Assembly: GCF_003865075.1 (NCBI RefSeq)
Contig: NZ_BHWB01000003.1
Span: forward strand, 186,001-250,000
Direction: 5' to 3'
DNA length: 64,000 nt
DNA from: Bacteroides faecalis
GTDB taxonomy: Bacteria; Bacteroidota; Bacteroidia; Bacteroidales; Bacteroidaceae
Shown here: positions 1-64,000 of the stretch, one piece after another
Numbering within the stretch: position 1 is the first letter of the stretch
How the letters are laid out: the number at the start of each line of letters is the position of its first letter
Translations under genes and position numbers: made by a program
Notes under the pieces: model-generated
What the model was told of the DNA's origin: nothing
The model's database searches: none
The model's input: only the letters and a program-made list of their open reading frames with translations

Positions 1-119
1 TAGAAGTAGAGGAAAACTACTGTTGGATGACACTCAACCAGATGCTTTCATTTGTTACATATAATAATTACTTAAATATTGCAGCTCGCAGCCTCTTGTC
101 TGCTGTCAGTTTCTATTAA
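1..119 (+). CDS. NDP-hexose 2,3-dehydratase, C-terminal end (partial)
   Basis: An open frame enters from the left edge and stops at 117-119. The last 39 residues contain WMTLNQMLSF and NNYLNIAARSLLSA, which resemble the C-terminal signature of NDP-hexose 2,3-dehydratases (EvaA/TylX3-like). Known members remove the C2 hydroxyl of a 4-keto-6-deoxy nucleotide sugar in 2,6-dideoxyhexose synthesis. The gene lies 10 bp upstream of a Gfo/Idh/MocA reductase, the type of partner known for this step. Only the tail is visible, so the assignment rests on motif memory and context. Confidence 0.55.
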   Translation, partial: EVEENYCWMTLNQMLSFVTYNNYLNIAARSLLSAVSFY

Positions 120-129
120 AGATTAATAT

Positions 130-1158
130 ATGATTAAAATAGGCATTATTTGCCCCTCAGAAATAGCTTTACGTAGATTTATGCCCGCTCTCCAAAAAGT
201 GCAGGGTGTGTTGTTTTCCGCTATAGGCATTGCCTCTCCTAAAGAATGGTTTGGGGATTTGGAGAATGTCACAGCTGAACAAATTGAAGAACAACAATTT
301 CGAGAGCTTGCTAAAGCTAGTGCTTTTGTTGATCAATATGGTGGCGAGATTATTGTGGGTTATGAAACACTGGTATCATCTGATAAGATTGATGCAATTT
401 ATATTCCGCTCCCCCCAGCACTACACTATAAATGGGCTAAATTAGCTCTTCAGAATAGTAAACATGTGTTTGTGGAGAAGCCTTCTACTACAACTTTGGC
501 AGATACAGATGATTTGATTTCAATAGCTTCAGAAAAAGAACTTGTTTTGCATGAGAATTATATGTTTATTTATCACTCTCAGTTAGAAGAAATTCAGTCA
601 GTAGTGAAGAAAGGTGAGATAGGAGAAGTGCGTTTGTACCGCATTACATTTGGCTTTCCTCGACGTGCAGCTAATGATTTTCGTTATAATAAAACATTGG
701 GAGGTGGAGCGCTATTAGATGCAGGTGGTTACTGTTTGAAGTATGCTAATTGGCTCCTTGGAGGTGATGCCCATGTGATTTCAGCTCAAACTAATTATTT
801 AGAAGGTTTTGAGGTTGACATGTATGGTTCTGCTATTATGGCTGATTCTGATGGGCATATTGCACAACTTGCTTTCGGTATGGATAACGACTATCGTTGT
901 GATATTGAGATTTGGGGGAGCAATGGAACCATCACCAGTGGTCGTATTTTGACTGCACCAGCGGGCTTTGTACCTACATATAGTATAAAGAAAAATCAAA
1001 ACATTGAAATTCGTCAGCTTTCTGCAGACGATACATTCTTCAAATCAATTCAGCGATTTATATCTTGTATAGAGAATGCTAGTGTTCGTATAGAAGAGTA
1101 TAATCTTTTAAAAAAGCAAGAAGAGCTAGTTGAAGAATTTAAATATTTATGTAAATAA
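130..1158 (+). CDS. Gfo/Idh/MocA-family oxidoreductase, probable nucleotide-sugar 3-ketoreductase
   Basis: This 342-residue protein has the family layout: an N-terminal Rossmann domain, the EKP motif at about residues 116-118 (HVFVEKPST), and a C-terminal alpha/beta domain with GGGALLDAGGY. Family enzymes reduce or oxidise sugars with NAD(P)H. KijD10-type members reduce the 3-keto group of NDP-3,4-diketo-2,6-dideoxyglucose right after a 2,3-dehydratase. The upstream fragment looks like that dehydratase, and CDP-glucose enzymes lie downstream. I therefore infer a 3-ketoreductase in a CDP-2,6-dideoxyhexose pathway. Other substrates, such as UDP-HexNAc acids, cannot be excluded. Confidence 0.75.
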   Translation: MIKIGIICPSEIALRRFMPALQKVQGVLFSAIGIASPKEWFGDLENVTAEQIEEQQFRELAKASAFVDQYGGEIIVGYETLVSSDKIDAIYIPLPPALHYKWAKLALQNSKHVFVEKPSTTTLADTDDLISIASEKELVLHENYMFIYHSQLEEIQSVVKKGEIGEVRLYRITFGFPRRAANDFRYNKTLGGGALLDAGGYCLKYANWLLGGDAHVISAQTNYLEGFEVDMYGSAIMADSDGHIAQLAFGMDNDYRCDIEIWGSNGTITSGRILTAPAGFVPTYSIKKNQNIEIRQLSADDTFFKSIQRFISCIENASVRIEEYNLLKKQEELVEEFKYLCK

Positions 1159-1168
1159 AGGAAGGAGC

Positions 1169-2641
1169 ATGTCCGATAGCAAACAGTCTACATATAGAAG
1201 TATTTTTAAAGCTACATCTTTATTTGGCGGGTTGCAATTATATCTGATTTTTATTAGTATAATTAAGTCCAAGTTTATCGCTATTTTACTTGGTCCTTTA
1301 GGTGTTGGAATACAGGGACTTTTTCAGTCAGGTACTGAGGTCATTCGTACTTTAACTAACTTTGGATTATCTCAAAGTGCTGTCAGAGAAGTTTCTGAAG
1401 CTAATGGGAATAAAGATGAAGTACGCATAAAGCTAGTTACTTCAGTCATCAATAAACTGGTTTGGATTACTGGGCTCTTAGGCGCAATTTTAGTTTGTAT
1501 ACTGTCACCATATTTAAGCCAATCTTTATTTAGGAATTACGATTATACCGTTCCCTTTATACTCCTGTCTGTTACTTTGTTGTTAGAACAACTCTCAGCA
1601 GGTCAAAAAGTTATTCTTCAGGGGCTGAGAAAAATAAAAGAACTTGCAAAAGCATCAGCATGGGGCTCTACAGTAGGATTGCTGGTATCAATTCCAATTT
1701 ACTATTTATTTGGAGTTAAAGGTATTGTACCGACATTAATATTAAGTTCTGTTACTACGTTTTTGCTTTCTTGGTTCTATGCAAGGCATTATATAAAAGC
1801 TTGTCCTAAAGTTACAATAAACCAAACCGTTACTGAAGGTTGTTCAATGCTAACTATGGGTATAGCAATGAGTGTTAGTAATATTCTGATAACTGTTTGT
1901 GCGTTTGTATTAAGAGCTTTCATCAGTAATAACGGAGGAACAGAAATAGTAGGTTATTATACAGCTGGTTTTACTATAGTTACCACCTATTTTTCTATGA
2001 TATTCAATGCCCTTGCTACAGATTATTATCCACGGCTTGCGGCCGTTAATTCTGATAATGTGAAATGCCGAAATTTATCCAACGAACAAGGGGAGATTGC
2101 TTCACTTATTATGGCTCCCTTATTGTTAATATGTTTGGTATTTATGTCACTCATATTACAAATTTTATATTCAGATAAGTTTTTAGAGGCTAATAATTTC
2201 GTAATTTGGGCAGTTGTAGGTATGCTTTTTAAACTTGCTTCTTGGCTTATCGCATTTCAGTTTATAGCAAAGGGTGAAACAAAAATTTATATAGTTAATG
2301 AAACACTTTTAAATTCGTATACTCTTGCTCTATCTCTATTAGGTTATAAATACTTTGGATTGGCAGGTTTGGGAGCAGCGTATTCTTTGAGCAATTTATT
2401 ATACTTTATTCAAGTTTTCTGTATTGCAAAGGTTCGATATGGTTATTGCTTTAGCGTGAGCTTTAAAAAATTATTCACAATGCAAAATCTAATGGTTCTA
2501 GTGTGTTTTCTTCTTGTGTTGTGTAGTAATAAATTGTTGTCATATATACTCGGTTCTGTTTGTATATTGTGCTCAGGTATTTATTCATTTGTAGGTCTAG
2601 ATAGAAGAATGGGAATTTGCAATCTACTAAAGAAGAAATAA
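1169..2641 (+). CDS. Wzx-type polysaccharide flippase
   Basis: A polytopic membrane protein of about 490 residues with 12-14 hydrophobic segments, of the polysaccharide transport/MATE-like fold. The opening (SIFKATSLFGGLQLYLIFISI) is typical of O-antigen translocases. Known members flip undecaprenyl-diphosphate-linked repeat units to the periplasm for a Wzy polymerase, and one is present at 9461. An in-frame ATG at 1130 overlaps the previous gene, but the ATG at 1169 follows a strong AAGGAAGGAG ribosome-binding sequence and is chosen as the start. The next gene begins 5 bp after the stop, so they are probably co-transcribed. Confidence 0.85.
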   Translation: MSDSKQSTYRSIFKATSLFGGLQLYLIFISIIKSKFIAILLGPLGVGIQGLFQSGTEVIRTLTNFGLSQSAVREVSEANGNKDEVRIKLVTSVINKLVWITGLLGAILVCILSPYLSQSLFRNYDYTVPFILLSVTLLLEQLSAGQKVILQGLRKIKELAKASAWGSTVGLLVSIPIYYLFGVKGIVPTLILSSVTTFLLSWFYARHYIKACPKVTINQTVTEGCSMLTMGIAMSVSNILITVCAFVLRAFISNNGGTEIVGYYTAGFTIVTTYFSMIFNALATDYYPRLAAVNSDNVKCRNLSNEQGEIASLIMAPLLLICLVFMSLILQILYSDKFLEANNFVIWAVVGMLFKLASWLIAFQFIAKGETKIYIVNETLLNSYTLALSLLGYKYFGLAGLGAAYSLSNLLYFIQVFCIAKVRYGYCFSVSFKKLFTMQNLMVLVCFLLVLCSNKLLSYILGSVCILCSGIYSFVGLDRRMGICNLLKKK

Positions 2642-2646
2642 AAGCG

Positions 2647-3855
2647 ATGAAAAAGAAGGTTTTACTATATAGCGATTGTAATTTATTTGGTGGAAGTGAA
2701 CATGTGATATATAACATCATTCGTAATCCGTATTTGAAAGAAAAATTTTCTTTTTCCTTCTTATACAGATATAGCAAGCTATATCAAGATAAAGTGACCG
2801 AACTAAACTACAGTCAATATTGTGATAATTTGTATTCAATACATCTGTTAACAAACCATACAATACATAGATATTTAAAATCGAAAATCACAATTCGTAT
2901 AATTAGAAGGATTCTTTTCTTGCCGTTTTATATTTTGGAGACTGTAGGTTTTTATAAATTCATTAATCGTATAATCATAGATATATTCATCAAAAAACAC
3001 CATGACTATGCGATAGTGCATATAAATAATGGTGGTTACCCTGGTGCATATTCTTGTCTGCAGTTTGCACTAGGATTAAGAAAGTATCCTAAAATTAGAA
3101 CTATTATGCAGGTCAATAATTTGGCACAATCAGGGTATGAAAAAATTGATGATAGAGTATGTTCTTCTATTGATAAATTTGTAACAGCTTCCAAAAATGC
3201 GCGTAAGGCACTTCTTTTAAAACGGAAAATAAAATCTTCAAAGGTTACTACACTATCAAATTACGTTGAAGATGTAGCTATTCAATATGACAAAGGAGGC
3301 AAAGAGGATTTGGATGACGGTACAATCACTATCCTTCAAGTTGCATTACTTCAAAAACGTAAAGGGCAAAAGTATTTAATTGATGCATTGAAAATTCTAA
3401 ATACTAATTCTTCTGTTAAATATCATTTGTTGCTTATAGGCAATGGTGAATGTTATAATGAAATAAAACAATACATTAAATTGCAGGGTGTTGAAGCTTG
3501 TGTACAATTACTTGGTTATAGAGATGATTATCTTGATTATGTAAATAAGGCAGATGTCATAGCTTTGCCGTCAATTAAGGATGAAGATATGCCTCTGATA
3601 ATACTTTCTTCTATGGCATTATCGAAACCTATTGTATCAACTGATATAGGCGGTATTCCTGAAGAAATTATCAATGGGGTATCAGGCATTTTAATTAGTC
3701 CAAAAGAAGACGGTTTTTCTTATCGACTGGCAGATGCAATCAAAAAGGCCTATAAAGAAAGAAATGTGATAGGGGAAAATGCTCGTTGTAGGTATGAAGA
3801 ATGTTTTAGTGCACAATCATATGCAAAGAATATAATAAGATTATATAACGAATGA
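2647..3855 (+). CDS. Glycosyltransferase, GT4 family (GT-B fold)
   Basis: About 402 residues with a GT-B architecture. The N-terminal half begins KKVLLYSDCNLFGGSE. The C-terminal half contains LLQKRKGQKYLIDALKIL, LIGNGE and the donor-binding region DEDMPLIILSSMALSKPIVSTDIGGIPE, as in GT4 retaining transferases. It probably adds one sugar of the repeat unit at the cytoplasmic face. The start at 2647 is preferred to the upstream 2617 because the family sequence begins there and the upstream gene ends at 2641. The stop overlaps the next ATG (ATGA), which indicates translational coupling to the cytidylyltransferase. Donor and acceptor are unknown. Confidence 0.82.
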   Translation: MKKKVLLYSDCNLFGGSEHVIYNIIRNPYLKEKFSFSFLYRYSKLYQDKVTELNYSQYCDNLYSIHLLTNHTIHRYLKSKITIRIIRRILFLPFYILETVGFYKFINRIIIDIFIKKHHDYAIVHINNGGYPGAYSCLQFALGLRKYPKIRTIMQVNNLAQSGYEKIDDRVCSSIDKFVTASKNARKALLLKRKIKSSKVTTLSNYVEDVAIQYDKGGKEDLDDGTITILQVALLQKRKGQKYLIDALKILNTNSSVKYHLLLIGNGECYNEIKQYIKLQGVEACVQLLGYRDDYLDYVNKADVIALPSIKDEDMPLIILSSMALSKPIVSTDIGGIPEEIINGVSGILISPKEDGFSYRLADAIKKAYKERNVIGENARCRYEECFSAQSYAKNIIRLYNE

Positions 3856-4664
3856 AAGTAGTTTTATTAGCTGGAGGCTTTGGCTCTCGCATATCTGAGG
3901 AATCTCAGTTTAAACCAAAACCAATGATTGAAATTGGTGGTATGCCAATTTTGTGGCATATCATGAAGGAGTATGCCTACTATGGTCATACTGAGTTTAT
4001 TATATGTGCCGGTTACAAGCAGGAGTATATTAAGGAGTGGTTTGCTAACTACTATCTTCATAACTCAGACGTAAGTTTCGACTTTCGTGAGGGTAAGAAT
4101 GATATAACTATTCATCATACTAATTTGGAACCATGGAAAGTGACAGTTGTAGATACTGGTTACAACACTATGACTGGAGGTAGGATCAAGCGCATACAAG
4201 AGTACGTGGGCAATGAGCCTTTCTTAATGACTTATGGTGATGGTGTGTGTGATGTGGAAATTGATAAGTTGATAAATTTTCATAAGTCTCATGGCAAATT
4301 GGCTACTCTTACTGCTGTAAAGATGGCACAAGATAAAGGAGTGCTTGATATTACCCATGATCAGGCTGTTCGTGCGTTCCGCGAAAAGAATTCTGTTGAC
4401 GGTTCTCCTATCAATGCCGGTTACATGGTACTGCAGCCGGAGGTGTTCGAACTTTTGGATGGTGATTCTTGTGTATTTGAGAAAAATGTACTAGTGGAGC
4501 TTGCTAACAAAGGTGAGTTAATGTCTTATATCCATACAGGTTTTTGGCAGTGTATGGATAACGTTCGTGAAAAGTCAATACTTGAAAAGTTATTGGCAGA
4601 GGATAAAGCTCCTTGGAAGCGTTGGGAGCGTTCTGTGCCTAAGATACCTGAATATGCTAAATAA
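3852..4664 (+). CDS. rfbF: Glucose-1-phosphate cytidylyltransferase
   Basis: This 270-residue nucleotidyltransferase forms CDP-glucose from CTP and glucose-1-phosphate, the first step of CDP-deoxyhexose synthesis. The N-terminal LAGGFGSRISEESQFKPKPM is the RfbF form of the G-x-G-x-R...KP nucleotide-binding signature, followed by GGMPILWHIMKEYAYYG and MTYGDGVCDVEI. Length matches the family. It is coupled by ATGA overlap to the upstream glycosyltransferase and lies 152 bp before CDP-glucose 4,6-dehydratase. That 152-bp spacer has no convincing ORF. No 3-dehydrase (RfbH) is seen nearby, so a classical 3,6-dideoxyhexose route is not supported within this window. Confidence 0.93.
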   Translation: MKVVLLAGGFGSRISEESQFKPKPMIEIGGMPILWHIMKEYAYYGHTEFIICAGYKQEYIKEWFANYYLHNSDVSFDFREGKNDITIHHTNLEPWKVTVVDTGYNTMTGGRIKRIQEYVGNEPFLMTYGDGVCDVEIDKLINFHKSHGKLATLTAVKMAQDKGVLDITHDQAVRAFREKNSVDGSPINAGYMVLQPEVFELLDGDSCVFEKNVLVELANKGELMSYIHTGFWQCMDNVREKSILEKLLAEDKAPWKRWERSVPKIPEYAK

Positions 4665-4816
4665 TTTTGATCTCAATATCGGTTGTTATTTTTTACTATA
4701 CTTATTTTTATGGGATATGGAATCTCTTTTAGGTAACCATGTCGTTGTTGGCTACGAAAAGTGTACGATATGTCAGAATCATTAGTTACCAGTTTAATAA
4801 ATACTATGTTTAAGAT

Positions 4817-5884
4817 ATGGAGAATATACTAGATTTTTACAAAGATAAACGAGTCTTCCTAACTGGACATACTGGCTTTAAAGGTAGTTGGATGTGTAAA
4901 ATATTTACCAATGCGGGTGCCATTGTTACTGGCTATTCGTTAGAAGCTCCTACAGATCCCTCTCTCTTTAAAATCGCTGACATTGAGAATGATATCAAAA
5001 GTGTGATTGGTGACATTCGCGATATGGCAGCTTTGAAGAAGGCATTTGATGAGACTCAGCCTGAGATTGTTTTTCATCTAGCTGCACAGCCTATTGTACG
5101 CAACTCTTACGAAAATCCGGCCTATACTTATGAGACTAACGTAATGGGTACAGTTAATATCTTGGAGTGTGTCCGTCAGTCGAGTTGCGTAAAGTCATTT
5201 TTAAATGTTACTACTGATAAAGTTTACTTAAATAAGGAGTGGAATTGGGGGTATCGTGAAAATGAAGAATTGGATGGCTATGATCCATATTCTAATTCGA
5301 AATCTTGCTCTGAACTGGTGACACATTCATACAAGCGTTCGTTTTTTACAGATAAGGATGGCAAGGCAATTATTCCTATTTCAACTGCACGTGCTGGTAA
5401 TGTGATAGGAGGTGGTGATTTTGCTAATGATCGTATTATTCCTGATTGTATTCGTGCAGCAACTAAGCATGAAGATATCATAGTTCGTAACCCATTCTCT
5501 ACCCGTCCATATCAACATGTGCTAGAGCCTCTGTATGCTTACCTTTTGATTGCTATGAAGCAGTATGAGGATAGCTCGTATGCTGCTTATTACAATGTAG
5601 GTCCGGATGATGTTGATTGTTTCCAGACAGGTGCTTTGGTTGACCTCTTTGTGAACACGTGGGGGGGAGGTATGAAGTGGGTGAACAAATATGATAGCGG
5701 TCCTCATGAGGCTAATTTTCTAAAACTGGATTGCTCTAAACTCAAATCAACCTTTGGTTGGACTCCTCGTTGGAACTTGGATAAGGCCATGGAGAAGATT
5801 GTGGAATGGAGCAAGATTTGGTTATCTGGTGGTGATGTACGTGCCTGTATGGATAGACAGATTATAGAATTTCTTCAGAGGTAA
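4817..5884 (+). CDS. rfbG: CDP-glucose 4,6-dehydratase
   Basis: An extended short-chain dehydrogenase of 355 residues that converts CDP-glucose to CDP-4-keto-6-deoxyglucose. The NAD-binding glycine motif reads GHTGFKG at 17-23, the family form for this enzyme. The TTDKVY segment (about 132-137) and the catalytic YSNSK at 158-162 are present, as is RAGNVIGGGDFANDRIIPD. Length is normal. It follows rfbF and precedes an acyltransferase by 3 bp. Together with the flanking 2,3-dehydratase tail, 3,5-epimerase and ketoreductase it supplies the intermediate for the deoxysugar branch. Confidence 0.93.
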   Translation: MENILDFYKDKRVFLTGHTGFKGSWMCKIFTNAGAIVTGYSLEAPTDPSLFKIADIENDIKSVIGDIRDMAALKKAFDETQPEIVFHLAAQPIVRNSYENPAYTYETNVMGTVNILECVRQSSCVKSFLNVTTDKVYLNKEWNWGYRENEELDGYDPYSNSKSCSELVTHSYKRSFFTDKDGKAIIPISTARAGNVIGGGDFANDRIIPDCIRAATKHEDIIVRNPFSTRPYQHVLEPLYAYLLIAMKQYEDSSYAAYYNVGPDDVDCFQTGALVDLFVNTWGGGMKWVNKYDSGPHEANFLKLDCSKLKSTFGWTPRWNLDKAMEKIVEWSKIWLSGGDVRACMDRQIIEFLQR

Positions 5885-5887
5885 GTA

Positions 5888-6831
5888 ATGAAAAATAGGG
5901 ATTATTCGCTTGATTTTCTAGCTGGTATTCTGCTTCTTCAGATAATTTACAACCATTGTTGCTCTATAAGTAAATCTGTCAGCATAGATCTTTCATTTTT
6001 AGCTTTCTATATGCCTTGGTTTTTTTATAAAGGAGGAATGTTTTTTAAAGCTTTAGAAAGTAAACAAATGTTAACGGGGGTAAAAGGTTGCTACTACCTT
6101 TTATGAAATACTCCATTTTAGGGTTAAGCATAGGTTTTATATTATCGCAGTTAAAGGATGTGTCAGTTTTGGATTTCTCGTTATGCCAAGTCAAATATAT
6201 CCTGTTACAAGGATCATTCTTTGGTAATTTACCCCTATGGTTCCTTCCTGCATTATTTGGTGCAAGGCTTCTATCAAATTATCTTGTTAACCATAAATGG
6301 AATATGATCCTTAGTGTAACATTGTTGTATACTGTTTCGATATTATTGAATTACATTCAAGTAAATGTCACATCTTATATTCCCTATATGATATGTACTA
6401 TTTGTACAGGTACAATGTTCTTCCTGTTGGGGGCTTTGCTGAAAGACATTCAATATGACAAGCATATATTTTTGATCTCTGGGTTTGTTTATGTCACTTT
6501 TTTATACTTTGGCATTCCTATTATAGATATGCGTACCAATTTGACTGTCTATGGTTCTTATTACCTATGGCTTCCATTTTCGGTTAGCGGCTGTCTGTTT
6601 TTTAACAATATAGTACACCATATATCAGTTAGATTTATAGAAAGTGAATATAATCTATTTACTTATGTAGGTACTAATTCTATGACGTATTATGTGTGGC
6701 ATTGGATTTTCTTATTACCTGCAAATTATCTGTTAATCAATATTATTCATGTTCCGAAAGAGTATTGTTTACTATCTATTTTAATGATAGTGGCACTATG
6801 CCTCTTTCTTGTAAGAAAAAAGACGATATAA
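5888..6831 (+). pseudogene. Acyltransferase-3 family membrane protein, frameshifted
   Basis: Two abutting frames together encode an about 314-residue acyltransferase-3 (OafA-like) protein. The first (5888-6106) begins MKNRDYSLDFLAGILLLQI with the family's RD and H (IIYNHCCS) segment. The second runs to 6831 and carries the remaining transmembrane helices ending near YYVWHWIFLLP. The break lies at 6076-6088. One extra A in the A-run at 6082-6085 would restore GVKRLLLPFMKY. Family members O-acetylate sugars of surface polysaccharides at the inner membrane. The break may be real inactivation, a slippage-type switch, or an assembly error. The gene abuts both neighbours closely, so it belongs to the operon. 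Confidence 0.7.
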
Positions 6832-7743
6832 ATGGAAAAAGTAATAATCACAGGTGCTGACGGTTTTGTTGGCAGTTATACAGTAAAACATTTTTTGAAT
6901 GAGGGTAAGGTCGTTCTTGCTTTGGATATGGGCTCTGTTGCTCGCAGATTGGAGGCTCATCCCAATCTTACCTATATGCAGTGTGACATCACCAATACGC
7001 AGGCAATGCTCGAGAATATTGAGCATGACGTGTATGATACCTTCATTCACTTTGCCTGGGCCGGATCAGCTGGTGAGGCTCGTATCGATTACAATCTTCA
7101 GATGCAGAATGCGCTCAATACAGTAGAGTGTATGAAGTCTGCAAAAGAGCTGGGTTGTAGCCGTTTTGTATGTGCTGGTTCTATTATGGAGTATGAAGTT
7201 GAAGCTGCTATCCATACTCAAGGAAGTAAACCGGGAATGGGGTATATCTATGGAATGGCTAAACACATTGCTCACTGCATGTGTAAATCTGTTGCTGTAA
7301 ATATCGGTATTGATCTTCTTTGGCCCATGATTACCAATGCTTATGGGGTAGGTGAGTTCTCCCCACGTTTTGTGAATACTACACTTCGTAAGATTATCAA
7401 CGGAGAAACTCTTCAGTTTACTGCAGCTACACAAAACTATGATTTTGTTTATGTGAGTGACGTGGCAAAAGCTTTCTATTTGGTAGCAGAAAAGGGTAAA
7501 CCATTCTGTGAGTATATGATTGGTTCGGGTGATGCTAAACCATTGAAGAATTTTATACTTGAGATGGTGGTAAGCTGTGGTCCCGAAAGTACCCCTTTGT
7601 TTGGCGATATTCCTTTCACAGGTACTAACATGTCATTGAGTACATTTTCAATCGAAGCAATTAAGAACGATTGTGGCTTTGTGCCGGACGTAACCTTTGG
7701 TGAGGGAACCAAGATGACCATGGATTGGCTGAAAACTATTTAA
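6832..7743 (+). CDS. NAD(P)-dependent epimerase/dehydratase, probable CDP-4-keto-deoxyhexose reductase
   Basis: An extended SDR of 303 residues. The nucleotide motif GADGFVG occupies 8-14 and the catalytic YGMAK 140-144, with CAGSIMEYE before it. Members of this branch in CDP-sugar loci (CDP-abequose synthase-like) reduce the 4-keto group of CDP-dideoxyhexoses. Given rfbF/rfbG just upstream and a 3,5-epimerase downstream, I infer the final 4-ketoreductase of the deoxysugar branch. It starts at the base after the acyltransferase stop. The 268 bp following it (7744-8011) hold no convincing gene and may be a remnant. Exact stereochemistry is not predictable. Confidence 0.75.
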   Translation: MEKVIITGADGFVGSYTVKHFLNEGKVVLALDMGSVARRLEAHPNLTYMQCDITNTQAMLENIEHDVYDTFIHFAWAGSAGEARIDYNLQMQNALNTVECMKSAKELGCSRFVCAGSIMEYEVEAAIHTQGSKPGMGYIYGMAKHIAHCMCKSVAVNIGIDLLWPMITNAYGVGEFSPRFVNTTLRKIINGETLQFTAATQNYDFVYVSDVAKAFYLVAEKGKPFCEYMIGSGDAKPLKNFILEMVVSCGPESTPLFGDIPFTGTNMSLSTFSIEAIKNDCGFVPDVTFGEGTKMTMDWLKTI

Positions 7744-8011
7744 AACATTTATCATGATCTCTATATGGTATCACAACTGTTTAGCCGATATTGTTGTTCG
7801 GGCTCTATTGACTCTTGTATTTGCGACACATCTAATATACAGTCTTCTTGCATTTTAAAAATCTTAAATATTTTATTGCTGTTAGATTTTCAATGGATGG
7901 GTGTAGATATTTAGGATGTACTGTTTCACCTATTTTATTTGTGTGATTTTATACCGATTATTAAATAAGCTGGCGCCGAGGCTTCCTCAGCGTTGGTAGG
8001 AAAACGTTAAT

Positions 8012-8581
8012 ATGATAAAAAAAATCAATTTTGAAGAACTGGATTTGAAGGGAGCCTTCAAGATTCAGCCTTTTTATGCCACCGACGAGAGAGGTGGTTT
8101 TGTAAAAGATTACAATATAGATATGTTCAAGTCTAACGGCATTGAGCATGAGCTGAAAGAAGTGTTCTATACCATCAGTAAGAGAGGTGTGGTTCGTGCT
8201 ACGCACTTCCAACTTGTGAAACAGCAGGCAAAACTTGTTCGTTGCATCAGTGGTCATGTTTATGATGTGATTGTGGACTTGCGTCCGGATTCTCCCACAT
8301 TGGGTCAATGGAGAGGTTTTGATCTTACAGGTGAGAACCAAGTTGAGCTTTATATTCCTCAGTACTTCGGGCACGGTTATCTTGTATTGGAAGATTCTGT
8401 GGTGAGTTATAAGTGTGGTGAAGTATTCTATGGTGAAGGTGATTCTGGTATAATGTATAATGATCTGGATATTAATATTAAATGGCCGTTTGAGAAGATT
8501 GGAGGTATTGAGAACCTGATAATCTCAGATAAAGATAAGAATCTGATGAGTTTTAAGGAGTATATTAAAAGGGTGAAGTAA
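8012..8581 (+). CDS. RmlC-like nucleotide-sugar 3,5-epimerase
   Basis: A cupin-fold protein of 189 residues of the dTDP-4-dehydrorhamnose 3,5-epimerase family. The catalytic histidine aligns with H65 in RATHFQ, followed by KLVRCISGHVYDVIVDLRP, SPTLGQW, IPQYFGHGYLVLED and a tyrosine in SYKCGEVFY, all in family order. It would act on a 4-keto-6-deoxyhexose. No rmlA/rmlB is present here, and the only 4-keto sugar maker nearby is CDP-glucose 4,6-dehydratase, so a CDP-linked substrate is inferred. RmlC for dTDP-rhamnose working with genes elsewhere is the alternative. The next gene starts 2 bp after the stop. Confidence 0.8.
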   Translation: MIKKINFEELDLKGAFKIQPFYATDERGGFVKDYNIDMFKSNGIEHELKEVFYTISKRGVVRATHFQLVKQQAKLVRCISGHVYDVIVDLRPDSPTLGQWRGFDLTGENQVELYIPQYFGHGYLVLEDSVVSYKCGEVFYGEGDSGIMYNDLDINIKWPFEKIGGIENLIISDKDKNLMSFKEYIKRVK

Positions 8582-8583
8582 GT

Positions 8584-9453
8584 ATGGTTTCAATAATTAC
8601 AAATTGCTACAATGGAGAGGCATTCTTGAATGAAACCATTCAATCTGTTTTAAGCCAAACATATGCAGATTGGGAATATTTGCTTTTCGATAACTGTTCT
8701 ACAGATAAATCTGCAGAGATATTCAAATCATACAAGGATCCAAGATTTAAGTATTATCATAATGATCATACTGTACCTCTTGGACATGGAAGATATGAGG
8801 CAGTAAAGTTAGTACATGGAGATTATGTTTGCTTTATCGATTCAGACGATCTTTGGCTTCCTGAGAACCTAGAAAAACAAGTAGCTGTAATGGAGCATGA
8901 TTCATGTATAGGAGTTGTTTATACTGACTATCAAAAGTTTGGTGTAGATAATTCAATGAGAAGCACAAGTAAAAAAGGCTATCGAACAACCAGTGAAATG
9001 CTAGCATACTATGATTTAGGGCTTTCTTCTACCATGTTTAGAAGAGAACTCTTGCAGAAGTACAACATTAATATAAACAAATCATATCAGATTATTGCAG
9101 ATTTTGATTTGTTTATTAGGCTTTCGCGCGTTTCAAAGTGCTATCATATTAAAGAAAATCTTGTTAAATATCGTACTCATGCAAAAAATTTGTCATCAAC
9201 ATATACGAAAACGCGACTAGAGTATAAGGACATATTGAAAAAGTTTGATGAGGAATTTTCGGATAAAGAAAAAAGTGAATGTAGAGAAGGTCTGAATAAA
9301 TTTAATGATGAATATGAAATTATGACTTTAGAAAATAATCTTAAGAATCATAATCATATGGAGGCATTTAAAGGTGTTTTTCAACTAAAATGCAGTCGCT
9401 CCTACTTGTCTTGTTTGAAGAGATTTGCTTTATATCTTATAGGAAAATTGTAA
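8584..9453 (+). CDS. Glycosyltransferase, GT2 family
   Basis: A 289-residue GT-A inverting transferase. The N-terminus reads VSIITNCYNGEAFLNETIQS, and the metal-binding DSDD occurs in YVCFIDSDDLWLPENLEKQ. These are standard GT2 signatures. No membrane segment is obvious, so it is probably a peripheral inner-membrane enzyme that adds one sugar to the lipid-linked repeat unit. It lies 2 bp downstream of the epimerase and 8 bp upstream of the polymerase-like gene. The sugar specificity cannot be read from the sequence. Confidence 0.85.
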   Translation: MVSIITNCYNGEAFLNETIQSVLSQTYADWEYLLFDNCSTDKSAEIFKSYKDPRFKYYHNDHTVPLGHGRYEAVKLVHGDYVCFIDSDDLWLPENLEKQVAVMEHDSCIGVVYTDYQKFGVDNSMRSTSKKGYRTTSEMLAYYDLGLSSTMFRRELLQKYNININKSYQIIADFDLFIRLSRVSKCYHIKENLVKYRTHAKNLSSTYTKTRLEYKDILKKFDEEFSDKEKSECREGLNKFNDEYEIMTLENNLKNHNHMEAFKGVFQLKCSRSYLSCLKRFALYLIGKL

Positions 9454-9460
9454 TTCCCAT

Positions 9461-10750
9461 ATGCTAATAAAGTATTTAATTAGTATAGCTTTAATGTTCG
9501 TTTATCTATTTTCGGTGAATGTTACATTTCTACCTTCATTAATATCAACAAGATGGTTCCTAGCAGTGCCAGGAGTTCTCTTGATGCTTATCTACTATAA
9601 AAATCTATACAAAAAAACTATTCATTATAAAAAGACAATGAATAGCTTTTGGAAAAGTTTGTGTTTTTTTTATTTTACAGTATTATGTTCAAGCATATTA
9701 AACGGTAGGTTTGATGGTTTTTACTCTTCTTACCCAATTACGATACTATTAATCACCACTGCTAGTTTTTGTCTAATATACTTGTTGAATAAAATATGGA
9801 ATGGTGTTGACTTAAGGCGATATTTTTGGCTGCTTGTATTGACTTGTGTTGGTCATCAGTTATTATCTATAGCAATGTTTTTCTTTCCAGTAGTGAACGA
9901 TGTGGTATTTTCTATCATACAGCAATCTGCTTTGGAGGAGCGAGCAAATGAACTTACAGTACTAAATCGATTTCATACTGTAGGAATAGCTTATTTTGGT
10001 GCTGGAGCATTATATTCATATTGTATACTCCTAACAGTTATACTATCCCAACATAATTATAAATTTATCAAACGGTGGGGTATACCAATAATATTAGTCT
10101 TCCTTTTTGCTGTAGGTAGTGCTGTGTCACGTACTACTATGATGGGGCTTATTGTTGCATTGATGTACTTAGGATTGGTTATTTGGCAATCAAAGGGATC
10201 TCAAAGAATGATAAAGCTTGTAAAATATGTATTTGGTGGTGCCTTTGTCCTTTTACTAACTTTTATACTGTTTAATAAGTATATTGCTGATAATTTTTTG
10301 CTTGAATCCGTTATAGAACATGCATTTGAAGGGATATGTAATTTGTTTAACGATGGTAAATTCACTACGTCATCTTCAGAAAAAATGTTCGATGCATATA
10401 TATGGCCTGACAATCTTTTGACATGGCTTATTGGTGATGCCAAACTTAAAGGAATAGATGAATTTTCGTATTATATGTTTACAGATATTGGTTGGTGTCG
10501 GTTAATTTTTGATTTTGGCTTAATAGGGACTATTGCATTTATCTTTATGCAGTGGAAACTATTAAAAGTAGTCTTTGTACAAAAGATCAACTATCTAATT
10601 GTTTTTGTTCTATTTTTATCTTTTCAATTCAAAGGAATTTCGGAATTAATCGTTTATTTTATGCCAGCCGCAATGGTATGGTTATTTAAGGAACCAAATA
10701 TTGAGTTGTCAAATGAACAAAGTAAACTCGCTAATCTAATAGTTAAATGA
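9461..10750 (+). CDS. Wzy-like O-antigen/capsule polymerase
   Basis: A 429-residue hydrophobic protein with about ten or more transmembrane segments and a larger soluble loop near residues 285-345. That is the usual topology of Wzy polymerases, which join flipped repeat units in the periplasm. Sequence conservation in this family is low, so the call rests on topology, length and position among glycosyltransferases with a Wzx gene in the same operon. The 107 bp before the next gene contain no ORF. Base composition is more A+T-rich than the sugar-nucleotide genes, as is common for Wzy/Wzx. Confidence 0.72.
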   Translation: MLIKYLISIALMFVYLFSVNVTFLPSLISTRWFLAVPGVLLMLIYYKNLYKKTIHYKKTMNSFWKSLCFFYFTVLCSSILNGRFDGFYSSYPITILLITTASFCLIYLLNKIWNGVDLRRYFWLLVLTCVGHQLLSIAMFFFPVVNDVVFSIIQQSALEERANELTVLNRFHTVGIAYFGAGALYSYCILLTVILSQHNYKFIKRWGIPIILVFLFAVGSAVSRTTMMGLIVALMYLGLVIWQSKGSQRMIKLVKYVFGGAFVLLLTFILFNKYIADNFLLESVIEHAFEGICNLFNDGKFTTSSSEKMFDAYIWPDNLLTWLIGDAKLKGIDEFSYYMFTDIGWCRLIFDFGLIGTIAFIFMQWKLLKVVFVQKINYLIVFVLFLSFQFKGISELIVYFMPAAMVWLFKEPNIELSNEQSKLANLIVK

Positions 10751-10857
10751 TAACTTCCGACGCTTTTATCGATAAATCCTTGAATAACAGAAAGTCCTTT
10801 AAAAAAATGTATAAAGTTATTGTTTAGTTATTACTAAATCTAATAAAATTCAAGAAT

Positions 10858-11943
10858 ATGCATATAGGTGTTGTTATGGATTCTTTCAATATAGGGGGAG
10901 TTCAATCTGTCTTTTACAATTTAATTTCTGAATGGTCGAAAGAAGGACATGATGTTACTGTGTTTGTCTATCAGAATAAAGGAAACTTGAAGAATAGGTT
11001 ACCGTCTAATATCAAAGTGATTCCATTTACGTCTTCAAGATTATACAAAAGTTTTTTTGTAATCCCTAATTTGTTGCGAAAATATAATATTGAGATTCTA
11101 TTGACAGCAAAGGATGGAATTAATCTTTTTTATATATTAAATAAGCTAACTTTTCAGTATAATACCAAACTTGTGATTTCTCAGCATAACCACTTAATAT
11201 TTGAGAACCAATTTAATAAGAAATTTTATAAGGTAATTATACCGTTCTTGATTAAGAATATGTATAAGAGAGCTGACTATATAATATGTGTATCGCATAG
11301 CGTTGATTTGTTTTTAAAGAAACAGGGGATTGGAAATAAGATGAAGACTATCTATAATCCCCTTAATATTTATGAGGTATTAGAAAAATCTCTGGAAACT
11401 CCTCATGTCAAGTATAAATATTTATTATATTGTGGAAGATTCAGTACTGTAAAGAATTTATTCTTTTTAATAGACTCATTTTCGCATTTTCATAAAAAAA
11501 ATCCCAATTATAAACTGCTATTAGTCGGTGATGGACCGCTAAAGTCAGATTTAGAGATTTACGTGAATGAAAGAAAACTAAATGAAGAAGTGATATTTAC
11601 AGGATCTCAAAGTAATCCTTATGGCTATATGAAAAAAGCTGAATTACTTATCCTTTCATCTTTTTCTGAAGCACTTTCCATGGTGTGTTTAGAGGCTATG
11701 TCTCTTGGAATAACTATTGTTTCTACACCATGTGAAGGTCCTTCCGAAATTCTTTCTAATGATTTAGGTTATATTTCAGCAGATTTCCATGATGCTCAAA
11801 ATTTTGCAAATTTGATGGAGTATGCATTATATAATAAAAAAGATCCATCTATTCTTAAGGCTTTTGTTTCAAAGTTCGGAGTTATCGATATTTCAAAGGA
11901 ATATATTAACGTTTTTAAAAACATCATTCATGGAAGCAATTGA
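10858..11943 (+). CDS. Glycosyltransferase, GT4 family
   Basis: A 361-residue GT-B protein. The N-terminal domain has MDSFNIGGVQSVFYNLI, the glycine-rich acceptor-side loop of GT4. The C-terminal domain has YCGRFSTVKNLFFLIDSF, LLVGDGPLKSDLE, and the donor-site motif SSFSEALSMVCLEAMSLG, with the two glutamates of the E-x7-E type. It probably uses a nucleotide sugar to extend the repeat unit. Its 3' end overlaps the start of the next transferase by 14 bases, so translation is likely coupled. Substrate unknown. Confidence 0.85.
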   Translation: MHIGVVMDSFNIGGVQSVFYNLISEWSKEGHDVTVFVYQNKGNLKNRLPSNIKVIPFTSSRLYKSFFVIPNLLRKYNIEILLTAKDGINLFYILNKLTFQYNTKLVISQHNHLIFENQFNKKFYKVIIPFLIKNMYKRADYIICVSHSVDLFLKKQGIGNKMKTIYNPLNIYEVLEKSLETPHVKYKYLLYCGRFSTVKNLFFLIDSFSHFHKKNPNYKLLLVGDGPLKSDLEIYVNERKLNEEVIFTGSQSNPYGYMKKAELLILSSFSEALSMVCLEAMSLGITIVSTPCEGPSEILSNDLGYISADFHDAQNFANLMEYALYNKKDPSILKAFVSKFGVIDISKEYINVFKNIIHGSN

Positions 11944-12834
11944 TAATAATTTGGTTTCTTGTATCATACCTTCATATAAAAGAACTGATACATTAAGAAG
12001 AGCTATAAATAGTGTACTAAAACAAACTTATAAGAATATTGAGGTTTTAATAGTTGATGATAACTTTAATGGCGATGAATATAGTGAACAAGTTAGAAAT
12101 ATAGTTGTGTCATTTGACAATCCTCGTATCAGGCTTATTTCTCAACCGATGCATATAAATGGTGCAGAAGCAAGAAATGCAGGGGTGCGGGCTGCGAAAG
12201 GTGAATATATAGCTTTTCTTGATGATGATGATGAGTGGCTATCAGAAAAAATCGAAAAACAATTAAGATTTTTAAAAGATAATCCTATATATGATGGATG
12301 TTCTGTATTCTATCAGGAATTTAACAATAACATCGTTGTACATTCATGTCCTCCATATATAGCGAGAGATCTTTTTTACAAAATTTTTTGTAGGGAAGTT
12401 GCAGTATTAACTCCTACAGTTTTGTTGAAGAAAGGATGCCTAATAAATACAGGTATTTTTGATAATTCATTAAAGCGTCATCAAGATTTACAGATGCTTC
12501 TACGTTTTACGTCAAAATATAATCTTGGGGTCTTACCAGAATACTTGGTAAAGATTCATCGGGATTCAGAGATTAATAGACCTAATGCTAAAAGCATTAT
12601 TGAAATTAAAAAAATTTTTTTAGATCTGTCCAAGATTTATTTGATTCTTGTACCTCTAAAGAAAAAAGAATAATAAAATTTGCTCATTGTTATGAGGTTC
12701 TTTTTGTGGCACTTAAACAGAAGCAATTTGTTATGGCTATTAAATATTTTTTCAAAGCAGGTATATCTATTAAAGGGTATAAATTATTAATCAAAAGAGC
12801 TCAAGATCGAAAGTATATTAATGCGGAACATTAG
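11930..12834 (+). pseudogene. Glycosyltransferase, GT2 family, frameshifted near the 3' end
   Basis: The frame from ATG 11930 encodes a GT2 domain (SCIIPSYKRTDTLRRAINSV, then YIAFLDDDDEWLSEKIEKQ with the metal-binding aspartates). It runs to a premature stop at 12673. A different frame then continues as plausible protein (KFAHCYEVLFVALKQKQ to KYINAEH) to a stop at 12832-12834. The switch falls in an A7T7 tract at about 12607-12620, and one extra base there rejoins the frames into a protein of about 301 residues. The start inside the upstream gene is supported by the GT2 N-terminus. The break may be decay, slippage or assembly error. The shortened product keeps the catalytic core and might still work. 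Confidence 0.75.
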
Positions 12835-12890
12835 TGTATATTCTCTTTTGAGGTGTCGTATGCTAGTATTTCAATTTTAATCCATAATTT

Positions 12891-14153
12891 ATGAGCATAG
12901 AACAAAAAATAAACTACCAACTGAATAAATTTCCATTGGTAAAGAGGGGGATTAAACGAGCATATCAGTCAGTTTGCTATGCAGTAAGTAAGAAAATAGA
13001 ATCAGAAGGAAATATTGTTCGTTTATCACCAAATGATAAAGAACATGAGTACTTTTTTGGATATTATGACAAGAGTCCTTGGGATGCGACAGGTCGCTAC
13101 ATTATTTGTATGCGAGCCAAAGATACTTGGAGTGAACCAGATCCGGTTGAATCAGCAGATATCTTATTAATTGACACGTTGAAAAGTAATAGTATATGTA
13201 AGATTGCCACTACACATACATGGAACGTCCAACAAGGTTGTATGGCACAGTGGCTGGGGCCTGATTATAAGAGTCATATTCTTTATAATGACATACGTCA
13301 GGGAAAATATTGCTCAATAGTATTGAATATAGAAGCTGGTGTTGAACGTGTATTGCCAATGCCTGCATATACAGTTTCGGCAGATGGTAAGATAGCATTG
13401 TCACTTGACTTCTCTCGTTTACATAGTTTGCGCTTGGGGTATGGATATGCAGCTTTGCCAGAAACCACCAAAGGTGAAGCTCTTCCTAATAGTACAGCTA
13501 TCTGGCGAATGGATATTGAAACTGGAAAAGTTGTAGATATTCTTAAATACGTAGATTTTTCAAATTTCCAACCTCGCCCCGAAATGAAGGAAAAAGGTAG
13601 CGTACACAAGGTAAATCACTTGATGCTTTCACCTAATGGGAAGCGTTTTATGGTCCTTTATCGTTGGTTTTGCGGTCAAAGAAAATATACTCGTTTGGTG
13701 ACTTGCAATGTGGATGGTTCAGATATGTATCTATTGAGTGATGATGACATGGTGAGCCATTGTTATTGGAAGAATGATGAAGAAATAATTGCTTTTGAAC
13801 GTAAGCATTCAGAAGGCAATGGTTACTATTTGATGAAAGATAAAACCCAAGAGTGGAAACACCTGTGGTCTCAGTTAAGTAATGATGGTCATCCAAGTTA
13901 CAGTCCTATAGATAAGAATTTGGTCGTGATTGACTCATATCCAAACAGGGCTCGTATTGCAGACGTTAAAATTCTTAGGGATAACGACCCTGAAGGCAAA
14001 GATATAAAAGTTATTGCTCGTGTGTTTGCTCCCTTTAAATACGATAATGATACTCGTTGTGATTTGCATCCTCGTTGGAGCAGAGATGGCAAGAAAGTTT
14101 GCTTCGATTCTATCTTTGAAGGGCATAGAGGTCTTTATGTAGTCGAGCTTTAA
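12891..14153 (+). CDS. Uncharacterized beta-propeller-like protein of the capsule locus
   Basis: A 420-residue soluble protein with no signal peptide. It begins with a basic amphipathic stretch (KINYQLNKFPLVKRGIKRAY). Repeated blade-like segments follow, such as YFFGYYDKSPWDATGRYI, SADGKIALSLDFSRL, LSPNGKRFMVLYRWF and HPRWSRDGKKVCFDS. The DGK/NGK turns and HP.WS.DG pattern resemble TolB/oligogalacturonate-lyase-type propellers. The gene is embedded between a glycosyltransferase and the UDP-HexNAc epimerase, so a role in polysaccharide assembly is likely, but I do not recognise a specific enzyme. A glycosyltransferase or a cytoplasmic scaffold are both possible. Confidence 0.6.
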   Translation: MSIEQKINYQLNKFPLVKRGIKRAYQSVCYAVSKKIESEGNIVRLSPNDKEHEYFFGYYDKSPWDATGRYIICMRAKDTWSEPDPVESADILLIDTLKSNSICKIATTHTWNVQQGCMAQWLGPDYKSHILYNDIRQGKYCSIVLNIEAGVERVLPMPAYTVSADGKIALSLDFSRLHSLRLGYGYAALPETTKGEALPNSTAIWRMDIETGKVVDILKYVDFSNFQPRPEMKEKGSVHKVNHLMLSPNGKRFMVLYRWFCGQRKYTRLVTCNVDGSDMYLLSDDDMVSHCYWKNDEEIIAFERKHSEGNGYYLMKDKTQEWKHLWSQLSNDGHPSYSPIDKNLVVIDSYPNRARIADVKILRDNDPEGKDIKVIARVFAPFKYDNDTRCDLHPRWSRDGKKVCFDSIFEGHRGLYVVEL

Positions 14154-14181
14154 TTACGAAGAGTAAAAAATAAAACATATT

Positions 14182-15156
14182 ATGGCATATAAACATCTAA
14201 AATTTCCAGAGAACTCATTATTCTTGGTGACTGGAGCTGCAGGTTTCATTGGTAGTAATTTGTGCGAGGCAATCTTGAATATGGGATATCGTGTCCGTGC
14301 ATTGGATGATCTTTCAACTGGTAAGCAAAAGAATATCGAGTTGTTTATTGATAATCCTCGCTATGAGTTTATAAAAGGGGATATTAAAGACCTTGATATT
14401 TGTATGAAGGCTTGCGTAGGAGTGGATTATGTTCTCAATCAAGCTGCTTGGGGATCTGTTCCCCGCTCTATTGAAATGCCGTTATTCTATTCTTTGAACA
14501 ATATTCAAGGTACACTTAATATGCTTGAGGCGGCTCGCCAACAAGGTGTGAAGAAGTTTGTGTATGCGTCAAGTTCTTCTGTCTATGGAGATGAGCCAAA
14601 TCTTCCTAAAAGAGAGGGTATAGAAGGTAATCTCCTTTCTCCTTATGCCGTAAGCAAACGTTGCAATGAAGAGTGGGCAAAGCAGTACACAAAACATTAT
14701 GGTCTTGATACCTATGGAATGCGTTACTTCAATGTGTTTGGGCGCAGACAAGATCCGGATGGAGCTTATGCAGCAGTTATTCCTAAGTTTATAAAGCAGT
14801 TGCTTAACGGTCAGGTATGCCACATCAATGGTGATGGCAAGCAATCGCGTGATTTTACTTATGTTGAGAATGTAATAGAGGCTAACCTTAAGGCATGTCT
14901 CGCTTCAAGTGAAGCTGCCGGTCAAGCTTTTAATATTGCATATGGTGGGCGTGAGTATCTGATTGACATTTATTATGGCTTAACTAAAGCACTTGGTGTA
15001 AATATTGAGCCTGAATTCGGTCCAGATAGAGCAGGTGATATTAAGCACTCTAATGCGGATATCTCTAAGGCTAAAAAGCTCCTTGATTATGATCCGGACT
15101 GGAGTTTCGAGAAAGGTATAGCTGCAGCGATTGATTGGTATAAAGCAAATTTGTAA
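14182..15156 (+). CDS. UDP-GlcNAc C4-epimerase (WbpP/TviC-like)
   Basis: An extended SDR of 324 residues. GAAGFIG occupies 18-24, SSSSVYGDEP the serine region, and YAVSK 155-159 is the catalytic tyrosine and lysine. The body (NQAAWGSVPRSIEMPLFYSLNNIQG, MRYFNVFGRRQDPDGAYAAVIP) matches the WbpP/TviC/Gne group, which interconverts UDP-GlcNAc and UDP-GalNAc or their uronates. It is followed 24 bp later by the matching UDP-HexNAc 6-dehydrogenase. The two enzymes would supply UDP-GalNAcA (or GlcNAcA) as in Vi antigen and Pseudomonas O6 synthesis. The start has an in-frame ATG 28 bp after the previous stop. Confidence 0.85.
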   Translation: MAYKHLKFPENSLFLVTGAAGFIGSNLCEAILNMGYRVRALDDLSTGKQKNIELFIDNPRYEFIKGDIKDLDICMKACVGVDYVLNQAAWGSVPRSIEMPLFYSLNNIQGTLNMLEAARQQGVKKFVYASSSSVYGDEPNLPKREGIEGNLLSPYAVSKRCNEEWAKQYTKHYGLDTYGMRYFNVFGRRQDPDGAYAAVIPKFIKQLLNGQVCHINGDGKQSRDFTYVENVIEANLKACLASSEAAGQAFNIAYGGREYLIDIYYGLTKALGVNIEPEFGPDRAGDIKHSNADISKAKKLLDYDPDWSFEKGIAAAIDWYKANL

Positions 15157-15180
15157 TAAATAGTTTTAAAGGCAATAAAA

Positions 15181-16449
15181 ATGAAAGAGACTAAAATCTG
15201 TGTAATAGGCTTGGGCTACGTAGGACTTCCCCTTGCTCGTCTTTTCAGTTCTAAGTACAAGACCATTGGTTTCGATATGAACGCAAAGCGTTGTGAAGCT
15301 TTGATGGCTGGTCATGATTCAACGCTTGAAGTAAGCGACGAATTGCTTCAGGATGCAATCAATAATCATGGCTTTCTTTGCACAGCAGATATCGAACAGA
15401 TTAAAGATTGTAATTTTTATGTAGTTGCAGTTCCTACTCCAGTGGATGAGAATAACAACCCAGATCTTACTCCTCTATATGGAGCATCTACTACTGTCGG
15501 TAAAGTCATCTCAAAAGGCAATGTCGTTGTATATGAGTCAACTGTTTATCCTGGGGTAACAGAGGATGAGTGTATTCCTGTGGTAGAGAAAGTAAGTGGC
15601 ATGAAGATGAACATAGACTTCTTTGCAGGTTATTCTCCTGAGCGTATCAACCCTGGTGATAAACTTCATACAGTTGAACATATCAAGAAGGTAACATCAG
15701 GCTCAACTCCTGAGATTGGACAATATGTAAATGAGGTTTATGCTTCTGTTATCACAGCCGGAACCCACCTTGCTCCTTCAATTAAAGTAGCTGAAGCTGC
15801 TAAAGTGATTGAGAACTCTCAGCGTGATATTAATATTGCATTTGTGAATGAACTTTCACGCATTTTCAACAAAATGGATATTGATACTCTCGATGTTCTT
15901 GAAGCTGCTGGTACTAAATGGAATTTCTTGCCTTTCCGCCCAGGTCTGGTAGGTGGTCACTGTATTGGCGTTGACCCTTACTATTTGGCTCAGTGTGCTC
16001 AACGTCATGGTCATAATCCGGAGATTATTCTTGCCGGACGACGAATGAATGATGGTATGGGAGAGTATGTAGCTACTGAAACAGTTAAGTGTATGCTTAA
16101 GAAAGGAATCCAAGTACTCAACTCAAATGTTATCCTTTTAGGCTTCACTTTTAAAGAAAACTGTCCTGATGTACGTAACACTAAGGTTGTTGACATCTAT
16201 CGAACTCTAAAGGAGTATAATGTGAACGTAACAGTCTATGACCCATGGGCTAATCCTGCCATAGCAATGCACGAGTATGGTGTTGAGGTAGTAAATGAAT
16301 TACCTACTCAAAAATTTGATGTTGCAATTGCTGCTGTTGCTCACAAAAAGTTTGAAGGAATGGATATTTGCACTCTCTTAAAGGAAAATCATGTTATCTT
16401 TGATGTGAAGTGTACATTGGATAGAAATATTATTGATGCTAGATTGTAA
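15181..16449 (+). CDS. UDP-N-acetylhexosamine 6-dehydrogenase (WbpO/TviB-like)
   Basis: A 422-residue member of the UDP-glucose/GDP-mannose dehydrogenase family. The Rossmann motif GLGYVG lies at 10-15. The catalytic cysteine sits in GGHCIGVDPYYL, and the C-terminal lid has LGFTFKENCPDVRNTKV. The N-terminal KICVIGLGYVGLPLARLFSSKY and YSPERINPGDK match the WbpO/TviB subgroup, which performs a four-electron oxidation of UDP-GlcNAc or UDP-GalNAc to the uronate. It pairs with the upstream C4-epimerase. The polysaccharide is therefore predicted to be acidic. Confidence 0.87.
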   Translation: MKETKICVIGLGYVGLPLARLFSSKYKTIGFDMNAKRCEALMAGHDSTLEVSDELLQDAINNHGFLCTADIEQIKDCNFYVVAVPTPVDENNNPDLTPLYGASTTVGKVISKGNVVVYESTVYPGVTEDECIPVVEKVSGMKMNIDFFAGYSPERINPGDKLHTVEHIKKVTSGSTPEIGQYVNEVYASVITAGTHLAPSIKVAEAAKVIENSQRDINIAFVNELSRIFNKMDIDTLDVLEAAGTKWNFLPFRPGLVGGHCIGVDPYYLAQCAQRHGHNPEIILAGRRMNDGMGEYVATETVKCMLKKGIQVLNSNVILLGFTFKENCPDVRNTKVVDIYRTLKEYNVNVTVYDPWANPAIAMHEYGVEVVNELPTQKFDVAIAAVAHKKFEGMDICTLLKENHVIFDVKCTLDRNIIDARL

Positions 16450-16450
16450 T

Positions 16451-17443
16451 ATGGGTTCAGCGCAGTTACCCTTTGTTTCACTTCTTCTCGTTACTCGCAA
16501 CGAGAAGAACTACATTGAGAGGTCATTGATGTCTCTTATTAACCAGACATATCCTAAAGACAAATATGAAATTGTCATAGCTGACGGAAAGTCTGAAGAT
16601 GGAACCCTTGATGTTGTTAGGAAATTTCAAGACAAATATATAAAGGAAGGGCTGGTGATTACTGTTGTGACGAATGAGAAGAAAATCTTAGCTACAGGAT
16701 GGAATATCGCTATTAATGCAGCTAAGGGAGAATATGTTACACGTATAGATGCTCATGCCGAAGCAGAACCTGATTTTGTGGAAAATAGCATTAAAGCAAT
16801 CTTAACAGTTGATGCTGTATGTGTAGGCGGTAAGCTAACTTCTCTTTCTTTGGATGGTGCTGAGAATGTGATATCAAAGGTGCTGTCTTCTCCGTTCGGA
16901 GTGGGAAACTCATCATTTCGCGTGTCAAGTCAAGCATGTTATGCGGATACTGCAGTGTACGGCTTGTATAAGAAGAGTGTGTTTGAAGAGGTTGGATATT
17001 TTAATGAGAAGATGGTGAGAAATCAAGATATTGAACTCCATAGCAGAATAAAAGCGGCAGGTTATAAGTTTTATTTTGATCCCTCAATCAAATCAACTTA
17101 TTATACTCGTACTACCCTGTCTAAAATGTTGAAACAGGCGTATGGTAATGGCTTTTGGAATATGATTTTGCTTAAGAAAGGAAACTCTGCACTTTCGTTG
17201 CGTCATTTAATTCCGTTTGCATTTGTGGTTTTCTTGATGCTATCCATTATTGGGGGGTACTTTTGGAGGACAATATGGGCTTTAGGCTTGGGCGTTGTTT
17301 GTCTTCATTTATGTTTGGGACTATATTTCGCTGGCAAGAAAACGCACTCTTTGTTAGAGATTTTAGAAATGTCTTGGCTATTTATGTCCCTACATCTGGC
17401 ATATGGTTGGGGGTATATAATGGCTATATTCAAGAAGATTTGA
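16451..17443 (+). CDS. Glycosyltransferase, GT2 family with C-terminal membrane segments (ExoA-like)
   Basis: A GT2 protein of about 330 residues. The sequence PFVSLLLVTRNEKNYIERSL, IVIADGKSEDGTLDVV and YVTRIDAHAEAEPDF is typical of ExoA-type succinoglycan transferases. QDIELHSRIKAAGYKFYFDP gives the ED/QD acceptor-side motif. The last 90 residues contain two or three hydrophobic helices that would anchor it in the inner membrane. The ATG at 16451 is used because the upstream ATG at 16433 lies inside the dehydrogenase gene. It probably transfers the uronic acid or a neighbouring residue, but this is inference. Confidence 0.83.
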   Translation: MGSAQLPFVSLLLVTRNEKNYIERSLMSLINQTYPKDKYEIVIADGKSEDGTLDVVRKFQDKYIKEGLVITVVTNEKKILATGWNIAINAAKGEYVTRIDAHAEAEPDFVENSIKAILTVDAVCVGGKLTSLSLDGAENVISKVLSSPFGVGNSSFRVSSQACYADTAVYGLYKKSVFEEVGYFNEKMVRNQDIELHSRIKAAGYKFYFDPSIKSTYYTRTTLSKMLKQAYGNGFWNMILLKKGNSALSLRHLIPFAFVVFLMLSIIGGYFWRTIWALGLGVVCLHLCLGLYFAGKKTHSLLEILEMSWLFMSLHLAYGWGYIMAIFKKI

Positions 17444-17446
17444 TTT

Positions 17447-17702
17447 GTGAAACTCAAGTATATGAGAAACCTTCATAATATGTTTGATACAGAACCTCTT
17501 TCTTTTCATAATGAGATTCTGATAGAGTGCCTTATGGATGGTAATCCGTGGGATATCTTAGAACATGCTTTGGAACAGATTTATGATGAGTTATATCAAC
17601 TGTCTGGAATATTCATCGTACCAGATATATCGCTTCGTGGGAATTCCCGGGAGTGAGACTCTCGAAGAACATCCTCTCATTAAAAATATTCTTAATGACT
17701 GA
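17447..17702 (+). pseudogene. Small unknown protein of the capsule locus, frameshifted
   Basis: A short frame starts with GTG 17447 or ATG 17462 and reads MRNLHNMFDTEPLSFHNEIL before a stop at 17656. Removing one A from GGGAATTCCC (17639-17648) lets it continue as GIPGSETLEEHPLIKNILND to a stop at 17700-17702, giving about 84 residues. The continuation is acidic and protein-like, so I think the full product was about 80 residues. I do not recognise the family. It follows the ExoA-like transferase by 3 bp and precedes a decayed acetyltransferase. Confidence 0.4.
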
Positions 17703-17785
17703 ATCACTCTTAGTAACCCTTCTAATTTTAATGACAAAGAGTGACTGGATATAAAGAAAAAGGGTAAGCAGCCAAAAATGACATA

Positions 17786-18031
17786 TTGTTCATAATTGGA
17801 CGCTTACTTTTTTATGGTGTTTTCTTTGCTTGTCATGGTCGTAAGCAGGGGTATCATTCGATTAAAATTGAAGATAGAGCTTATGTTGAAATGAATGCAA
17901 TCATCATAGCCCGCAAAGATGAAGGTACCATTATTGGGGAAAATGCAGTGGTTGGTGCCTGTACACTGGTCAATAAAAGCATACCCGAAGGTGCTACTTC
18001 GATGGGAGTACCTGCAAAGGTGATTGGATAA
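17786..18031 (+). pseudogene. Left-handed beta-helix acetyltransferase, C-terminal fragment
   Basis: The frame encodes CHGRKQGYHSIKIEDRAYVE, then IGENAVVGACTLVNKSIPEG and GVPAKVIG. This is the last four or five hexapeptide coils and the typical VPAKVIG end of sugar O-/N-acetyltransferases (maltose/colanic acid type). The N-terminal two thirds are missing: upstream sequence to 17703 gives no matching coils. It is therefore a remnant, located where capsule loci of Bacteroides often hold an acetyltransferase just before the initiating transferase. The nominal TTG start at 17786 is not convincing. Confidence 0.65.
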
Positions 18032-18049
18032 CAGATTATTCTTAACGTT

Positions 18050-18702
18050 ATGTGTATTAAATTTCTTTTCGACCGCTTAGTCTCTCTAATCGGTTTGCTC
18101 TTTCTGTGGCCTTTACTTATCGTTGTGGGCATTCTTATCAAGATAAAAATGCCGGATGGGCCTGCTATATTCACTCAAAAACGGGTGGGAAAGATGGTAA
18201 GTTGTTTACTTGCCATAAATTCCGCTCGATGACGATGAAGCACAGTGGTTCGACGGTGAGTGTGGCGGGCGACAGTCGTATTACGCCTTTGGGTGCTATG
18301 CTTCGCCATTACAAGATTGATGAGCTTCCGGGGCTGTGGGATGTGTTGATTGGCAATATGTCGTTCGTCGGTCCTCGTCCCGATGTGCCTGGTTATGCTG
18401 ATAAACTGCAGGGGGATGATCGCATTGTATTGAAACTTCGCCCGGGCATTACGGGGCCTGCCACGCTGAAGTATCGTCTGGAAGATGAGATGATTTCAGA
18501 GTATGTCACGAAGAAGCAGGAAGAGGGGGATAGCCGTTCCGCTCAAGAAATCGCTGAAAAGTATAACGATAAGGTGATTTTTCCCGATAAGGTGCGCATC
18601 AACAAATACTACTACGAGCACTATTCATTCATCAAGGATATCCAAATGATTTTCTGTACGGTGTTGGGAAAGAAAATGAAGTATAATAACGAAATAATAT
18701 AA
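18050..18702 (+). pseudogene. Initiating undecaprenyl-phosphate sugar-1-phosphate transferase (WcfS-like), frameshifted
   Basis: Two overlapping frames form one bacterial sugar transferase of about 217 residues. The first has the single membrane anchor (FDRLVSLIGLLFLWPLLIVV) and IFTQKRVGK. The second continues DGKLFTCHKFRSM, then DELPGLWDVLIGNMSFVGPR, the catalytic PglC/WcfS core. One G is missing near 18193, where GGA AAG GAT GGT is expected. The enzyme class transfers a hexose-1-phosphate to undecaprenyl phosphate and starts every repeat unit. If the break is real, the locus cannot start synthesis by itself. The aminotransferase follows after 4 bp, the same pairing as WcfS/WcfR of polysaccharide A. 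Confidence 0.82.
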
Positions 18703-18706
18703 ACTT

Positions 18707-19951
18707 ATGACAAACAGAATATATTTATGTCTTGCCCACATGTCGGGCAAAGAGCGGGACTTCATTAAAGAAGCGTTCGACACCAACTGGGTCGTTCCTC
18801 TTGGTCCGAACGTGAATGGTTTTGAAGAGGACCTGAAGCAGTTTATAGGTGCTCAGAATGAGGTCGTTGCTTTATCAGCAGGTACAGCTGCCGTACATTT
18901 GGCCTTGATAGCTTGCGGTGTGAATCCCGGAGATGAAGTGATTGTGCAGTCGTTTACTTTTTGTGCTTCCTCGCACCCGATAACTTATCTTGGTGCTAAG
19001 CCTGTGTTCGTGGATTCGGAAATGGATACCTGGAACATGGATCCTGACCTATTAGAAGTAGCTATCAAAGACCGTATTGAGAAAACCGGAAAGAAACCGA
19101 AAGCGATTGTGCCAGTGTATCTGTATGGTATGCCTGCCAAGATCAATGAAATCATAGCAATTGCAGAGAAGTATGACATCCCTGTGATCGAGGATGCTGC
19201 CGAAGGTTTTGGCTCGAAGTATAATGGGCAGATGTGTGGTACATTCGGGAAATACGGTGTGTTGAGTTTTAACGGCAATAAGATGATTACCACTTCAGGT
19301 GGTGGGGCTCTAATAACTTCTTCTGCGGAAGATAAGAAAGAAATAATGTTCTATGCTACCCAGGCCCGCGAGTCATATCCATATTACCAACACGAGAAGA
19401 TCGGTTATAACTATCGTATGTCAAATATCTGCGCTGGTATCGGTCGTGGTCAGATGACGGTAGCGGAGGCTCACATTGACCATCATAAACACGTTCAAGC
19501 TCTCTATGAAGAATTACTGAAGGACGTGCAGGGGATTAAGCTTCATTGCCAGCCGGAAACCGGTGAGTATGACAGTAACTATTGGCTTTGTACTGTCACT
19601 CTTGATCCCACATTGAAGGTGAACGGACAGGAGAATGTCTATAAAGCAGTTGTTCAAGGCGCGGTGGGAGGTGCTGCCGGTGTGACTCACGATACGAAAG
19701 ATCTTCATACCGACTGCGAACCTAATCCGAATGTTGAAGCTATGCGTATATTCCTTGACGCTAAAGGTATTGAGAGCCGTCCACTTTGGAAACCTATGCA
19801 TAAACAACCCGTATATGCCAATGCAGTGGCTTACACTAATGGCGTGTCGGAATCTCTCTTCAAGGTTGGTCTGTGTCTGCCTTCCGGTCCATGTGTCACT
19901 GATGACGACGTGCGTTACATCATTGATTGTATCAAGGAAGCAATTCTGTAA
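18707..19951 (+). CDS. DegT/DnrJ/EryC1/StrS aminotransferase, WcfR-like
   Basis: A PLP-dependent sugar aminotransferase of 414 residues. ALSAGTAAVHLALIACGVNPGDEV forms the cofactor phosphate region, IEDAAEGFGSKYNG holds the PLP-stacking aspartate, and the PLP lysine is K192 in SFNGNKMITTSGGG. Family enzymes install a 4-amino group on UDP-4-keto-6-deoxy-HexNAc. Next to a WcfS-like initiating transferase it probably makes the acetamido-4-amino-trideoxyhexose (AATGal-type) that starts the repeat unit, as known for Bacteroides fragilis PSA. No 4,6-dehydratase for UDP-HexNAc is seen here, so the 4-keto precursor would have to come from elsewhere. This is the last biosynthetic gene of the locus. 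Confidence 0.85.
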   Translation: MTNRIYLCLAHMSGKERDFIKEAFDTNWVVPLGPNVNGFEEDLKQFIGAQNEVVALSAGTAAVHLALIACGVNPGDEVIVQSFTFCASSHPITYLGAKPVFVDSEMDTWNMDPDLLEVAIKDRIEKTGKKPKAIVPVYLYGMPAKINEIIAIAEKYDIPVIEDAAEGFGSKYNGQMCGTFGKYGVLSFNGNKMITTSGGGALITSSAEDKKEIMFYATQARESYPYYQHEKIGYNYRMSNICAGIGRGQMTVAEAHIDHHKHVQALYEELLKDVQGIKLHCQPETGEYDSNYWLCTVTLDPTLKVNGQENVYKAVVQGAVGGAAGVTHDTKDLHTDCEPNPNVEAMRIFLDAKGIESRPLWKPMHKQPVYANAVAYTNGVSESLFKVGLCLPSGPCVTDDDVRYIIDCIKEAIL

Positions 19952-20035
19952 GTACTGACAATATCATACTATTTTGTTGTAAATTAGCGATTTATTATGT
20001 ATCTTTATAGTCTATAATTCAAACTTAAAGATACA

Positions 20036-20269
20036 ATGAACCAACCAGATTTTGTAGTGAAATGCTACAATAAACAAGAACTTGCCCAAATGTATTTTCC
20101 TGATATAAGTGTTCGTGCTTCTGTTGATAAACTCCGTCGTTGGATGCGTCGTTGTCAGCCTTTGATGGATGAGATACTTGCTACGGATTTCCATCCGAAA
20201 ACAAAGGCTTTTTCTGTACGTGAGGTACGTTTAATTGCTTATTATTTAGGTAAACCAGGAGAATTCTGA
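20036..20269 (+). CDS. DUF4248 family small protein
   Basis: This 77-residue protein reads CYNKQELAQMYFPDISVRAS, then KLRRWMRRCQPLMDEIL and FSVREVRLIAYYLGKP. It matches the DUF4248 proteins found at the ends of Bacteroides capsule loci. The basic central segment and the REVRLI...G pattern suggest a small winged-helix-like DNA-binding fold, but the function is not established. It is convergent with the amidase gene and separated from it by a hairpin. The start ATG lies in a short leader after an A+T-rich stretch. Confidence 0.75.
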   Translation: MNQPDFVVKCYNKQELAQMYFPDISVRASVDKLRRWMRRCQPLMDEILATDFHPKTKAFSVREVRLIAYYLGKPGEF

Positions 20270-20303
20270 TCTAATCTGAATTGTAAATGATATATTAAAA
20301 ATA

Positions 20304-20333
20304 ACGGGAGACAGCATTTTCGCTGACTCCCGT
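20304..20333. terminator. Hairpin between convergent genes
   Basis: Arms 20304-20315 and 20322-20333 pair over 12 bases with one mismatch and a 6-base loop. It lies between the convergent DUF4248 and amidase genes. A T-rich stretch follows on the + side and an A-rich one precedes it, so it may serve both strands. Confidence 0.6.
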
Positions 20334-20359
20334 ATTTAGTATTAGGACTATACCTACAA

Positions 20360-20809
20360 TTATATTTGTGAATATTCTTTTCTTGCATCAAAGCAAGGAC
20401 AAGCTTTATGAATATTAGCACTTAACTGATAATGTCCCAGGACTTGTGCCTCCGGATACTGATGTTTGAGAATAGCCAGCAGATCGATCAAGGCGAAGCG
20501 TTGTGCCTGCGTTCTCGTATCTGCCGGACGACCTTCTTCGTCGAGTCCTCCTTCATAACAAATTCCAATACTATGTCGGTTGAATCCTCTCACATGAGCT
20601 CCCGGTTCAGAGACCGGACGGCACTGATGTGCTTCTCCGTTACGAGTAATGTAGAAATGATAACCGATATCTTTGAATCCTCTTTGCTGATGACATTCAC
20701 GAAGTTGCTCTACAGAGAAGGGGACATTGCAGCGCGTAGCGCTGCAATGAATCACCAACAACTTAATCTCTCGTGGAAGATACTCTTCTTTTGAATTTTC
20801 CATCGTCAT
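20360..20809 (-). CDS. N-acetylmuramoyl-L-alanine amidase, amidase_2 type
   Basis: A 149-residue protein of the zinc amidase/PGRP fold. LLVIHCSAT holds the first zinc histidine. GYHFYITRNGEAHQCRPVSE and PGAHVRGFNRHSIGICYEGG follow, and the C-terminal part has GHYQLSANIHKACPCFDARKEY with the H...C ligand region. It would cleave the MurNAc-L-Ala bond of peptidoglycan. No signal peptide is seen, so export would depend on another route. The gene is the last of a - strand set with smalltalk and HU, which regularly flanks Bacteroides capsule loci. The start could also be the third codon. Confidence 0.88.
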   Translation of the reverse strand: MTMENSKEEYLPREIKLLVIHCSATRCNVPFSVEQLRECHQQRGFKDIGYHFYITRNGEAHQCRPVSEPGAHVRGFNRHSIGICYEGGLDEEGRPADTRTQAQRFALIDLLAILKHQYPEAQVLGHYQLSANIHKACPCFDARKEYSQI

Positions 20810-20813
20810 CTAT

Positions 20814-20915
20814 TTATAAACTTCCCATGCAAGAGGTTACACCTAGGGCAGAAATGATAGACGTGGCTATCGTTACGATAAACTGAAGAACATTTTTCCA
20901 AACTTGTTTTTTCAT
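20814..20915 (-). CDS. Smalltalk family small protein
   Basis: A 33-residue ORF too short for most gene finders. It begins MKKQVWKNVLQFIVTIATSI and ends ALGVTSCMGSL, matching the smalltalk family: a single membrane helix followed by a lipobox-like VTSC. An upstream in-frame ATG at 20921 would add two residues. It lies 4 bp before the amidase start and 66 bp after the HU-like gene, so all three are probably one transcript. Function unknown. Its constant pairing with the amidase in Bacteroides suggests a membrane partner of that enzyme. Confidence 0.8.
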   Translation of the reverse strand: MKKQVWKNVLQFIVTIATSIISALGVTSCMGSL

Positions 20916-20981
20916 ACACATACAATTTCACGTTTTAAATGAATTATTTGAATTTTAAATAATGAATCACCGATTTGTTAA

Positions 20982-21461
20982 CTACAGTGTCGGATCAGGA
21001 GATTCTCCGTCATCAGGATCAGATCCACCGCCATCAGGCAACGGTTCATCATTTTTCGAATCAGTCTTGCTGTCACTCTTATACAAAGTGAAATCTATCG
21101 CCTTACATAGTTTCTGGAGATCGCTTCCCGGATGAAACAACACTTTGCCTTTCTCAATGCAATATGCCTTGAACTCTTTTCCTGTTGCTGTAGGAGTACC
21201 GGTTTTGAGACTCATCCGGAAATTTCCCAGATCACCCATCTGTACGATATTTCCTTCTTCCAACACATTGACAATCTCCAGTAGAAACTCTCCGATACAT
21301 CCTTCGAGTTCTCCCTTGGAGTAAGAGGAACGTTCGGTGATACGTTTGCAGACCTCCTTAACGGAAACTTTCTTTCCGCTGCGTGCCACTGCATAATACT
21401 TCGGAGCTTCGTCCGGTTTCAACAGGTTCTTTCGAGCCATAATCACATAATTCTGAGCCAT
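20982..21461 (-). CDS. HU-like DNA-binding protein with acidic tail
   Basis: A 159-residue member of the Bacteroidetes HU-related family. The helical domain has VSVKEVCKRITERSSYSKGE, and the beta-arm region has VQMGDLGNFRMSLKTGTPT. Canonical HU is about 90 residues; here an extra domain and an Asp/Gly/Ser/Pro-rich tail (PDGGGSDPDDGESPDP) follow. It would bind or bend DNA. It starts the - strand cluster HU-smalltalk-amidase. A tandem pair of hairpins lies upstream. The acidic tail could modulate DNA affinity, but this is inference. Confidence 0.85.
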   Translation of the reverse strand: MAQNYVIMARKNLLKPDEAPKYYAVARSGKKVSVKEVCKRITERSSYSKGELEGCIGEFLLEIVNVLEEGNIVQMGDLGNFRMSLKTGTPTATGKEFKAYCIEKGKVLFHPGSDLQKLCKAIDFTLYKSDSKTDSKNDEPLPDGGGSDPDDGESPDPTL

Positions 21462-21586
21462 AACATTTAGAATTTTAAGTTTTGAAATTTTGAATCATTT
21501 TGTAACCGATTACATAGCAAAGATACGATAGGACAGAATCTGCATAAAGTACAATGACGTACACCGACGTACTGAAAAAAGATAAA

Positions 21587-21665
21587 AACATTGGGAAGTT
21601 TGTATTGAATCTTCCCAATGTTTAGATTCAATCATTGAGAAGATTTTTTCAAACTTCTCAATGAT
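21587..21665. terminator. Two consecutive 12-bp hairpins
   Basis: Hairpin 1 has perfect arms at 21587-21598 and 21611-21622. Hairpin 2 has perfect arms at 21631-21642 and 21654-21665. The arm sequences are near-copies (CATTGGGAAG versus CATTGAGAAG). T-runs lie in and after the second. They sit just downstream of the DUF3987 gene on the - strand, where a terminator is expected. Confidence 0.65.
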
Positions 21666-21712
21666 TTTTTCAGTGTTTCAAAACGACAAAACGACAAAAA
21701 CGACATATGACG

Positions 21713-22792
21713 TTATTTACCACTCAACTTTCTATATGAACCATGGGACATTTTTGTGATTATCACCCCATTAAGTGATTTTAATAACCTGTTTATTTTA
21801 CGAGAGCTGAATCCGTAATTTGCGCCGGCTTTAATTGCTTCATCGGTCGTAAATGTATCAGAAAGTTCATTAATAAATCTTCTTGTTATGTTAGGATCTT
21901 TTAGTGGATGTTTGCCGGAGGAACTCATGGATGAGAGTAACAGACGGCTATGTTCGTAACAACAAAGTACGATTTCTAATGAACGTTGAAAATCGATGTC
22001 GTTACAGTAGATTTCCGATGAAAGGTCGTTTGTTTCGAACTGGCGGATACGGGTCTGCACCATACTGATACGCATTACTAAAACAGCATATCTTTTCACA
22101 ACTGCTTGCAGATCATCATTTCCTTCCAGCACCACTTCATTCAATAATACGGAAAAGGTTTTGTTTAATTGATCCCATTGTGAGCGTTTGAAGTGAAATA
22201 AGACCGGATTGTTCAAGCAAAAATTGAATAACTCAAATACCTGATGTGCTAACGGATGGAATATTTCTTCCTGCGACACACTGTCGTCATCCATTGATTT
22301 CCAATTCGGATTGAGCCTGAAAGTATAGAAACCGACCCGGCTTGTTAATCCGTTTTCGTAACTTCCTAACAAGGCTTCCAACTGTCCGGGAGTTCCGGTC
22401 AGAAACATGGCAAGGCTGGGATGCTTGATGGTGATGGGGGTAGTTCCGTTCGCTTTGTACGAAGATTCAATGTTCTCGTGCTCGTATGCTTTTCGAAGCA
22501 TATCATTGAAGTTGCCACAATCCAGATGGTTGGCGGTGGTAAGGGTTTCGGCTTCAGTGTCGAAAATGATACCTCCCAATGCCCCGTTGTCTCTCATCTG
22601 TATTTGCATTCGCGTATAGCTGGTGGTTGCCGGGATAAACAACATTTTGAAGGCCGGTCTTTTAGGAGCATCGGAAATCTCTTCGTCGCAAGTCTCCTTT
22701 TTCATGCATCTCTTTTGCCACCGGATATGTTCCTTTTCGTATGCTTTCTGCTGATATTCACTTTGCGAGAGAATATATTGTTGGATTTTATC
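21713..22792 (-). pseudogene. DUF3987 primase/helicase-like protein, 5'-truncated
   Basis: The frame is open from 22792, with a possible ATG at 22705 giving 330 residues. It encodes PAFKMLFIPATTSYTRMQIQ, GGIIFDTEAETL, then TGTPGQLEALLGSYENGLTSRVGFY. This is the C-terminal half of the DUF3987 proteins that in Bacteroides also carry a VirE-type N-terminus and usually exceed 600 residues. Upstream of 22793 the frame meets a stop and the N-terminal half is absent. The break lies about 130 bp from the integrated element, so insertion or a nearby rearrangement may have removed it. It is the usual companion of the HU/smalltalk/amidase cluster. Confidence 0.75.
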
Positions 22793-22895
22793 TTACAGTT
22801 AAAATAAGCCCATTTTTATTTATTTTCCACCATTTGACCTATATACGCAAATCACTGTATTATAGTGCGTTTTAGCAAATTTTCTCTCCAAATAA

Positions 22896-22927
22896 TTTGC
22901 ATCGTTTTCCGATAATCTCTATTTTTG
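22896..22927 (+). promoter_or_regulatory. Bacteroides-type promoter for the integrase
   Basis: TTTG at 22896-22899 and TATTTTTG at 22920-22927 fit the known -33 TTTG and -7 TAnnTTTG elements of Bacteroides, with 20 bases between them. The integrase ATG is at 22994. The -7 box overlaps the left 21-bp repeat, and the -33 box lies outside it. Confidence 0.55.
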
Positions 22928-22942
22928 TATGCAAATCGTATG
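22922..22942 (+). repeat. Left 21-bp direct repeat, candidate attL
   Basis: This 21-bp sequence is identical to 30655-30675. It contains GTATGCAAAT at 22927-22936, which forms a perfect 10-bp inverted repeat with ATTTGCATAC at 22950-22959. The second arm is present only on this side, as expected for an arm site belonging to the element. The position next to int is typical of att sites. Confidence 0.6.
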
Positions 22943-22993
22943 CACATATATTTGCATACAGACCAAGTAAAGAACCATCAAAAACGGCAGATT

Positions 22994-24226
22994 ATGTACA
23001 AGTATTCAAAGGACGGAATTTCGGTGCTGTCGGTACTGGACGCACGCAGGGCGAAGAAAAGCGGCTTGTTCCCCGTGAAGATACAAGTCATACACAACCG
23101 CAGGCAGAAATACTATTCCACGGGGCAGGAGCTGTCAAAGGAGGATTGGGCGAACCTTGCGGAAAGCAAGAGCCGCAGGCTCACGGAGGCACGCTCGAAC
23201 ATAGAGAACAGCTTCTCAATCATCAAGGGGCAGGTGGAGGCACTCGCCGAGCGTGGCGATTTCGCGTTTGATCTTTTGAGTGTCCGGCTGGGCAGATGCT
23301 CCACCGCGACAGTGAACGCCGCGATAAAGGCGAAGACGGAAGAGTTGAAACGTAACGGGCAGGCGGGTACGTACCGCAGCTATCATGCACTGCTGACGGC
23401 GGTGGAGGAGTTTGCAGGGAAAGACATTCCGTTTTCTGCCGTCACGGTGGACTGGCTGAACCGCTGCGGAAGATTCTGGACGGGCCAAAAGAAAAGCAAG
23501 TCCACGCTCAGCGTCTATTTCAAGATGCTCAAGGCGATAATGAACCGGGCAAAGGCGGACGGCATAATAAAGGAGGCGCACTTCCCGTTCGGCAGGAACA
23601 GGTTCGAGATACCCTCAGCCGAGGGCAGGAAGCTGGCACTCACACTGGAGCAGATAAAGAGGCTCGTCACCTATACCGACGGAAGGGAGGAAACCGAGCT
23701 TTACCGGGACATGTGGTTCTTCTCCTACCTCTGCAACGGCATCAACTTCCGGGACATGCTCTATCTTACTTACGGAAACATCGTGGGAGGTGAAATCTGT
23801 TTTGTCAGGGCAAAAACGATGAATACTTCCAAGCAAGTGCGTACCATACGTGCGGTGCTCACCCCCGAGATGCGGAAAATCATGGACCGCTGGGGTAACC
23901 CCGACGACGGAAACCCCGGCACGCTCATCTTCAAGTTCGCCACGGGGAAGGAGGACGGCTTCGCCACCAAGCACCTTGTCGATACGGTCATACAGAAATG
24001 CAACAAGGTATTGGGTAGGATAGCCGAGGCGGTGGGTCTGCCCCCCGTGACCACGTATTCGGCCCGGCACTCGTTCGCCACCGTGCTCAAGCGCAGCGGG
24101 ACGAATATCTCCTACATATCCGAAAGTCTGGGGCACTCCAACCTTGCCATAACGGAGAACTACCTTGCCAGTTTCGAGCGGGACGAACGGATGAGGAACG
24201 CGCAGTTACTTACCAAATTCGACTGA
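22994..24226 (+). CDS. Tyrosine recombinase/integrase
   Basis: A 410-residue integrase. The N-terminal arm-binding domain reads LSVLDARRAKKSGLFPVKIQ, followed by a core-binding SAM-like domain (about 100-200). The catalytic domain has NGINFRDMLYLTYGNI with the first arginine, YSARHSFATVLKRSG with the second arginine, LGHS, and the tyrosine nucleophile at about residue 390 (AITENYL). It is the family common in Bacteroides mobilizable elements and would drive integration and excision at the flanking 21-bp repeats. The ATG at 22994 is chosen because the family N-terminus starts there; the frame is open farther upstream. The next gene begins after 2 bp. Confidence 0.9.
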   Translation: MYKYSKDGISVLSVLDARRAKKSGLFPVKIQVIHNRRQKYYSTGQELSKEDWANLAESKSRRLTEARSNIENSFSIIKGQVEALAERGDFAFDLLSVRLGRCSTATVNAAIKAKTEELKRNGQAGTYRSYHALLTAVEEFAGKDIPFSAVTVDWLNRCGRFWTGQKKSKSTLSVYFKMLKAIMNRAKADGIIKEAHFPFGRNRFEIPSAEGRKLALTLEQIKRLVTYTDGREETELYRDMWFFSYLCNGINFRDMLYLTYGNIVGGEICFVRAKTMNTSKQVRTIRAVLTPEMRKIMDRWGNPDDGNPGTLIFKFATGKEDGFATKHLVDTVIQKCNKVLGRIAEAVGLPPVTTYSARHSFATVLKRSGTNISYISESLGHSNLAITENYLASFERDERMRNAQLLTKFD

Positions 24227-24228
24227 CC

Positions 24229-24633
24229 ATGCCAAGAAAGAAGACCAGAGAGATAAAGATACGGCACCTCAAATGTTTCGGTGCCATATGGGAGGAGCTT
24301 TCCGGACATCCCGGGCTTGCCGGATATGAGATAACGGAGGCCGTGATACGCGTACAGGAGCGGGTACGGCCCACCATAAACAATGTGGAGGCGGTCATCG
24401 AACGCATAAGGTTCAGCCATGCCACCCGCAAGTACAAATACCCCGTCATCCTCGGCAGGGAGATGATAGGCCAGAGTGTACTGGCAAAGATGGCGGGCGT
24501 GAGCCGCCAGAGCATAGCCCGGTGGGAGGAGCTGGGCTTCATATCGCGCTCCGACATCGGGATACCGGGAGAGAAATATTTCGTAATAGAAGAAGTCATT
24601 TCCCAACTCGGAAAGTTAAAGGATGTGAAATAA
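24229..24633 (+). CDS. Small helix-turn-helix protein, possible recombination directionality factor
   Basis: A 134-residue basic protein beginning PRKKTREIKIRHLKCF. Near residues 82-107 it has a MerR/excisionase-like helix-turn-helix (GQSVLAKMAGVSRQSIARWE). It starts 2 bp after int, so both are on one message that ends at the hairpin at 24668. Small DNA-binding proteins next to integrases often control excision. That role is inferred here from position and motif only. Confidence 0.6.
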   Translation: MPRKKTREIKIRHLKCFGAIWEELSGHPGLAGYEITEAVIRVQERVRPTINNVEAVIERIRFSHATRKYKYPVILGREMIGQSVLAKMAGVSRQSIARWEELGFISRSDIGIPGEKYFVIEEVISQLGKLKDVK

Positions 24634-24667
24634 TAGTGCATTCCGAATCACTTGACATATGTGTGCA

Positions 24668-24710
24668 AAACGGTGCCATTGGAAGATTATATCCGCCTAT
24701 GGCACCGTTT
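24668..24710 (+). terminator. Terminator after the integrase module
   Basis: Perfect 12-bp arms at 24668-24679 and 24699-24710 are followed by a T5 run. It separates int and the HTH gene from the replication module. Just downstream, AAAAGTCAT occurs twice at 20-bp spacing (24741, 24761). Confidence 0.75.
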
Positions 24711-24890
24711 CCCTTTTTACCCGCCCCACGCAGTGTCACCAAAAGTCATGAAACGTCCATAAAAGTCATATCCGTGTTAAGTTATTTGCGGTTCGATATT
24801 CGCTTTCCTTTATTCTTCCTTTGCGCCACAACCGGTTGGAACGGCTGTGACGACAGCCATAGTACAAACACCCAAAAAGAAAGGAAGAAA

Positions 24891-25244
24891 ATGAACCAGA
24901 TCATTCTTACCACGCCCGAGGAACTCCGGGCAATCGTGAGCGAGAGCGTCTCGCAGACACTGGCAGGGCTCACCCTGCCGAAGGACGAACCCGACAACCT
25001 CACGCCGGATGCGGCTGTGGGGGTACTCGAACAGCACGGGTTCCTGATTTCGAAGGCCCGCCTCTACAAGCTGACCGCCAAGGGGAATGTGCCGTTCCGC
25101 AAGTACGGAAACAAACTGCTGTTCTCCCGCAGGGAGCTGCTCGTATGGGCCGAAAGCCTCGCAAGACGTGTGAACGACAAGGGCGAGGCGGCACTCGCCA
25201 TCGCCAGAAGCGCAAACCGAAAACTCCGCAGCCATGGAAAGTAA
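24891..25244 (+). CDS. Helix-turn-helix protein of the mobilizable element
   Basis: A 117-residue protein starting at ATG 24891 after AAGGAAG. It contains LTPDAAVGVLEQHGFLISKA, then RLYKLTAKGNVPFRKYGNKL, the winged-helix/excisionase pattern in which VPFRKYGNKLLFSRREL is the typical excisionase wing. Length and position ahead of the RepA-like ATPase match the small HTH gene of Bacteroides mobilizable elements. It may be the true excision factor or a regulator of the replication genes. Its 3' end overlaps the ATPase start by 11 bp. A much longer upstream-open frame exists but has no family support. Confidence 0.7.
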   Translation: MNQIILTTPEELRAIVSESVSQTLAGLTLPKDEPDNLTPDAAVGVLEQHGFLISKARLYKLTAKGNVPFRKYGNKLLFSRRELLVWAESLARRVNDKGEAALAIARSANRKLRSHGK

Positions 25245-26310
25245 CGAGCGCATGGAAGAAGTGACCCGTGAGAACGCCATCATCATCTGGCAGGCCTCAC
25301 GGCTGAGCATCGGCATGAAATGTGAGAAGGCTCCCGAGATACTGAAGGCGAACGGCACTGTCGTCGGCACGCTGGGCAATTTCAGCGCGTCCATCGGCAA
25401 GGCGAAAAGCAAGAAGACGTTCAACGTCTCTGCCATCGTCGCGGCGGCGTTGAAGAACGGCACGGTACTGCTGTATTCGGCGGAACTGCCCAAGGACAAG
25501 CGGAAAATCCTCTACGTTGATACCGAACAGAGCCCGTACCATTGTCTCAAAGTGATGGAACGCATCCTGCGCATGGCAGGCCTGCCGACCGACCGGGACA
25601 GCGAGCACCTCGAATTTCTCGCCCTGCGCAAGTACACCCCGAAAGAACGCATCGCGGCTGTGGAGCAGGCCATCTACAATACCCCGGAACTGGGACTTGT
25701 CGTGATAGACGGCATCCGCGACATGGTGTACGACATCAACAGCCCCGGCGAATCCACACGCATCATCTCCAAGCTGATGCAGTGGACGGACGACCGCCAG
25801 ATACATATCCACACAATACTGCACCAGAACAAGGGTGACGAGAACGCGCGCGGGCACATCGGCACGGAACTGAACAACAAGGCCGAGACGGTGCTGCTGG
25901 TGGAGAAGGACAAGGGCGACGCCGACATCAGTCGGGTATCGGCCATGCACATCCGGGCGATGGACTTCGAGCCGTTCGCCTTCCGCATCAATGACAGGGC
26001 ACTTCCCGAACTGGTGGAGAACTATACCCCGCAGGGGAGGAAAGCCGGAAGACCGCAGCAGGAGCCGTTCGACGCGTACAGGCACATCACGGAGCAACAG
26101 CACCGCATCGCGCTGGAGGCGGCATTCGCACTGAAAAGCGAATACGGCTACAAGGAACTGGAGGACGCGCTGATAAATGCCTATGCCTCCGTCGGCGTGA
26201 GACTGAACCACCACAAGGCGGTATCGCTCATCATCACGTTGCGCAACAAGCGGATGATAGTGCAGGAGAACGGCAGGAAATACACCTTCATGCCCGATTT
26301 CCATTATTAA
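25234..26310 (+). CDS. RepA-like AAA ATPase (hexameric helicase type)
   Basis: A 358-residue AAA_25/RepA-family ATPase. The P-loop is the variant GKAKSKKT at 55-62 after TLGNFSAS. The Walker B LVVIDG lies at 155-160, followed by IHTILHQNKGDENARGHIGT, a RecA-fold motif. A C-terminal winged-helix-like region follows (YKELEDALINAYASVGVRLN). Such proteins unwind DNA at the origins of plasmids and replicating mobilizable elements. It is followed by a repeat-rich spacer and a primase, together forming a replication module. The overlapping antisense frame here is a composition artefact. Confidence 0.82.
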   Translation: MESNERMEEVTRENAIIIWQASRLSIGMKCEKAPEILKANGTVVGTLGNFSASIGKAKSKKTFNVSAIVAAALKNGTVLLYSAELPKDKRKILYVDTEQSPYHCLKVMERILRMAGLPTDRDSEHLEFLALRKYTPKERIAAVEQAIYNTPELGLVVIDGIRDMVYDINSPGESTRIISKLMQWTDDRQIHIHTILHQNKGDENARGHIGTELNNKAETVLLVEKDKGDADISRVSAMHIRAMDFEPFAFRINDRALPELVENYTPQGRKAGRPQQEPFDAYRHITEQQHRIALEAAFALKSEYGYKELEDALINAYASVGVRLNHHKAVSLIITLRNKRMIVQENGRKYTFMPDFHY

Positions 26311-26327
26311 ACCGGATGCGGAGAAAC

Positions 26328-26442
26328 GCTTCACTTTATTCACGGTGCCTATATATAAGGGAAAAGCGAAGCGGTGCGCGGACATCACGCAACCGCTTCA
26401 CTTAATACCCGTATCCTATATATACGAGCATTTAAGTGAAGC
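26328..26442. repeat. Paired inverted repeats between RepA and primase genes, candidate replication origin
   Basis: GCTTCACTT occurs at 26328-26336 and 26395-26403. Its complement occurs at 26434-26442 (exact) and 26364-26372 (one mismatch). The result is two tandem units, each with a 27-30 base loop that contains a TATATATA core. The spacer has no gene. Repeats next to a replication ATPase suggest binding sites for it. Confidence 0.5.
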
Positions 26443-26519
26443 CATGTATATGCCGTACCTTATATAAGAAGGTGCGGGCGAAAAAACAAAAACAGTCATT
26501 CATTCAAACACTCACACGT

Positions 26520-27482
26520 ATGGACATTCAGACAGCGAAACAAATCAGCATAGCCGAATACCTGCACAGTCTGGGGTACTCACCCGTAAGACGGCAGGGC
26601 GGCAACCTATGGTACAAGTCACCGTTGAGGGAGGAAACCGAGGCCTCGTTCAAGGTGAACACCGAACGTAATCTCTGGTATGACTTTGCCACCGGGAAAG
26701 GCGGCAACATCATCGCACTAGCGGCGGAACTCTACGCATCCGACCATGTGCCCTACCTTCTGGAAATGATAGCAAGGCAGGCACCGCACGTGCGCCCCGT
26801 CTCCTTCTCTTTTGGCGGGCAGACATTATCACAACCAAGTTTCCGGCAGTTGGAAGTAATGCCGCTTTCTTCCCCCGCCTTATTCTCCTATCTGCGGGAA
26901 AGGGGGATAAATACGGAACTGGCAAAAAGAGAATGCAGGGAGGTGCACTATCTGACCGACGGCAAACCCTACTTTGCCGTCGGTTTTCCCAACCGTTCGG
27001 GAGGCTACGAGATACGCAACAAGTTCTTCAAGGGCTGCATAGCCCCGAAAGACATCACTCACATACGGCAAACGGAACCGGGGGAAACCTGCTGCCTCTT
27101 CGAAGGTTTCATGGACTACCTCTCCTTTCTCACGCTGCGGCAGGCGGGGCATCCCGACCGCCCCGCCCTTGACGGACAGGACTATATCGTGCTGAACTCG
27201 GTTTCCAATCTTTCCAAAGCCCTGCGGCTGCTGGGGAATTATGAGCGGATACACTGCTTCCTTGACAACGACCGCGCCGGGCTGGAAGCCCTGCGCGAAA
27301 TCCAAAGAGAGTACGGTTCGCGTGTCCGCGACGCATCACCTGTGTACAGCGGGTACAAGGACCTGAACGACTACCTGAACGGAAAAAAGTTGTCACAGCA
27401 GGTGAACCCGGTACAGCAGGCAAAGCAAGTACAGTGGGTGCAGCAGCCGGGCAAGAAAAAGGGGAAGGGCATCGGAATGTAA
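26520..27482 (+). CDS. DNA primase, CHC2-like and Toprim domains
   Basis: A 320-residue protein. The N-terminal region (IAEYLHSLGYSPVRRQGGNL, LWYDFATGKGGNIIALAAEL) is the CHC2-type fold without zinc-binding cysteines, as in Bacteroides mobilizable-element primases. The Toprim domain has CCLFEGFMDYLSFL with the catalytic glutamate and HCFLDNDRAGLEAL with the D-x-D pair. It would prime replication or complementary-strand synthesis after transfer. The C-terminus is Gln/Lys-rich. The ATG at 26520 is preferred to the upstream 26436, where the frame runs through the repeat region. Confidence 0.85.
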   Translation: MDIQTAKQISIAEYLHSLGYSPVRRQGGNLWYKSPLREETEASFKVNTERNLWYDFATGKGGNIIALAAELYASDHVPYLLEMIARQAPHVRPVSFSFGGQTLSQPSFRQLEVMPLSSPALFSYLRERGINTELAKRECREVHYLTDGKPYFAVGFPNRSGGYEIRNKFFKGCIAPKDITHIRQTEPGETCCLFEGFMDYLSFLTLRQAGHPDRPALDGQDYIVLNSVSNLSKALRLLGNYERIHCFLDNDRAGLEALREIQREYGSRVRDASPVYSGYKDLNDYLNGKKLSQQVNPVQQAKQVQWVQQPGKKKGKGIGM

Positions 27483-27524
27483 CCCACGCATCCCGCAGGC
27501 TTTTTGCACAGTGAAAAGCCATAG

Positions 27525-27598
27525 CTCAATAGGGCGTTTTCTTCACGCAGCGCAAGCGCAGCTAAAAACGCCCTATTGAGGCGAGGGGCCGGCCCCTC
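27525..27598. other. Candidate origin of transfer (oriT)
   Basis: A perfect 16-bp inverted repeat (27525-27540 with 27565-27580, loop of 24) is followed by a 16-bp perfect palindrome at 27583-27598. Both sit in the 186-bp spacer directly upstream of the MobV gene, the usual oriT position. The nick site is not identified. Confidence 0.55.
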
Positions 27599-27668
27599 TG
27601 CACACCCCGTTCGCCGTGAGGCATATCCGCACGGCAGGCGGAATTGTCAAACCTAAAAAGACTTTACA

Positions 27669-29036
27669 ATGGGATATTTCTCACTCGATTTCAGAAAAGC
27701 GAAGGGGGCATCCGACAGCCGGATGTCCGACCATATCGAGCGCAGGGTGATAGCACCGAACGTCGACCCCACGCGCACGCACCTGAACCGCGAGCTCGTC
27801 CGGATGCCCGAAGGCATCAGGGAGCGTGACGACGCGATTGCGGCCCGCATCAGCAGTGCGGGCATCAGAAGGAAAATCACCCACGACCAGGTACGCGCCA
27901 TCCGTGTCATGCTCTCAGGAACACATGAGGACATGATGGAAATAGAGAAAGCCGGAAGACTGGACGACTGGTGCCGGGACAGCATGGACTGGCTGTACAG
28001 GACCTTCGGGCGGGAGAACGTGGTCTCGGCGGTGCTGCACATGGACGAGCACACGCCGCACATACATGCCACACTTGTACCGATAGTGACGGGAGAGCGC
28101 AGGAAGGCGGGGCAGAAGAAGCCGAAGGAGGAAGGGCGAACTTACCGCAAGAAGGCGAATGCCGTCCGACTGTGTGCCGACGACGTGTTGAACCGTACCA
28201 AACTGATTGCCTATCACGACGACTATGCCAGAGTCATGGTGAAATACGGCCTGCAACGCGGGATAAGAGGTTCGGAAGCCCGGCATGTCTCCACCGCCCA
28301 GTATTACCGCGATTTGAGGCGGCAGACGGACGAACTGGAAGAGAACGTGCGCCAACTCCAAGCCGAGCAGGAAGAGGCGGAGAAACGGCTGGAAACGGCC
28401 AGAAAGGAAATCAACACGCAAAAGCTGGAGGCGGTCAAGGTGGAGGCAAAGACCGCCATCATGGCGAAGGTGGGTTCTCTTTTGGGCAGTGGGAAAATCA
28501 GGGAGCTGGAGGCGGACAACCGCAGCTTGCAAAACGAAATAGCCGCCCGTGAAGAGAGCATAGAGGACTTGCAGGCCAGTCTGCAACGGCAGCGGGCACA
28601 GCACGGCAGGGAACTTGCCACGGTGCAGACCGACTACATCCAAAAACTGGAAAGGGAAAGGGAGCGGACGGCATATCTGCAAAAATGGACGGAGCGTGCG
28701 TGCGGCTGGTTTCCTCTTTTCGCCGACGCGATGCGCATGGAGAGGTACTGCCATTCGGCAGGCTTCACACCCGAGCAGACGGACCGGCTTTTCACGTTCC
28801 AGCCGTTGGAGTACAGCGGGAACCTTTACTCCGAGGAACACAAGAGAGCCCTCTCCGTGACAGGTGCCACTGCGCAGATGGGAATAGAGCAGGGAGAGAG
28901 AGGGAAACGCTTTGTCCTGCGCATCAACGGGAAGAACATCCTCGACTGGTTCAGGGAGCAGTTCGAGAGGCTGCTCCGACGAATACGGCCAACGATACAG
29001 CAACCGCAACGGAAAAACAAGGGATTCAAACTGTAA
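27669..29036 (+). CDS. MobV-family relaxase (Mob/Pre)
   Basis: A 455-residue mobilization relaxase. The N-terminal domain has MGYFSLDFRKAKG and NLDP-like NVDPTRTHLNREL, then the metal-binding motif HMDEHTPHIH at 124-133, the H-x-D-E-x-T-P-H-x-H signature of MobV. Residues from about 215 to 345 form a long Glu/Lys/Arg-rich coiled coil. The C-terminal part has no recognised domain. The enzyme nicks oriT and pilots the strand into a helper mating channel. It is preceded by the inverted-repeat region and followed by a terminator. A large antisense frame over it reflects G+C bias. Confidence 0.92.
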   Translation: MGYFSLDFRKAKGASDSRMSDHIERRVIAPNVDPTRTHLNRELVRMPEGIRERDDAIAARISSAGIRRKITHDQVRAIRVMLSGTHEDMMEIEKAGRLDDWCRDSMDWLYRTFGRENVVSAVLHMDEHTPHIHATLVPIVTGERRKAGQKKPKEEGRTYRKKANAVRLCADDVLNRTKLIAYHDDYARVMVKYGLQRGIRGSEARHVSTAQYYRDLRRQTDELEENVRQLQAEQEEAEKRLETARKEINTQKLEAVKVEAKTAIMAKVGSLLGSGKIRELEADNRSLQNEIAAREESIEDLQASLQRQRAQHGRELATVQTDYIQKLERERERTAYLQKWTERACGWFPLFADAMRMERYCHSAGFTPEQTDRLFTFQPLEYSGNLYSEEHKRALSVTGATAQMGIEQGERGKRFVLRINGKNILDWFREQFERLLRRIRPTIQQPQRKNKGFKL

Positions 29037-29064
29037 CGATTATAAATACTTATGTGCCAACATA

Positions 29065-29102
29065 AAAAATGCAGGAAATATTATTGCGCTTCCTGCATTT
29101 TT
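29065..29102 (+). terminator. Terminator after the relaxase gene
   Basis: Perfect 13-bp arms at 29065-29077 and 29090-29102, with a 12-base loop and terminal T-run. It ends the G+C-rich part of the element. Confidence 0.85.
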
Positions 29103-29176
29103 CATATTTTTGCATTTGGAGAGAGCAACTCCCTCCAAGACATTTTAGAATTTGAAGAAGCGTTATGCGTATCTTG

Positions 29177-29298
29177 TAAATTGAAAACGTAGGAAATTTT
29201 CAAATGTAGTACAAGGGATTGCATAGTGGTTCTCACGCTATAGCGTGGGCTGCTATATCCATATCTGTACTACGGGTTTTCCTACGACCTTCAATTTA
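29177..29298. other. Large nested palindrome, structured DNA or RNA element
   Basis: Arms nest in order: 29177-29185 with 29290-29298 (9 bp), 29188-29196 with 29278-29286 (9 bp), 29206-29213 with 29266-29273 (8 bp), and 29216-29219 with 29257-29260. At the tip is a perfect 14-bp palindrome at 29234-29247. A short hairpin follows at 29316-29328. It precedes the gene at 29376, and I cannot assign it to a known family. It could be a structured leader RNA, a recombination site or a repeat-type element. Confidence 0.6.
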
Positions 29299-29375
29299 GA
29301 CGTGGCATTGCAGTTCCACGCTTCGTGGTTTAGTAAAGGTTCTTATGGTAACTGGGGAACAAAAAACTTGGTAAT

Positions 29376-30044
29376 ATGAAAAAAATACTATCAATTACGA
29401 TGTTGCTTATGTTTTCAATAGTCGTACATGCGCAACAAGATGTTACCCAATTTCTTGGAATTCCTATTGATGGGAACAAGAAAGAAATGGTACGCAAGCT
29501 AAAAGAAAAAGGTTATCAGAATGATCCTATGTCAGAAGCTTTAGTAGGAGAATTTAATGGCGCAAACGTTAATGTTTTTGTAGTGACGAATAATAACAAA
29601 GTTTGCCGCATCATGGTAGCTGATGCCAATAATGTTGATGAACGGGCTATTCAAATAAGGTTCAATAGACTCTGCGAACAATTTGCACATAATCCCAAAT
29701 ATGTATCTTTACAAGACTATACAATACCCGAAGACGAAGACATCTCCTATGAAATAAGTGTTCACAAGAAACGATATGAAGCCGTTTTTTATCAACAGCC
29801 AACAGATACTGTTACCGTTAGAGAAAAATTACGATCTGTCCTATTATCCAAATATACAGAGGAGCAATTAGCAAATCCGACCGAAGAAACCCAGTCAGAG
29901 ATTATAAAACTCTCGACTGAATATTTAATGGAAGATTGGTCAAAACGCCCTGTTTGGTTTATGATTTCAGACTATTATGGGAAATATTATATTACAATGT
30001 TTTATGATAACGAATACAATCGTGCAAATGGCGAAGACTTATAA
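29376..30044 (+). CDS. Hypothetical secreted protein
   Basis: A 222-residue protein with a clear signal peptide (KKILSITMLLMFSIVVHAQQ). The mature part reads FLGIPIDGNKKEMVRKLKEKG and ends in FMISDYYGKYYITMFYDNEYN, a pattern seen in small Bacteroides periplasmic proteins of unknown function. No catalytic motif is visible. Base composition is low in G+C, unlike the mobilization genes upstream. The gene follows the large palindrome and is probably co-transcribed with the next small gene, 12 bp away. Confidence 0.65.
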   Translation: MKKILSITMLLMFSIVVHAQQDVTQFLGIPIDGNKKEMVRKLKEKGYQNDPMSEALVGEFNGANVNVFVVTNNNKVCRIMVADANNVDERAIQIRFNRLCEQFAHNPKYVSLQDYTIPEDEDISYEISVHKKRYEAVFYQQPTDTVTVREKLRSVLLSKYTEEQLANPTEETQSEIIKLSTEYLMEDWSKRPVWFMISDYYGKYYITMFYDNEYNRANGEDL

Positions 30045-30056
30045 CAAATAATAGCA

Positions 30057-30311
30057 ATGAATATGAATAACTTAAATCAAGGATTTTCCGTTAAGTGTGG
30101 AAAAACAACTGATAGTTTTGATGAACTAAAAATGTTATGCGAAAAAGAAGCAGATAAACTGTTGGAAACAATAGATTTTTCCTCTCAATCAATGACTTCT
30201 GTAGCTTTTTGGACAACAGATATTCCTGAACTTATCTGTGTAGGTGATTTTTTTAAAGAAAAAGGAGATAAGGTTTCTTACCATTTGGATTTTTCACAAA
30301 CTACTTTATAG
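30057..30311 (+). CDS. Hypothetical small cytoplasmic protein
   Basis: An 84-residue acidic protein beginning NMNNLNQGFSVKCGKTTDSF, without signal peptide or membrane helix. I do not recognise a family. It lies 12 bp after the secreted protein and just before a very strong terminator, so the two form a short operon inside the 21-bp repeats. The N-terminus could be at either of the first two Met codons. Confidence 0.5.
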   Translation: MNMNNLNQGFSVKCGKTTDSFDELKMLCEKEADKLLETIDFSSQSMTSVAFWTTDIPELICVGDFFKEKGDKVSYHLDFSQTTL

Positions 30312-30327
30312 CATTTATTACATTTGA

Positions 30328-30383
30328 AAATTTAAAAGTAGCCATTTTTTTGATTGTACAAAAAAATGGCTACTTTTAAATTT
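30328..30383 (+). terminator. Very long perfect hairpin terminator
   Basis: Perfect 25-bp arms at 30328-30352 and 30359-30383 with a 6-base loop. It contains T7 and A7 runs, so it can act on both strands. It closes the two-gene operon at 29376-30311. Confidence 0.85.
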
Positions 30384-30654
30384 ACAGAGAGTTATGTGAC
30401 AGCATTGCATTACAGATCGCAGAAAATGGAACGGTTGCCAATTCGTTACTTCATACTACTCAAATACTCTGCTAAATGTTTATTCCTCAAATGATTGTAT
30501 CAAATCGCTGAAAATCTAAAATAATATTATTACTTTTAATCAATACACATTTTATTCACATTAGTACAAACGGAAGAAAATAGTGCTAAAAAGGGCTTAC
30601 TATTTTTCATTTCAAAATTCGTATTTTTGCGTATTTGCTTTCTTGAATCCGGTG

Positions 30655-30675
30655 TTTTTGTATGCAAATCGTATG
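30655..30675 (+). repeat. Right 21-bp direct repeat, candidate attR
   Basis: Identical over 21 bases to 22922-22942. Flanking bases differ on both sides, so the repeat is exactly delimited, as expected for crossover sites of a tyrosine recombinase element. Confidence 0.6.
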
Positions 30676-30814
30676 TATACATATAAATAAGTTTGATTAA
30701 ATTGCTTTGTAAAATATTGATTATTAATATGTTAGATTATAAATTTAAACGTTTTATATTTAACTTACAGACAAGGTTCAATTAGTATTTTTTGCAAGGT
30801 ATGTATTCTCGTTT

Positions 30815-30890
30815 CATGTACGTGAACCATTCGGATGCAGTACGTGAACCCAAAAGATCACGTACGTGGAGCCATGGGATCATGTACGTA
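30815..30890. repeat. Four TACGT motifs at exact 22-bp spacing
   Basis: TACGTGAACC at 30819 and 30841, TACGTGGAGCC at 30863, and TACGTAAAAC at 30885 repeat every 22 bases, each preceded by a CA/AT-rich half. The period is about two helical turns, so a protein could bind all copies on one face. Confidence 0.65.
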
Positions 30891-31442
30891 AAACGATATT
30901 TACCATCTCAAAAAGACATTAATTGAAGCTTTAAAACAACTAAACAAACGGTTTATTTACCTTTATATAAAGGAGATTGCGCAATTTTACACGCTAAATC
31001 TATTCTATTGAAAGAAAAATAACACAAGCTGGGGGAAAGAAAAATACAAAAGCATAGCGGATAGTAGAATAACAAAGTGACAATAGAACCCGAATAACTT
31101 TCTATTGTCACTCTATTGTCACCGACTATTATCACCATTTCAGCATTGATTAGTAACTGTTTAACTTAAAAAAGTGACAAATGACAATAAAACAAGCATT
31201 TTTTAGTCTAAGTATGCTGAAGGAACGAGCCTTGAATGTACAGTAACTGACCGGAAGAACTAGAATAACTTGATAGTTACTGTACAGCATTCAGTCAGTT
31301 GCTCTGTTGTAATATAGTTGTTCGTGCAGATGTTTTCGCTAATGGATAGAGGAATATTATTAATTTATACGGATAAAAACGATAACTCCTCTTTATGGAT
31401 TGGTAAAGACACTTTTTATTATTAGACTACAAAGGTCATCTT

Positions 31443-31712
31443 TTATTGCGCTTTACTCTTTTTCTGTCGGGATTTACTTATATAAACAACTCCACAAATA
31501 GTTAGTAAATATCCTGTCAGGCATATTACAGGAGCTACACGTATACGTTGATCACTGAATATATCCGGATTATAAGCGGTAAGGGTACTCCCCTCGCCGC
31601 TCATCAACATATATCCTACAATAATCAATACTGAACCGACCAATAGGATTATATAGTTTACCTTTCCAAATACATTTTCGGTTTCCAGTTGTTCCATTTC
31701 TCTTGTTTTCAT
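31443..31712 (-). CDS. DUF3098 family membrane protein
   Basis: An 89-residue protein with two transmembrane helices (VNYIILLVGSVLIIVGYMLM and VAPVICLTGYLLTICGVVYI) flanking a loop with YNPDIFSDQRIRVAP. This is the DUF3098 signature of Bacteroidetes. In many genomes it sits near cell-division or lipid-carrier genes. Here it is 13 bp downstream of DUF2723 and probably shares its transcript. Function unknown. Confidence 0.8.
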   Translation of the reverse strand: MKTREMEQLETENVFGKVNYIILLVGSVLIIVGYMLMSGEGSTLTAYNPDIFSDQRIRVAPVICLTGYLLTICGVVYISKSRQKKSKAQ

Positions 31713-31725
31713 ATGTCTTTGATTA

Positions 31726-34700
31726 TTAATTTCCGATATTCAAGATTTGAGAAAACTGTGCATATTTCTCTTCAAAACGGTGAGAATTCTCTTTATACTT
31801 GGTCGAATCTATTTCTTTCATTAAGTCATTATAGAGATTCCACTGCCAGAATTTAGTCATACAATCTTTTTGAGCAATTCTTATATCGCTATCATTCAGC
31901 GAAAAAATCCACCGGATAGATGACTCTGCTTCTGCCGTTAGATAGTCCAGTATAGAAACAGCTTTCTTCTTTTCACCCAAAGCAGCATAGGCAGTTGCCA
32001 TATCAAAGGAACCGCTTTCATATACTTCAGGCACATTGTAGTTAGGGATAGCCTTTTCGGCATATGCAAGCACTTCCTTAGCTCGTGAATGTTCTCCCTG
32101 TTCTATCAGTTTCAAAGCAAGTTGCGTAAATAATCTTCGATGAGAATAACAGAGACGCATGGTTGTTTCGTCTATATACAACCCCGGAGTATCCAAACCA
32201 CCATATTTATATCTTTGCATTACGTTCGTATAAAGTTTCTCTACATCTACCACACGATTGTTATGTTCGTCCGCATCCCCCCATTGTTTATAATCGAACG
32301 GAGTGAAACGATAAGCCAACCCCTCCATTACAAAATAATTATCCAGTTTCAACTTGCTGGCTTCACCTACGGAAATGGCCATATAGAGTGGTCGTTCCCA
32401 ATTACAATTAGCAATCATTTCCAAAATCAATAAATCCATTTTAGTCAGCATACGTATTCCTTTTAATGAGATTTCTAGTTTTTCAGGTAGAGCATTCATC
32501 AAATCCTCTCCTTTTAAATGCCGGATAGACTGAGGAAGCATGACACCGGAACGTAGAATGGCTTCTTTATCAAGCCGGATGGTAACAGTATCTGTAGGTA
32601 TGACATGGAAGTCCGGATTTTCTGAAAACGCCCAATGTTTCAGGATATTCTTCACCTCAAAAGGGTCTTCTCCAAAACTGTCACGCGCTTCTTCCGGATG
32701 CTTTTGATAAAATTCCTCTATCTGTTTCTTTAATTCCGGACGAATGGTGACATATTCGTTTTTGCCTTCTTTATATTGTTCCCTTTCCCAAGAGATGGGT
32801 AACCCTGGAGCGTCATACAGGGGACATTGCTGCTGATAAATATACCAGTCGGTTTGTGCATAACTGAGGTTACAGATACGGATATCCCGACGCACTTCTT
32901 CGGTATCCTGATTGTACCACAAAGGGAAAGTATCATTATCTCCATTACAGAAAATAATCGGATTTCCTTTATCGGGAAGAGTCATTAAATAGTTAGCTCC
33001 GAAGTCACGACAAGTATAACGGTTGCTTCGATCATGATCATCCCAAGTTTGACTGACCATCTGTATGGGAATCAGCAAACAAATTGCCATCACCCCACTA
33101 ACCGGAACAATACCTGCTTTCTTTTTACGCATCCAATCACACAAACCGGCAGCTCCCATCCCTATCCAAATAGCAAAAGCATAGAAAGAACCGGCATAAG
33201 CATAATCCCGTTCACGAGGTTGATCCGGAGCCTGATTCAGGTAGAGTATAATGGCAAGTCCTGTCATGAAGAAAAGGAAAAGTAAGACACTAAACTGCTG
33301 TTGTCCCGTTCTGCCGCGTTTCAATTGCCAATAGATACCTATCAGTCCTAAAAGTAATGGCAGACCATAAAAGACATTGTGACCTTTGTTCTGACGCAAA
33401 GAATCCGGCAATAGTTCCTGATCGCCAAGCCTTAGATTATCGAGCCAGGAAATACCCGTAATCCAGTTTCCATGTTCCAGATCTCCATGGCCTTGTATGT
33501 CATTCTGTCGCCCTACAAAGTTCCATAGGAAATAACGCCAATACATATAATTTAGCTGATAGGTCACAAAATAAGTCAAGTTCTCTATCTGTGTAGGAAG
33601 TCCCTCCGTACCGCCCGACCAAGCTTTATAAAGAGGTGTCGCCCGTTCATTCCACATTCGGGGGAAAAACATATTTTGAGTGTAGCAAACATCCTCTTTC
33701 TGCCGAACGACTTTATATTTATGATCGTTTTTATCGAAAGAATATACTTTTCCTCCTTGTTTCATTTTTAGTTTGTAATATTCTCCTTCAACTACGTATT
33801 CCGGCTCGGAAGCATAACTCTTTCCATAAAGTAATGGAATACTTCCGTATTGATCCCTGTTCAGATAGCTTTTCAGAGTAAAGATATTATCCGGTGCGTT
33901 CTCATTTAGCGGAGTATTGGCGTTCGCCCGAATTAGAATTACGGCATAAGTAGTATAACCTACCGTAAGCATAATCAGACACCAAAGAGACGTACGTATC
34001 ACTCGTTTTCTGAATCGATAGACAGCTTCTACCAACAGTAATAAAACCAAAACAACGAAACTAATCAAACCGGATTGGAAAGGAAGTCTCAATATATTAA
34101 CGAAAAGAAGTTCAAACCATCCACCCATTTCCGCCATTCCCGGAATGTATATGAAAAGAATGAAAGCGATAATCAACCCGGAAAAAGCCATTGCCATCAT
34201 AAAGCCTTTGAAAGAAATAGAACGGTATTTCTGATAGTAGAAAACCAATACTATAGCCGGAATACAAAGCAAATTGAGTAAATGTACCCCGATGGAAAGG
34301 CCGATAATATAAGCTATCAATATAATCCAACGGTCACCGGAAACTGTTTCCGACTCATCCTGCCAACGAAGAATCATCCAAAACACCACCGCAGTGAGAA
34401 AAGAAGAAAAAGCGTAAACCTCTCCCTCCACTGCACTGAACCAGAAGGTATCACTGAATGTATATGCCAACGCTCCAACCAGCCCTGAACCTAGAATAAT
34501 AATACTATCAATTTTCGACAAACTTTTCTGACCATCCGTCATTAAACTCCTGACCAGTCGGGTAATACTCCAGAAGAGAAACAAAATACATCCCGCACTC
34601 AATAACGCATTCAGCAGATTGACCATACGTGCTATCTGTGAAGGATCAGTAGCAAATTGAGTAAAGAGATTTCCCACTAACATATAGAAAGGTGCACCCG

Positions 34701-34860
34701 GTGCATGACCGACCTGTAACTTTTCGGCACATGAAATAAACTCGGGACAATCCCAAAAACTTGCTGTCGGTTCAATCGTCGATCCGTATACAAAAGCAGC
34801 GATCAGAAAAACACTCCAACCAATAAAATCATTCCATCTTTTAAACAGTAATTTGCTCAT
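31726..34860 (-). CDS. DUF2723 integral membrane protein, glycosyltransferase-like
   Basis: A 1044-residue protein. The N-terminal half carries about a dozen transmembrane helices. It starts KRWNDFIGWSVFLIAAFVYG and has STIEPTASFWDCPEFISCAE, the DUF2723 hallmark in which the D/E pair aligns with the catalytic acidic residues of PMT-type GT-C enzymes. The C-terminal half is soluble and periplasmic, with TPR-like helices near the end. The family is related to TMEM260-type O-mannosyltransferases. A polyprenyl-phosphate-sugar-dependent protein or lipid glycosyltransferase is inferred. Length is usual for Bacteroides. The DUF3098 gene follows. Confidence 0.85.
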   Translation of the reverse strand: MSKLLFKRWNDFIGWSVFLIAAFVYGSTIEPTASFWDCPEFISCAEKLQVGHAPGAPFYMLVGNLFTQFATDPSQIARMVNLLNALLSAGCILFLFWSITRLVRSLMTDGQKSLSKIDSIIILGSGLVGALAYTFSDTFWFSAVEGEVYAFSSFLTAVVFWMILRWQDESETVSGDRWIILIAYIIGLSIGVHLLNLLCIPAIVLVFYYQKYRSISFKGFMMAMAFSGLIIAFILFIYIPGMAEMGGWFELLFVNILRLPFQSGLISFVVLVLLLLVEAVYRFRKRVIRTSLWCLIMLTVGYTTYAVILIRANANTPLNENAPDNIFTLKSYLNRDQYGSIPLLYGKSYASEPEYVVEGEYYKLKMKQGGKVYSFDKNDHKYKVVRQKEDVCYTQNMFFPRMWNERATPLYKAWSGGTEGLPTQIENLTYFVTYQLNYMYWRYFLWNFVGRQNDIQGHGDLEHGNWITGISWLDNLRLGDQELLPDSLRQNKGHNVFYGLPLLLGLIGIYWQLKRGRTGQQQFSVLLFLFFMTGLAIILYLNQAPDQPRERDYAYAGSFYAFAIWIGMGAAGLCDWMRKKKAGIVPVSGVMAICLLIPIQMVSQTWDDHDRSNRYTCRDFGANYLMTLPDKGNPIIFCNGDNDTFPLWYNQDTEEVRRDIRICNLSYAQTDWYIYQQQCPLYDAPGLPISWEREQYKEGKNEYVTIRPELKKQIEEFYQKHPEEARDSFGEDPFEVKNILKHWAFSENPDFHVIPTDTVTIRLDKEAILRSGVMLPQSIRHLKGEDLMNALPEKLEISLKGIRMLTKMDLLILEMIANCNWERPLYMAISVGEASKLKLDNYFVMEGLAYRFTPFDYKQWGDADEHNNRVVDVEKLYTNVMQRYKYGGLDTPGLYIDETTMRLCYSHRRLFTQLALKLIEQGEHSRAKEVLAYAEKAIPNYNVPEVYESGSFDMATAYAALGEKKKAVSILDYLTAEAESSIRWIFSLNDSDIRIAQKDCMTKFWQWNLYNDLMKEIDSTKYKENSHRFEEKYAQFSQILNIGN

Positions 34861-35001
34861 GGTTCTATTACTTTTTTATTTGCAAAGTTATAGAACTGGC
34901 ATATAAAAGACTAGTTTCTAGCCGGACGAATACGGACAACTGCAAATTACAATAATCTGATAATCAGAAGAAAAGTTGAAAATTACGCGGACAAATTCGG
35001 A

Positions 35002-36090
35002 CTACAACGATTTTACAATCTCTTCCAATGATTCTTTAGAGTTCACCAGCATTAATTTCTCCGTTTTTATTCTGGATATTCTACGGGTTAATGTTTCCAC
35101 TGTCAGCTTCATGAGATCGGCAAAGCAAGAAGGTTGAACACCCTCACGCAAGAAAGCGCATACCCTCAAATCTTCTTCAGTAAGTTTAGGGCCGATCTCT
35201 TTCAGTTTGGAGACGATTCCATAAACACCTTCTTGAAGCCGTAACAATTCATTCCAGTCTCTTTCCGAAAATGAAGGTATTTTAGCAGACAAAACATTTC
35301 TATCCTTAAACTGACGAACTTTAGTAATCACCGGAGAGCTTTCATAGATTTGCAACTGTAACGATTGGTATTTCTCTTCCAAATGCTCGCATTGCAACAT
35401 CAATTTATCCGACTGAGTATCCTTCTGTCTTATTTCCTCTTTGAAAGTATTCAATTGAGCATACGCATATCGGTTCTTTTTCCAAAGCAAACCTAATAAT
35501 AAAGATAAAACACCGAACATACCCAAAGCAGAAGAAAGAATTGTCGTTGAATGATCTTTACTATCATTTAACATCAACTGACTTGCATAAGCTTTTCTCT
35601 CCATTTCCAAAGCTTCATCAAAGTTTCCATTTTTCTGGTAATACAGACTGCATCGTCTGCATATTTTAGTCATGTAGTTATAATTTTCGGTAAGAGTCGC
35701 CAATTTTATAGCTTCCTTAAAGTGCATTTCCGCTTCCTGTTTCCGATCCAGATCACTTTCTACACAAGCAAGATAGTAATATGCCTGTGTCTTTTGAAGC
35801 CGGTTACCATTTACTTCAAAATAAGAGACAGCCTGACGTATTTGTTCATCGGATGAATGATGGACGTTCTTATCCTCATTGACTTTTGTACACAACAGAT
35901 TATACTCGGCAAGTTGTGCCTCGTTCATCTGGTTCGTCTGAATATTTTCAAGAATTATAAATGCAGTATCCGGGTCCTGCTCCATTATTTGCGCAGCTCT
36001 GTCTAACCCCTGTTTTACATTTGCCCCTTCCGGATGACAACCAACCAGAGAAAACAACATCACATAAAGTAAAATTCGGAATTTATTCAT
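35002..36090 (-). CDS. TPR lipoprotein regulator with membrane helix and C-terminal HTH-like region
   Basis: A protein of about 362 residues. It has a lipoprotein-like signal (MNKFRILLYVMLFSLVGC), TPR helices (EAEMHFKEAIKLATLTENYN), a membrane helix (ILSSALGMFGVLSLLLGLLW) and a coiled coil. The C-terminal region (LTEEDLRVCAFLREGVQPS, ADLMKLTVETLTRRISRIK) resembles the LuxR-like helix-turn-helix of Bacteroides transmembrane TPR regulators. The ATG at 36090 replaces the longer frame from 36240 because it begins at the signal peptide. It is divergent from the AraC gene. Target genes are unknown. Confidence 0.7.
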   Translation of the reverse strand: MNKFRILLYVMLFSLVGCHPEGANVKQGLDRAAQIMEQDPDTAFIILENIQTNQMNEAQLAEYNLLCTKVNEDKNVHHSSDEQIRQAVSYFEVNGNRLQKTQAYYYLACVESDLDRKQEAEMHFKEAIKLATLTENYNYMTKICRRCSLYYQKNGNFDEALEMERKAYASQLMLNDSKDHSTTILSSALGMFGVLSLLLGLLWKKNRYAYAQLNTFKEEIRQKDTQSDKLMLQCEHLEEKYQSLQLQIYESSPVITKVRQFKDRNVLSAKIPSFSERDWNELLRLQEGVYGIVSKLKEIGPKLTEEDLRVCAFLREGVQPSCFADLMKLTVETLTRRISRIKTEKLMLVNSKESLEEIVKSL

Positions 36091-36255
36091 AGCAGTATCA
36101 TATCTATTGATTGTTGTCGCAAATATAAAAAATAAATATAAAATGAAGTAACAAATAAAAGAAAGAAAAGAGGAATGTGCCTGGGTCAATTGATACAAAT
36201 TACAGTTTGTTCTACCATTATTACTGATAGGTAATACCAATACCGGAAAAAGTAC

Positions 36256-36263
36256 TAAATTTG
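36256..36263 (+). promoter_or_regulatory. -7 box before the AraC-type gene
   Basis: TAAATTTG matches TAnnTTTG and lies 29 bases before the ATG at 36293. No well-spaced TTTG -33 box is seen. Confidence 0.35.
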
Positions 36264-36292
36264 TATCGTATCAATCAAGCTTAAAATAGAGT

Positions 36293-37195
36293 ATGGACGA
36301 AATCATCAAAATGGATCACATCTACCAATACAATGATCGGGTAGGCAACGAAACACTACATCCGCTAGTGAGTGTAATAGATTTCTCTAAATGCAAATCT
36401 ATGCGGCATTCACGTCAAATGTTGGGCTTTTATACCATATTTCTAAAAGAAGTGAAATGTGGAGATATACATTATGGGCGCCAGTATTATGATTATCAGG
36501 AAGGAACAATGGTTTTTCTTGCTCCGGGGCAAGTTGTAGGCTTTGTAGACAACGGAAAGCCTTTCCAACCCAAAGGCTGGGGATTGCTTTTTCATCCGGA
36601 TTTTCTTCGTGGAACATCACTGGGACGTAATATTAAGAATTATAACTTCTTTTCTTACGAATCCAACGAAGCCCTCCACCTGTCTGAGCAAGAACGGGGG
36701 GTGATTATTGAGTGTTTCCATAATATACAAACAGAGTTACAACGTGGTATCGACAAACATAGCCAAACGATTATTGTAGCCAATATAGAATTGCTCCTAA
36801 ACTACTGTATGCGTTTCTATGATCGTCAATTTATTACTCGTAGTAATGTAAATAAGGATATCTTGAGCCGGTTCGAAGATCTTCTGCACAACTACTTTCT
36901 GTCGGATAAGCCACAGGATATCGGTCTGCCTTCAGTACAATACTGTGCAGAGAACCTGAATCTTTCACCCAATTATTTTGGAGATTTAATCAAGAAAGAA
37001 ACTGGAAAGTCACCACAGGAACATATCCAGCTTAAATTGATAGAAACAGCAAAAGAAAAAGTCTTTGATACAAGCAAATCTATTAGCGAGATAGCATACG
37101 AATTAGGGTTTAAATATCCTCAGCATTTCACGCGTTTATTTAAGAAATGTGTAGGTTACTCTCCTAACGAGTATCGGCAGAATGGCATAAACTAA
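36293..37195 (+). CDS. AraC-family transcriptional regulator
   Basis: A 300-residue protein. The N-terminal half is a cupin-like sensor (GTMVFLAPGQVVGFVDNGKP, GWGLLFHPDFLRGT). The C-terminal 100 residues form the double HTH of AraC (CAENLNLSPNYFGDLIKKET, then ISEIAYELGFKYPQHFTRLF). The family controls nearby or metabolic genes in response to a small ligand. It is divergent from the TPR regulator and convergent with the DUF4846 gene, which ends 6 bp away. Confidence 0.9.
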   Translation: MDEIIKMDHIYQYNDRVGNETLHPLVSVIDFSKCKSMRHSRQMLGFYTIFLKEVKCGDIHYGRQYYDYQEGTMVFLAPGQVVGFVDNGKPFQPKGWGLLFHPDFLRGTSLGRNIKNYNFFSYESNEALHLSEQERGVIIECFHNIQTELQRGIDKHSQTIIVANIELLLNYCMRFYDRQFITRSNVNKDILSRFEDLLHNYFLSDKPQDIGLPSVQYCAENLNLSPNYFGDLIKKETGKSPQEHIQLKLIETAKEKVFDTSKSISEIAYELGFKYPQHFTRLFKKCVGYSPNEYRQNGIN

Positions 37196-37201
37196 TGCAC
37201 T

Positions 37202-38002
37202 TTATTTGAAACGCTTTAGATCTTTCTTTGCGAATGTCCATTCCGGAGTATAAAGATTTCCATCGTCTGTATCGGTCAGTTCGTACCAAGGAGACAGATT
37301 GCGATCTGACGGATTGACTAAGATATGAATCTGTTGAGCCGGCATATAACTTTGTGCCAATAAAAAGACCTTTTTCTTTGTCGTTGGATGGATAGCAACG
37401 TCCATCACGATTACAGCATGTCCCGGAGAGCCCCCTTTGATAAAAACATCTCCGGGTTGTAAAGAGGTGTAAGGCACTGTTTGAAGTTCCTTTGCGAGAG
37501 AGGCCGTACCGGCATACATAAATACCATATCCAGATATTTGCGAAAAGTTTTATATGAATAATCTTTTCCTCCTGCGGCATACCACTCCACTTTATTTCC
37601 ACTTACCTTCATACGTTTCCCTTCTGCCCACTTCGTATATTCTGCCGGAAAACCACTGGTAAAGTTAAACTTGATTTCACCATATCGCTTTTGTGCCCAT
37701 AGATACTCTGCCCGTAAACGTATCACCGCATCTGCACATTGCTGCAAATCCCGATTACCGATTTCCATATTTACCACAGCATAAGCAGCTGATTGATTGC
37801 GTTTTTCTTGTCCATTATAAAGTTTGACTTTACTTCCTTCCGGAAACAAGGGAAGTTGTCGTAAATAAGCTGCAAAAGAATTTCCATCACACTTTTCACG
37901 AACATATCCGTTTTTGAGGGCCACTCTTTGTTCTATGGTTTGTGCAAAAAGGAAAGTTGAAGATAACAGACAATATGCAATTACAATAAATATCTTATTC
38001 AT
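37202..38002 (-). CDS. DUF4846 family secreted protein
   Basis: A 266-residue protein with a signal peptide (NKIFIVIAYCLLSSTFLFAQ). The mature part contains FAAYLRQLPLFPEGSKVKLY, YAVVNMEIGNRDLQQCADAV, and SLQPGDVFIKGGSPGHAVIV. The last segment gives an NlpC/P60-like appearance (PGD...HAVIV), and DUF4846 is a distant relative of papain-like folds. The function has not been shown, but it may act in the periplasm on peptidoglycan or peptides. It is convergent with the AraC gene. Confidence 0.8.
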   Translation of the reverse strand: MNKIFIVIAYCLLSSTFLFAQTIEQRVALKNGYVREKCDGNSFAAYLRQLPLFPEGSKVKLYNGQEKRNQSAAYAVVNMEIGNRDLQQCADAVIRLRAEYLWAQKRYGEIKFNFTSGFPAEYTKWAEGKRMKVSGNKVEWYAAGGKDYSYKTFRKYLDMVFMYAGTASLAKELQTVPYTSLQPGDVFIKGGSPGHAVIVMDVAIHPTTKKKVFLLAQSYMPAQQIHILVNPSDRNLSPWYELTDTDDGNLYTPEWTFAKKDLKRFK

Positions 38003-38246
38003 TTTCTCCCGGCATTTATTAGTGAATACTCAGAAACAGGTTCTAAATATAGAGAAAAATCTGATTAGTTAATTGCGAAATACTTCTTTCTTCAAAATTC
38101 CTTCAATATTCTCCTCTTATTTTTGCAATAAATAATTTGATTAAGGGTGCTTATGATATCCATTAGAATATGTAGATTTGTAACCTACGACTAAGTCCTA
38201 ATGATATGAATACTGTATAATACCTGAACATATTAATAAATCAGAA

Positions 38247-38921
38247 ATGAAACTATTGATTATCGAAGACGAAAAAGAACTTTCAGGTAGTATTGCTACT
38301 TTTTTAAGTTCTGAAAATTATTTATGTAAACAAGCTTTCACTTTCGACGAGGCAATGGAAAAAATCAGTCTATACGATTACGACTGTATCTTGTTGGATT
38401 TAATGTTACCCGGCGGAAATGGATTGGATATTTTACATGAGATCAAACGTCTGAATAAAACTACAGGAGTCATTATTGTTTCGGCTAAAGATTCTCTGAA
38501 TGACAAGATAGTCGGACTTAAAATAGGAGCAGATGATTATTTATCAAAACCGTTTCATCTCCCTGAGTTAAGTGTACGCATTTATGCTCTCATTCGTCGC
38601 CAACAGTTTTCGAGTAATAATACGATGTGTAGCAATAATGTCTCTATTGATTTATTAAGTAAAGAAGTTCATATAAATAGTAATCACATTATATTGACGA
38701 AAACAGAATATGAATTACTTCTTTTCTTCATCGGGAATCGTAATAAAGTGATTTCCAAAAGTGCACTTGCCGAACATTTGAGCGGTGACATGGCTGATAT
38801 GTTAGATAATCAGGATTTTGTATATGCACATATCAAGAATCTAAAAGCCAAATTAGTCGAAGCAGGAGCACAAGATTGTATTAAAAATATTTATGGAACC
38901 GGATACAAATGGGTAGAATGA
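38247..38921 (+). CDS. OmpR-family response regulator
   Basis: A 224-residue two-domain regulator. The receiver domain has IIEDEKEL acidic residues, the phospho-acceptor D51 in CILLDLMLPGGNGL and the signalling SAKDS region with K at YLSKPFHLPEL. The winged-helix DNA-binding domain covers about 125-224 (LTKTEYELLLFFIGNRNKVI, NIYGTGYKWVE). It overlaps the histidine kinase start by the sequence ATGA, so the pair is a standard two-component operon. The 244 bp upstream hold no gene. Target genes are unknown. Confidence 0.92.
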   Translation: MKLLIIEDEKELSGSIATFLSSENYLCKQAFTFDEAMEKISLYDYDCILLDLMLPGGNGLDILHEIKRLNKTTGVIIVSAKDSLNDKIVGLKIGADDYLSKPFHLPELSVRIYALIRRQQFSSNNTMCSNNVSIDLLSKEVHINSNHIILTKTEYELLLFFIGNRNKVISKSALAEHLSGDMADMLDNQDFVYAHIKNLKAKLVEAGAQDCIKNIYGTGYKWVE

Positions 38922-40029
38922 AAAGTCTTTTGAATAAACCTCTGATGCAGTTTATTATTTGTGCAGTCATACTATTGTTAATAGCCACTCCCCTGTTCTA
39001 TTTTCTTGTAGAACATTATTATGCCGAAGATTTGATAGAAATAATGAATGCAGCGGAACAAGGCAATCCTTTACCCCCCCCTACTGATCTGGAAGAGGAT
39101 TTAATGATAGGAGTTGTATATCAATTCGTATTAATTGCCGGAGTACTGAGTATTTCGCTGGTTCTCATGATGAGATTGATTTCTAAACGTCTGTGGGTTC
39201 CTTTTGACGATACCCTTCATCGTATAGAACAATTTTCATTAGAAGGAGAGAATATACCTCAATTTATGCAGAGTGATATAAAAGAGTTTACCCGCCTGAA
39301 TAATGCCATTACTCAATTGATGAAAAAAATCTGGAAAGCTATAAATCACAGAAAGAGTTTACAGAAAATGCTTCTCATGAGTTGCAAACTCCTTTGGCTG
39401 TGTTTCAAAGTAAACTGGATCTGCTGTTACAACAATCCGAGATGACAAAAGAACAGGCTGAAATCGTTCAAACTTTATATGAAGTAACCAACCGCCTCTC
39501 ACGCTTAAACAGGAACCTGTTACTTCTTACCCGAATTGATAATCATCAATATAACCAAGTGGAACAAATCGATGCAGTCCAAACTTTAAGGGATATATTG
39601 CCATTAATGAACAAACTCACTGAAGGTATAACCGTATATACCGATCTGGAAGATTCATCCATGTTTATACAAGCCAATCAATCTTTGCTTGAAAGCTTGA
39701 TTAATAACCTAATTGTTAATGCAGTACGCCACAACATTAAAGACGGAAATATATTCATATCAATCAAAGAACGCCAGTTGATCATAGCCAACACTTCCGC
39801 TGAAGGTGAACTGCAAGAGAAGCTGCTATTTACCCGTTTTTATCGTCCTTCGGAGAAAATTAAGGGCAATGGTCTGGGACTAGCTATTGCAAAAGCAATC
39901 TGCGAATACCATGGATGGAGTATACATTATACTTATAGAAATAATATGCACCGGTTTACCGTATTCTTTGGAGCTTCCAATCAAACTTCCAATATATTCA
40001 AGAAACCTAATATATTTGTCTCTACATAA
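38918..40029 (+). pseudogene. Sensor histidine kinase, frameshifted
   Basis: The first frame encodes two membrane helices (LMQFIICAVILLLIATPLFY and VYQFVLIAGVLSISLVLMMR) around a short periplasmic loop, then leaves frame near 39323-39329. The second frame supplies the H-box ENASHELQTPLAVFQSKLDL and the ATPase domain with NNLIVNAVRHN and GNGLGLAIAKAICEYHG. One extra A in the A7 run at 39323-39329 restores a protein of about 370 residues. Partner of the upstream regulator. The 3' end overlaps a truncated epimerase on the other strand, so the last residues may be foreign to the family. Confidence 0.82.
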
Positions 40030-40379
40030 GCATAAGGATTTTCAATAGAGTAACGCACTCCTGCCTGTCCCGCTAAATTAATAACAAAATCAAAGTTCTC
40101 CACATCAAAAAGATGAATCATTCCGATATGGTCCGTCAAGTCCATTTTTATAAAACGATAAAGCGTTTCTGTCCGGCTAGTAATCATCTGATTGTCTTTA
40201 ATCATTTCTTGAGCTATACCTACTTCTGATAAACGTGCATATTTTAATCTCGTATCATAATAAGAATTGATGCAATCTAACCCTATAACTTCATAATGCT
40301 GTCCCAACAATGCTTTTACCACAAATGAACCTATAAATCCGGCAGCTCCCGTCACTAGTACTTTCATATACTTTTTCAT
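39981..40379 (-). pseudogene. UDP-glucuronate 4-epimerase, N-terminal fragment
   Basis: The 132-residue frame starts KVLVTGAAGFIGSFVVKALL, with the NAD motif GAAGFIG, and continues NFDFVINLAGQAGVRYSIEN and ETNILGFLNILE, then stops. Intact GAE/CapI-type enzymes are about 350 residues, so the catalytic YxxxK and C-terminal domain are missing. The loss point coincides with the 3' end of the histidine kinase gene on the + strand, with which it overlaps by 49 bp. This indicates a deletion junction. It is not expected to be active. Confidence 0.8.
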
Positions 40380-41020
40380 TTATAATATTACTATACCATA
40401 ATTACCACTCACATAACTTTGCTTCTCAATAATCACTTTTCTCAATGTATCCATTTCACGTATCGGTACTATCAAAATAGCATTATGCAGTTTCCCTTCA
40501 ATAATCTCTTCCCACGTAACAGTTTGTACCTCTTTTTGTAAATACACATCCATATTCTCCGGACGGGAAATCTGCCATGTATAATAGGTATAAATATGAG
40601 TCCCTGAATATCACTATTTTGCTCATCAGAAGATATTTCCACAGCCTTTTGGAAGGCATCAAGTGCCCGGGGAGTTTTACACATATCCATATAAACCCTA
40701 CCTAAATAATAATAGGCTGTTGTCAATTTTTCATAATCTTTTTTTTCTTTATAATACAAAACGACCTGCTTTATCAATGAATCAGAAGTATGCAATTCAT
40801 AGGATTTATCAGACGCTTTCACTAACAACAAATTATAATACATCTGTATATCAATAGGCTTCTTGTTAACTTCATGCTTTATCGATTTTAGAAAAGATAA
40901 TGCACTATCCGGTTTTTCTTTAATAATACGTTCTGCTAAAACTATTTCATCCGGATAAGATCTTCCACATCCACTACACAACAATACCCATACTACAATA
41001 TATAATAGACTTTGTCTCAT
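40380..41020 (-). pseudogene. TPR lipoprotein fragment joined to an out-of-frame remnant
   Basis: From 41020 the frame encodes a lipoprotein signal (MRQSLLYIVVWVLLCSGC) and TPR helices (YYYLGRVYMDMCKTPRALDA). Its normal-looking sequence ends near 40600. Beyond that, another frame gives protein-like sequence (WQISRPENMDVYLQKEVQTV, then WEEIIEGKLHNAILIVPIRE) to a stop at 40380-40382, just before the epimerase ATG. The first part resembles the N-terminus of TPR regulators such as the gene at 35002. The tail is not recognised. I read it as two truncated genes joined by recombination. Confidence 0.55.
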
Positions 41021-41138
41021 GATTCTAACAATATTAACAAATAGATATATTATACGGCACTTTACGAAATTTATTGTGCTATAACATATTTTTTTAATGG
41101 GAGAATGAATATATTATCAATCTCCCATTATCTTTTGC

Positions 41139-41485
41139 TTATTTAGAATCTATGTTATCGGAAATAAACTCTATTTTTATAGTAACATCCCCCAGCTCAG
41201 TATTATTCAATGGCAGTTGATACATTTCATTTTTCCCTATCTTCAGAGATGAGAAATAAACGACTTGCCCCTTCGAATCTTCGGCTTCAACTAAAATAGT
41301 TTTATCTACCGCCGAATACATTTCAACAATATCATTCGGCCTATTAACACGAATCACTACGCGATATCTGTTATCGTCAATCCACCACCCGCCCTGCTCC
41401 GGGAATTTTACTGGTTCTTCAGCCTTAGACGGAATGACACCAATAGCAATAATAACAATGCGAAAAATTTCTTTTTATTCTTCAT
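41139..41485 (-). pseudogene. DUF3244-like small secreted protein, frameshifted
   Basis: An ATG at 41485 begins MKNKKKFF. One added T in the T5 run (41463-41467) keeps the frame through IVIIAIGVIPSKAEEP, a signal peptide with SKA-E cleavage, into PEQGGWWIDDNRYRVVIRVN and VYFSSLKIGKNEMYQLPLNN. The resulting protein of about 115 residues resembles the DUF3244 immunoglobulin-like small proteins of Bacteroides. As written, only the last 72 residues are in one frame. The break is again a one-base loss in a homopolymer. Confidence 0.6.
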
Positions 41486-41693
41486 ACCACATTCTATTTT
41501 TTGTTTTTGTAAAATTGGTAAAAACGTGGCATTTTACAGTTAAAATTTTGTTCAGAAATTGTTCAATTCTTCTAAACACAAGATTTCCAGATAATAACAC
41601 ATAAAAGTATAAAATGAAATATTTCACTCATTAGCCAACAAATGTACAAAAGAAAAGTCATTCTATAGTTTCATAGAAACTCCCACAAACAAA

Positions 41694-41736
41694 AAGGTTG
41701 CAAAGTAACAAGTAACGCTTACTACTTCACAACCTT
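41694..41736 (-). terminator. Hairpin downstream of the small lipoprotein gene
   Basis: Arms 41694-41707 and 41723-41736 pair with two internal mismatches. An A5 run on the + side gives a T-run on the - strand. It lies 47 bp after the stop at 41783. Confidence 0.5.
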
Positions 41737-41782
41737 CATAATACGATCATCCATCATTTTTTTTCTGCACTCCATCAGTGGT

Positions 41783-42178
41783 CTATTCTTTTGGATAGAC
41801 AACAATCCAATTATTTTCCTCTAATTGCTTTTTAGTCAATTCATATCGTTCATAAAGATGATATTTTCTAATAGTATCAATTGCCAAAGTAGTATTTTCT
41901 GTATCTATAGCAAAAACTTGCATGATTGGATACTTCTTAAATAACTTTGTTCTTGACAAATAATAGGTATAATCTCTTTGATCATTCGGTCCTACAGAAA
42001 TACTATGTCCAAATTGAAACACAGTATCAGGATAATGTTCCCCCATGATAAATTCTATAGATTTGTCACTTCTATTTACGATAGTAATAAAAGGGTTTCC
42101 CCAACCTTCTTCCATTGAACATCTTGAAGCTGTTGCCACTAGAAACAATATACAAAATATAAAAAATATCTTTTTCAT
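41783..42178 (-). CDS. Small lipoprotein, possible immunity protein of the upstream Rhs tip
   Basis: A protein of 131 residues from ATG 42178, with a signal and lipobox (KKIFFIFCILFLVATASRCS). The mature part has NPFITIVNRSDKSIEFIMGE and ends in EENNWIVVYPKE. I do not recognise a family. It is the first gene after an Rhs-type C-terminal toxin-like fragment on the same strand, the standard position of a cognate immunity gene. A periplasmic lipoprotein would suit a toxin acting in the envelope. The immunity role is inferred only from position. The longer frame from 42250 uses TTG and lacks support. Confidence 0.55.
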   Translation of the reverse strand: MKKIFFIFCILFLVATASRCSMEEGWGNPFITIVNRSDKSIEFIMGEHYPDTVFQFGHSISVGPNDQRDYTYYLSRTKLFKKYPIMQVFAIDTENTTLAIDTIRKYHLYERYELTKKQLEENNWIVVYPKE

Positions 42179-42297
42179 AACATAATAGCCATTATAGATT
42201 TTAGACAAAATCGATACATGCAAGATAGTGATTTTCAAGAAAAAGAACAAAAGAAATGATGATAAAAGCCATTTCTTTTGCTCTTTTTTAACAATTA

Positions 42298-42980
42298 CTA
42301 TTTTCCATTAAAGTCTTGACTCTCAAAAGGAGAAATCAACATAAAGAAATTATACCATTTCGCACTAAAAGAGAGTGATTCTTTCAGTTGTTTCATTTGT
42401 TCACCATTTGCATAATCAACATACCTTTGGCCATCGGGAGTCCCATAAGGAACAAGTGGATTACCTTTAAAGTCCCATCCTTTTACATGTGGAGAATTCG
42501 AATTCCATTCATCTTTGCTCGTATAGAACCCTGTTACGTTTTTATTAAAATACTTAAATGCCCTATAATTGGCATCGCTCTCAAATGCTCTATATCTGTG
42601 CTTACCATCATTTTTACTTGCACTCAGCAAACTTGGAAATGCAACTCTAGAAAAATAGGACCAACCCATAGCTTGACTTTGCAAATAATGTCCATATTCG
42701 TGCTGGAAGGTACTGTTATTAGGATCAGCTCTAGTATCCTTATCACCAATAATCCAACTACCCATTGTGAAAGCTTCTCCATTTTTCATATTGGTTGTAG
42801 TCAATACAGTTGCTCCAAATTTCGTGTCCACATCTAAGACATTCCCAAATGTATTATACAAATGCGAAGCTACAAAACCGATCGTATTATTCAGTCCTTG
42901 GTAAGTAAATCTAGAAATGAATTCCCATGATTTCCCCCAAAAACTTTTATTTGAATCAAGTGCAAATAAACCTCCAATTT
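42298..42980 (-). pseudogene. Rhs/YD-repeat protein C-terminal tip with HExxH motif (5'-truncated)
   Basis: The frame is open from about 42980 and reads GGLFALDSNKSFWGKSWEFI, SRFTYQGLNNTIGFVASHLY, then FGATVLTTTNMKNGEAFTMG and PNNSTFQHEYGHYLQSQAMG. The last segment carries a zinc-metalloprotease HExxH motif. This order resembles the post-core C-terminus of Bacteroides Rhs repeat-associated proteins. The YD repeats and core are absent. The 5' end runs in another frame inside the truncated ArnT-like gene, so it has no start of its own and is an orphan tip. A small lipoprotein follows 119 bp downstream. Confidence 0.65.
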
Positions 42981-43901
42981 AGAACTGACAAAAGACAACA
43001 TTATAAAAGTAGTAATCAATACAGCCAGAAAGAACTTTTGCAGTTCTGTGTGAATCCAACCTTTTCTTATTGAAACTCCAATTACCCCTATTAATAATAA
43101 TGACCAGGGAAACATCGAATACCAGATAGAAACAAAATAATGATAGAAAGGTGCTTCATGGTGAAATGAATTGATTGCCTGGTCTACTGTTTGGTGAAAG
43201 AGTAAGTTTTGTAGATATTCACCTCCGGCTTCCCAATATACACAACCGAACCAAATAGTACATAATATTAAAAGAATACTCCATGTTTTCCAATTCCAAT
43301 AACGTCCCAAAGAACGTATACGCTTGGTCCATAGTAAGAAAACAAATGTACATAATAATGGTATTAGAATGCCTACAGGACCTTTCGTAAATATAGCCAG
43401 AAAAATATATATCGGAAATAAGATTGCATTTATTTGCTGATTACCCTTTCCTGTCAGCATTTTATAAAAGGTATATAGAGATAAAGTGATAAACATACAC
43501 ATCAATATATCCATCCGTAATACAAGAGTTGAACCTAGAAATAGTCCGCAACTAAGTAATAACAACTGACTGGTCAGCATATATTCCCTTTCTATTTTTT
43601 GTCGAGTCCAATCATTCATTATATGTACAATAACAAATGCCGGTATCAATGAAAACAGTGACAAGAATAACATGTAATGTGCTCCCAACAAATATTTTCC
43701 TAACATGACAATCCAAAAATACAAAGGAGGCTTATCAGCATAAGGAATTCCTTGATTGGTAAAGGTAAAAAAGGTTCCGTTACGTAAAGCTTCATCAGCA
43801 ATACTTAAATAACGGAGTTCGTTGCTAGGAGTATAATCTCGAAAAATCAAGATGGGTAACAAAGCCACTAAAATAAATATATATAAATAGTTAATTCTCA
43901 T
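42891..43901 (-). pseudogene. ArnT-like lipid-linked sugar transferase, 3'-truncated
   Basis: A GT-C membrane protein with typical features: LRYLSIADEALRNGTFFTFT, the YADKPPLYFWIVML motif after the first helix, and several transmembrane helices. Normal homologues are about 500 residues. Here the family sequence ends at FVSSKLEVY (about residue 317), and the last 19 residues (from HLIQIKVF) are read from the Rhs fragment in another frame. It probably glycosylated lipid A or a related glycolipid with a polyprenyl-phosphate sugar made by the upstream GT2. Its start overlaps the LAB_N gene by 11 bp. Confidence 0.75.
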
Positions 43902-44544
43902 GTGCGACGGATTTTGAGTAATGATATTCTATATATAAATTTCGGATATAAGCTATTAAACCGAATGATTGTCCCAAGATTAATACAATATCCAGTCGTA
44001 AGATTCCGTAAATGACAATAATAGAAGCACCTATCAGACTTATAATCCAAAAGCCGGTTGGTAAAACAGACTCTTTATGGTGATATGAATAAATCCACTG
44101 ATAAACGAATCGCAGTGTAAATATCACCTGACCTATAGAACCAAATATCAATAGCCATAAAGGTATTTGTTCGTTCCTGAAGAAATTATCAATAAATTGC
44201 GTGAGATTTAATGACATAAAAACTGTAACAACCATCGGAGTAAGTAGGAATATTCCCTTAACTATTTCGGGAATCTTCTTCCAGATTCCGTTCTCTTTCA
44301 AATTCCATAAATAAATGTAATAGGTTATGAATTGTCCCAAGATGATAGAAAAATCATCTCTTAACCATCCATAAAGGCACAACAAGGAAGAACCGGCCAA
44401 ACTTAAAATCCAAAAGATGGAAGGCGATACAACATGTTTTGCCCGTTCAGATAAAACCCATTGCACAAGGATACGGGCAGAAAAAAAGAGTTGAGCCAAA
44501 AATCCAATAGATAAGATGACAAAATGAGAATCCATATTTATCAT
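43891..44544 (-). CDS. Lipid-A-disaccharide synthase N-terminal-domain (LAB_N) membrane protein, duplicated domain
   Basis: A 217-residue protein made of two LAB_N units, each with three or four helices. Unit 1 has FSARILVQWVLSERAKHVVS and FWILSLAGSSLLCLYGWLRD; unit 2 has FTLRFVYQWIYSYHHKESVL and FWIISLIGASIIVIYGILRL. The Q-W and PxxFWxxSLxG repeats are clear. Such EmrE-like proteins often sit between a DPM-like transferase and an ArnT-like enzyme and may flip or present the lipid-linked sugar. It overlaps both neighbours, which shows tight coupling. Confidence 0.85.
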   Translation of the reverse strand: MINMDSHFVILSIGFLAQLFFSARILVQWVLSERAKHVVSPSIFWILSLAGSSLLCLYGWLRDDFSIILGQFITYYIYLWNLKENGIWKKIPEIVKGIFLLTPMVVTVFMSLNLTQFIDNFFRNEQIPLWLLIFGSIGQVIFTLRFVYQWIYSYHHKESVLPTGFWIISLIGASIIVIYGILRLDIVLILGQSFGLIAYIRNLYIEYHYSKSVAHEN

Positions 44545-45278
44545 TGTATGGTTATATTAGTATCTGTAATTCGATAATTAATGTATCTATTTCGCATCCA
44601 ACGATAAACAAAACAATCAATGAAAGGTGATATCAATCTATTCCACAAATGATATTTAGATTTCCCTGTGACGCGAGGAAAATGGCGAACAGGAACTTGT
44701 TTTACTTTTCCCTCTTGCAAAAGAATCAACGTCGGCAAGAAACGATGCATACCCGTAAAGAAAGGAATACGTTTAGCAAAATTCGTATGAAGTATTTTCA
44801 ACGGACAACCTGTATCTTGTATTCCGTCCTGTATCATCATCCGACGAAAGCCATTAGCTATTTTCGATTGGAGTTTCTTGAAAAAAGTATCTTGTCTGTT
44901 AGCCCGGATTCCCATCACTAATTCATACCGGGCAATATGTTGCAGTAATAAATTAAAATCTTCGGGAGTTGTCTGCAAATCGGCATCCATATATCCCACA
45001 TAAATCGATTCTGTAGCATCTATACCCGCCTTAATAGCTGCACTCAATCCTGAATTCTTTTCCAGTGATAAATAAAAGAAGTTATTATTCCGCTCGCATA
45101 CTTCGATGATACGTTTTAAACTTTTATCCTTAGAACCATCATTCACAAAAAGCACACAAGCCGGCAAAAGGGAATGAAGCAAAAATGTACCTATTTTTTC
45201 TTCCAGAATATAAATACTATCTTCTTCATTATATACCGGAACTACAATCGTAAATTGATATTTAGCCGTTTTATTCAT
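44541..45278 (-). CDS. Polyprenyl-phosphate glycosyltransferase, GT2 (DPM1/ArnC-like)
   Basis: A 245-residue GT2 enzyme. FTIVVPVYNEEDSIYILEEK and YVGYMDADLQTTPEDFNLLL hold the nucleotide and metal sites. RVTGKSKYHLWNRLISPFID is the membrane-proximal RxxGxSKY segment of polyprenyl-phosphate sugar synthases. It lacks the two C-terminal helices of ArnC-like enzymes, so it is DPM1-like in length. It would charge undecaprenyl phosphate with a sugar for the ArnT-like enzyme two genes downstream. The stop overlaps the next start (ATGA). Confidence 0.88.
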   Translation of the reverse strand: MNKTAKYQFTIVVPVYNEEDSIYILEEKIGTFLLHSLLPACVLFVNDGSKDKSLKRIIEVCERNNNFFYLSLEKNSGLSAAIKAGIDATESIYVGYMDADLQTTPEDFNLLLQHIARYELVMGIRANRQDTFFKKLQSKIANGFRRMMIQDGIQDTGCPLKILHTNFAKRIPFFTGMHRFLPTLILLQEGKVKQVPVRHFPRVTGKSKYHLWNRLISPFIDCFVYRWMRNRYINYRITDTNITIQ

Positions 45279-45364
45279 TTGTCACCTATTTTAGGTAGGC
45301 AAAAGTATAGACAGATTTTGTAGAAATTTTGAAGATTGTGAATAACTCTATTTAAAAGAATATT

Positions 45365-45372
45365 TATCTTTG
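45365..45372 (+). promoter_or_regulatory. -7 box before the SDR gene
   Basis: TATCTTTG fits TAnnTTTG, 15 bases before ATG 45388, so the leader is short. A well-spaced -33 box is not evident. Confidence 0.45.
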
Positions 45373-45387
45373 CCGAAAATAGTAAAT

Positions 45388-46200
45388 ATGCGATCAGAAC
45401 AAGTCATACTTATCACCGGGGCTTCTTCCGGATTTGGTAGATATACAGCACAAATGTTATCAGAACAGGGACATATCGTTTATGGAACCAGTAGAAAGGC
45501 TTCTGAAAATATAGGAAATGTAAAAATGTTAGCTGTTGATGTTACCAATATGTATTCCATACAATGTGCTATTGATAAGATAATATCGGAGCAAGGAAGA
45601 ATCGACGTACTGATCAATAATGCCGGGATCGGGATTGGAGGCGCATTAGAACTAGCTACTGATCAAGAAGTAATGACACAAATGAATACCAATTTCTTTG
45701 GTGTAGTAAATATGTGTAAAATGGTGCTACCATTCATGCGTAAAGTTCGCAAAGGAAAGATTATCAATATCAGTTCGATTGGTGGCGTAATGGGTATTCC
45801 CTATCAAGGATTTTATTCGGCTTCTAAATTTGCCGTAGAAGGATATAGCGAGTCATTAGCTTTGGAAGTTCATCCTTTTGGCATCAAGGTATGTCTGATA
45901 GAACCGGGAGATTTCAAGACAGGATTTACTGCCAATCGTAATATATCAGAAGCGACATTGAAAGACGCTGATTACGGACAGAGTTTTGCCAAATCTTTAG
46001 AGATTATAGTGAAAGAAGAACAAAATGGTTGCCATCCTCGTAAACTAGCAGGTACTATCTGTAAGATCGTATCCTCTCAAAATCCTCCTTTTCGAACGAA
46101 AGTAGGACCATGGGTACAAGTGTTATTTGCTAAATGCAAATATTGGTTGCCAGATAAAGTTACACAATTCGCACTCCGTTTTTTTTATGCTATTCGATAG
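45388..46200 (+). CDS. Short-chain dehydrogenase/reductase
   Basis: A classical SDR of about 270 residues. The cofactor motif is TGASSGFG, followed by NNAG in LINNAGIGIGG, the serine in NISSIGG, and YSASK. It resembles 17-beta-hydroxysteroid-dehydrogenase-like enzymes found in many Bacteroides. The natural substrate cannot be predicted. The ATG at 45388 is used; the frame extends to a TTG at 45370, which overlaps the -7 box. It is divergent from the glycolipid operon and convergent with the next gene across a strong hairpin. Confidence 0.87.
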   Translation: MRSEQVILITGASSGFGRYTAQMLSEQGHIVYGTSRKASENIGNVKMLAVDVTNMYSIQCAIDKIISEQGRIDVLINNAGIGIGGALELATDQEVMTQMNTNFFGVVNMCKMVLPFMRKVRKGKIINISSIGGVMGIPYQGFYSASKFAVEGYSESLALEVHPFGIKVCLIEPGDFKTGFTANRNISEATLKDADYGQSFAKSLEIIVKEEQNGCHPRKLAGTICKIVSSQNPPFRTKVGPWVQVLFAKCKYWLPDKVTQFALRFFYAIR

Positions 46201-46210
46201 TTTCCTTCCA

Positions 46211-46261
46211 TAAAAATAATCCTCTTATTTTCCAAATATGAAAATGAGAGGATTATTTTTA
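46211..46261. terminator. Bidirectional terminator
   Basis: Arms of 22 bp (46211-46232 and 46240-46261) pair with one G-T position and a 7-base loop, flanked by A and T runs. It separates convergent genes. Confidence 0.85.
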
Positions 46262-46276
46262 TGACACTATTTCGTT

Positions 46277-47005
46277 CTATGCCTTAGGTATCAATTCCAG
46301 AAACATAGTAGTAGTTAATAATACTGCTAATCCCACGCAAACTGTAATCAACAACCAGTTTATATATTTCGCTTTTGGCTTAGTATCTGCATGCAGGTTA
46401 TTTAAAAAATATTCCCGGAAGAATAGATACAAGCCCGGAATGGTCGCACTTGCCAACAAAAAGTCCTCGGGTATTTGGAAGAAATATGTTTTAGACAATC
46501 CAATCAGTGACCAATGGCAAAGAAAAAGAACCAGAAACATATTCACCTTATGGGCAAATAACAGCAATAATCCAATGGTAAATACCACTACCGAACAAGG
46601 CATTACCGGAGAAGTCATTTCCGGAAAAGTCAATCCGCGAGCTAAAGAAACAAGAGGATAGACAAATGGCATTGCTAACAACACATAAGAAAGTATATCA
46701 TATTTATGAGTACGTTCAAAAGTTGTATAGCCCGTAATAATATCCCAGAGCCATATAATAGCCATTACTCCCCAAAACATAGCCATCACCCCATTATAAC
46801 TACGTTCTTCACAACAAATATAATAATAGACAACCGAAATCCATGTATACAGTCCTATCATATAGATTTTCATAGCCGTCTTCTTCCATGGACAAGGCTT
46901 GCTCACAAGCAATGCGGTCAGTACAATCCCAATCAAGATAATTGCTATCTGATATATCCAGGTAACAGAATTATAATATCCAATTGTTCTCCAAAAAATC
47001 TCCAT
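46277..47005 (-). CDS. DUF6064-like polytopic membrane protein
   Basis: A 242-residue protein with about seven transmembrane helices. It starts EIFWRTIGYYNSVTWIYQIA, and the middle has MFWGVMAIIWLWDIITGYTT. This matches the DUF6064 type, whose function is unknown. No charged catalytic residues stand out in the helices. It follows the ThrE pair by 13 bp and may be co-transcribed with it. Confidence 0.65.
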   Translation of the reverse strand: MEIFWRTIGYYNSVTWIYQIAIILIGIVLTALLVSKPCPWKKTAMKIYMIGLYTWISVVYYYICCEERSYNGVMAMFWGVMAIIWLWDIITGYTTFERTHKYDILSYVLLAMPFVYPLVSLARGLTFPEMTSPVMPCSVVVFTIGLLLLFAHKVNMFLVLFLCHWSLIGLSKTYFFQIPEDFLLASATIPGLYLFFREYFLNNLHADTKPKAKYINWLLITVCVGLAVLLTTTMFLELIPKA

Positions 47006-47018
47006 AAATGTAGTTTAA

Positions 47019-47504
47019 TTAGTGTCTTGTTAATGAAAAAGCTCTATGTGGGAACACGAACATTGGAAAGGTAGCTCCTACAGCCAACATAAAGATAACT
47101 GTACTTGCTATCAAAGAATTAGCAAAAAACATTTCCATAAATTTACCAAACTTATCAGGTTCATTGACAGTCTGCAAACACATAATCAACGAGAACACCA
47201 TGTTATATGCAAACTTACCCGGAATCATTGGAAGCAATGCCGGAATATAAAGTACTGTCATTGGACAATAAACTCTTTTGCCCAGCCATAAACTACCAAA
47301 GCCAATCACCAATCCCGCAAACAGGGAAGCTGTAGCAATATCTACTCCTAAATAAGTCATCAGACAAAAACGACATGCATGTCCCAATGCCGCCAAAACT
47401 GCAATCATTTTGAACGCTCGCAAAGGAGGATCAGAAATGGCTCCAAAACCAATACCGGCCACTGCTGCAAAAAGTCCGTCAGTTAAAATATCAAATGCTA
47501 TCAT
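47019..47504 (-). CDS. Threonine/serine exporter, C-terminal-type subunit (ThrE/YjjB-like)
   Basis: A 161-residue membrane protein with four or five helices, including FAAVAGIGFGAISDPPLRAF and LYIPALLPMIPGKFAYNMVF. The PxxPG motif in a helix is the signature of the ThrE_2/YjjB domain. Together with the upstream YjjP-like gene it forms the split version of the ThrE exporter for threonine, serine or small acids such as succinate. The two genes overlap by 4 bases. Confidence 0.83.
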   Translation of the reverse strand: MIAFDILTDGLFAAVAGIGFGAISDPPLRAFKMIAVLAALGHACRFCLMTYLGVDIATASLFAGLVIGFGSLWLGKRVYCPMTVLYIPALLPMIPGKFAYNMVFSLIMCLQTVNEPDKFGKFMEMFFANSLIASTVIFMLAVGATFPMFVFPHRAFSLTRH

Positions 47505-48268
47505 ATCAAACTATTTTTTACCATTAATAATGTAAATGAAAGCCCAATGGCAATACTTACAATCAAAAGAGAAGCTTCTGTTAAACGCGCAAAACCGGTC
47601 AGCACATATCCTTCTACTACATCAATCACACCATTAATCAAAGGAACTCCCGGAACAAGATATAATACACTGGTTGCCATCGCTATTTCCGAAGTTGTAT
47701 CAAATATCAACGCTGTCGAAGCGCAAAGTGAAGCAACGAATGCCGAAACAATAAAAGTAATATAATGATTGATCTTTTTCTTCTGCATCTGTTGTTTTAA
47801 GAAAAATCCGGTAATTGTAGCAGAGAAAACTATACCCATTGAACATAAATCACCGCCAAACAACTTACAAAAAGAAGCATTGGCAAAGCCAACCAGAATT
47901 AATACAAATAATGGATGTATTTTAGGAGCACTAATAATCTTATTATATTTTTCAGTCAATTCCTCCAGTGATAAATGTTTATCGAGCGCCTCCCAACTCA
48001 ATGCACTTAATTCGGAATTATGTTCAAAACTAATGGGATGTGCTGGAATATCTATTACTTCATTACATGCTTCATGAGTTTCTTTGTCGATAATGGTCAA
48101 GATAATATTTTTATGAAAAACGCCCAACTTCACATTTACATTAAAAGCCTCGCCAATACGTTTTGAGTTGCGCACAACCCGCGAAGTATGAACTCCGGCT
48201 CCCATTAAATGGGCTGAATATTCTGCAATAAATTTACCTATAGATAATAAAGATTCGCTTGTCTTCAT
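47501..48268 (-). CDS. Threonine/serine exporter, N-terminal-type subunit (ThrE/YjjP-like)
   Basis: A protein of about 255 residues. The cytoplasmic N-terminal part has IAEYSAHLMGAGVHTSRVVR and FNVNVKLGVFHKNIILTIID, the ThrE (PF06738-type) signature. Five or so membrane helices follow, including VLYLVPGVPLINGVIDVVEG. It works with the next gene as an inner-membrane exporter. The start at 48268 is chosen because upstream sequence in this frame overlaps the promoter. A - strand TACTTTTG (48294-48301) fits a -7 box. Confidence 0.85.
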   Translation of the reverse strand: MKTSESLLSIGKFIAEYSAHLMGAGVHTSRVVRNSKRIGEAFNVNVKLGVFHKNIILTIIDKETHEACNEVIDIPAHPISFEHNSELSALSWEALDKHLSLEELTEKYNKIISAPKIHPLFVLILVGFANASFCKLFGGDLCSMGIVFSATITGFFLKQQMQKKKINHYITFIVSAFVASLCASTALIFDTTSEIAMATSVLYLVPGVPLINGVIDVVEGYVLTGFARLTEASLLIVSIAIGLSFTLLMVKNSLI

Positions 48269-48293
48269 ATAGTGATATTTTTTTAATCGGGCA

Positions 48294-48322
48294 CAAAAGT
48301 ACAAAAAAAATAGATACCTTTG
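48294..48322. promoter_or_regulatory. Divergent -7 boxes
   Basis: TACTTTTG on the - strand (48294-48301) faces the ThrE gene, and TACCTTTG on the + strand (48315-48322) faces the MFS remnant. Both fit TAnnTTTG. The -33 spacing is not ideal for either. Confidence 0.4.
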
Positions 48323-48346
48323 CCCCCGCCAAAAATAAAAACACAC

Positions 48347-48748
48347 ATGAATATGCAATTTACGTATCCTAAAGAATACGTTTCGCTATCTTTACTCTCT
48401 TTTTTTGCCCGAGAACTTTACATGGCAAGTTGGGCAAGCCGTATACCTGACTTTAAAGATCTATTTGCCGGCAACTATGCTTTTTAATGGGACGCTTCTT
48501 GACAAACTATGCTTATCGGCAATTCGGTAAAAAGAGAGTTTTGCAAATTGCAGGAAGTTTTATTTGTTTAGGCTTCTTTATTTCCACACTATTAGGAAGT
48601 TTTTTTGAGTCTATAGCTTTGAAAGTTAATCAATTCCTTCGGCTTTATGTTAGTCGGACTGGGGATATCATGCGTAATACCCACCTTATATAGTTTTGTA
48701 GGAGCCAAGTCTGTTAGTTTAAGTAAAACTTTCAAAATCAAAGAATAA
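48347..48748 (+). pseudogene. MFS transporter remnant
   Basis: The 5' frame reads SLSLLSFFARELYMASWASR and RIPDFKDLFAGNYA, the N-terminal helix and SWxSRIPD motif of YbjJ-type MFS proteins. It then stops. Another frame has TNYAYRQFGKKRVLQIAGSF, and a third gives GFMLVGLGISCVIPTLYSFV and ends at 48748, which is a late MFS helix. Intact members are near 400 residues, so most of the gene is deleted as well as frameshifted. A good -7 box is still present upstream. The 275 bp after it hold no gene. Confidence 0.72.
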
Positions 48749-49023
48749 TACTATGCAATAAAAATATTCAATTGTCTTTATACTTATCATAATCACTAAC
48801 CCGAACTATTACTAGGACTAAATTTAGAATATCGATAATTAAACATAGAGCATCGTATTAACCCATAAAATATTTTCTTTAATAGAATAAAGAAAACTGT
48901 TTTAACAACATTATCCTCCTTAAATATAATAGATTTTAGCTTTCATAGTGTCTGCATACTACCTCTTATACACAGAATAAAAAGAGCTGGATTCTATTTT
49001 ACAGGGATAATTTATATAAGGTT

Positions 49024-49779
49024 TTAAAGATTTCTCATTTCCAGTGGAATATCATCACAGAAACGCATACTGGCATGAGTGCCGTCACAAAATGGTTTAT
49101 TGGATGATTGCCCACAACGACACAATGTCACTCTATTTCTTATTTCATAACTTTTGCCGTCTGCTCCTTCTATGCGAATACCACCTTTCACCCAAATAGG
49201 ACCACTTACTTTTATTCCCGGATCCTCAATTATACCGATAGACGGCTCAAAAGGAGGCTCATATATAGTCTCTGTCTCTTTGTCCCATACGACTAATCTT
49301 CCGGCAGGACAATGCCCGGCTTCCCGGCGTACTAATTCACGTTCTTTTTCACTCTCTGCCCTCTCTACCAAGTTCCATATTCGACCGTATGCATCACAGA
49401 AACGAGCAAAAGCACAATAACTTTCATTATCAGCTAAAACCATAGTTGGTCCCTCAATCACTTCGGCATTCTCCAGCAAAGGACGATGAGAAGCGGTTTC
49501 AGTTGAATCCCAATCAGCGTGTTTATGTGCACCGTCACAGAAAGGTTTATGTTTCGAAAATCCACACCTGCACAAATAAACCGGATTCTCGTTAGTTTCA
49601 AAATGTTTGCCTTTCTGATATACCCAAGCAGATCCTTCCTCATTAGGTAGAATAATCTCTTGATCAATAGGTGGATTACCATATAATAAATATGGACCGT
49701 CTGCTGCAATCTTAATATAAAACTTCTCAGGCGCCATTTTACTTCCTTCTTCAACTGATAAACCTTCTTTCTTAGCCAT
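49024..49779 (-). CDS. CDGSH iron-sulfur protein with two CDGSH motifs and a central 4Fe-4S-like domain
   Basis: A 251-residue protein. Two CDGSH motifs (C70-C72-C81-H85 and C220-C222-C231-H235; CRCGFSKHKPFCDGAHKH, CRCGQSSNKPFCDGTHAS) would each bind one 2Fe-2S cluster with three Cys and one His. Between them, C122, C128 and C157 (YCAFARFC, GHCPAG) lie in a divergent ferredoxin-like Fer4_19 domain. No membrane helix is seen, so it should be cytoplasmic. Related proteins act in redox sensing or cluster transfer. The Met three codons upstream is also possible. The 251 bp upstream hold no gene. Confidence 0.87.
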   Translation of the reverse strand: MAKKEGLSVEEGSKMAPEKFYIKIAADGPYLLYGNPPIDQEIILPNEEGSAWVYQKGKHFETNENPVYLCRCGFSKHKPFCDGAHKHADWDSTETASHRPLLENAEVIEGPTMVLADNESYCAFARFCDAYGRIWNLVERAESEKERELVRREAGHCPAGRLVVWDKETETIYEPPFEPSIGIIEDPGIKVSGPIWVKGGIRIEGADGKSYEIRNRVTLCRCGQSSNKPFCDGTHASMRFCDDIPLEMRNL

Positions 49780-50030
49780 AATATACATGTTAAATAGTTT
49801 AATGAATTACGTAGAACCTTACTCCGAACAATTTACGGTTCCGGAAAGTTTTCCGATTTCCCTAGATTCTCTTTCAGAATGTTTTGATATCCAAAACGAA
49901 TATTTTACTTTGCTCTATTAAGTTTTCTTCGAAATAAACGTATAGTACTTCTTGCTCCAATTATTTTCTCCGAAACAAAAACAAAACCTAACTGTTCTAT
50001 TGAAAGATAAACTTAATATTTAATTCAGCC

Positions 50031-50705
50031 ATGATGTATCTTACCATTGTAATAAAAATAGTTGTTGGTATGCTAGGTGTTCTTTTCTTTCTTCGTATTT
50101 CAGGAAAGACACAAATGGCACAACTTACTCCCCTCGATTCAGTCAATGCTTTTGTTTTAGGGGCACTGGTCGGAGGTGTCATCTATAGCCCGGACATATC
50201 CGCTTGGCAACTTGTTTTCTCTTTGGGAGTTTGGACTTGTTTTAACATGGGAATTCGATACTTACTTCGTTTTAAAACTCTGCGCCGCCTAATTAAAGGT
50301 GACACAGTAATGATTGTACGTGATGGACAGATTAATCTTAAAGAATTCAAGCGCAACGGATTGGAAATGGAACAGTTTAGGACTCTATTACGAGAAAACG
50401 GGATTTTTTCTATGCTTGACGTAAATGATGTCCGTTTCGAAACCAATGGACAACTAACCGTTTCAAAAAAGAAGTCTAAATCAGAATCCTTCCTATTTGT
50501 GAATAATGGTTCTATCTTACAATCGTCATTGGAAGGTAGCGGAAAAACGGAAGAATGGCTCAAAAGCAACCTCTCCCGCCAAGGCTATTCTGATATTGAT
50601 GAGCTATTTTGCGTAGAATGGACACCCGGTCGCGGTTTCTATGTCACACAGAAAAACGAAAATGAGTCAATTACGGAAAAAGAGATAAATGATATTTCGA
50701 ACTGA
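50031..50705 (+). CDS. DUF421/YetF-like membrane protein
   Basis: A 224-residue protein with three N-terminal transmembrane helices and a soluble C-terminal domain. The hallmark RISGKTQMAQLTPLDSVNAF is present, followed by FVLGALVGGVIYSP and the cytoplasmic KGDTVMIVRDGQINLKEFKR. The family (YetF) is linked to stress responses and membrane potential but lacks a defined activity. It stands alone between two intergenic regions. Confidence 0.85.
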   Translation: MMYLTIVIKIVVGMLGVLFFLRISGKTQMAQLTPLDSVNAFVLGALVGGVIYSPDISAWQLVFSLGVWTCFNMGIRYLLRFKTLRRLIKGDTVMIVRDGQINLKEFKRNGLEMEQFRTLLRENGIFSMLDVNDVRFETNGQLTVSKKKSKSESFLFVNNGSILQSSLEGSGKTEEWLKSNLSRQGYSDIDELFCVEWTPGRGFYVTQKNENESITEKEINDISN

Positions 50706-50756
50706 TTTATCCACTTGAAAAGATATATTTGTCTCATTTTCTTTGATAATTATTTA

Positions 50757-50764
50757 TACCTTTG
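50757..50764 (+). promoter_or_regulatory. -7 box before the GNAT gene
   Basis: TACCTTTG fits TAnnTTTG exactly, 21 bases before ATG 50786. TTTG at 50728-50731 is a possible -33 box, with longer than usual spacing (25 bases). Confidence 0.45.
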
Positions 50765-50785
50765 CATAATTATCTCATCATAATT

Positions 50786-51316
50786 ATGCAAACTTACATA
50801 GAGACACCCCGTTTAATCCTTCGTGATTGGAAAGAAGAAGATATTCCGGCCTTTGCCCGTATAAATGCTGATCCTAATGTAATGGAATTCTTCCTCAAAT
50901 CACTAACAGAAGAAGAAACTCTCGCTTTTTATTACCGCATTCAAGATGAACTTCAAAACTACGGATTCGGACTATATGCAGTAGAGTGTAAAGAAGATCA
51001 TGCATTCATAGGCTATACCGGATTGCATCGATTCACATTCGACACTGATTTTGCACCGGGAATAGAAATGGGTTGGCGTCTGGCACACAAATATTGGGGA
51101 CATGGATACGCACCGGAAGCTGCAACTGCCTGTCTTGAGTATGCACGTAAGCACTTAGACATAGAAGAACTTTATGCATTCACATCTGTTCCCAATCACC
51201 GTTCGGAACGTGTGATGCAAAAAATTGGAATGAAACGCCTGAAGATGTTCGGTCACCCACTTGTCCCACCGGAACATCCTTTATATATGCATTTATTGTA
51301 CCACATCAAGTTATAG
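50786..51316 (+). CDS. GNAT N-acetyltransferase, RimJ/RimL-like
   Basis: A protein of about 176 residues. The start has YIETPRLILRDWKEEDIPAF. The acetyl-CoA region reads EMGWRLAHKYWGHGYAPEAA, containing the Q/R-x-x-G-x-G/A loop, and SVPNHRSERVMQKIGMKRL completes the family pattern. It is a RimJ/RimL-type acetyltransferase whose substrate, either a protein N-terminus or a small molecule, is unknown. The ATG at 50786 is used rather than the upstream frame from 50762, which includes the promoter. Confidence 0.87.
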   Translation: MQTYIETPRLILRDWKEEDIPAFARINADPNVMEFFLKSLTEEETLAFYYRIQDELQNYGFGLYAVECKEDHAFIGYTGLHRFTFDTDFAPGIEMGWRLAHKYWGHGYAPEAATACLEYARKHLDIEELYAFTSVPNHRSERVMQKIGMKRLKMFGHPLVPPEHPLYMHLLYHIKL

Positions 51317-51385
51317 GTTTTAAGAGTGTGTCTCTAACAAATACAAGTGCGTTCTTGCGCAGACTTTTAATATGCTATATTATAA

Positions 51386-51433
51386 ATAAAACAAGAGTCA
51401 GATAATAGGGTAAAGATCTGAATCTTGTTTTAT
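51386..51433. terminator. Bidirectional terminator
   Basis: Arms 51386-51403 and 51416-51433 (18 bp, one mismatch) with a 12-base loop and A/T flanks lie between convergent genes. Confidence 0.85.
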
Positions 51434-51463
51434 TATATCCATTAAAATAAGAAGGAATGCTAT

Positions 51464-52255
51464 TTATTTTTTAGAAATCTGATCCTTCCTTCCCTCTTTA
51501 TTTACAACAGACGGATTACCTTTATATTCAATATCACCGCTACCACCAACTTTGGCATTAAGCTGCTTCGACGCATAACATTCAATATCTCCCGAACCGG
51601 AAACAGTAGCAGTAACATTAGTGGCAACTAAATTACCCGCACTAATATCACCGGAACCATTGACAGTCAAAACCGCACGTTGTGCAACACCTCTCATATC
51701 AATATCACCGGAACCCGCAACTACTGCATTCACATTATCAACCTTCATATTTTTCAATACGGCGTCCCCACTTCCTTTAACTGCCACAGAAATATCTGCA
51801 TAGTTCAGATTTTCGGCCTCAATATCTCCGGATCCTGTTATATTCAATCGAATATTTGTACCGTTTATAGCACCTTTCAAATTTACATCCGAGGAACCCT
51901 GAATATCAACTTGTGTCAATGAAGGCGAAGAAGCGATGACTTTCAAACGACGCTCTCCGCCATGAATATTGACTCCTTTCTTTATATTTACCTGTAATAC
52001 TCCATTCACCGTATTTACTTCCAATAAATCAACCAGATTATCGGAACCATAAATAGAAACTGTCGTCTTAGAATTATTACTTTGACGATATTCTACATCC
52101 GGACTGCCCAATACTTTAATAGCACTAAAGCTACTTGTATTTTTTACTTCTCGCGTGATATATTTCTTACTGGGAATAACAGTCTGTGCCTTTACTCCTG
52201 CTACGGACAATAACATCAATACCATCCCCACAGATACATTCTTCAAATTCTTCAT
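51464..52255 (-). CDS. GIN-domain (DUF2807) secreted beta-helix protein
   Basis: A 263-residue protein with a signal peptide (NVSVGMVLMLLSVAGVKAQ). The mature part is a series of short repeats containing GSGDI (INITGSGDIEAENLNYADIS, VKGSGDAVLKNM, VAGSGDIDMRG, VNGSGDISAGNL, VSGSGDIECYA, VGGSGDIEYKG). This is the right-handed beta-helix of the putative auto-transporter adhesin head GIN domain. The family is abundant in Bacteroidetes and of unknown role, perhaps a surface or periplasmic binding protein. Confidence 0.88.
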   Translation of the reverse strand: MKNLKNVSVGMVLMLLSVAGVKAQTVIPSKKYITREVKNTSSFSAIKVLGSPDVEYRQSNNSKTTVSIYGSDNLVDLLEVNTVNGVLQVNIKKGVNIHGGERRLKVIASSPSLTQVDIQGSSDVNLKGAINGTNIRLNITGSGDIEAENLNYADISVAVKGSGDAVLKNMKVDNVNAVVAGSGDIDMRGVAQRAVLTVNGSGDISAGNLVATNVTATVSGSGDIECYASKQLNAKVGGSGDIEYKGNPSVVNKEGRKDQISKK

Positions 52256-52395
52256 AATTTCTTCATTTAAATTGATTCATTACAAATATACTTCATATAC
52301 TTTAAATAACAAGGAAATAACCTACTATTCTTTATTGTATAACACCTATAAATTCATTACTTTTGTTCATTAAAATAAAAAATGAACAGTTGGTT

Positions 52396-53277
52396 ATGGC
52401 AGATAATTATATAGAAAAACAACAAGAAGCATATGAGGCCCGAAAAGCCGCATGGAAACTAGCTATAAAAAATGGTAAAAAAACAACTACTCATCAAGCT
52501 AAAGCGAAACAATCTACTGAAACAGTCTCTGATGAAGTAACACAGAAAAGAAGAGTTTTTGTAACAGGAGGAGCAGAAGGAATTGGCAAAAGTATTGTAT
52601 CAATGTTCTGTCAGAAAGGTGATTCAGTTGCATTTTGTGATCATAATGAATTGGCAGGACAAGCCACCGCAAAAGAAACAGGAGCTACTTTCTACCAAGT
52701 AAACGTCAGTGATAAAGAAGCACTGGAGAAATGTATCCTGCATCTTCTGACAGAATGGAAAGACATCGACATTGTTATCAATAATGTAGGTATCAGCACT
52801 TTCTCATCTATTATAGAAACAAGTGTGGAAGACTTTGACAGAATACTTTCTATCAACCTTCGCCCGGCATTTATTCTTTCGCGACTACTGGCAATCCACC
52901 GCCAAGCCCAAGTTACTCCTAACCCTTATGGGAGAATAATTAATATTTGTTCTACACGCTACTTAATGAGTGAACCCGGTAGCGAAGGATATGCCGCATC
53001 CAAAGGAGGGCTTCATTCGCTCACTCATGCACTGGCAATCTCTCTTTCAAAATGGAACATCACCGTAAATTCAATATCTCCGGGATGGATACAAACACAA
53101 AATTATGAGCAACTCCGCCCCGAAGACCATTTGCAACACCCTTCCAAACGAGTCGGAAAACCGGAAGACATCGCCCGCATGTGTTTATTTATCTGTGAGA
53201 AAGAGAATGATTTTATCAATGGAGAAAACATCACGATTGACGGAGGTATGACAAAGAAAATGATCTACTTAGAATAA
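52396..53277 (+). CDS. SDR family oxidoreductase with charged N-terminal extension
   Basis: A protein of about 293 residues. After a basic, coiled N-terminal stretch of about 55 residues (YIEKQQEAYEARKAAWKLAI), the SDR core begins VFVTGGAEGIGKSIVSMF. NNVG, the serine in NICSTR, and YAASKGG follow, and the C-terminus has ENITIDGG. The core resembles 3-oxoacyl-ACP reductase-like SDRs. The extension is unusual in length, and the substrate is unknown. The ATG at 52396 is preferred to the upstream frame. A hairpin (53333-53381) follows. Confidence 0.83.
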   Translation: MADNYIEKQQEAYEARKAAWKLAIKNGKKTTTHQAKAKQSTETVSDEVTQKRRVFVTGGAEGIGKSIVSMFCQKGDSVAFCDHNELAGQATAKETGATFYQVNVSDKEALEKCILHLLTEWKDIDIVINNVGISTFSSIIETSVEDFDRILSINLRPAFILSRLLAIHRQAQVTPNPYGRIINICSTRYLMSEPGSEGYAASKGGLHSLTHALAISLSKWNITVNSISPGWIQTQNYEQLRPEDHLQHPSKRVGKPEDIARMCLFICEKENDFINGENITIDGGMTKKMIYLE

Positions 53278-53332
53278 CCAATCTAATTGTTTTTCTACTT
53301 TTAAAAAGAGTGACACTATCCTATCAACTTAG

Positions 53333-53381
53333 TGACGGTATATGCTCAACATGGTGTAACCATCCGAGACATATACCGTCA
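53333..53381. terminator. Hairpin between convergent genes
   Basis: Perfect 12-bp arms at 53333-53344 and 53370-53381 with a 25-base loop; a T-rich stretch follows on the + side. Confidence 0.6.
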
Positions 53382-53436
53382 TTCTTTTACAAACATTATT
53401 ATGTACCCCCAAACAACACCTATGACACATTGAATA

Positions 53437-55707
53437 CTATTTTAATTCAAATAGCATCTTTTTGCCATGCACAAGTTCATCATGAGTAATACGGTACTTA
53501 TTTATTTTCTTACCGTTCAATAATACTTTATCAATATAAAGCGCCTCCGTCCCGGTACGATTACTTTCAATAACCAGCTCCTTCTCTTTATACCATTTCG
53601 GATCCAGACGGATCGTTACTTTATTGAAAACCGGAGTCGTCAAAGTATATTCCGGCAATCCGGGACAATCCGGATAGAAACCAATCATATTGAAAATAGC
53701 CCAAGCCGACATCGTTCCCGTATCATCATTTCCGGGAATACCATCCGGTTTTGTCGTAAAATACTTATCCAACAAACGTTGAGTTTCTTTCTGCGTACGC
53801 CATTCCTCTCCTTTAAAATAAGAGAATAAATGAGCATAAGCAATATCCGGTTCATTGGCAGGATCATAAAGCCCTTCATCAAATACCATTTGTAACTTAT
53901 TGATAAAAGCTTTCTTCCCTCCCATCAACTTGGCAAGTCCGTAAACATCGTGTGGCACATAGAATGTATAGTTCCATGAATTACCTTCATGAAAGCCCGG
54001 ACTCGGTTCAAAGTTCTCTCCTTGCTTCGGATCAAACGGACTATAGAAAGTTCCATCCGGAAGAATCGGGCGAAGTGTACCAAATTCTTTGCTGTAATAA
54101 TGTCGATAACCCAAAGAACGTTTGTAGAACATTTCTGCATCTTTCTTCTTACCTAATGCATCAGCAAAACGTGAAAGTGCAAAGTCTGCAATATAATATT
54201 CCAACGCATGGGATACAGAGTTATCATATTGTTCGCGGAGAGGAACATATCCTTTCTCCATATAATCATCATTATCCGGACGCATCAGGTTTTCAGCTCC
54301 GGGTAATGTAGCCGATTTATACATCGCTTCATAAGCCAGATCCACATCAAAGTCACGCAAACCTTTCATCCATGTATCCACAATGACCGGAATACTCGGA
54401 TCACCCTCCATAGTCAGCGTCTCTCTTCCATACAATTCCCACTTCGGCAACCATCCATGTTCCCGATACATATCCAGCATGGTACGTACCATTTCTATCT
54501 GACGTTCCGGATAAACCAAGGTCAGCAACTGATGTACATTCCGATAAGTGTCCCAAAGAGAGAATACCGTATAGCGGTCTCCTTTCGTCGTCAAAATCTT
54601 GTCACTTTCCATTGCCGGATATTCTCCATTAACATCCTGCAAAATATTCGGATGAATCAGTAAATGATAAAGCGCCGTATAGAAAACCGTTTTCTGATCA
54701 TCCGTTCCTCCTTTCACAGTAATTCGCGACAGGTCATCGTTCCATTTGACACGTGCATCTGCATGAACCGTTTCAAAATTCTTTCCGACCTGTTCTTTAT
54801 CCAGATTCAAACGGGCATTCTCAATACTGACAAAAGAAACACCCATCCGTACCTCTATCTGTTCACCTTCTTCCGTATCGAAAGAGAAATAAGCCCCGAC
54901 ATCATCTCCGGCAATCTCTTTTCCATACTTAGTATACAGTTTATATTTCCCATTATCCGAATCCCATTGAGCTTCTACACCTGTCATCGGACGTTGTTTC
55001 TTCCAATACCCCGTTGCAGCAGGAACCTTATTCACCCGCATCACAAAATAGATAGGAAATACCGCCTGTGGATTATAACAGAAAGTACCCAACAGCTTCA
55101 TTCCTTCCACCTCACAATCATTCACGCGGCGAAGCATTGCTCCTGTCTCATTCGTCAATCCTTCTCCCAAATTCAATAGCACATGGCTTTTACCTTTCGG
55201 AAAAGTAAAACGAGTGATACCCGTACGCGGAGTAGCCGAAGCTTCCGTCTTCACATTATATTTTGTCAGATAGTTAGAATAATATCCGGGAGAGGCTTGT
55301 TCGTCCTTATATTTACTTCCATACTCTTTGTAATCAACGTTCAGTTCTCCTGTGGTAGGCATTAGCAATAAAGATCCTAGCTCCGGACAACCGACACCAC
55401 TCAAATTCACATGAGCATATCCTGTAAAAAAACAGTTCGTATGTTCATAAGGAGTAGACCACCAGCGGGCGTCTTTATCATACTTATTATCAGAAGAACC
55501 CATCACATTGAAAGGTACAACGGACATCATTCCGTTCGGGCAGACAGCCCCCGGATTAGTAGTTCCGAAATTTGTTGTTCCGATAAAAGGATCCACATAA
55601 TCTATCAACAAATCCTTTTTCTCATTGAAAGGGGGGCTTCCTCCCTCTTCCGCACAAACGGAAAGAAGGGAGAAAGCAAGTGTGTAAGTTAATAGTATGC
55701 GTTTCAT
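53437..55707 (-). CDS. Alpha-mannosidase, GH92
   Basis: A 756-residue calcium-dependent exo-alpha-mannosidase family protein. A signal with lipobox-like LLSVC precedes the mature protein. GH92 marks are VDPFIGTTNFG at the start, YTVFSLWDTYRNVHQLLTLV, EGNSWNYTFYVPHDVYGL, and GNDDTGTMSAWAIFNMIGFY with the catalytic-domain acidic residues. It removes alpha-1,2-, 1,3- or 1,6-linked mannose from high-mannose N-glycans. The linkage is not predictable from sequence by eye. It is the last gene of the locus, 2 bp after GH130. Confidence 0.9.
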   Translation of the reverse strand: MKRILLTYTLAFSLLSVCAEEGGSPPFNEKKDLLIDYVDPFIGTTNFGTTNPGAVCPNGMMSVVPFNVMGSSDNKYDKDARWWSTPYEHTNCFFTGYAHVNLSGVGCPELGSLLLMPTTGELNVDYKEYGSKYKDEQASPGYYSNYLTKYNVKTEASATPRTGITRFTFPKGKSHVLLNLGEGLTNETGAMLRRVNDCEVEGMKLLGTFCYNPQAVFPIYFVMRVNKVPAATGYWKKQRPMTGVEAQWDSDNGKYKLYTKYGKEIAGDDVGAYFSFDTEEGEQIEVRMGVSFVSIENARLNLDKEQVGKNFETVHADARVKWNDDLSRITVKGGTDDQKTVFYTALYHLLIHPNILQDVNGEYPAMESDKILTTKGDRYTVFSLWDTYRNVHQLLTLVYPERQIEMVRTMLDMYREHGWLPKWELYGRETLTMEGDPSIPVIVDTWMKGLRDFDVDLAYEAMYKSATLPGAENLMRPDNDDYMEKGYVPLREQYDNSVSHALEYYIADFALSRFADALGKKKDAEMFYKRSLGYRHYYSKEFGTLRPILPDGTFYSPFDPKQGENFEPSPGFHEGNSWNYTFYVPHDVYGLAKLMGGKKAFINKLQMVFDEGLYDPANEPDIAYAHLFSYFKGEEWRTQKETQRLLDKYFTTKPDGIPGNDDTGTMSAWAIFNMIGFYPDCPGLPEYTLTTPVFNKVTIRLDPKWYKEKELVIESNRTGTEALYIDKVLLNGKKINKYRITHDELVHGKKMLFELK

Positions 55708-55709
55708 AT

Positions 55710-56684
55710 TTAGATAATACTCGTTCGTTTAGTAAATTCGATGATTTCTTTGATATAACCGAAAGCCATACCTACTACAGTATCCGCTGCACCATAATAA
55801 ACAGCTACCCGTTCACCATCTTGCAAAGCAGCACAAGGGAATACCACATTAGGCACATCTCCCTGAAGTTCATAAGGAGCAGCAGGACCGAGCAAATATT
55901 CACGAGTCCGGTACAACACTTTCTCCGGATGATCTTTGTCAAGAATAGCAGCACCCATCGAGTAACGGAAACCATTGCAAGTCGTAATCACCCCATGATA
56001 GAAAAGTAACCAACCTTCGTCTGTCAGGAAAGGTACCGAACCTGCACCGATTTTAGTACATTGCCATGCACTTTCAGGGAAAGGAGTTACTTTCATCACA
56101 CAACGATGTTCACCCCAATATTTCATATCCGGACTGAAACTGATATAAATATCACCGAAGGGTGTATGTCCATTATCACTGGGGCGGCTCAACATCGCAT
56201 ATTTACCATCTATCTTTTGCGGGAAAAGTACACCATTACGATTGAAAGGAAGGAATGCATTCTCACATTGGAAGAACTCCTTGAAATCAAAAGTATAAGC
56301 AATACCTATAGTCGGACCATGATAACCGTTGCACCAAGTCACCCAGTAACGATCTTCAATCCATGTAACACGAGGATCATATTTATATTCAGATTCAATC
56401 ATCTCGGTATTACCTGCTTTGAAGCGAATAGGTTCATGGCTAATATCCCAATGAATACCGTCTTTACTAAATCCGGTGAAAATATTCATCTGTACAGCCT
56501 TATTATCGCAACGGAATACCCCGGCGAATCCATCTCCAAAAGGAACCACTGCACTATTAAAGATACTATTTGATGAAGGAATATGATAGCGTCCGATAAC
56601 CGGATTCTGTGAATAACGCCACATAACGTCCGTACATCCTGCGGGACGTTCTTCCCAAGGCATTTGAATTTTACTCATAGTCAT
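55710..56684 (-). CDS. GH130 beta-mannosyl-N-acetylglucosamine phosphorylase type
   Basis: A 324-residue five-bladed propeller enzyme. Family sequence includes [59 protein letters not shown] and [16 protein letters not shown]. It is closest in organisation to Bacteroides 4-O-beta-mannosyl-GlcNAc phosphorylase (BT1033 type), which splits Man-beta-1,4-GlcNAc with phosphate to mannose-1-phosphate and GlcNAc. The neighbouring GH92, transporter and GH18 genes match that known N-glycan pathway. No signal peptide is present, so it acts in the cytoplasm. Confidence 0.87.
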
Positions 56685-56697
56685 TTTTTTATATTAG

Positions 56698-58029
56698 TTA
56701 TTTTTTAGAATCATCGTGAGTGAATGGAATAAAATACGTAATCAGAAAAGCCGGAATAGTAGCCAGCAGCACATAAATAAAGAAATCTCGGTAACCAAGC
56801 AAATCACTCAGATAACCACTAGCCATCCCCGGTAACATAACTCCCAGATTCATAATCGCCGACGCAAATGCATAATGAGACATCTGATACTTTCCGGGAG
56901 CAATCTGCTGCATCATGAACAATGTCAGTCCGACAAAGCCGAAGCCGTAACCAAAATATTCCATCGTAATACAAGTCCCTACTAAATAAAGATTATCCGG
57001 TCGGACAACAGCCAGAAAAGTATAAGCAATAAATGGAAGATTGAATATGCAACAAAGCGAGAAAAGTGTTTTCTTCAGTCCCAACTTAGAGACATAAAAA
57101 CCTGCCAGCAAAGAACCAAGCACAAAAGCTGCGGAACCAAATATTCCAACCAATGTACCTATTTCTGTGGTTGTCAGTCCCAACCCACCGACTTCTCTCG
57201 ACGAACGAAGGAACAAAGGAGCAACCTTCATGATAAAACCTTCGCCAAATCGATATAGGATAATGAAGAAAATATAGTAAATGATATGTTTCTTAGTAAA
57301 GAAATTGCGAATCACCACAATCAGTTCCTTGCCAACCTCCGAAATCGTTTTTCTCTCGGAAGAACTCACCGGAACTTGTGTTGATGGTAACATTTTGATG
57401 TGATAAACTCCCAATAAGACGAGCATTAACGCAATGATCCCATAAATAATCATCCAAGAGTAGGAATAGGCTTCCCTATTCATCTCCAGCGGAGCTCCCT
57501 CTACAGCTCCGAAGTATTCAGATAACATACCTGCCAAAGCGACTAGACCTCCATTAGCCACCAACTTAGCTACATTGTAGAAAGCCCCCTGAACTCCAAT
57601 ATACTTAGTCTGATCAACTTGATTCAACTCAGCCATGTATACTCCATCACAAGCTACATCATGAGTAGCTCCGCTAAATGCAATCACAGCCATGGTAGAA
57701 ATACTAATCGCAAAAAAGTAATTAGAAAACAAAGAAAATGCGACTACTCCAAACAGTAAACCACTTAACATTTCAGTCAACAAAACAAAGAACTTCTTCG
57801 TACGGTACATTTCCATAAAAGGACTCCATAAAAATTTCAAAGTCCAGGGCAATATTAAAAGAGAAGTCCAAAACGTAATCTGTGTATCCGAAATTCCTAA
57901 TTCCTTATACATGTACAAAGAAACCAGATTAACTGCAATGAAAGGAAGCCCCATTGCAAAATAAGCGGTAGGAACCCAGCAAACCGGGTTAATTGTTTTT
58001 TGTCGAGAAGCAGTTTTATAATGTCGCAT
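56698..58029 (-). CDS. MFS sugar transporter of the N-glycan locus
   Basis: A 443-residue protein with 12 predicted helices. It starts with PVCWVPTAYFAMGLPFIAVN and has the MFS loop motif after helix 2 (LKFLWSPFMEMYRTKKFFVL). In the second half, LAGFYVSKLGLKKTLFSLCC repeats the motif. AmpG-like features are visible. Between the periplasmic mannosidase and the cytoplasmic GH130 it would import mannosyl-GlcNAc across the inner membrane. The 128 bp after the next upstream gene contain only a weak hairpin. Confidence 0.85.
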   Translation of the reverse strand: MRHYKTASRQKTINPVCWVPTAYFAMGLPFIAVNLVSLYMYKELGISDTQITFWTSLLILPWTLKFLWSPFMEMYRTKKFFVLLTEMLSGLLFGVVAFSLFSNYFFAISISTMAVIAFSGATHDVACDGVYMAELNQVDQTKYIGVQGAFYNVAKLVANGGLVALAGMLSEYFGAVEGAPLEMNREAYSYSWMIIYGIIALMLVLLGVYHIKMLPSTQVPVSSSERKTISEVGKELIVVIRNFFTKKHIIYYIFFIILYRFGEGFIMKVAPLFLRSSREVGGLGLTTTEIGTLVGIFGSAAFVLGSLLAGFYVSKLGLKKTLFSLCCIFNLPFIAYTFLAVVRPDNLYLVGTCITMEYFGYGFGFVGLTLFMMQQIAPGKYQMSHYAFASAIMNLGVMLPGMASGYLSDLLGYRDFFIYVLLATIPAFLITYFIPFTHDDSKK

Positions 58030-58157
58030 AAATCATAGTATATAGATGAAAAAACTTATTTATCTAACCTATCCTAATATAGAACAACTGAGAGGAGCAA
58101 ACTACTAACATCTGCCCCTCTTTTTTTTCATTTTATTCTATAACTAAATAGTAAATT

Positions 58158-59192
58158 CTACAGTACCACATGGAATTCAGCAATATAAATATCCGGACGA
58201 CTACCATTCCAACAATTCGGAATTCCCAATTTTATATACTGTGTCGTTACCGGGACATAGAATTTGATTACACTTACCACCGGATTTTCTGCTGACGCCT
58301 CTTTAGGTAAAGCAGATACTACCATTCTTCCCTGACTAATCCAATTCACCCCATCATCACTGATAGATACTGTCACATCTTTCAGGTTATAAGGATAAGG
58401 AATAGAGGAACCGTAATAGCTCTTATTATAATTAGGATCTACTGCAAAACCTTTTATAGTCAGTGATTTTCCCAAATTAATAATAAAGTTAGGATCATTG
58501 ACCTCCGAATAAAAATAGTAATTCCATTTCGTAGTCATATCTCCATCAAACGCTTTCTGAATAGTCTTCTCCATATTGGAAGGATTAGCTGTAAAACTCC
58601 ATCCATCTGTCGGAGCATATTCTCCTTCAATTTTAGTTGCTTCAGGATCCAAATTCTGGAACTCATTCTTTAATAAGAGAAACAGATAATTCATATTAGC
58701 ACTCAATTCTACCTGCTTATTAGAAATATTCGACAATCGTAAAGCAAACCCATGTCCTTTCGTCGCTTTTAATTTACTGAAATCTGTTACAGATAAATGA
58801 ATTGAGTCTGCCGATTCATAAGTCCCGGCTTTAATGGTAACCGTATTCTTTTTCAATTGGTACGAACCATCGGCCGGCTTCTCATAAGCCGTACCATGTA
58901 CTTGATTATATGTATCTATCCCATTGTTATCAAGCTCCACAGAAACGGTAATGTCCGAACTTGCCGGGAAAGTAATACGAACCGGAAATTTACATTCCGA
59001 ATATTCACATTTCGAATCCAACGGTGTTTGAATAACTTCCCACTTCATTTCACTATTAGGATACACTCCTGTCGTTAGATATACCGCCTGTCCTTCTAAC
59101 AGATTCTCTTCATCACTACATGCAGCAAATGCACCTATTACCAACGCACAGACAGCTAATCTACCAAGTTGTTTTAATTCTATATATTTCAT
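58158..59192 (-). CDS. DUF1735 lipoprotein with F5/8 type C (discoidin) domain
   Basis: A 344-residue surface lipoprotein. The lipobox lies in VIGAFAACS with C25. The DUF1735 immunoglobulin-like domain covers about 40-165 (VRITFPASSDITVSVELDNN). The C-terminal discoidin-like carbohydrate-binding domain covers about 195-344 (IINLGKSLTIKGFAVDPNYN, YIKLGIPNCWNG). In N-glycan loci such proteins act as surface glycan-binding partners of SusD. It lies 12 bp downstream of the next lipoprotein gene. Confidence 0.85.
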   Translation of the reverse strand: MKYIELKQLGRLAVCALVIGAFAACSDEENLLEGQAVYLTTGVYPNSEMKWEVIQTPLDSKCEYSECKFPVRITFPASSDITVSVELDNNGIDTYNQVHGTAYEKPADGSYQLKKNTVTIKAGTYESADSIHLSVTDFSKLKATKGHGFALRLSNISNKQVELSANMNYLFLLLKNEFQNLDPEATKIEGEYAPTDGWSFTANPSNMEKTIQKAFDGDMTTKWNYYFYSEVNDPNFIINLGKSLTIKGFAVDPNYNKSYYGSSIPYPYNLKDVTVSISDDGVNWISQGRMVVSALPKEASAENPVVSVIKFYVPVTTQYIKLGIPNCWNGSRPDIYIAEFHVVL

Positions 59193-59204
59193 AATCCGTC
59201 TCCT

Positions 59205-60404
59205 TTAATTAGTTCCACTTTCCACTTCACTATCCGGCAGATTGTCCGCTTTCACATGAAGTACCCATTCCGTTTTACCGGTAGATCTGCATGCATTTCC
59301 ATTTCCTGTTGCATCTTTAAATTCATTACCGGTTCCCTCATTGAGCCTCCAATAAGCCTCCAAACCTTCTGTTTGAGGATCAATACTAAACATATTATTC
59401 ATAATCTGAGTATCGGAAATCGCTTTCGTCCAAAAACGAATCTCGCTAACCTTCACATCCGCTTTCAGGTAATCTTGATTACCAAAACCAAAATTATCTT
59501 TCGATAAATTAGTGGTCTTTCCGCTAACAGCCAACTCACTATCTTTAGCGCCATTGACATACATAATAACCTTTGAACCATTGCAAACAAAAGCGATATG
59601 ATACCAAGTATTTGTAGCAAAAACCGTATTACTGTTAAACTGTGAGCCCTGATTTTTTATCTGTAATTTATTACCCTCTACCTGAGCATCCCCAAAACGA
59701 GTGTAAATCTCATCACCACCGGGACCGAAAGCGGCAAACATCGCCTGATTGTTCATCTCACCTTTCTTTGTACCCAGCTTATTAATACTGATACGATATT
59801 CTACTGACCATTCCGTCAGTGAATAATCCTGCCTCATAGTCATCTTCAAATTATTCTGCGCATTAATGACCGGAACAGAAGTGATAATCAATGGATCAAC
59901 AATATATACCATCAAATCAGCACCTTCCAAAGTCTGCATCCCCTCCGGCGCCACCGCTTTCACCGGCAACGCATATTGCTTGCCCGTTTGTGACAGTTCT
60001 TCCGAAAGAGGTTTGAAAATCACCTCTACACTCGATGCAGTCGTTCTTCCCTTCTCAATTTTTGCTTTCAGTTGCTCAAATTCATAGAATTCCTCCGGCA
60101 ACATCTCCAGATTCATACCATTTCTCTGATTAAAAGTCTTTAAAGCAGCTGCATCCGCTTTCAATCCCACTTCAAGGTCAAAAGGAGCCTTTTCTCCAAT
60201 CCGGGGAGTCACCATGATAGAAATATTCTTATCCCTGACAGGTACCTTCTTCGAAATATTCGCCTGAGTACCCGTTTCCTGTAGAAACACCAAACTGTCT
60301 ATTTCATCATAATTTGCATCATTGCAATTCGTTACAAGCAGCATCAACAGTCCGGCTGCGAACAAATTCCGGATATTTAGATTCTTTATTTTCATACCAT
60401 TCAT
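59205..60404 (-). CDS. DUF1735 lipoprotein with LamG/concanavalin-like domain
   Basis: A 399-residue lipoprotein. The signal LFAAGLLMLLVTNC has lipobox cysteine 27. DUF1735 covers about 35-165 (EVGLKADAAALKTFNQRNGM). A concanavalin-like LamG_3 domain covers about 195-380 (NTWYHIAFVCNGSKVIMYVN, WRLNEGTGNEFKDATGNGNA). It is probably a surface glycan-binding protein that cooperates with GH18 and SusD. The start may be Met1 or Met4; both leave a full signal. The next gene begins 11 bp before it. Confidence 0.85.
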   Translation of the reverse strand: MNGMKIKNLNIRNLFAAGLLMLLVTNCNDANYDEIDSLVFLQETGTQANISKKVPVRDKNISIMVTPRIGEKAPFDLEVGLKADAAALKTFNQRNGMNLEMLPEEFYEFEQLKAKIEKGRTTASSVEVIFKPLSEELSQTGKQYALPVKAVAPEGMQTLEGADLMVYIVDPLIITSVPVINAQNNLKMTMRQDYSLTEWSVEYRISINKLGTKKGEMNNQAMFAAFGPGGDEIYTRFGDAQVEGNKLQIKNQGSQFNSNTVFATNTWYHIAFVCNGSKVIMYVNGAKDSELAVSGKTTNLSKDNFGFGNQDYLKADVKVSEIRFWTKAISDTQIMNNMFSIDPQTEGLEAYWRLNEGTGNEFKDATGNGNACRSTGKTEWVLHVKADNLPDSEVESGTN

Positions 60405-60415
60405 CTTTTAATCAT

Positions 60416-61498
60416 TTATTTTACAGCAGGATTCATCAACTGAATAGCTTTGCGGAGATAAGGATATGTACCTTCTTTCCCGTCAATCATGTATTCATAC
60501 TCCATGTGGAAAGTTCCGACCCCACCTTTACGTACTTTCTTTCCATTAATAATCGGATTCCATCGAGCCATTCCCTCTACGGAATTCATCTTGTTTCCTT
60601 CAGAGTCCGTATAGGTCAGCCCCCCCGTACTTGCATACTTCTCAAAGTCTTCCGTTACTATGTATTTCTTTGCACATTCTTCGGCAGATAAAACTCCGTC
60701 ATAATATTTAATGATATCATTCAATCCATGCTCACGAATCATCAGGGCTGCATCCGAAGTAGCACTGTAAGCCTGTACAATAAAATAATCGAAACATTTA
60801 CCCATTTCTTTCGGAATCTGTGAGTTTCCGGGCTCGCCGTCAATCACGAATAACCGCCCTGTACCCGAACGAGGACCGATGCGTTTAGACATCTCATCTA
60901 TAAAAATACCGATACGTCCATTCTTTGCCATCTCATATGACGTTTGGAAAGGATGGGAATAAGAAGGTTCCCAGTCCAAATCATATCCATCATAATTGTA
61001 TTTATCAATCGTATCACATAACGCATTGGCATATTTCCGGATAGATCTTTCAATCGCTTCGTCATCTCCATCCACCCAGCCCCAGAATTTATGAGGTTCT
61101 TCGCCTACAGGAGTAATTTGAGCTCCTATATCCAGCAAGATGAAACAAACCAAAGCTTTAATCCCCTTCTGTTGCTGCACAAAACGCAGATCTTCCAACA
61201 TCGCAGCAGAAGGATTCTTCCAACCACCCCACATCGAAATCACATCTACACTGTCCGGCAATCCGGCCATACTATTCATCAGACTGACACCCGTTCCGGT
61301 CCAGTTTCCAAACCATCCGAAAGCAATCGGATGATCTGAAGCCTTATACGCACGGAGCCTTGTGTAATACTCTTCCGAATGTGAGGACTCAATCAGATTC
61401 TCCGGATTTTTCACTTCTGTTTCCGTCCAGTCTTCACAGGCTGAGAACAATGCGCACAAACCTATCAACGACAGAAAATAATATAGTATATTTTTCAT
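60416..61498 (-). CDS. Endo-beta-N-acetylglucosaminidase, GH18 surface lipoprotein
   Basis: A 360-residue lipoprotein (LIGLCALFSAC, cysteine 21). The GH18 catalytic motif D170-x-x-D173-x-D175-x-E177 (DGYDLDWE) is intact, with E177 as the acid. The barrel includes FGWFGNWTGTG, KALVCFILLDIG and FDYFIVQAYSAT. Related Bacteroides enzymes cleave the chitobiose core of N-glycans and release the oligosaccharide at the cell surface. Position with SusC/SusD, GH92 and GH130 strongly supports N-glycan use. Preference for high-mannose or complex type cannot be read from sequence alone. Confidence 0.9.
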   Translation of the reverse strand: MKNILYYFLSLIGLCALFSACEDWTETEVKNPENLIESSHSEEYYTRLRAYKASDHPIAFGWFGNWTGTGVSLMNSMAGLPDSVDVISMWGGWKNPSAAMLEDLRFVQQQKGIKALVCFILLDIGAQITPVGEEPHKFWGWVDGDDEAIERSIRKYANALCDTIDKYNYDGYDLDWEPSYSHPFQTSYEMAKNGRIGIFIDEMSKRIGPRSGTGRLFVIDGEPGNSQIPKEMGKCFDYFIVQAYSATSDAALMIREHGLNDIIKYYDGVLSAEECAKKYIVTEDFEKYASTGGLTYTDSEGNKMNSVEGMARWNPIINGKKVRKGGVGTFHMEYEYMIDGKEGTYPYLRKAIQLMNPAVK

Positions 61499-61536
61499 AA
61501 ATCCAATTATTATTTATTGTAATTCACCACTCACAT

Positions 61537-63117
61537 TTACTTATCCCGGCGTTGCCACCAAACTTTCACATCATATCCGTCACCACCCACTTTAGCAATA
61601 GCTGCTTTCACATTTTCCGCATTACGTGTAAATTCAGAAGGCGGAAAAGGAATACGATTAGCTACAGGTATATTAGGAGTCACATTTCCATACACAGGGA
61701 AGAACTTAGGATATCCCGTACGACGATATTCACTCCAAGCTTCCTGTCCCAATGGATAAAGAGCAATCCATTTTTGAGTAATCAGTCGTTCGAGCTTCTC
61801 TTCATCTCCCGCACCGTCATTCCATTTAATAGTGATGGCACTTACCGGTTGAATATTTCCGGCCCCATAGAACGGATCTGTATAAGAAGCTTGTGTTGAA
61901 GTATTATCACTCAGATAAGTATCCGCACCCTTTGCTCCCCATTGGCCAAACGAAAGTTTCACTCCTTCTTCATAAAGGTCTTTCTCCTTACCTCCCATAT
62001 TCCATTTCAACATTGCTCCTTCGGCCCGGTTAAACGCCGTTTCAGCAGCACACATCCACAACATACGGTCTTTCTCGTCCGTATTGATTCTCGACAGTTT
62101 CGGACCACTGATATAGTCACCATAAGATTGACCGGCTCTCATTCCGACATAAGGTTCTTTTTCATACCCCTTTGTATTTTTAGTTACGTAAAGAGGCAAA
62201 CGCGGATCTTTGAAACCATTCATATAAGCGGTAAGATCAGCAGAAACGCAATGGTCAGCCCACTGGGTAAGTACGGTCCAAAGTTGGTTCTTAGTTCCCA
62301 GACAGAAAGCATTATCATCATTGGAAGTCATAACTCCTATCGGATGATTCACAGCTTCTTCCGCCATTTCCTGTGCCAGGCCGGCAGCAGCAAAACGAAT
62401 ACGAATAGCCATGCGGAGTTTGAGAGAATTAGCAAATTTCACCCATTTCTTGAAATTCCCATCATATACAGGATCAAATTCAGCCATTGAACGAACCGAA
62501 GGATTACTTTCCACATATTGAGTCATTACATTAATTGCATCCGTCAGATCCTTGAACATAGCCCGATAAGCCTCTTCCATCGAATCATAAGCAGTTGTGA
62601 TATCTCCCTGCGGTACTTTAGTATAAGGAATAGCTCCATAAACATCCACCAACCGTTGCATTGCCAACACCCGTAATATCTGTGCCCAAGCATAGTTCAC
62701 TCCTACTTCACCCGTCACCTGACGAATTTTATTCCAGGCAGCGTGGAGGTTTACCATACTTCCTTCAGCATGGAAAATAAAATTCAACCAGTCATCACTA
62801 GCATTATAAGTAATATAGTTGGCTCCCTTGAATTTATCCGTAGCCATTACCATATATCTCCCGTAGCAATCGCCCAAGATAGACATTTCGCGATTATATA
62901 TATTCTCATTACCCGTCGGATAAGCATAGTCACACATAACAGGGAAAAAAGCATTAGCGGCAAAACCATCCCGGTTCAATTCTTCTTCCGAAACGCGTCC
63001 ATCCGGATCATTCAGACCATCGTCTATACAGGCTTGGCACAAAGCAATCCCTAATAGAAGTGAGCCGACAACCGAAAGTCTCTTCAAATATTTTTGTATT
63101 TTCATGATGTATTTCAA
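61537..63117 (-). CDS. SusD/RagB outer-membrane lipoprotein
   Basis: A 526-residue SusD-like protein. The signal LLLGIALCQAC has lipobox cysteine 30. The SusD TPR core includes HAAWNKIRQVTGEVGVNYAW and RVLAMQRLVDVYGAIPYTKV, and the C-terminal part has WIALYPLGQEAWSEYRRTGY, a conserved family segment. It caps the SusC channel and captures the glycan at the cell surface. It lies 6 bp after SusC, as usual. An alternative start is Met5. Confidence 0.92.
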   Translation of the reverse strand: MKYIMKIQKYLKRLSVVGSLLLGIALCQACIDDGLNDPDGRVSEEELNRDGFAANAFFPVMCDYAYPTGNENIYNREMSILGDCYGRYMVMATDKFKGANYITYNASDDWLNFIFHAEGSMVNLHAAWNKIRQVTGEVGVNYAWAQILRVLAMQRLVDVYGAIPYTKVPQGDITTAYDSMEEAYRAMFKDLTDAINVMTQYVESNPSVRSMAEFDPVYDGNFKKWVKFANSLKLRMAIRIRFAAAGLAQEMAEEAVNHPIGVMTSNDDNAFCLGTKNQLWTVLTQWADHCVSADLTAYMNGFKDPRLPLYVTKNTKGYEKEPYVGMRAGQSYGDYISGPKLSRINTDEKDRMLWMCAAETAFNRAEGAMLKWNMGGKEKDLYEEGVKLSFGQWGAKGADTYLSDNTSTQASYTDPFYGAGNIQPVSAITIKWNDGAGDEEKLERLITQKWIALYPLGQEAWSEYRRTGYPKFFPVYGNVTPNIPVANRIPFPPSEFTRNAENVKAAIAKVGGDGYDVKVWWQRRDK

Positions 63118-63123
63118 TTTAAG

Positions 63124-64000
63124 TTAAAACTGTATTTTCACATTAAAGCCGACGCTCCGCAAACTCGGTTGCATGAAATAATCGATCCCTTGGTAGTAAG
63201 TACCTGTAGAAGCTGTAACTTCCGGATCAAATGGTGCTTTATTATATATCATCCACAAATTATGTCCTACAATCGACAAGCTAAGATTCAATTTATTATT
63301 GAACCATCGGACCGGGAAAGCATAACCGAAAGAAGCTTCCTGCAAACGTACGTTCGTCGCACTGTATACATAGTTGGCCATCAACCCACTTGTCCCTGCC
63401 GTCTCCGTATAAAATGTCTGCGGATCGACCTTTCCTTTATTTACCGAAATACCTTCATTATCACGCGCTAAAGCCGAAGCTTTCGACACTCCAAAGGCAT
63501 CCATAGCAGCCTGTGTCGGTGAAAGCACGATCCCACCAAAGCGGGCAGCAAACATAAATCCCAGACTAAAACCTTTATAAGTAAAATCATTACGGAATCC
63601 CAAGTTACTTTTTGGAAGCACAGAACCGATCTTTATATAATCATCCGAAGATTCTATTTTTTCCTTCTTCACATTCTGCGTAGCAGGATCAATCCATACA
63701 TTTCCTTCCGGATCACGTTTCAGGCGATTGTTCACATACATATCTCCCATGCTTCCGCCCTTTCTCAAAATAGTTCTTGCCGAACCAAAACCACCTTGAT
63801 CAGTCTCACGAAGCGTATAAGTAGTTCCTGTCAATTCATCCACATAGTCAGTAAGTAGGTCTACAATTTTATTCTTATTAAAGCTGAATGTTACATTCGA
63901 ATTCCATCCGAAATCATTCCATTTATGATTATAACCTAATGAAAACTCCATACCTTTATTCTCTACATTACCAGACTGTGCATACATACTGTCATAACCG
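63124..64000 (-). CDS. SusC/RagA TonB-dependent transporter, C-terminal part
   Basis: The last 292 or so residues of a SusC-like outer-membrane barrel. The gene continues beyond the right edge. Beta-strands such as GMEFSLGYNHKWNDFGWNSN and the domain GFRNDFTYKGFSLGFMFAAR occur, and the protein ends VGFNVKIQF with the terminal phenylalanine of barrel proteins. With SusD it would import N-glycan oligosaccharides. The plug, carboxypeptidase-like domain and TonB box are not visible. Confidence 0.9.
   Translation of the reverse strand, partial: GYDSMYAQSGNVENKGMEFSLGYNHKWNDFGWNSNVTFSFNKNKIVDLLTDYVDELTGTTYTLRETDQGGFGSARTILRKGGSMGDMYVNNRLKRDPEGNVWIDPATQNVKKEKIESSDDYIKIGSVLPKSNLGFRNDFTYKGFSLGFMFAARFGGIVLSPTQAAMDAFGVSKASALARDNEGISVNKGKVDPQTFYTETAGTSGLMANYVYSATNVRLQEASFGYAFPVRWFNNKLNLSLSIVGHNLWMIYNKAPFDPEVTASTGTYYQGIDYFMQPSLRSVGFNVKIQF

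What the first reader, a model, noticed from the sequence alone, without database searches (positions are those of the whole stretch)
41783..42980. Orphan Rhs tip with HExxH motif and adjacent lipoprotein
The fragment keeps the post-core region and a QHEYGHY zinc site, followed directly by a lipoprotein in the position of an immunity gene. It could be a displaced toxin cassette waiting to recombine with a full Rhs gene, or a metalloprotease-type effector whose lipoprotein partner protects the envelope.
Basis: partly seen in the sequence, partly recalled or inferred. Interest (0 to 1): 0.55.

Follow-up and report, generated by a model that had tools for sequence, protein, structure and literature searches.

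The report
Broken Rhs toxin tip, intact lipoprotein
A stray piece of a bacterial weapon gene, the cut-off toxin tip of an Rhs protein with its probable antidote lipoprotein, lies inside another broken gene of a Bacteroides genome; the weapon looks dead here, but the same tip-and-antidote pair is widespread in related bacteria and has no named entry in the family libraries searched.

Summary
Observation confirmed. Window 42298-42978(-) encodes a 226-codon Rhs tip with HEYGH, and 41783-42178(-) an intact 131-aa lipoprotein 119 bp downstream. In the genus Bacteroides 14 of 16 tip copies are in frame with an Rhs core; the exceptions are this one and one at a contig end. A homologous lipoprotein is the next gene for 14 of 15 other copies, and across 79 loci for 66 of 75 with room. 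Tip and lipoprotein distances co-vary beyond the Rhs core. AlphaFold gives a confident model whose nearest solved structures are weak zincin matches. Neither protein matched a named Pfam or NCBIfam family. So 'metallopeptidase effector with envelope immunity lipoprotein' is well supported for the family, untested at the bench. 'Displaced cassette waiting to recombine' is not supported here: the fragment lacks the Rhs core end, a start codon and meaningful identity to resident Rhs genes. It is part of a roughly 2.4-kb fragment, cut inside rhs and a TPR gene, that replaced about 130 codons of an arnT-like gene. Best reading: toxin relic plus possibly working orphan immunity gene.

The parts
42298..42978 (-). 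Rhs C-terminal tip fragment, 226 codons, predicted zincin-type metallopeptidase domain; no start codon, in-frame TAA directly upstream
42688..42702 (-). HEYGH zinc-site motif (codons 93-97 of the tip)
   Evidence: H93, E94, G96, H97 invariant in 58 rows, Y95 at least 90%
42580..42582 (-). E133, probable third zinc ligand (E-x-D-A-N motif; assignment by inference from gluzincins, recalled)
   Evidence: at least 90% conserved
41783..42178 (-). Lipoprotein P0002, 131 aa, candidate (orphan) immunity protein
42240..42288 (.). 19-bp inverted repeat, terminator-like by eye, between tip stop and lipoprotein start
   Evidence: z -4.35
41693..41737 (-). Terminator-like hairpin with T tract just after the lipoprotein gene
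   Evidence: z -4.75
41139..41474 (-). Remnant of a small, probably secreted protein (no Pfam family above cut-off); the ATG nearby lies in another frame
40595..41020 (-). 5' part (142 codons) of a TPR protein gene, cut off at the second insertion junction
   Evidence: TPR_1 27.2 bits, just under its cut-off of 27.8
42963..43901 (-). 5' part of an ArnT-like glycosyltransferase gene (matches residues 1-314 of 517); host gene broken by the insert
40383..40589 (-). 3' remnant of the same ArnT-like gene (residues about 445-517); residues about 315-444 are missing
39984..40379 (-). NAD-dependent epimerase gene cut after about 132 of 336 codons, next gene of the broken operon

Best explanation
The family: the C-terminal tip of Sec-exported Bacteroidota Rhs polymorphic toxins is a zincin-type metallopeptidase that acts in the envelope of competing cells, and the gene directly 3' encodes a lipid-anchored protein that protects the producer by binding the tip in the periplasm or at the cell surface. 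This copy: a roughly 2.4-kb piece of such a locus (Rhs 3' end, immunity gene, a small-protein gene, TPR gene 5' end) was inserted by illegitimate recombination into an arnT-like gene, with loss of about 130 arnT codons. The tip lost its core, export signal and start codon and is almost certainly not made as a toxin. The lipoprotein gene is complete, with its own start and a terminator-like hairpin, and may still act as an orphan immunity gene. Shown: anatomy, linkage, co-variation, conserved zinc site and lipid site, insertion in the arnT-like gene. Inferred: peptidase activity, envelope target, immunity by binding, mode of insertion, expression of the orphan gene.
For: Tip in frame with an Rhs core in 14 of 16 genus copies. 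Homologous lipoprotein gene next to 14 of 15 other genus copies. In 79 loci from genome contigs, 66 of 75 with at least 600 bp of room have it within 1.2 kb on the same strand; leaving out six loci that also trained the profile gives 60 of 69. 78 profile hits lie in 89.6 kb next to tips against 27 in 826 kb elsewhere, none on the other strand. Co-occurrence: 14 of 15 tip genomes have it among 149, Fisher p 1e-14. Tip-lipoprotein distance correlation 0.43, 0.40 after removing Rhs-core distance, p 2e-4 (5000 permutations), n 39; tip-core only 0.19. Model pLDDT 90.5, pTM 0.89; the 16 entries listed in the second look are HExxH metalloproteins by title or recall, best BepA Z 5.6, rmsd 4.0, 133 aligned. 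Signal-peptide-like N-termini, by eye, on the 17 Rhs proteins printed. arnT parts on both sides of the insert. A second genus genome (G131) holds a 69-aa tip relic between two such lipoproteins.
Against: No function was tested. Fold matches are weak (Z below 8; Foldseek best E 0.84) and the second look only re-aligns Foldseek's own candidates. The lipoprotein also lies without any tip in 7 of 22 genus loci, with no Rhs motif of the patterns tried. 8 of 75 roomy tip loci show no lipoprotein hit at all. 31 of 79 tips sit in short ORFs not cut by an edge, 18 of them without a recognised core end, so tips outside full Rhs genes are common. Expression of the orphan gene is unproven: promoter-like hits were fewer than in shuffles and a hairpin separates it from the tip. 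With no close relative of P0002 (at most about a third identical) selection on it could not be measured. Its lipobox (ASRC) is not canonical and Pfam LPAM_1 scores below cut-off. The genome is rated 6.29% contaminated, so an assembly fault cannot be excluded.
Confidence: 0.75

Rival explanations
1. Displaced Rhs-CT/immunity cassette kept as a silent reserve that can recombine onto a resident Rhs gene and re-arm the strain.
For: Such cassettes are established in Salmonella, may occur in this family (13 of 79 tips sit in short ORFs that keep a core end) and one is present in this genome at another locus, L051 4449-5207(-).
Against: This fragment starts about 36 aa after the Rhs-associated core of L030, so it lacks the shared segment; in 40 loci with a recognised core motif the motif lies 147-188 aa before HExxH, here only 92 codons are left. 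Best match to the six resident Rhs regions fetched E 0.33, 20-25 nt. It lies inside an arnT-like gene, not behind an rhs gene.
Confidence: 0.08
2. Pure debris: both the tip and the lipoprotein are non-functional leftovers of a passing DNA fragment. It differs from the best explanation only in the fate of the lipoprotein gene.
For: The other genes of the insert and the two host genes that it touches are broken; no promoter signal above shuffles; no relative close enough to measure selection.
Against: The lipoprotein frame, lipidation cysteine, C-terminal YP motif and terminator-like hairpin are intact. Lipoproteins of the family without a tip recur in 7 of 22 genus loci, which fits retained orphan immunity.
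Confidence: 0.35
3. The lipoprotein is not immunity but a general surface or chaperone partner of Rhs proteins, and HEYGHY is a processing peptidase of the Rhs protein itself.
For: Most PVC-metallopeptidase domains are releasing peptidases in polymorphic toxins (PMC3482391); lipoproteins occur in tandem arrays, five in L034.
Against: Here the domain is C-terminal, at the toxin position, with little after it to release; the lipoprotein co-varies with the tip more than with the core (0.43 against 0.31); lipoproteins persist without Rhs.
Confidence: 0.12

Closest known systems
Tox-MPTase1-5 zincin tips of RHS polymorphic toxins (Zhang et al. 2012, PMC3482391; passages and one section read)
   Same: C-terminal HExxH metallopeptidase at the end of RHS proteins, Bacteroidetes included; predicted toxins
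   Different: Of 58 members scanned against Pfam only stray weak hits came up, best E 0.0094; the paper's table lists no immunity protein for these tips, whereas here a conserved lipoprotein is linked
Tpe-Tpi: VgrG2b C-terminal metallopeptidase and PA0261-type immunity (PMC6899460; passages read)
   Same: HExxH effector that acts in the periplasm; immunity protein is envelope-located, a lipoprotein in some species
   Different: T6SS spike fusion in Proteobacteria; the tip profile matched no solved structure better than E 0.71, a collagenase
TANFOR/BaCT polymorphic toxins of Bacteroidetes (PMC7073777; passages read)
   Same: Bacteroidetes polymorphic toxins with a 3' immunity gene; T9SS cargo genes enriched nearby. 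Here 4 of 5 tested 5' neighbours of the Rhs genes hit the T9SS type A sorting domain, 3 of them above its cut-off
   Different: TANFOR N-terminus and DNase tip instead of Rhs and metallopeptidase
Orphan Rhs-CT cassettes of Salmonella (PMC3967940; abstract and passages)
   Same: Tip fragment without start or export signal, paired with an immunity gene
   Different: The Salmonella cassette shares 522 bp of 95% identity with the main gene and lies behind it; this one does neither
rAID orphan immunity genes of gut Bacteroidales (PMC12247911; abstract and section list)
   Same: Immunity genes kept without the effector
   Different: Here a lone gene with a toxin remnant; protection untested

Membership tests
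Rhs polymorphic toxin (tip) | Tip joined in frame to an Rhs repeat core | tested here: met
   For the family: 14 of 16 genus copies; L030 matches TIGR03696 above cut-off. Not met by this copy, which has no core.
Rhs polymorphic toxin (tip) | Adjacent cognate immunity gene | tested here: inconclusive
   Adjacency 66 of 75 and co-variation are shown; that the gene confers immunity was not tested
Zincin metallopeptidase | HExxH plus a downstream third ligand in a zincin fold | tested here: inconclusive
   HExxH invariant, E133 at least 90% conserved; nearest folds are zincins but Z is 5.6 at best
Tox-MPTase families or other Pfam/NCBIfam families | Match to a curated profile | tested here: not met
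   No family for P0001 at E 1; among 58 members only stray weak hits: Reprolysin_3 E 0.0094 in 1, eCIS_core E 0.021 in 2
Tpe-Tpi | Periplasmic toxicity dependent on HExxH, relieved by an envelope immunity protein | not testable with these tools
   Needs expression tests
Displaced Rhs-CT cassette (recombination reserve) | Shared core-end sequence with a resident Rhs gene | tested here: not met
   Core end absent; best match to the six resident Rhs regions fetched E 0.33
rAID orphan immunity array | Recombinase-associated array of immunity genes | tested here: inconclusive
   The lipoprotein is a single copy; no recombinase noticed among the ORFs of 38.5-46.5 kb, by eye only, not searched for
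Bacterial lipoprotein | Signal peptide with +1 cysteine | tested here: met
   C20 in 59 of 59 rows; against it, Pfam LPAM_1 only E 0.12, below cut-off

The most novel reading that the evidence does not exclude
A phylum-wide, so far unnamed class of envelope-acting Rhs metallopeptidase toxins, distantly shaped like BepA/M48 peptidases that police outer-membrane protein assembly, attacks that assembly in rivals. Bacteroides cells counter it by keeping decapitated loci, as here and in G131, as orphan lipoprotein shields, possibly displayed on the surface.
Probability: 0.12. Interest if true: 0.7.

Novelty: new member of a known kind. Interest (0 to 1): 0.4.

Why it matters
If right, it adds a widespread metallopeptidase effector with a linked lipoprotein immunity family to the Bacteroidota polymorphic toxins; the 2012 survey's table listed no immunity partner for its RHS metallopeptidase tips Tox-MPTase1-5. 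It also gives two loci (this one and G131) where a toxin has been cut away and the antidote gene kept, a direct test case for orphan immunity. The locus itself is a relic, and it also records the breaking of an ArnT-like glycosyltransferase gene and its epimerase neighbour in this strain.

Tried and rejected
Rejected: DUF3244 as name of the small fragment (recalled; Pfam gave no such match). Rejected: my first reading that the TPR gene was frameshifted many times; the odd frame is the 3' remnant of the arnT-like gene. ArnT itself is only a likeness: the best NCBIfam hit scores 75 bits against a cut-off of 567. Rejected: viral carriage; 18 pattern matches in viral contigs, none confirmed. PADLOC gave nothing for either protein; PHROGs was not searched. 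Foldseek against PDB gave nothing at E 0.001 or better for either model (best for the lipoprotein a thaumatin-like protein, E 0.0076 over 66 columns); the second look at the lipoprotein gave Z 6.9 at best, HGSNAT. Surface export signal: acidic residues at +3 to +6 are 31% against 14% further on in the mature protein, but only 19 of 59 rows have two or more; the B. fragilis signal is given as SDDDD (PMC5080379, passages), P0002 has CSMEEG; left open. Junction microhomology: the stretch GGAGGTTTATTTG at the arnT/Rhs junction reads as either parent, and Rhs of L039 shares 13 nt with it, but true parent sequences are not held, so it is inference. Print searches on the toxin pair; nothing in the listings names this tip-lipoprotein pair, but only titles and abstract starts of most papers were seen and the library lacks most subscription journals.

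Rows dropped and limits: one of 79 loci without a single ORF (L140); four of 79 without 600 bp of room, and L079 counted as a miss by the rule although its lipoprotein frame overlaps the match end; 61 of 79 pairs usable, 41 with enough core, 39 after removing near-identical ones; alignment A3 took 57 of 79 loci; alignment A4 took 58 of 99 eligible lipoprotein frames, some from one locus; one search kept 80 of 188 confirmed stretches; one search scored at most 23 candidates a genome, so its counts are lower bounds; the tip was sought in 149 genus genomes, the lipoprotein in 158. The E of the G131 relic is for a database of only the tips in hand.

Full report
What is there. On the minus strand, 42298-42978 is an open frame of 226 codons with QHEYGHY in its middle, and 41783-42178 encodes a 131-aa protein with a lipoprotein-type N-terminus. 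The gap between them is 119 bp and holds a 19-bp inverted repeat; another terminator-like hairpin follows the lipoprotein gene. Each protein is the only match in this genome. Genomes of the same genus share contig lengths with records titled B. pyogenes, B. acidifaciens and B. timonensis, which places the genome in Bacteroides.

The tip belongs to Rhs proteins. In 149 genomes of the genus, 15 carry the tip, 16 copies in all. Fourteen copies are in frame with an Rhs core; the exceptions are this one and G005, at a contig end. A full-length example (L030, 2266 aa) matches the Rhs-associated core TIGR03696 at residues 1924-2003, just before the tip. The 17 Rhs proteins printed begin with signal-peptide-like N-termini (by eye), and a small protein often sits 5' of them; 4 of 5 such neighbours tested hit the T9SS type A sorting domain, three above its cut-off. 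In genome contigs 188 stretches encode relatives and 79 loci were kept; by title and recall all but about four of the 79 (L088, L097, L106, L145) read as Bacteroidota. 37 of 79 lie in frames of 900 aa or more, 10 run off an edge, 13 are short with a core end, 18 short without a recognised one, 1 has no single frame.

The lipoprotein goes with the tip. In the genus, a homologous lipoprotein gene is the next gene for 14 of 15 other tip copies. In the 79 loci, 66 of 75 with room have it within 1.2 kb on the same strand, or 60 of 69 without the six loci that also trained the profile; hits are dense beside tips (78 in 89.6 kb) and sparse elsewhere (27 in 826 kb), with none on the other strand. Presence co-occurs strongly: 14 of 15 tip genomes among 149, and 5 genomes with only the lipoprotein, Fisher p 1e-14. 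Pairwise distances of tip and lipoprotein correlate at 0.43, and at 0.40 after removing the Rhs-core distance (p 2e-4, 39 loci); core and lipoprotein correlate at 0.31, tip and core at 0.19. This is what a recombining tip with its own antidote should show. Against exclusivity: counting hits at E 1e-10 or better, the genus has 22 lipoprotein loci; 13 lie beside a full tip, 2 beside a tip relic (this one and G131), 7 beside none. One of those seven shows a bare HEFGH string elsewhere in the fetched stretch; none showed an Rhs motif of the patterns tried.

What the tip may do. In 58 aligned tips H93, E94, G96 and H97 are invariant and a glutamate 36 residues after the second histidine, in an E-x-D-A-N motif, is at least 90% conserved, a gluzincin-like pattern by recall. 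The AlphaFold model is confident (pLDDT 90.5, pTM 0.89). Foldseek found nothing significant; the second look placed BepA first (Z 5.6, rmsd 4.0, 133 aligned) and a Zn-dependent peptidase second (Z 5.2, rmsd 4.0, 129 aligned), then other HExxH proteins. This is weak but consistent. No curated family covers it, nor a solved structure by sequence. The lipoprotein model is a small, mainly beta fold behind the signal helix (pLDDT 85.7, pTM 0.72) with no telling match; its cysteine is present in 59 of 59 rows.

Why this copy is a relic. The frame has a TAA directly before its first codon, and its first in-frame starts are TTG at 42861 and ATG at 42789, past the invariant S22, R23 and G34. Upstream DNA is the 5' part of an ArnT-like gene (residues 1-314); the 3' remnant of that gene lies at 40383-40589, next to a truncated epimerase gene. 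In four relatives the two genes are whole and adjacent. So about 2.4 kb replaced about 130 codons. The insert is cut inside rhs at one end and inside a TPR gene at the other. The six RHS-positive regions of this genome look like a different Rhs subfamily and share only chance-level matches with the fragment, although one of them, on contig C2, does carry a displaced tip cassette with the core end.

Reading. Family: Rhs metallopeptidase effector with envelope immunity lipoprotein, working like the Tpe-Tpi pairs but not shown to be a member. This copy: decapitated toxin with an intact, possibly useful orphan immunity gene, comparable in idea to orphan immunity in gut Bacteroidales. G131 offers a second case: a 69-aa tip relic (best E 1e-10 against the tips in hand) between two lipoproteins of the family. 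Substrate, delivery and protection are inference.

Noticed in passing
L051 4449-5207(-) (own genome, contig C2): Displaced Rhs tip cassette that repeats the end of the core and the tip of the Rhs gene just upstream: an orphan cassette of another Rhs subfamily in this genome.
   Followed up: partly
window 38909-40029: Histidine kinase gene (named by eye) split into two overlapping frames, 38909-39445 and 39382-40029, its 3' end running into the truncated epimerase gene.
   Followed up: no
L188 8864-10030 (G131): Two lipoproteins of the P0002 family flank a 69-aa remnant of a tip C-terminus: a second decapitated toxin with kept immunity genes.
   Followed up: partly
L044 8105-9545(+) and L045 6629-8069(-): Lipoprotein of the family lies between a 226-aa gene (no Pfam family, L044 copy tested) and a 95-aa ORF, beside a glycoside-hydrolase-like gene (by eye), in two genomes; no Rhs motif nearby.
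   Followed up: no
L031 2576-3058(+), L042 2886-3350(+) and similar: Small secreted proteins with a T9SS type A sorting domain directly 5' of these Rhs genes.
   Followed up: partly
L034 3035-6238(-): Tandem array of five immunity-like lipoprotein genes behind one Rhs gene.
   Followed up: no
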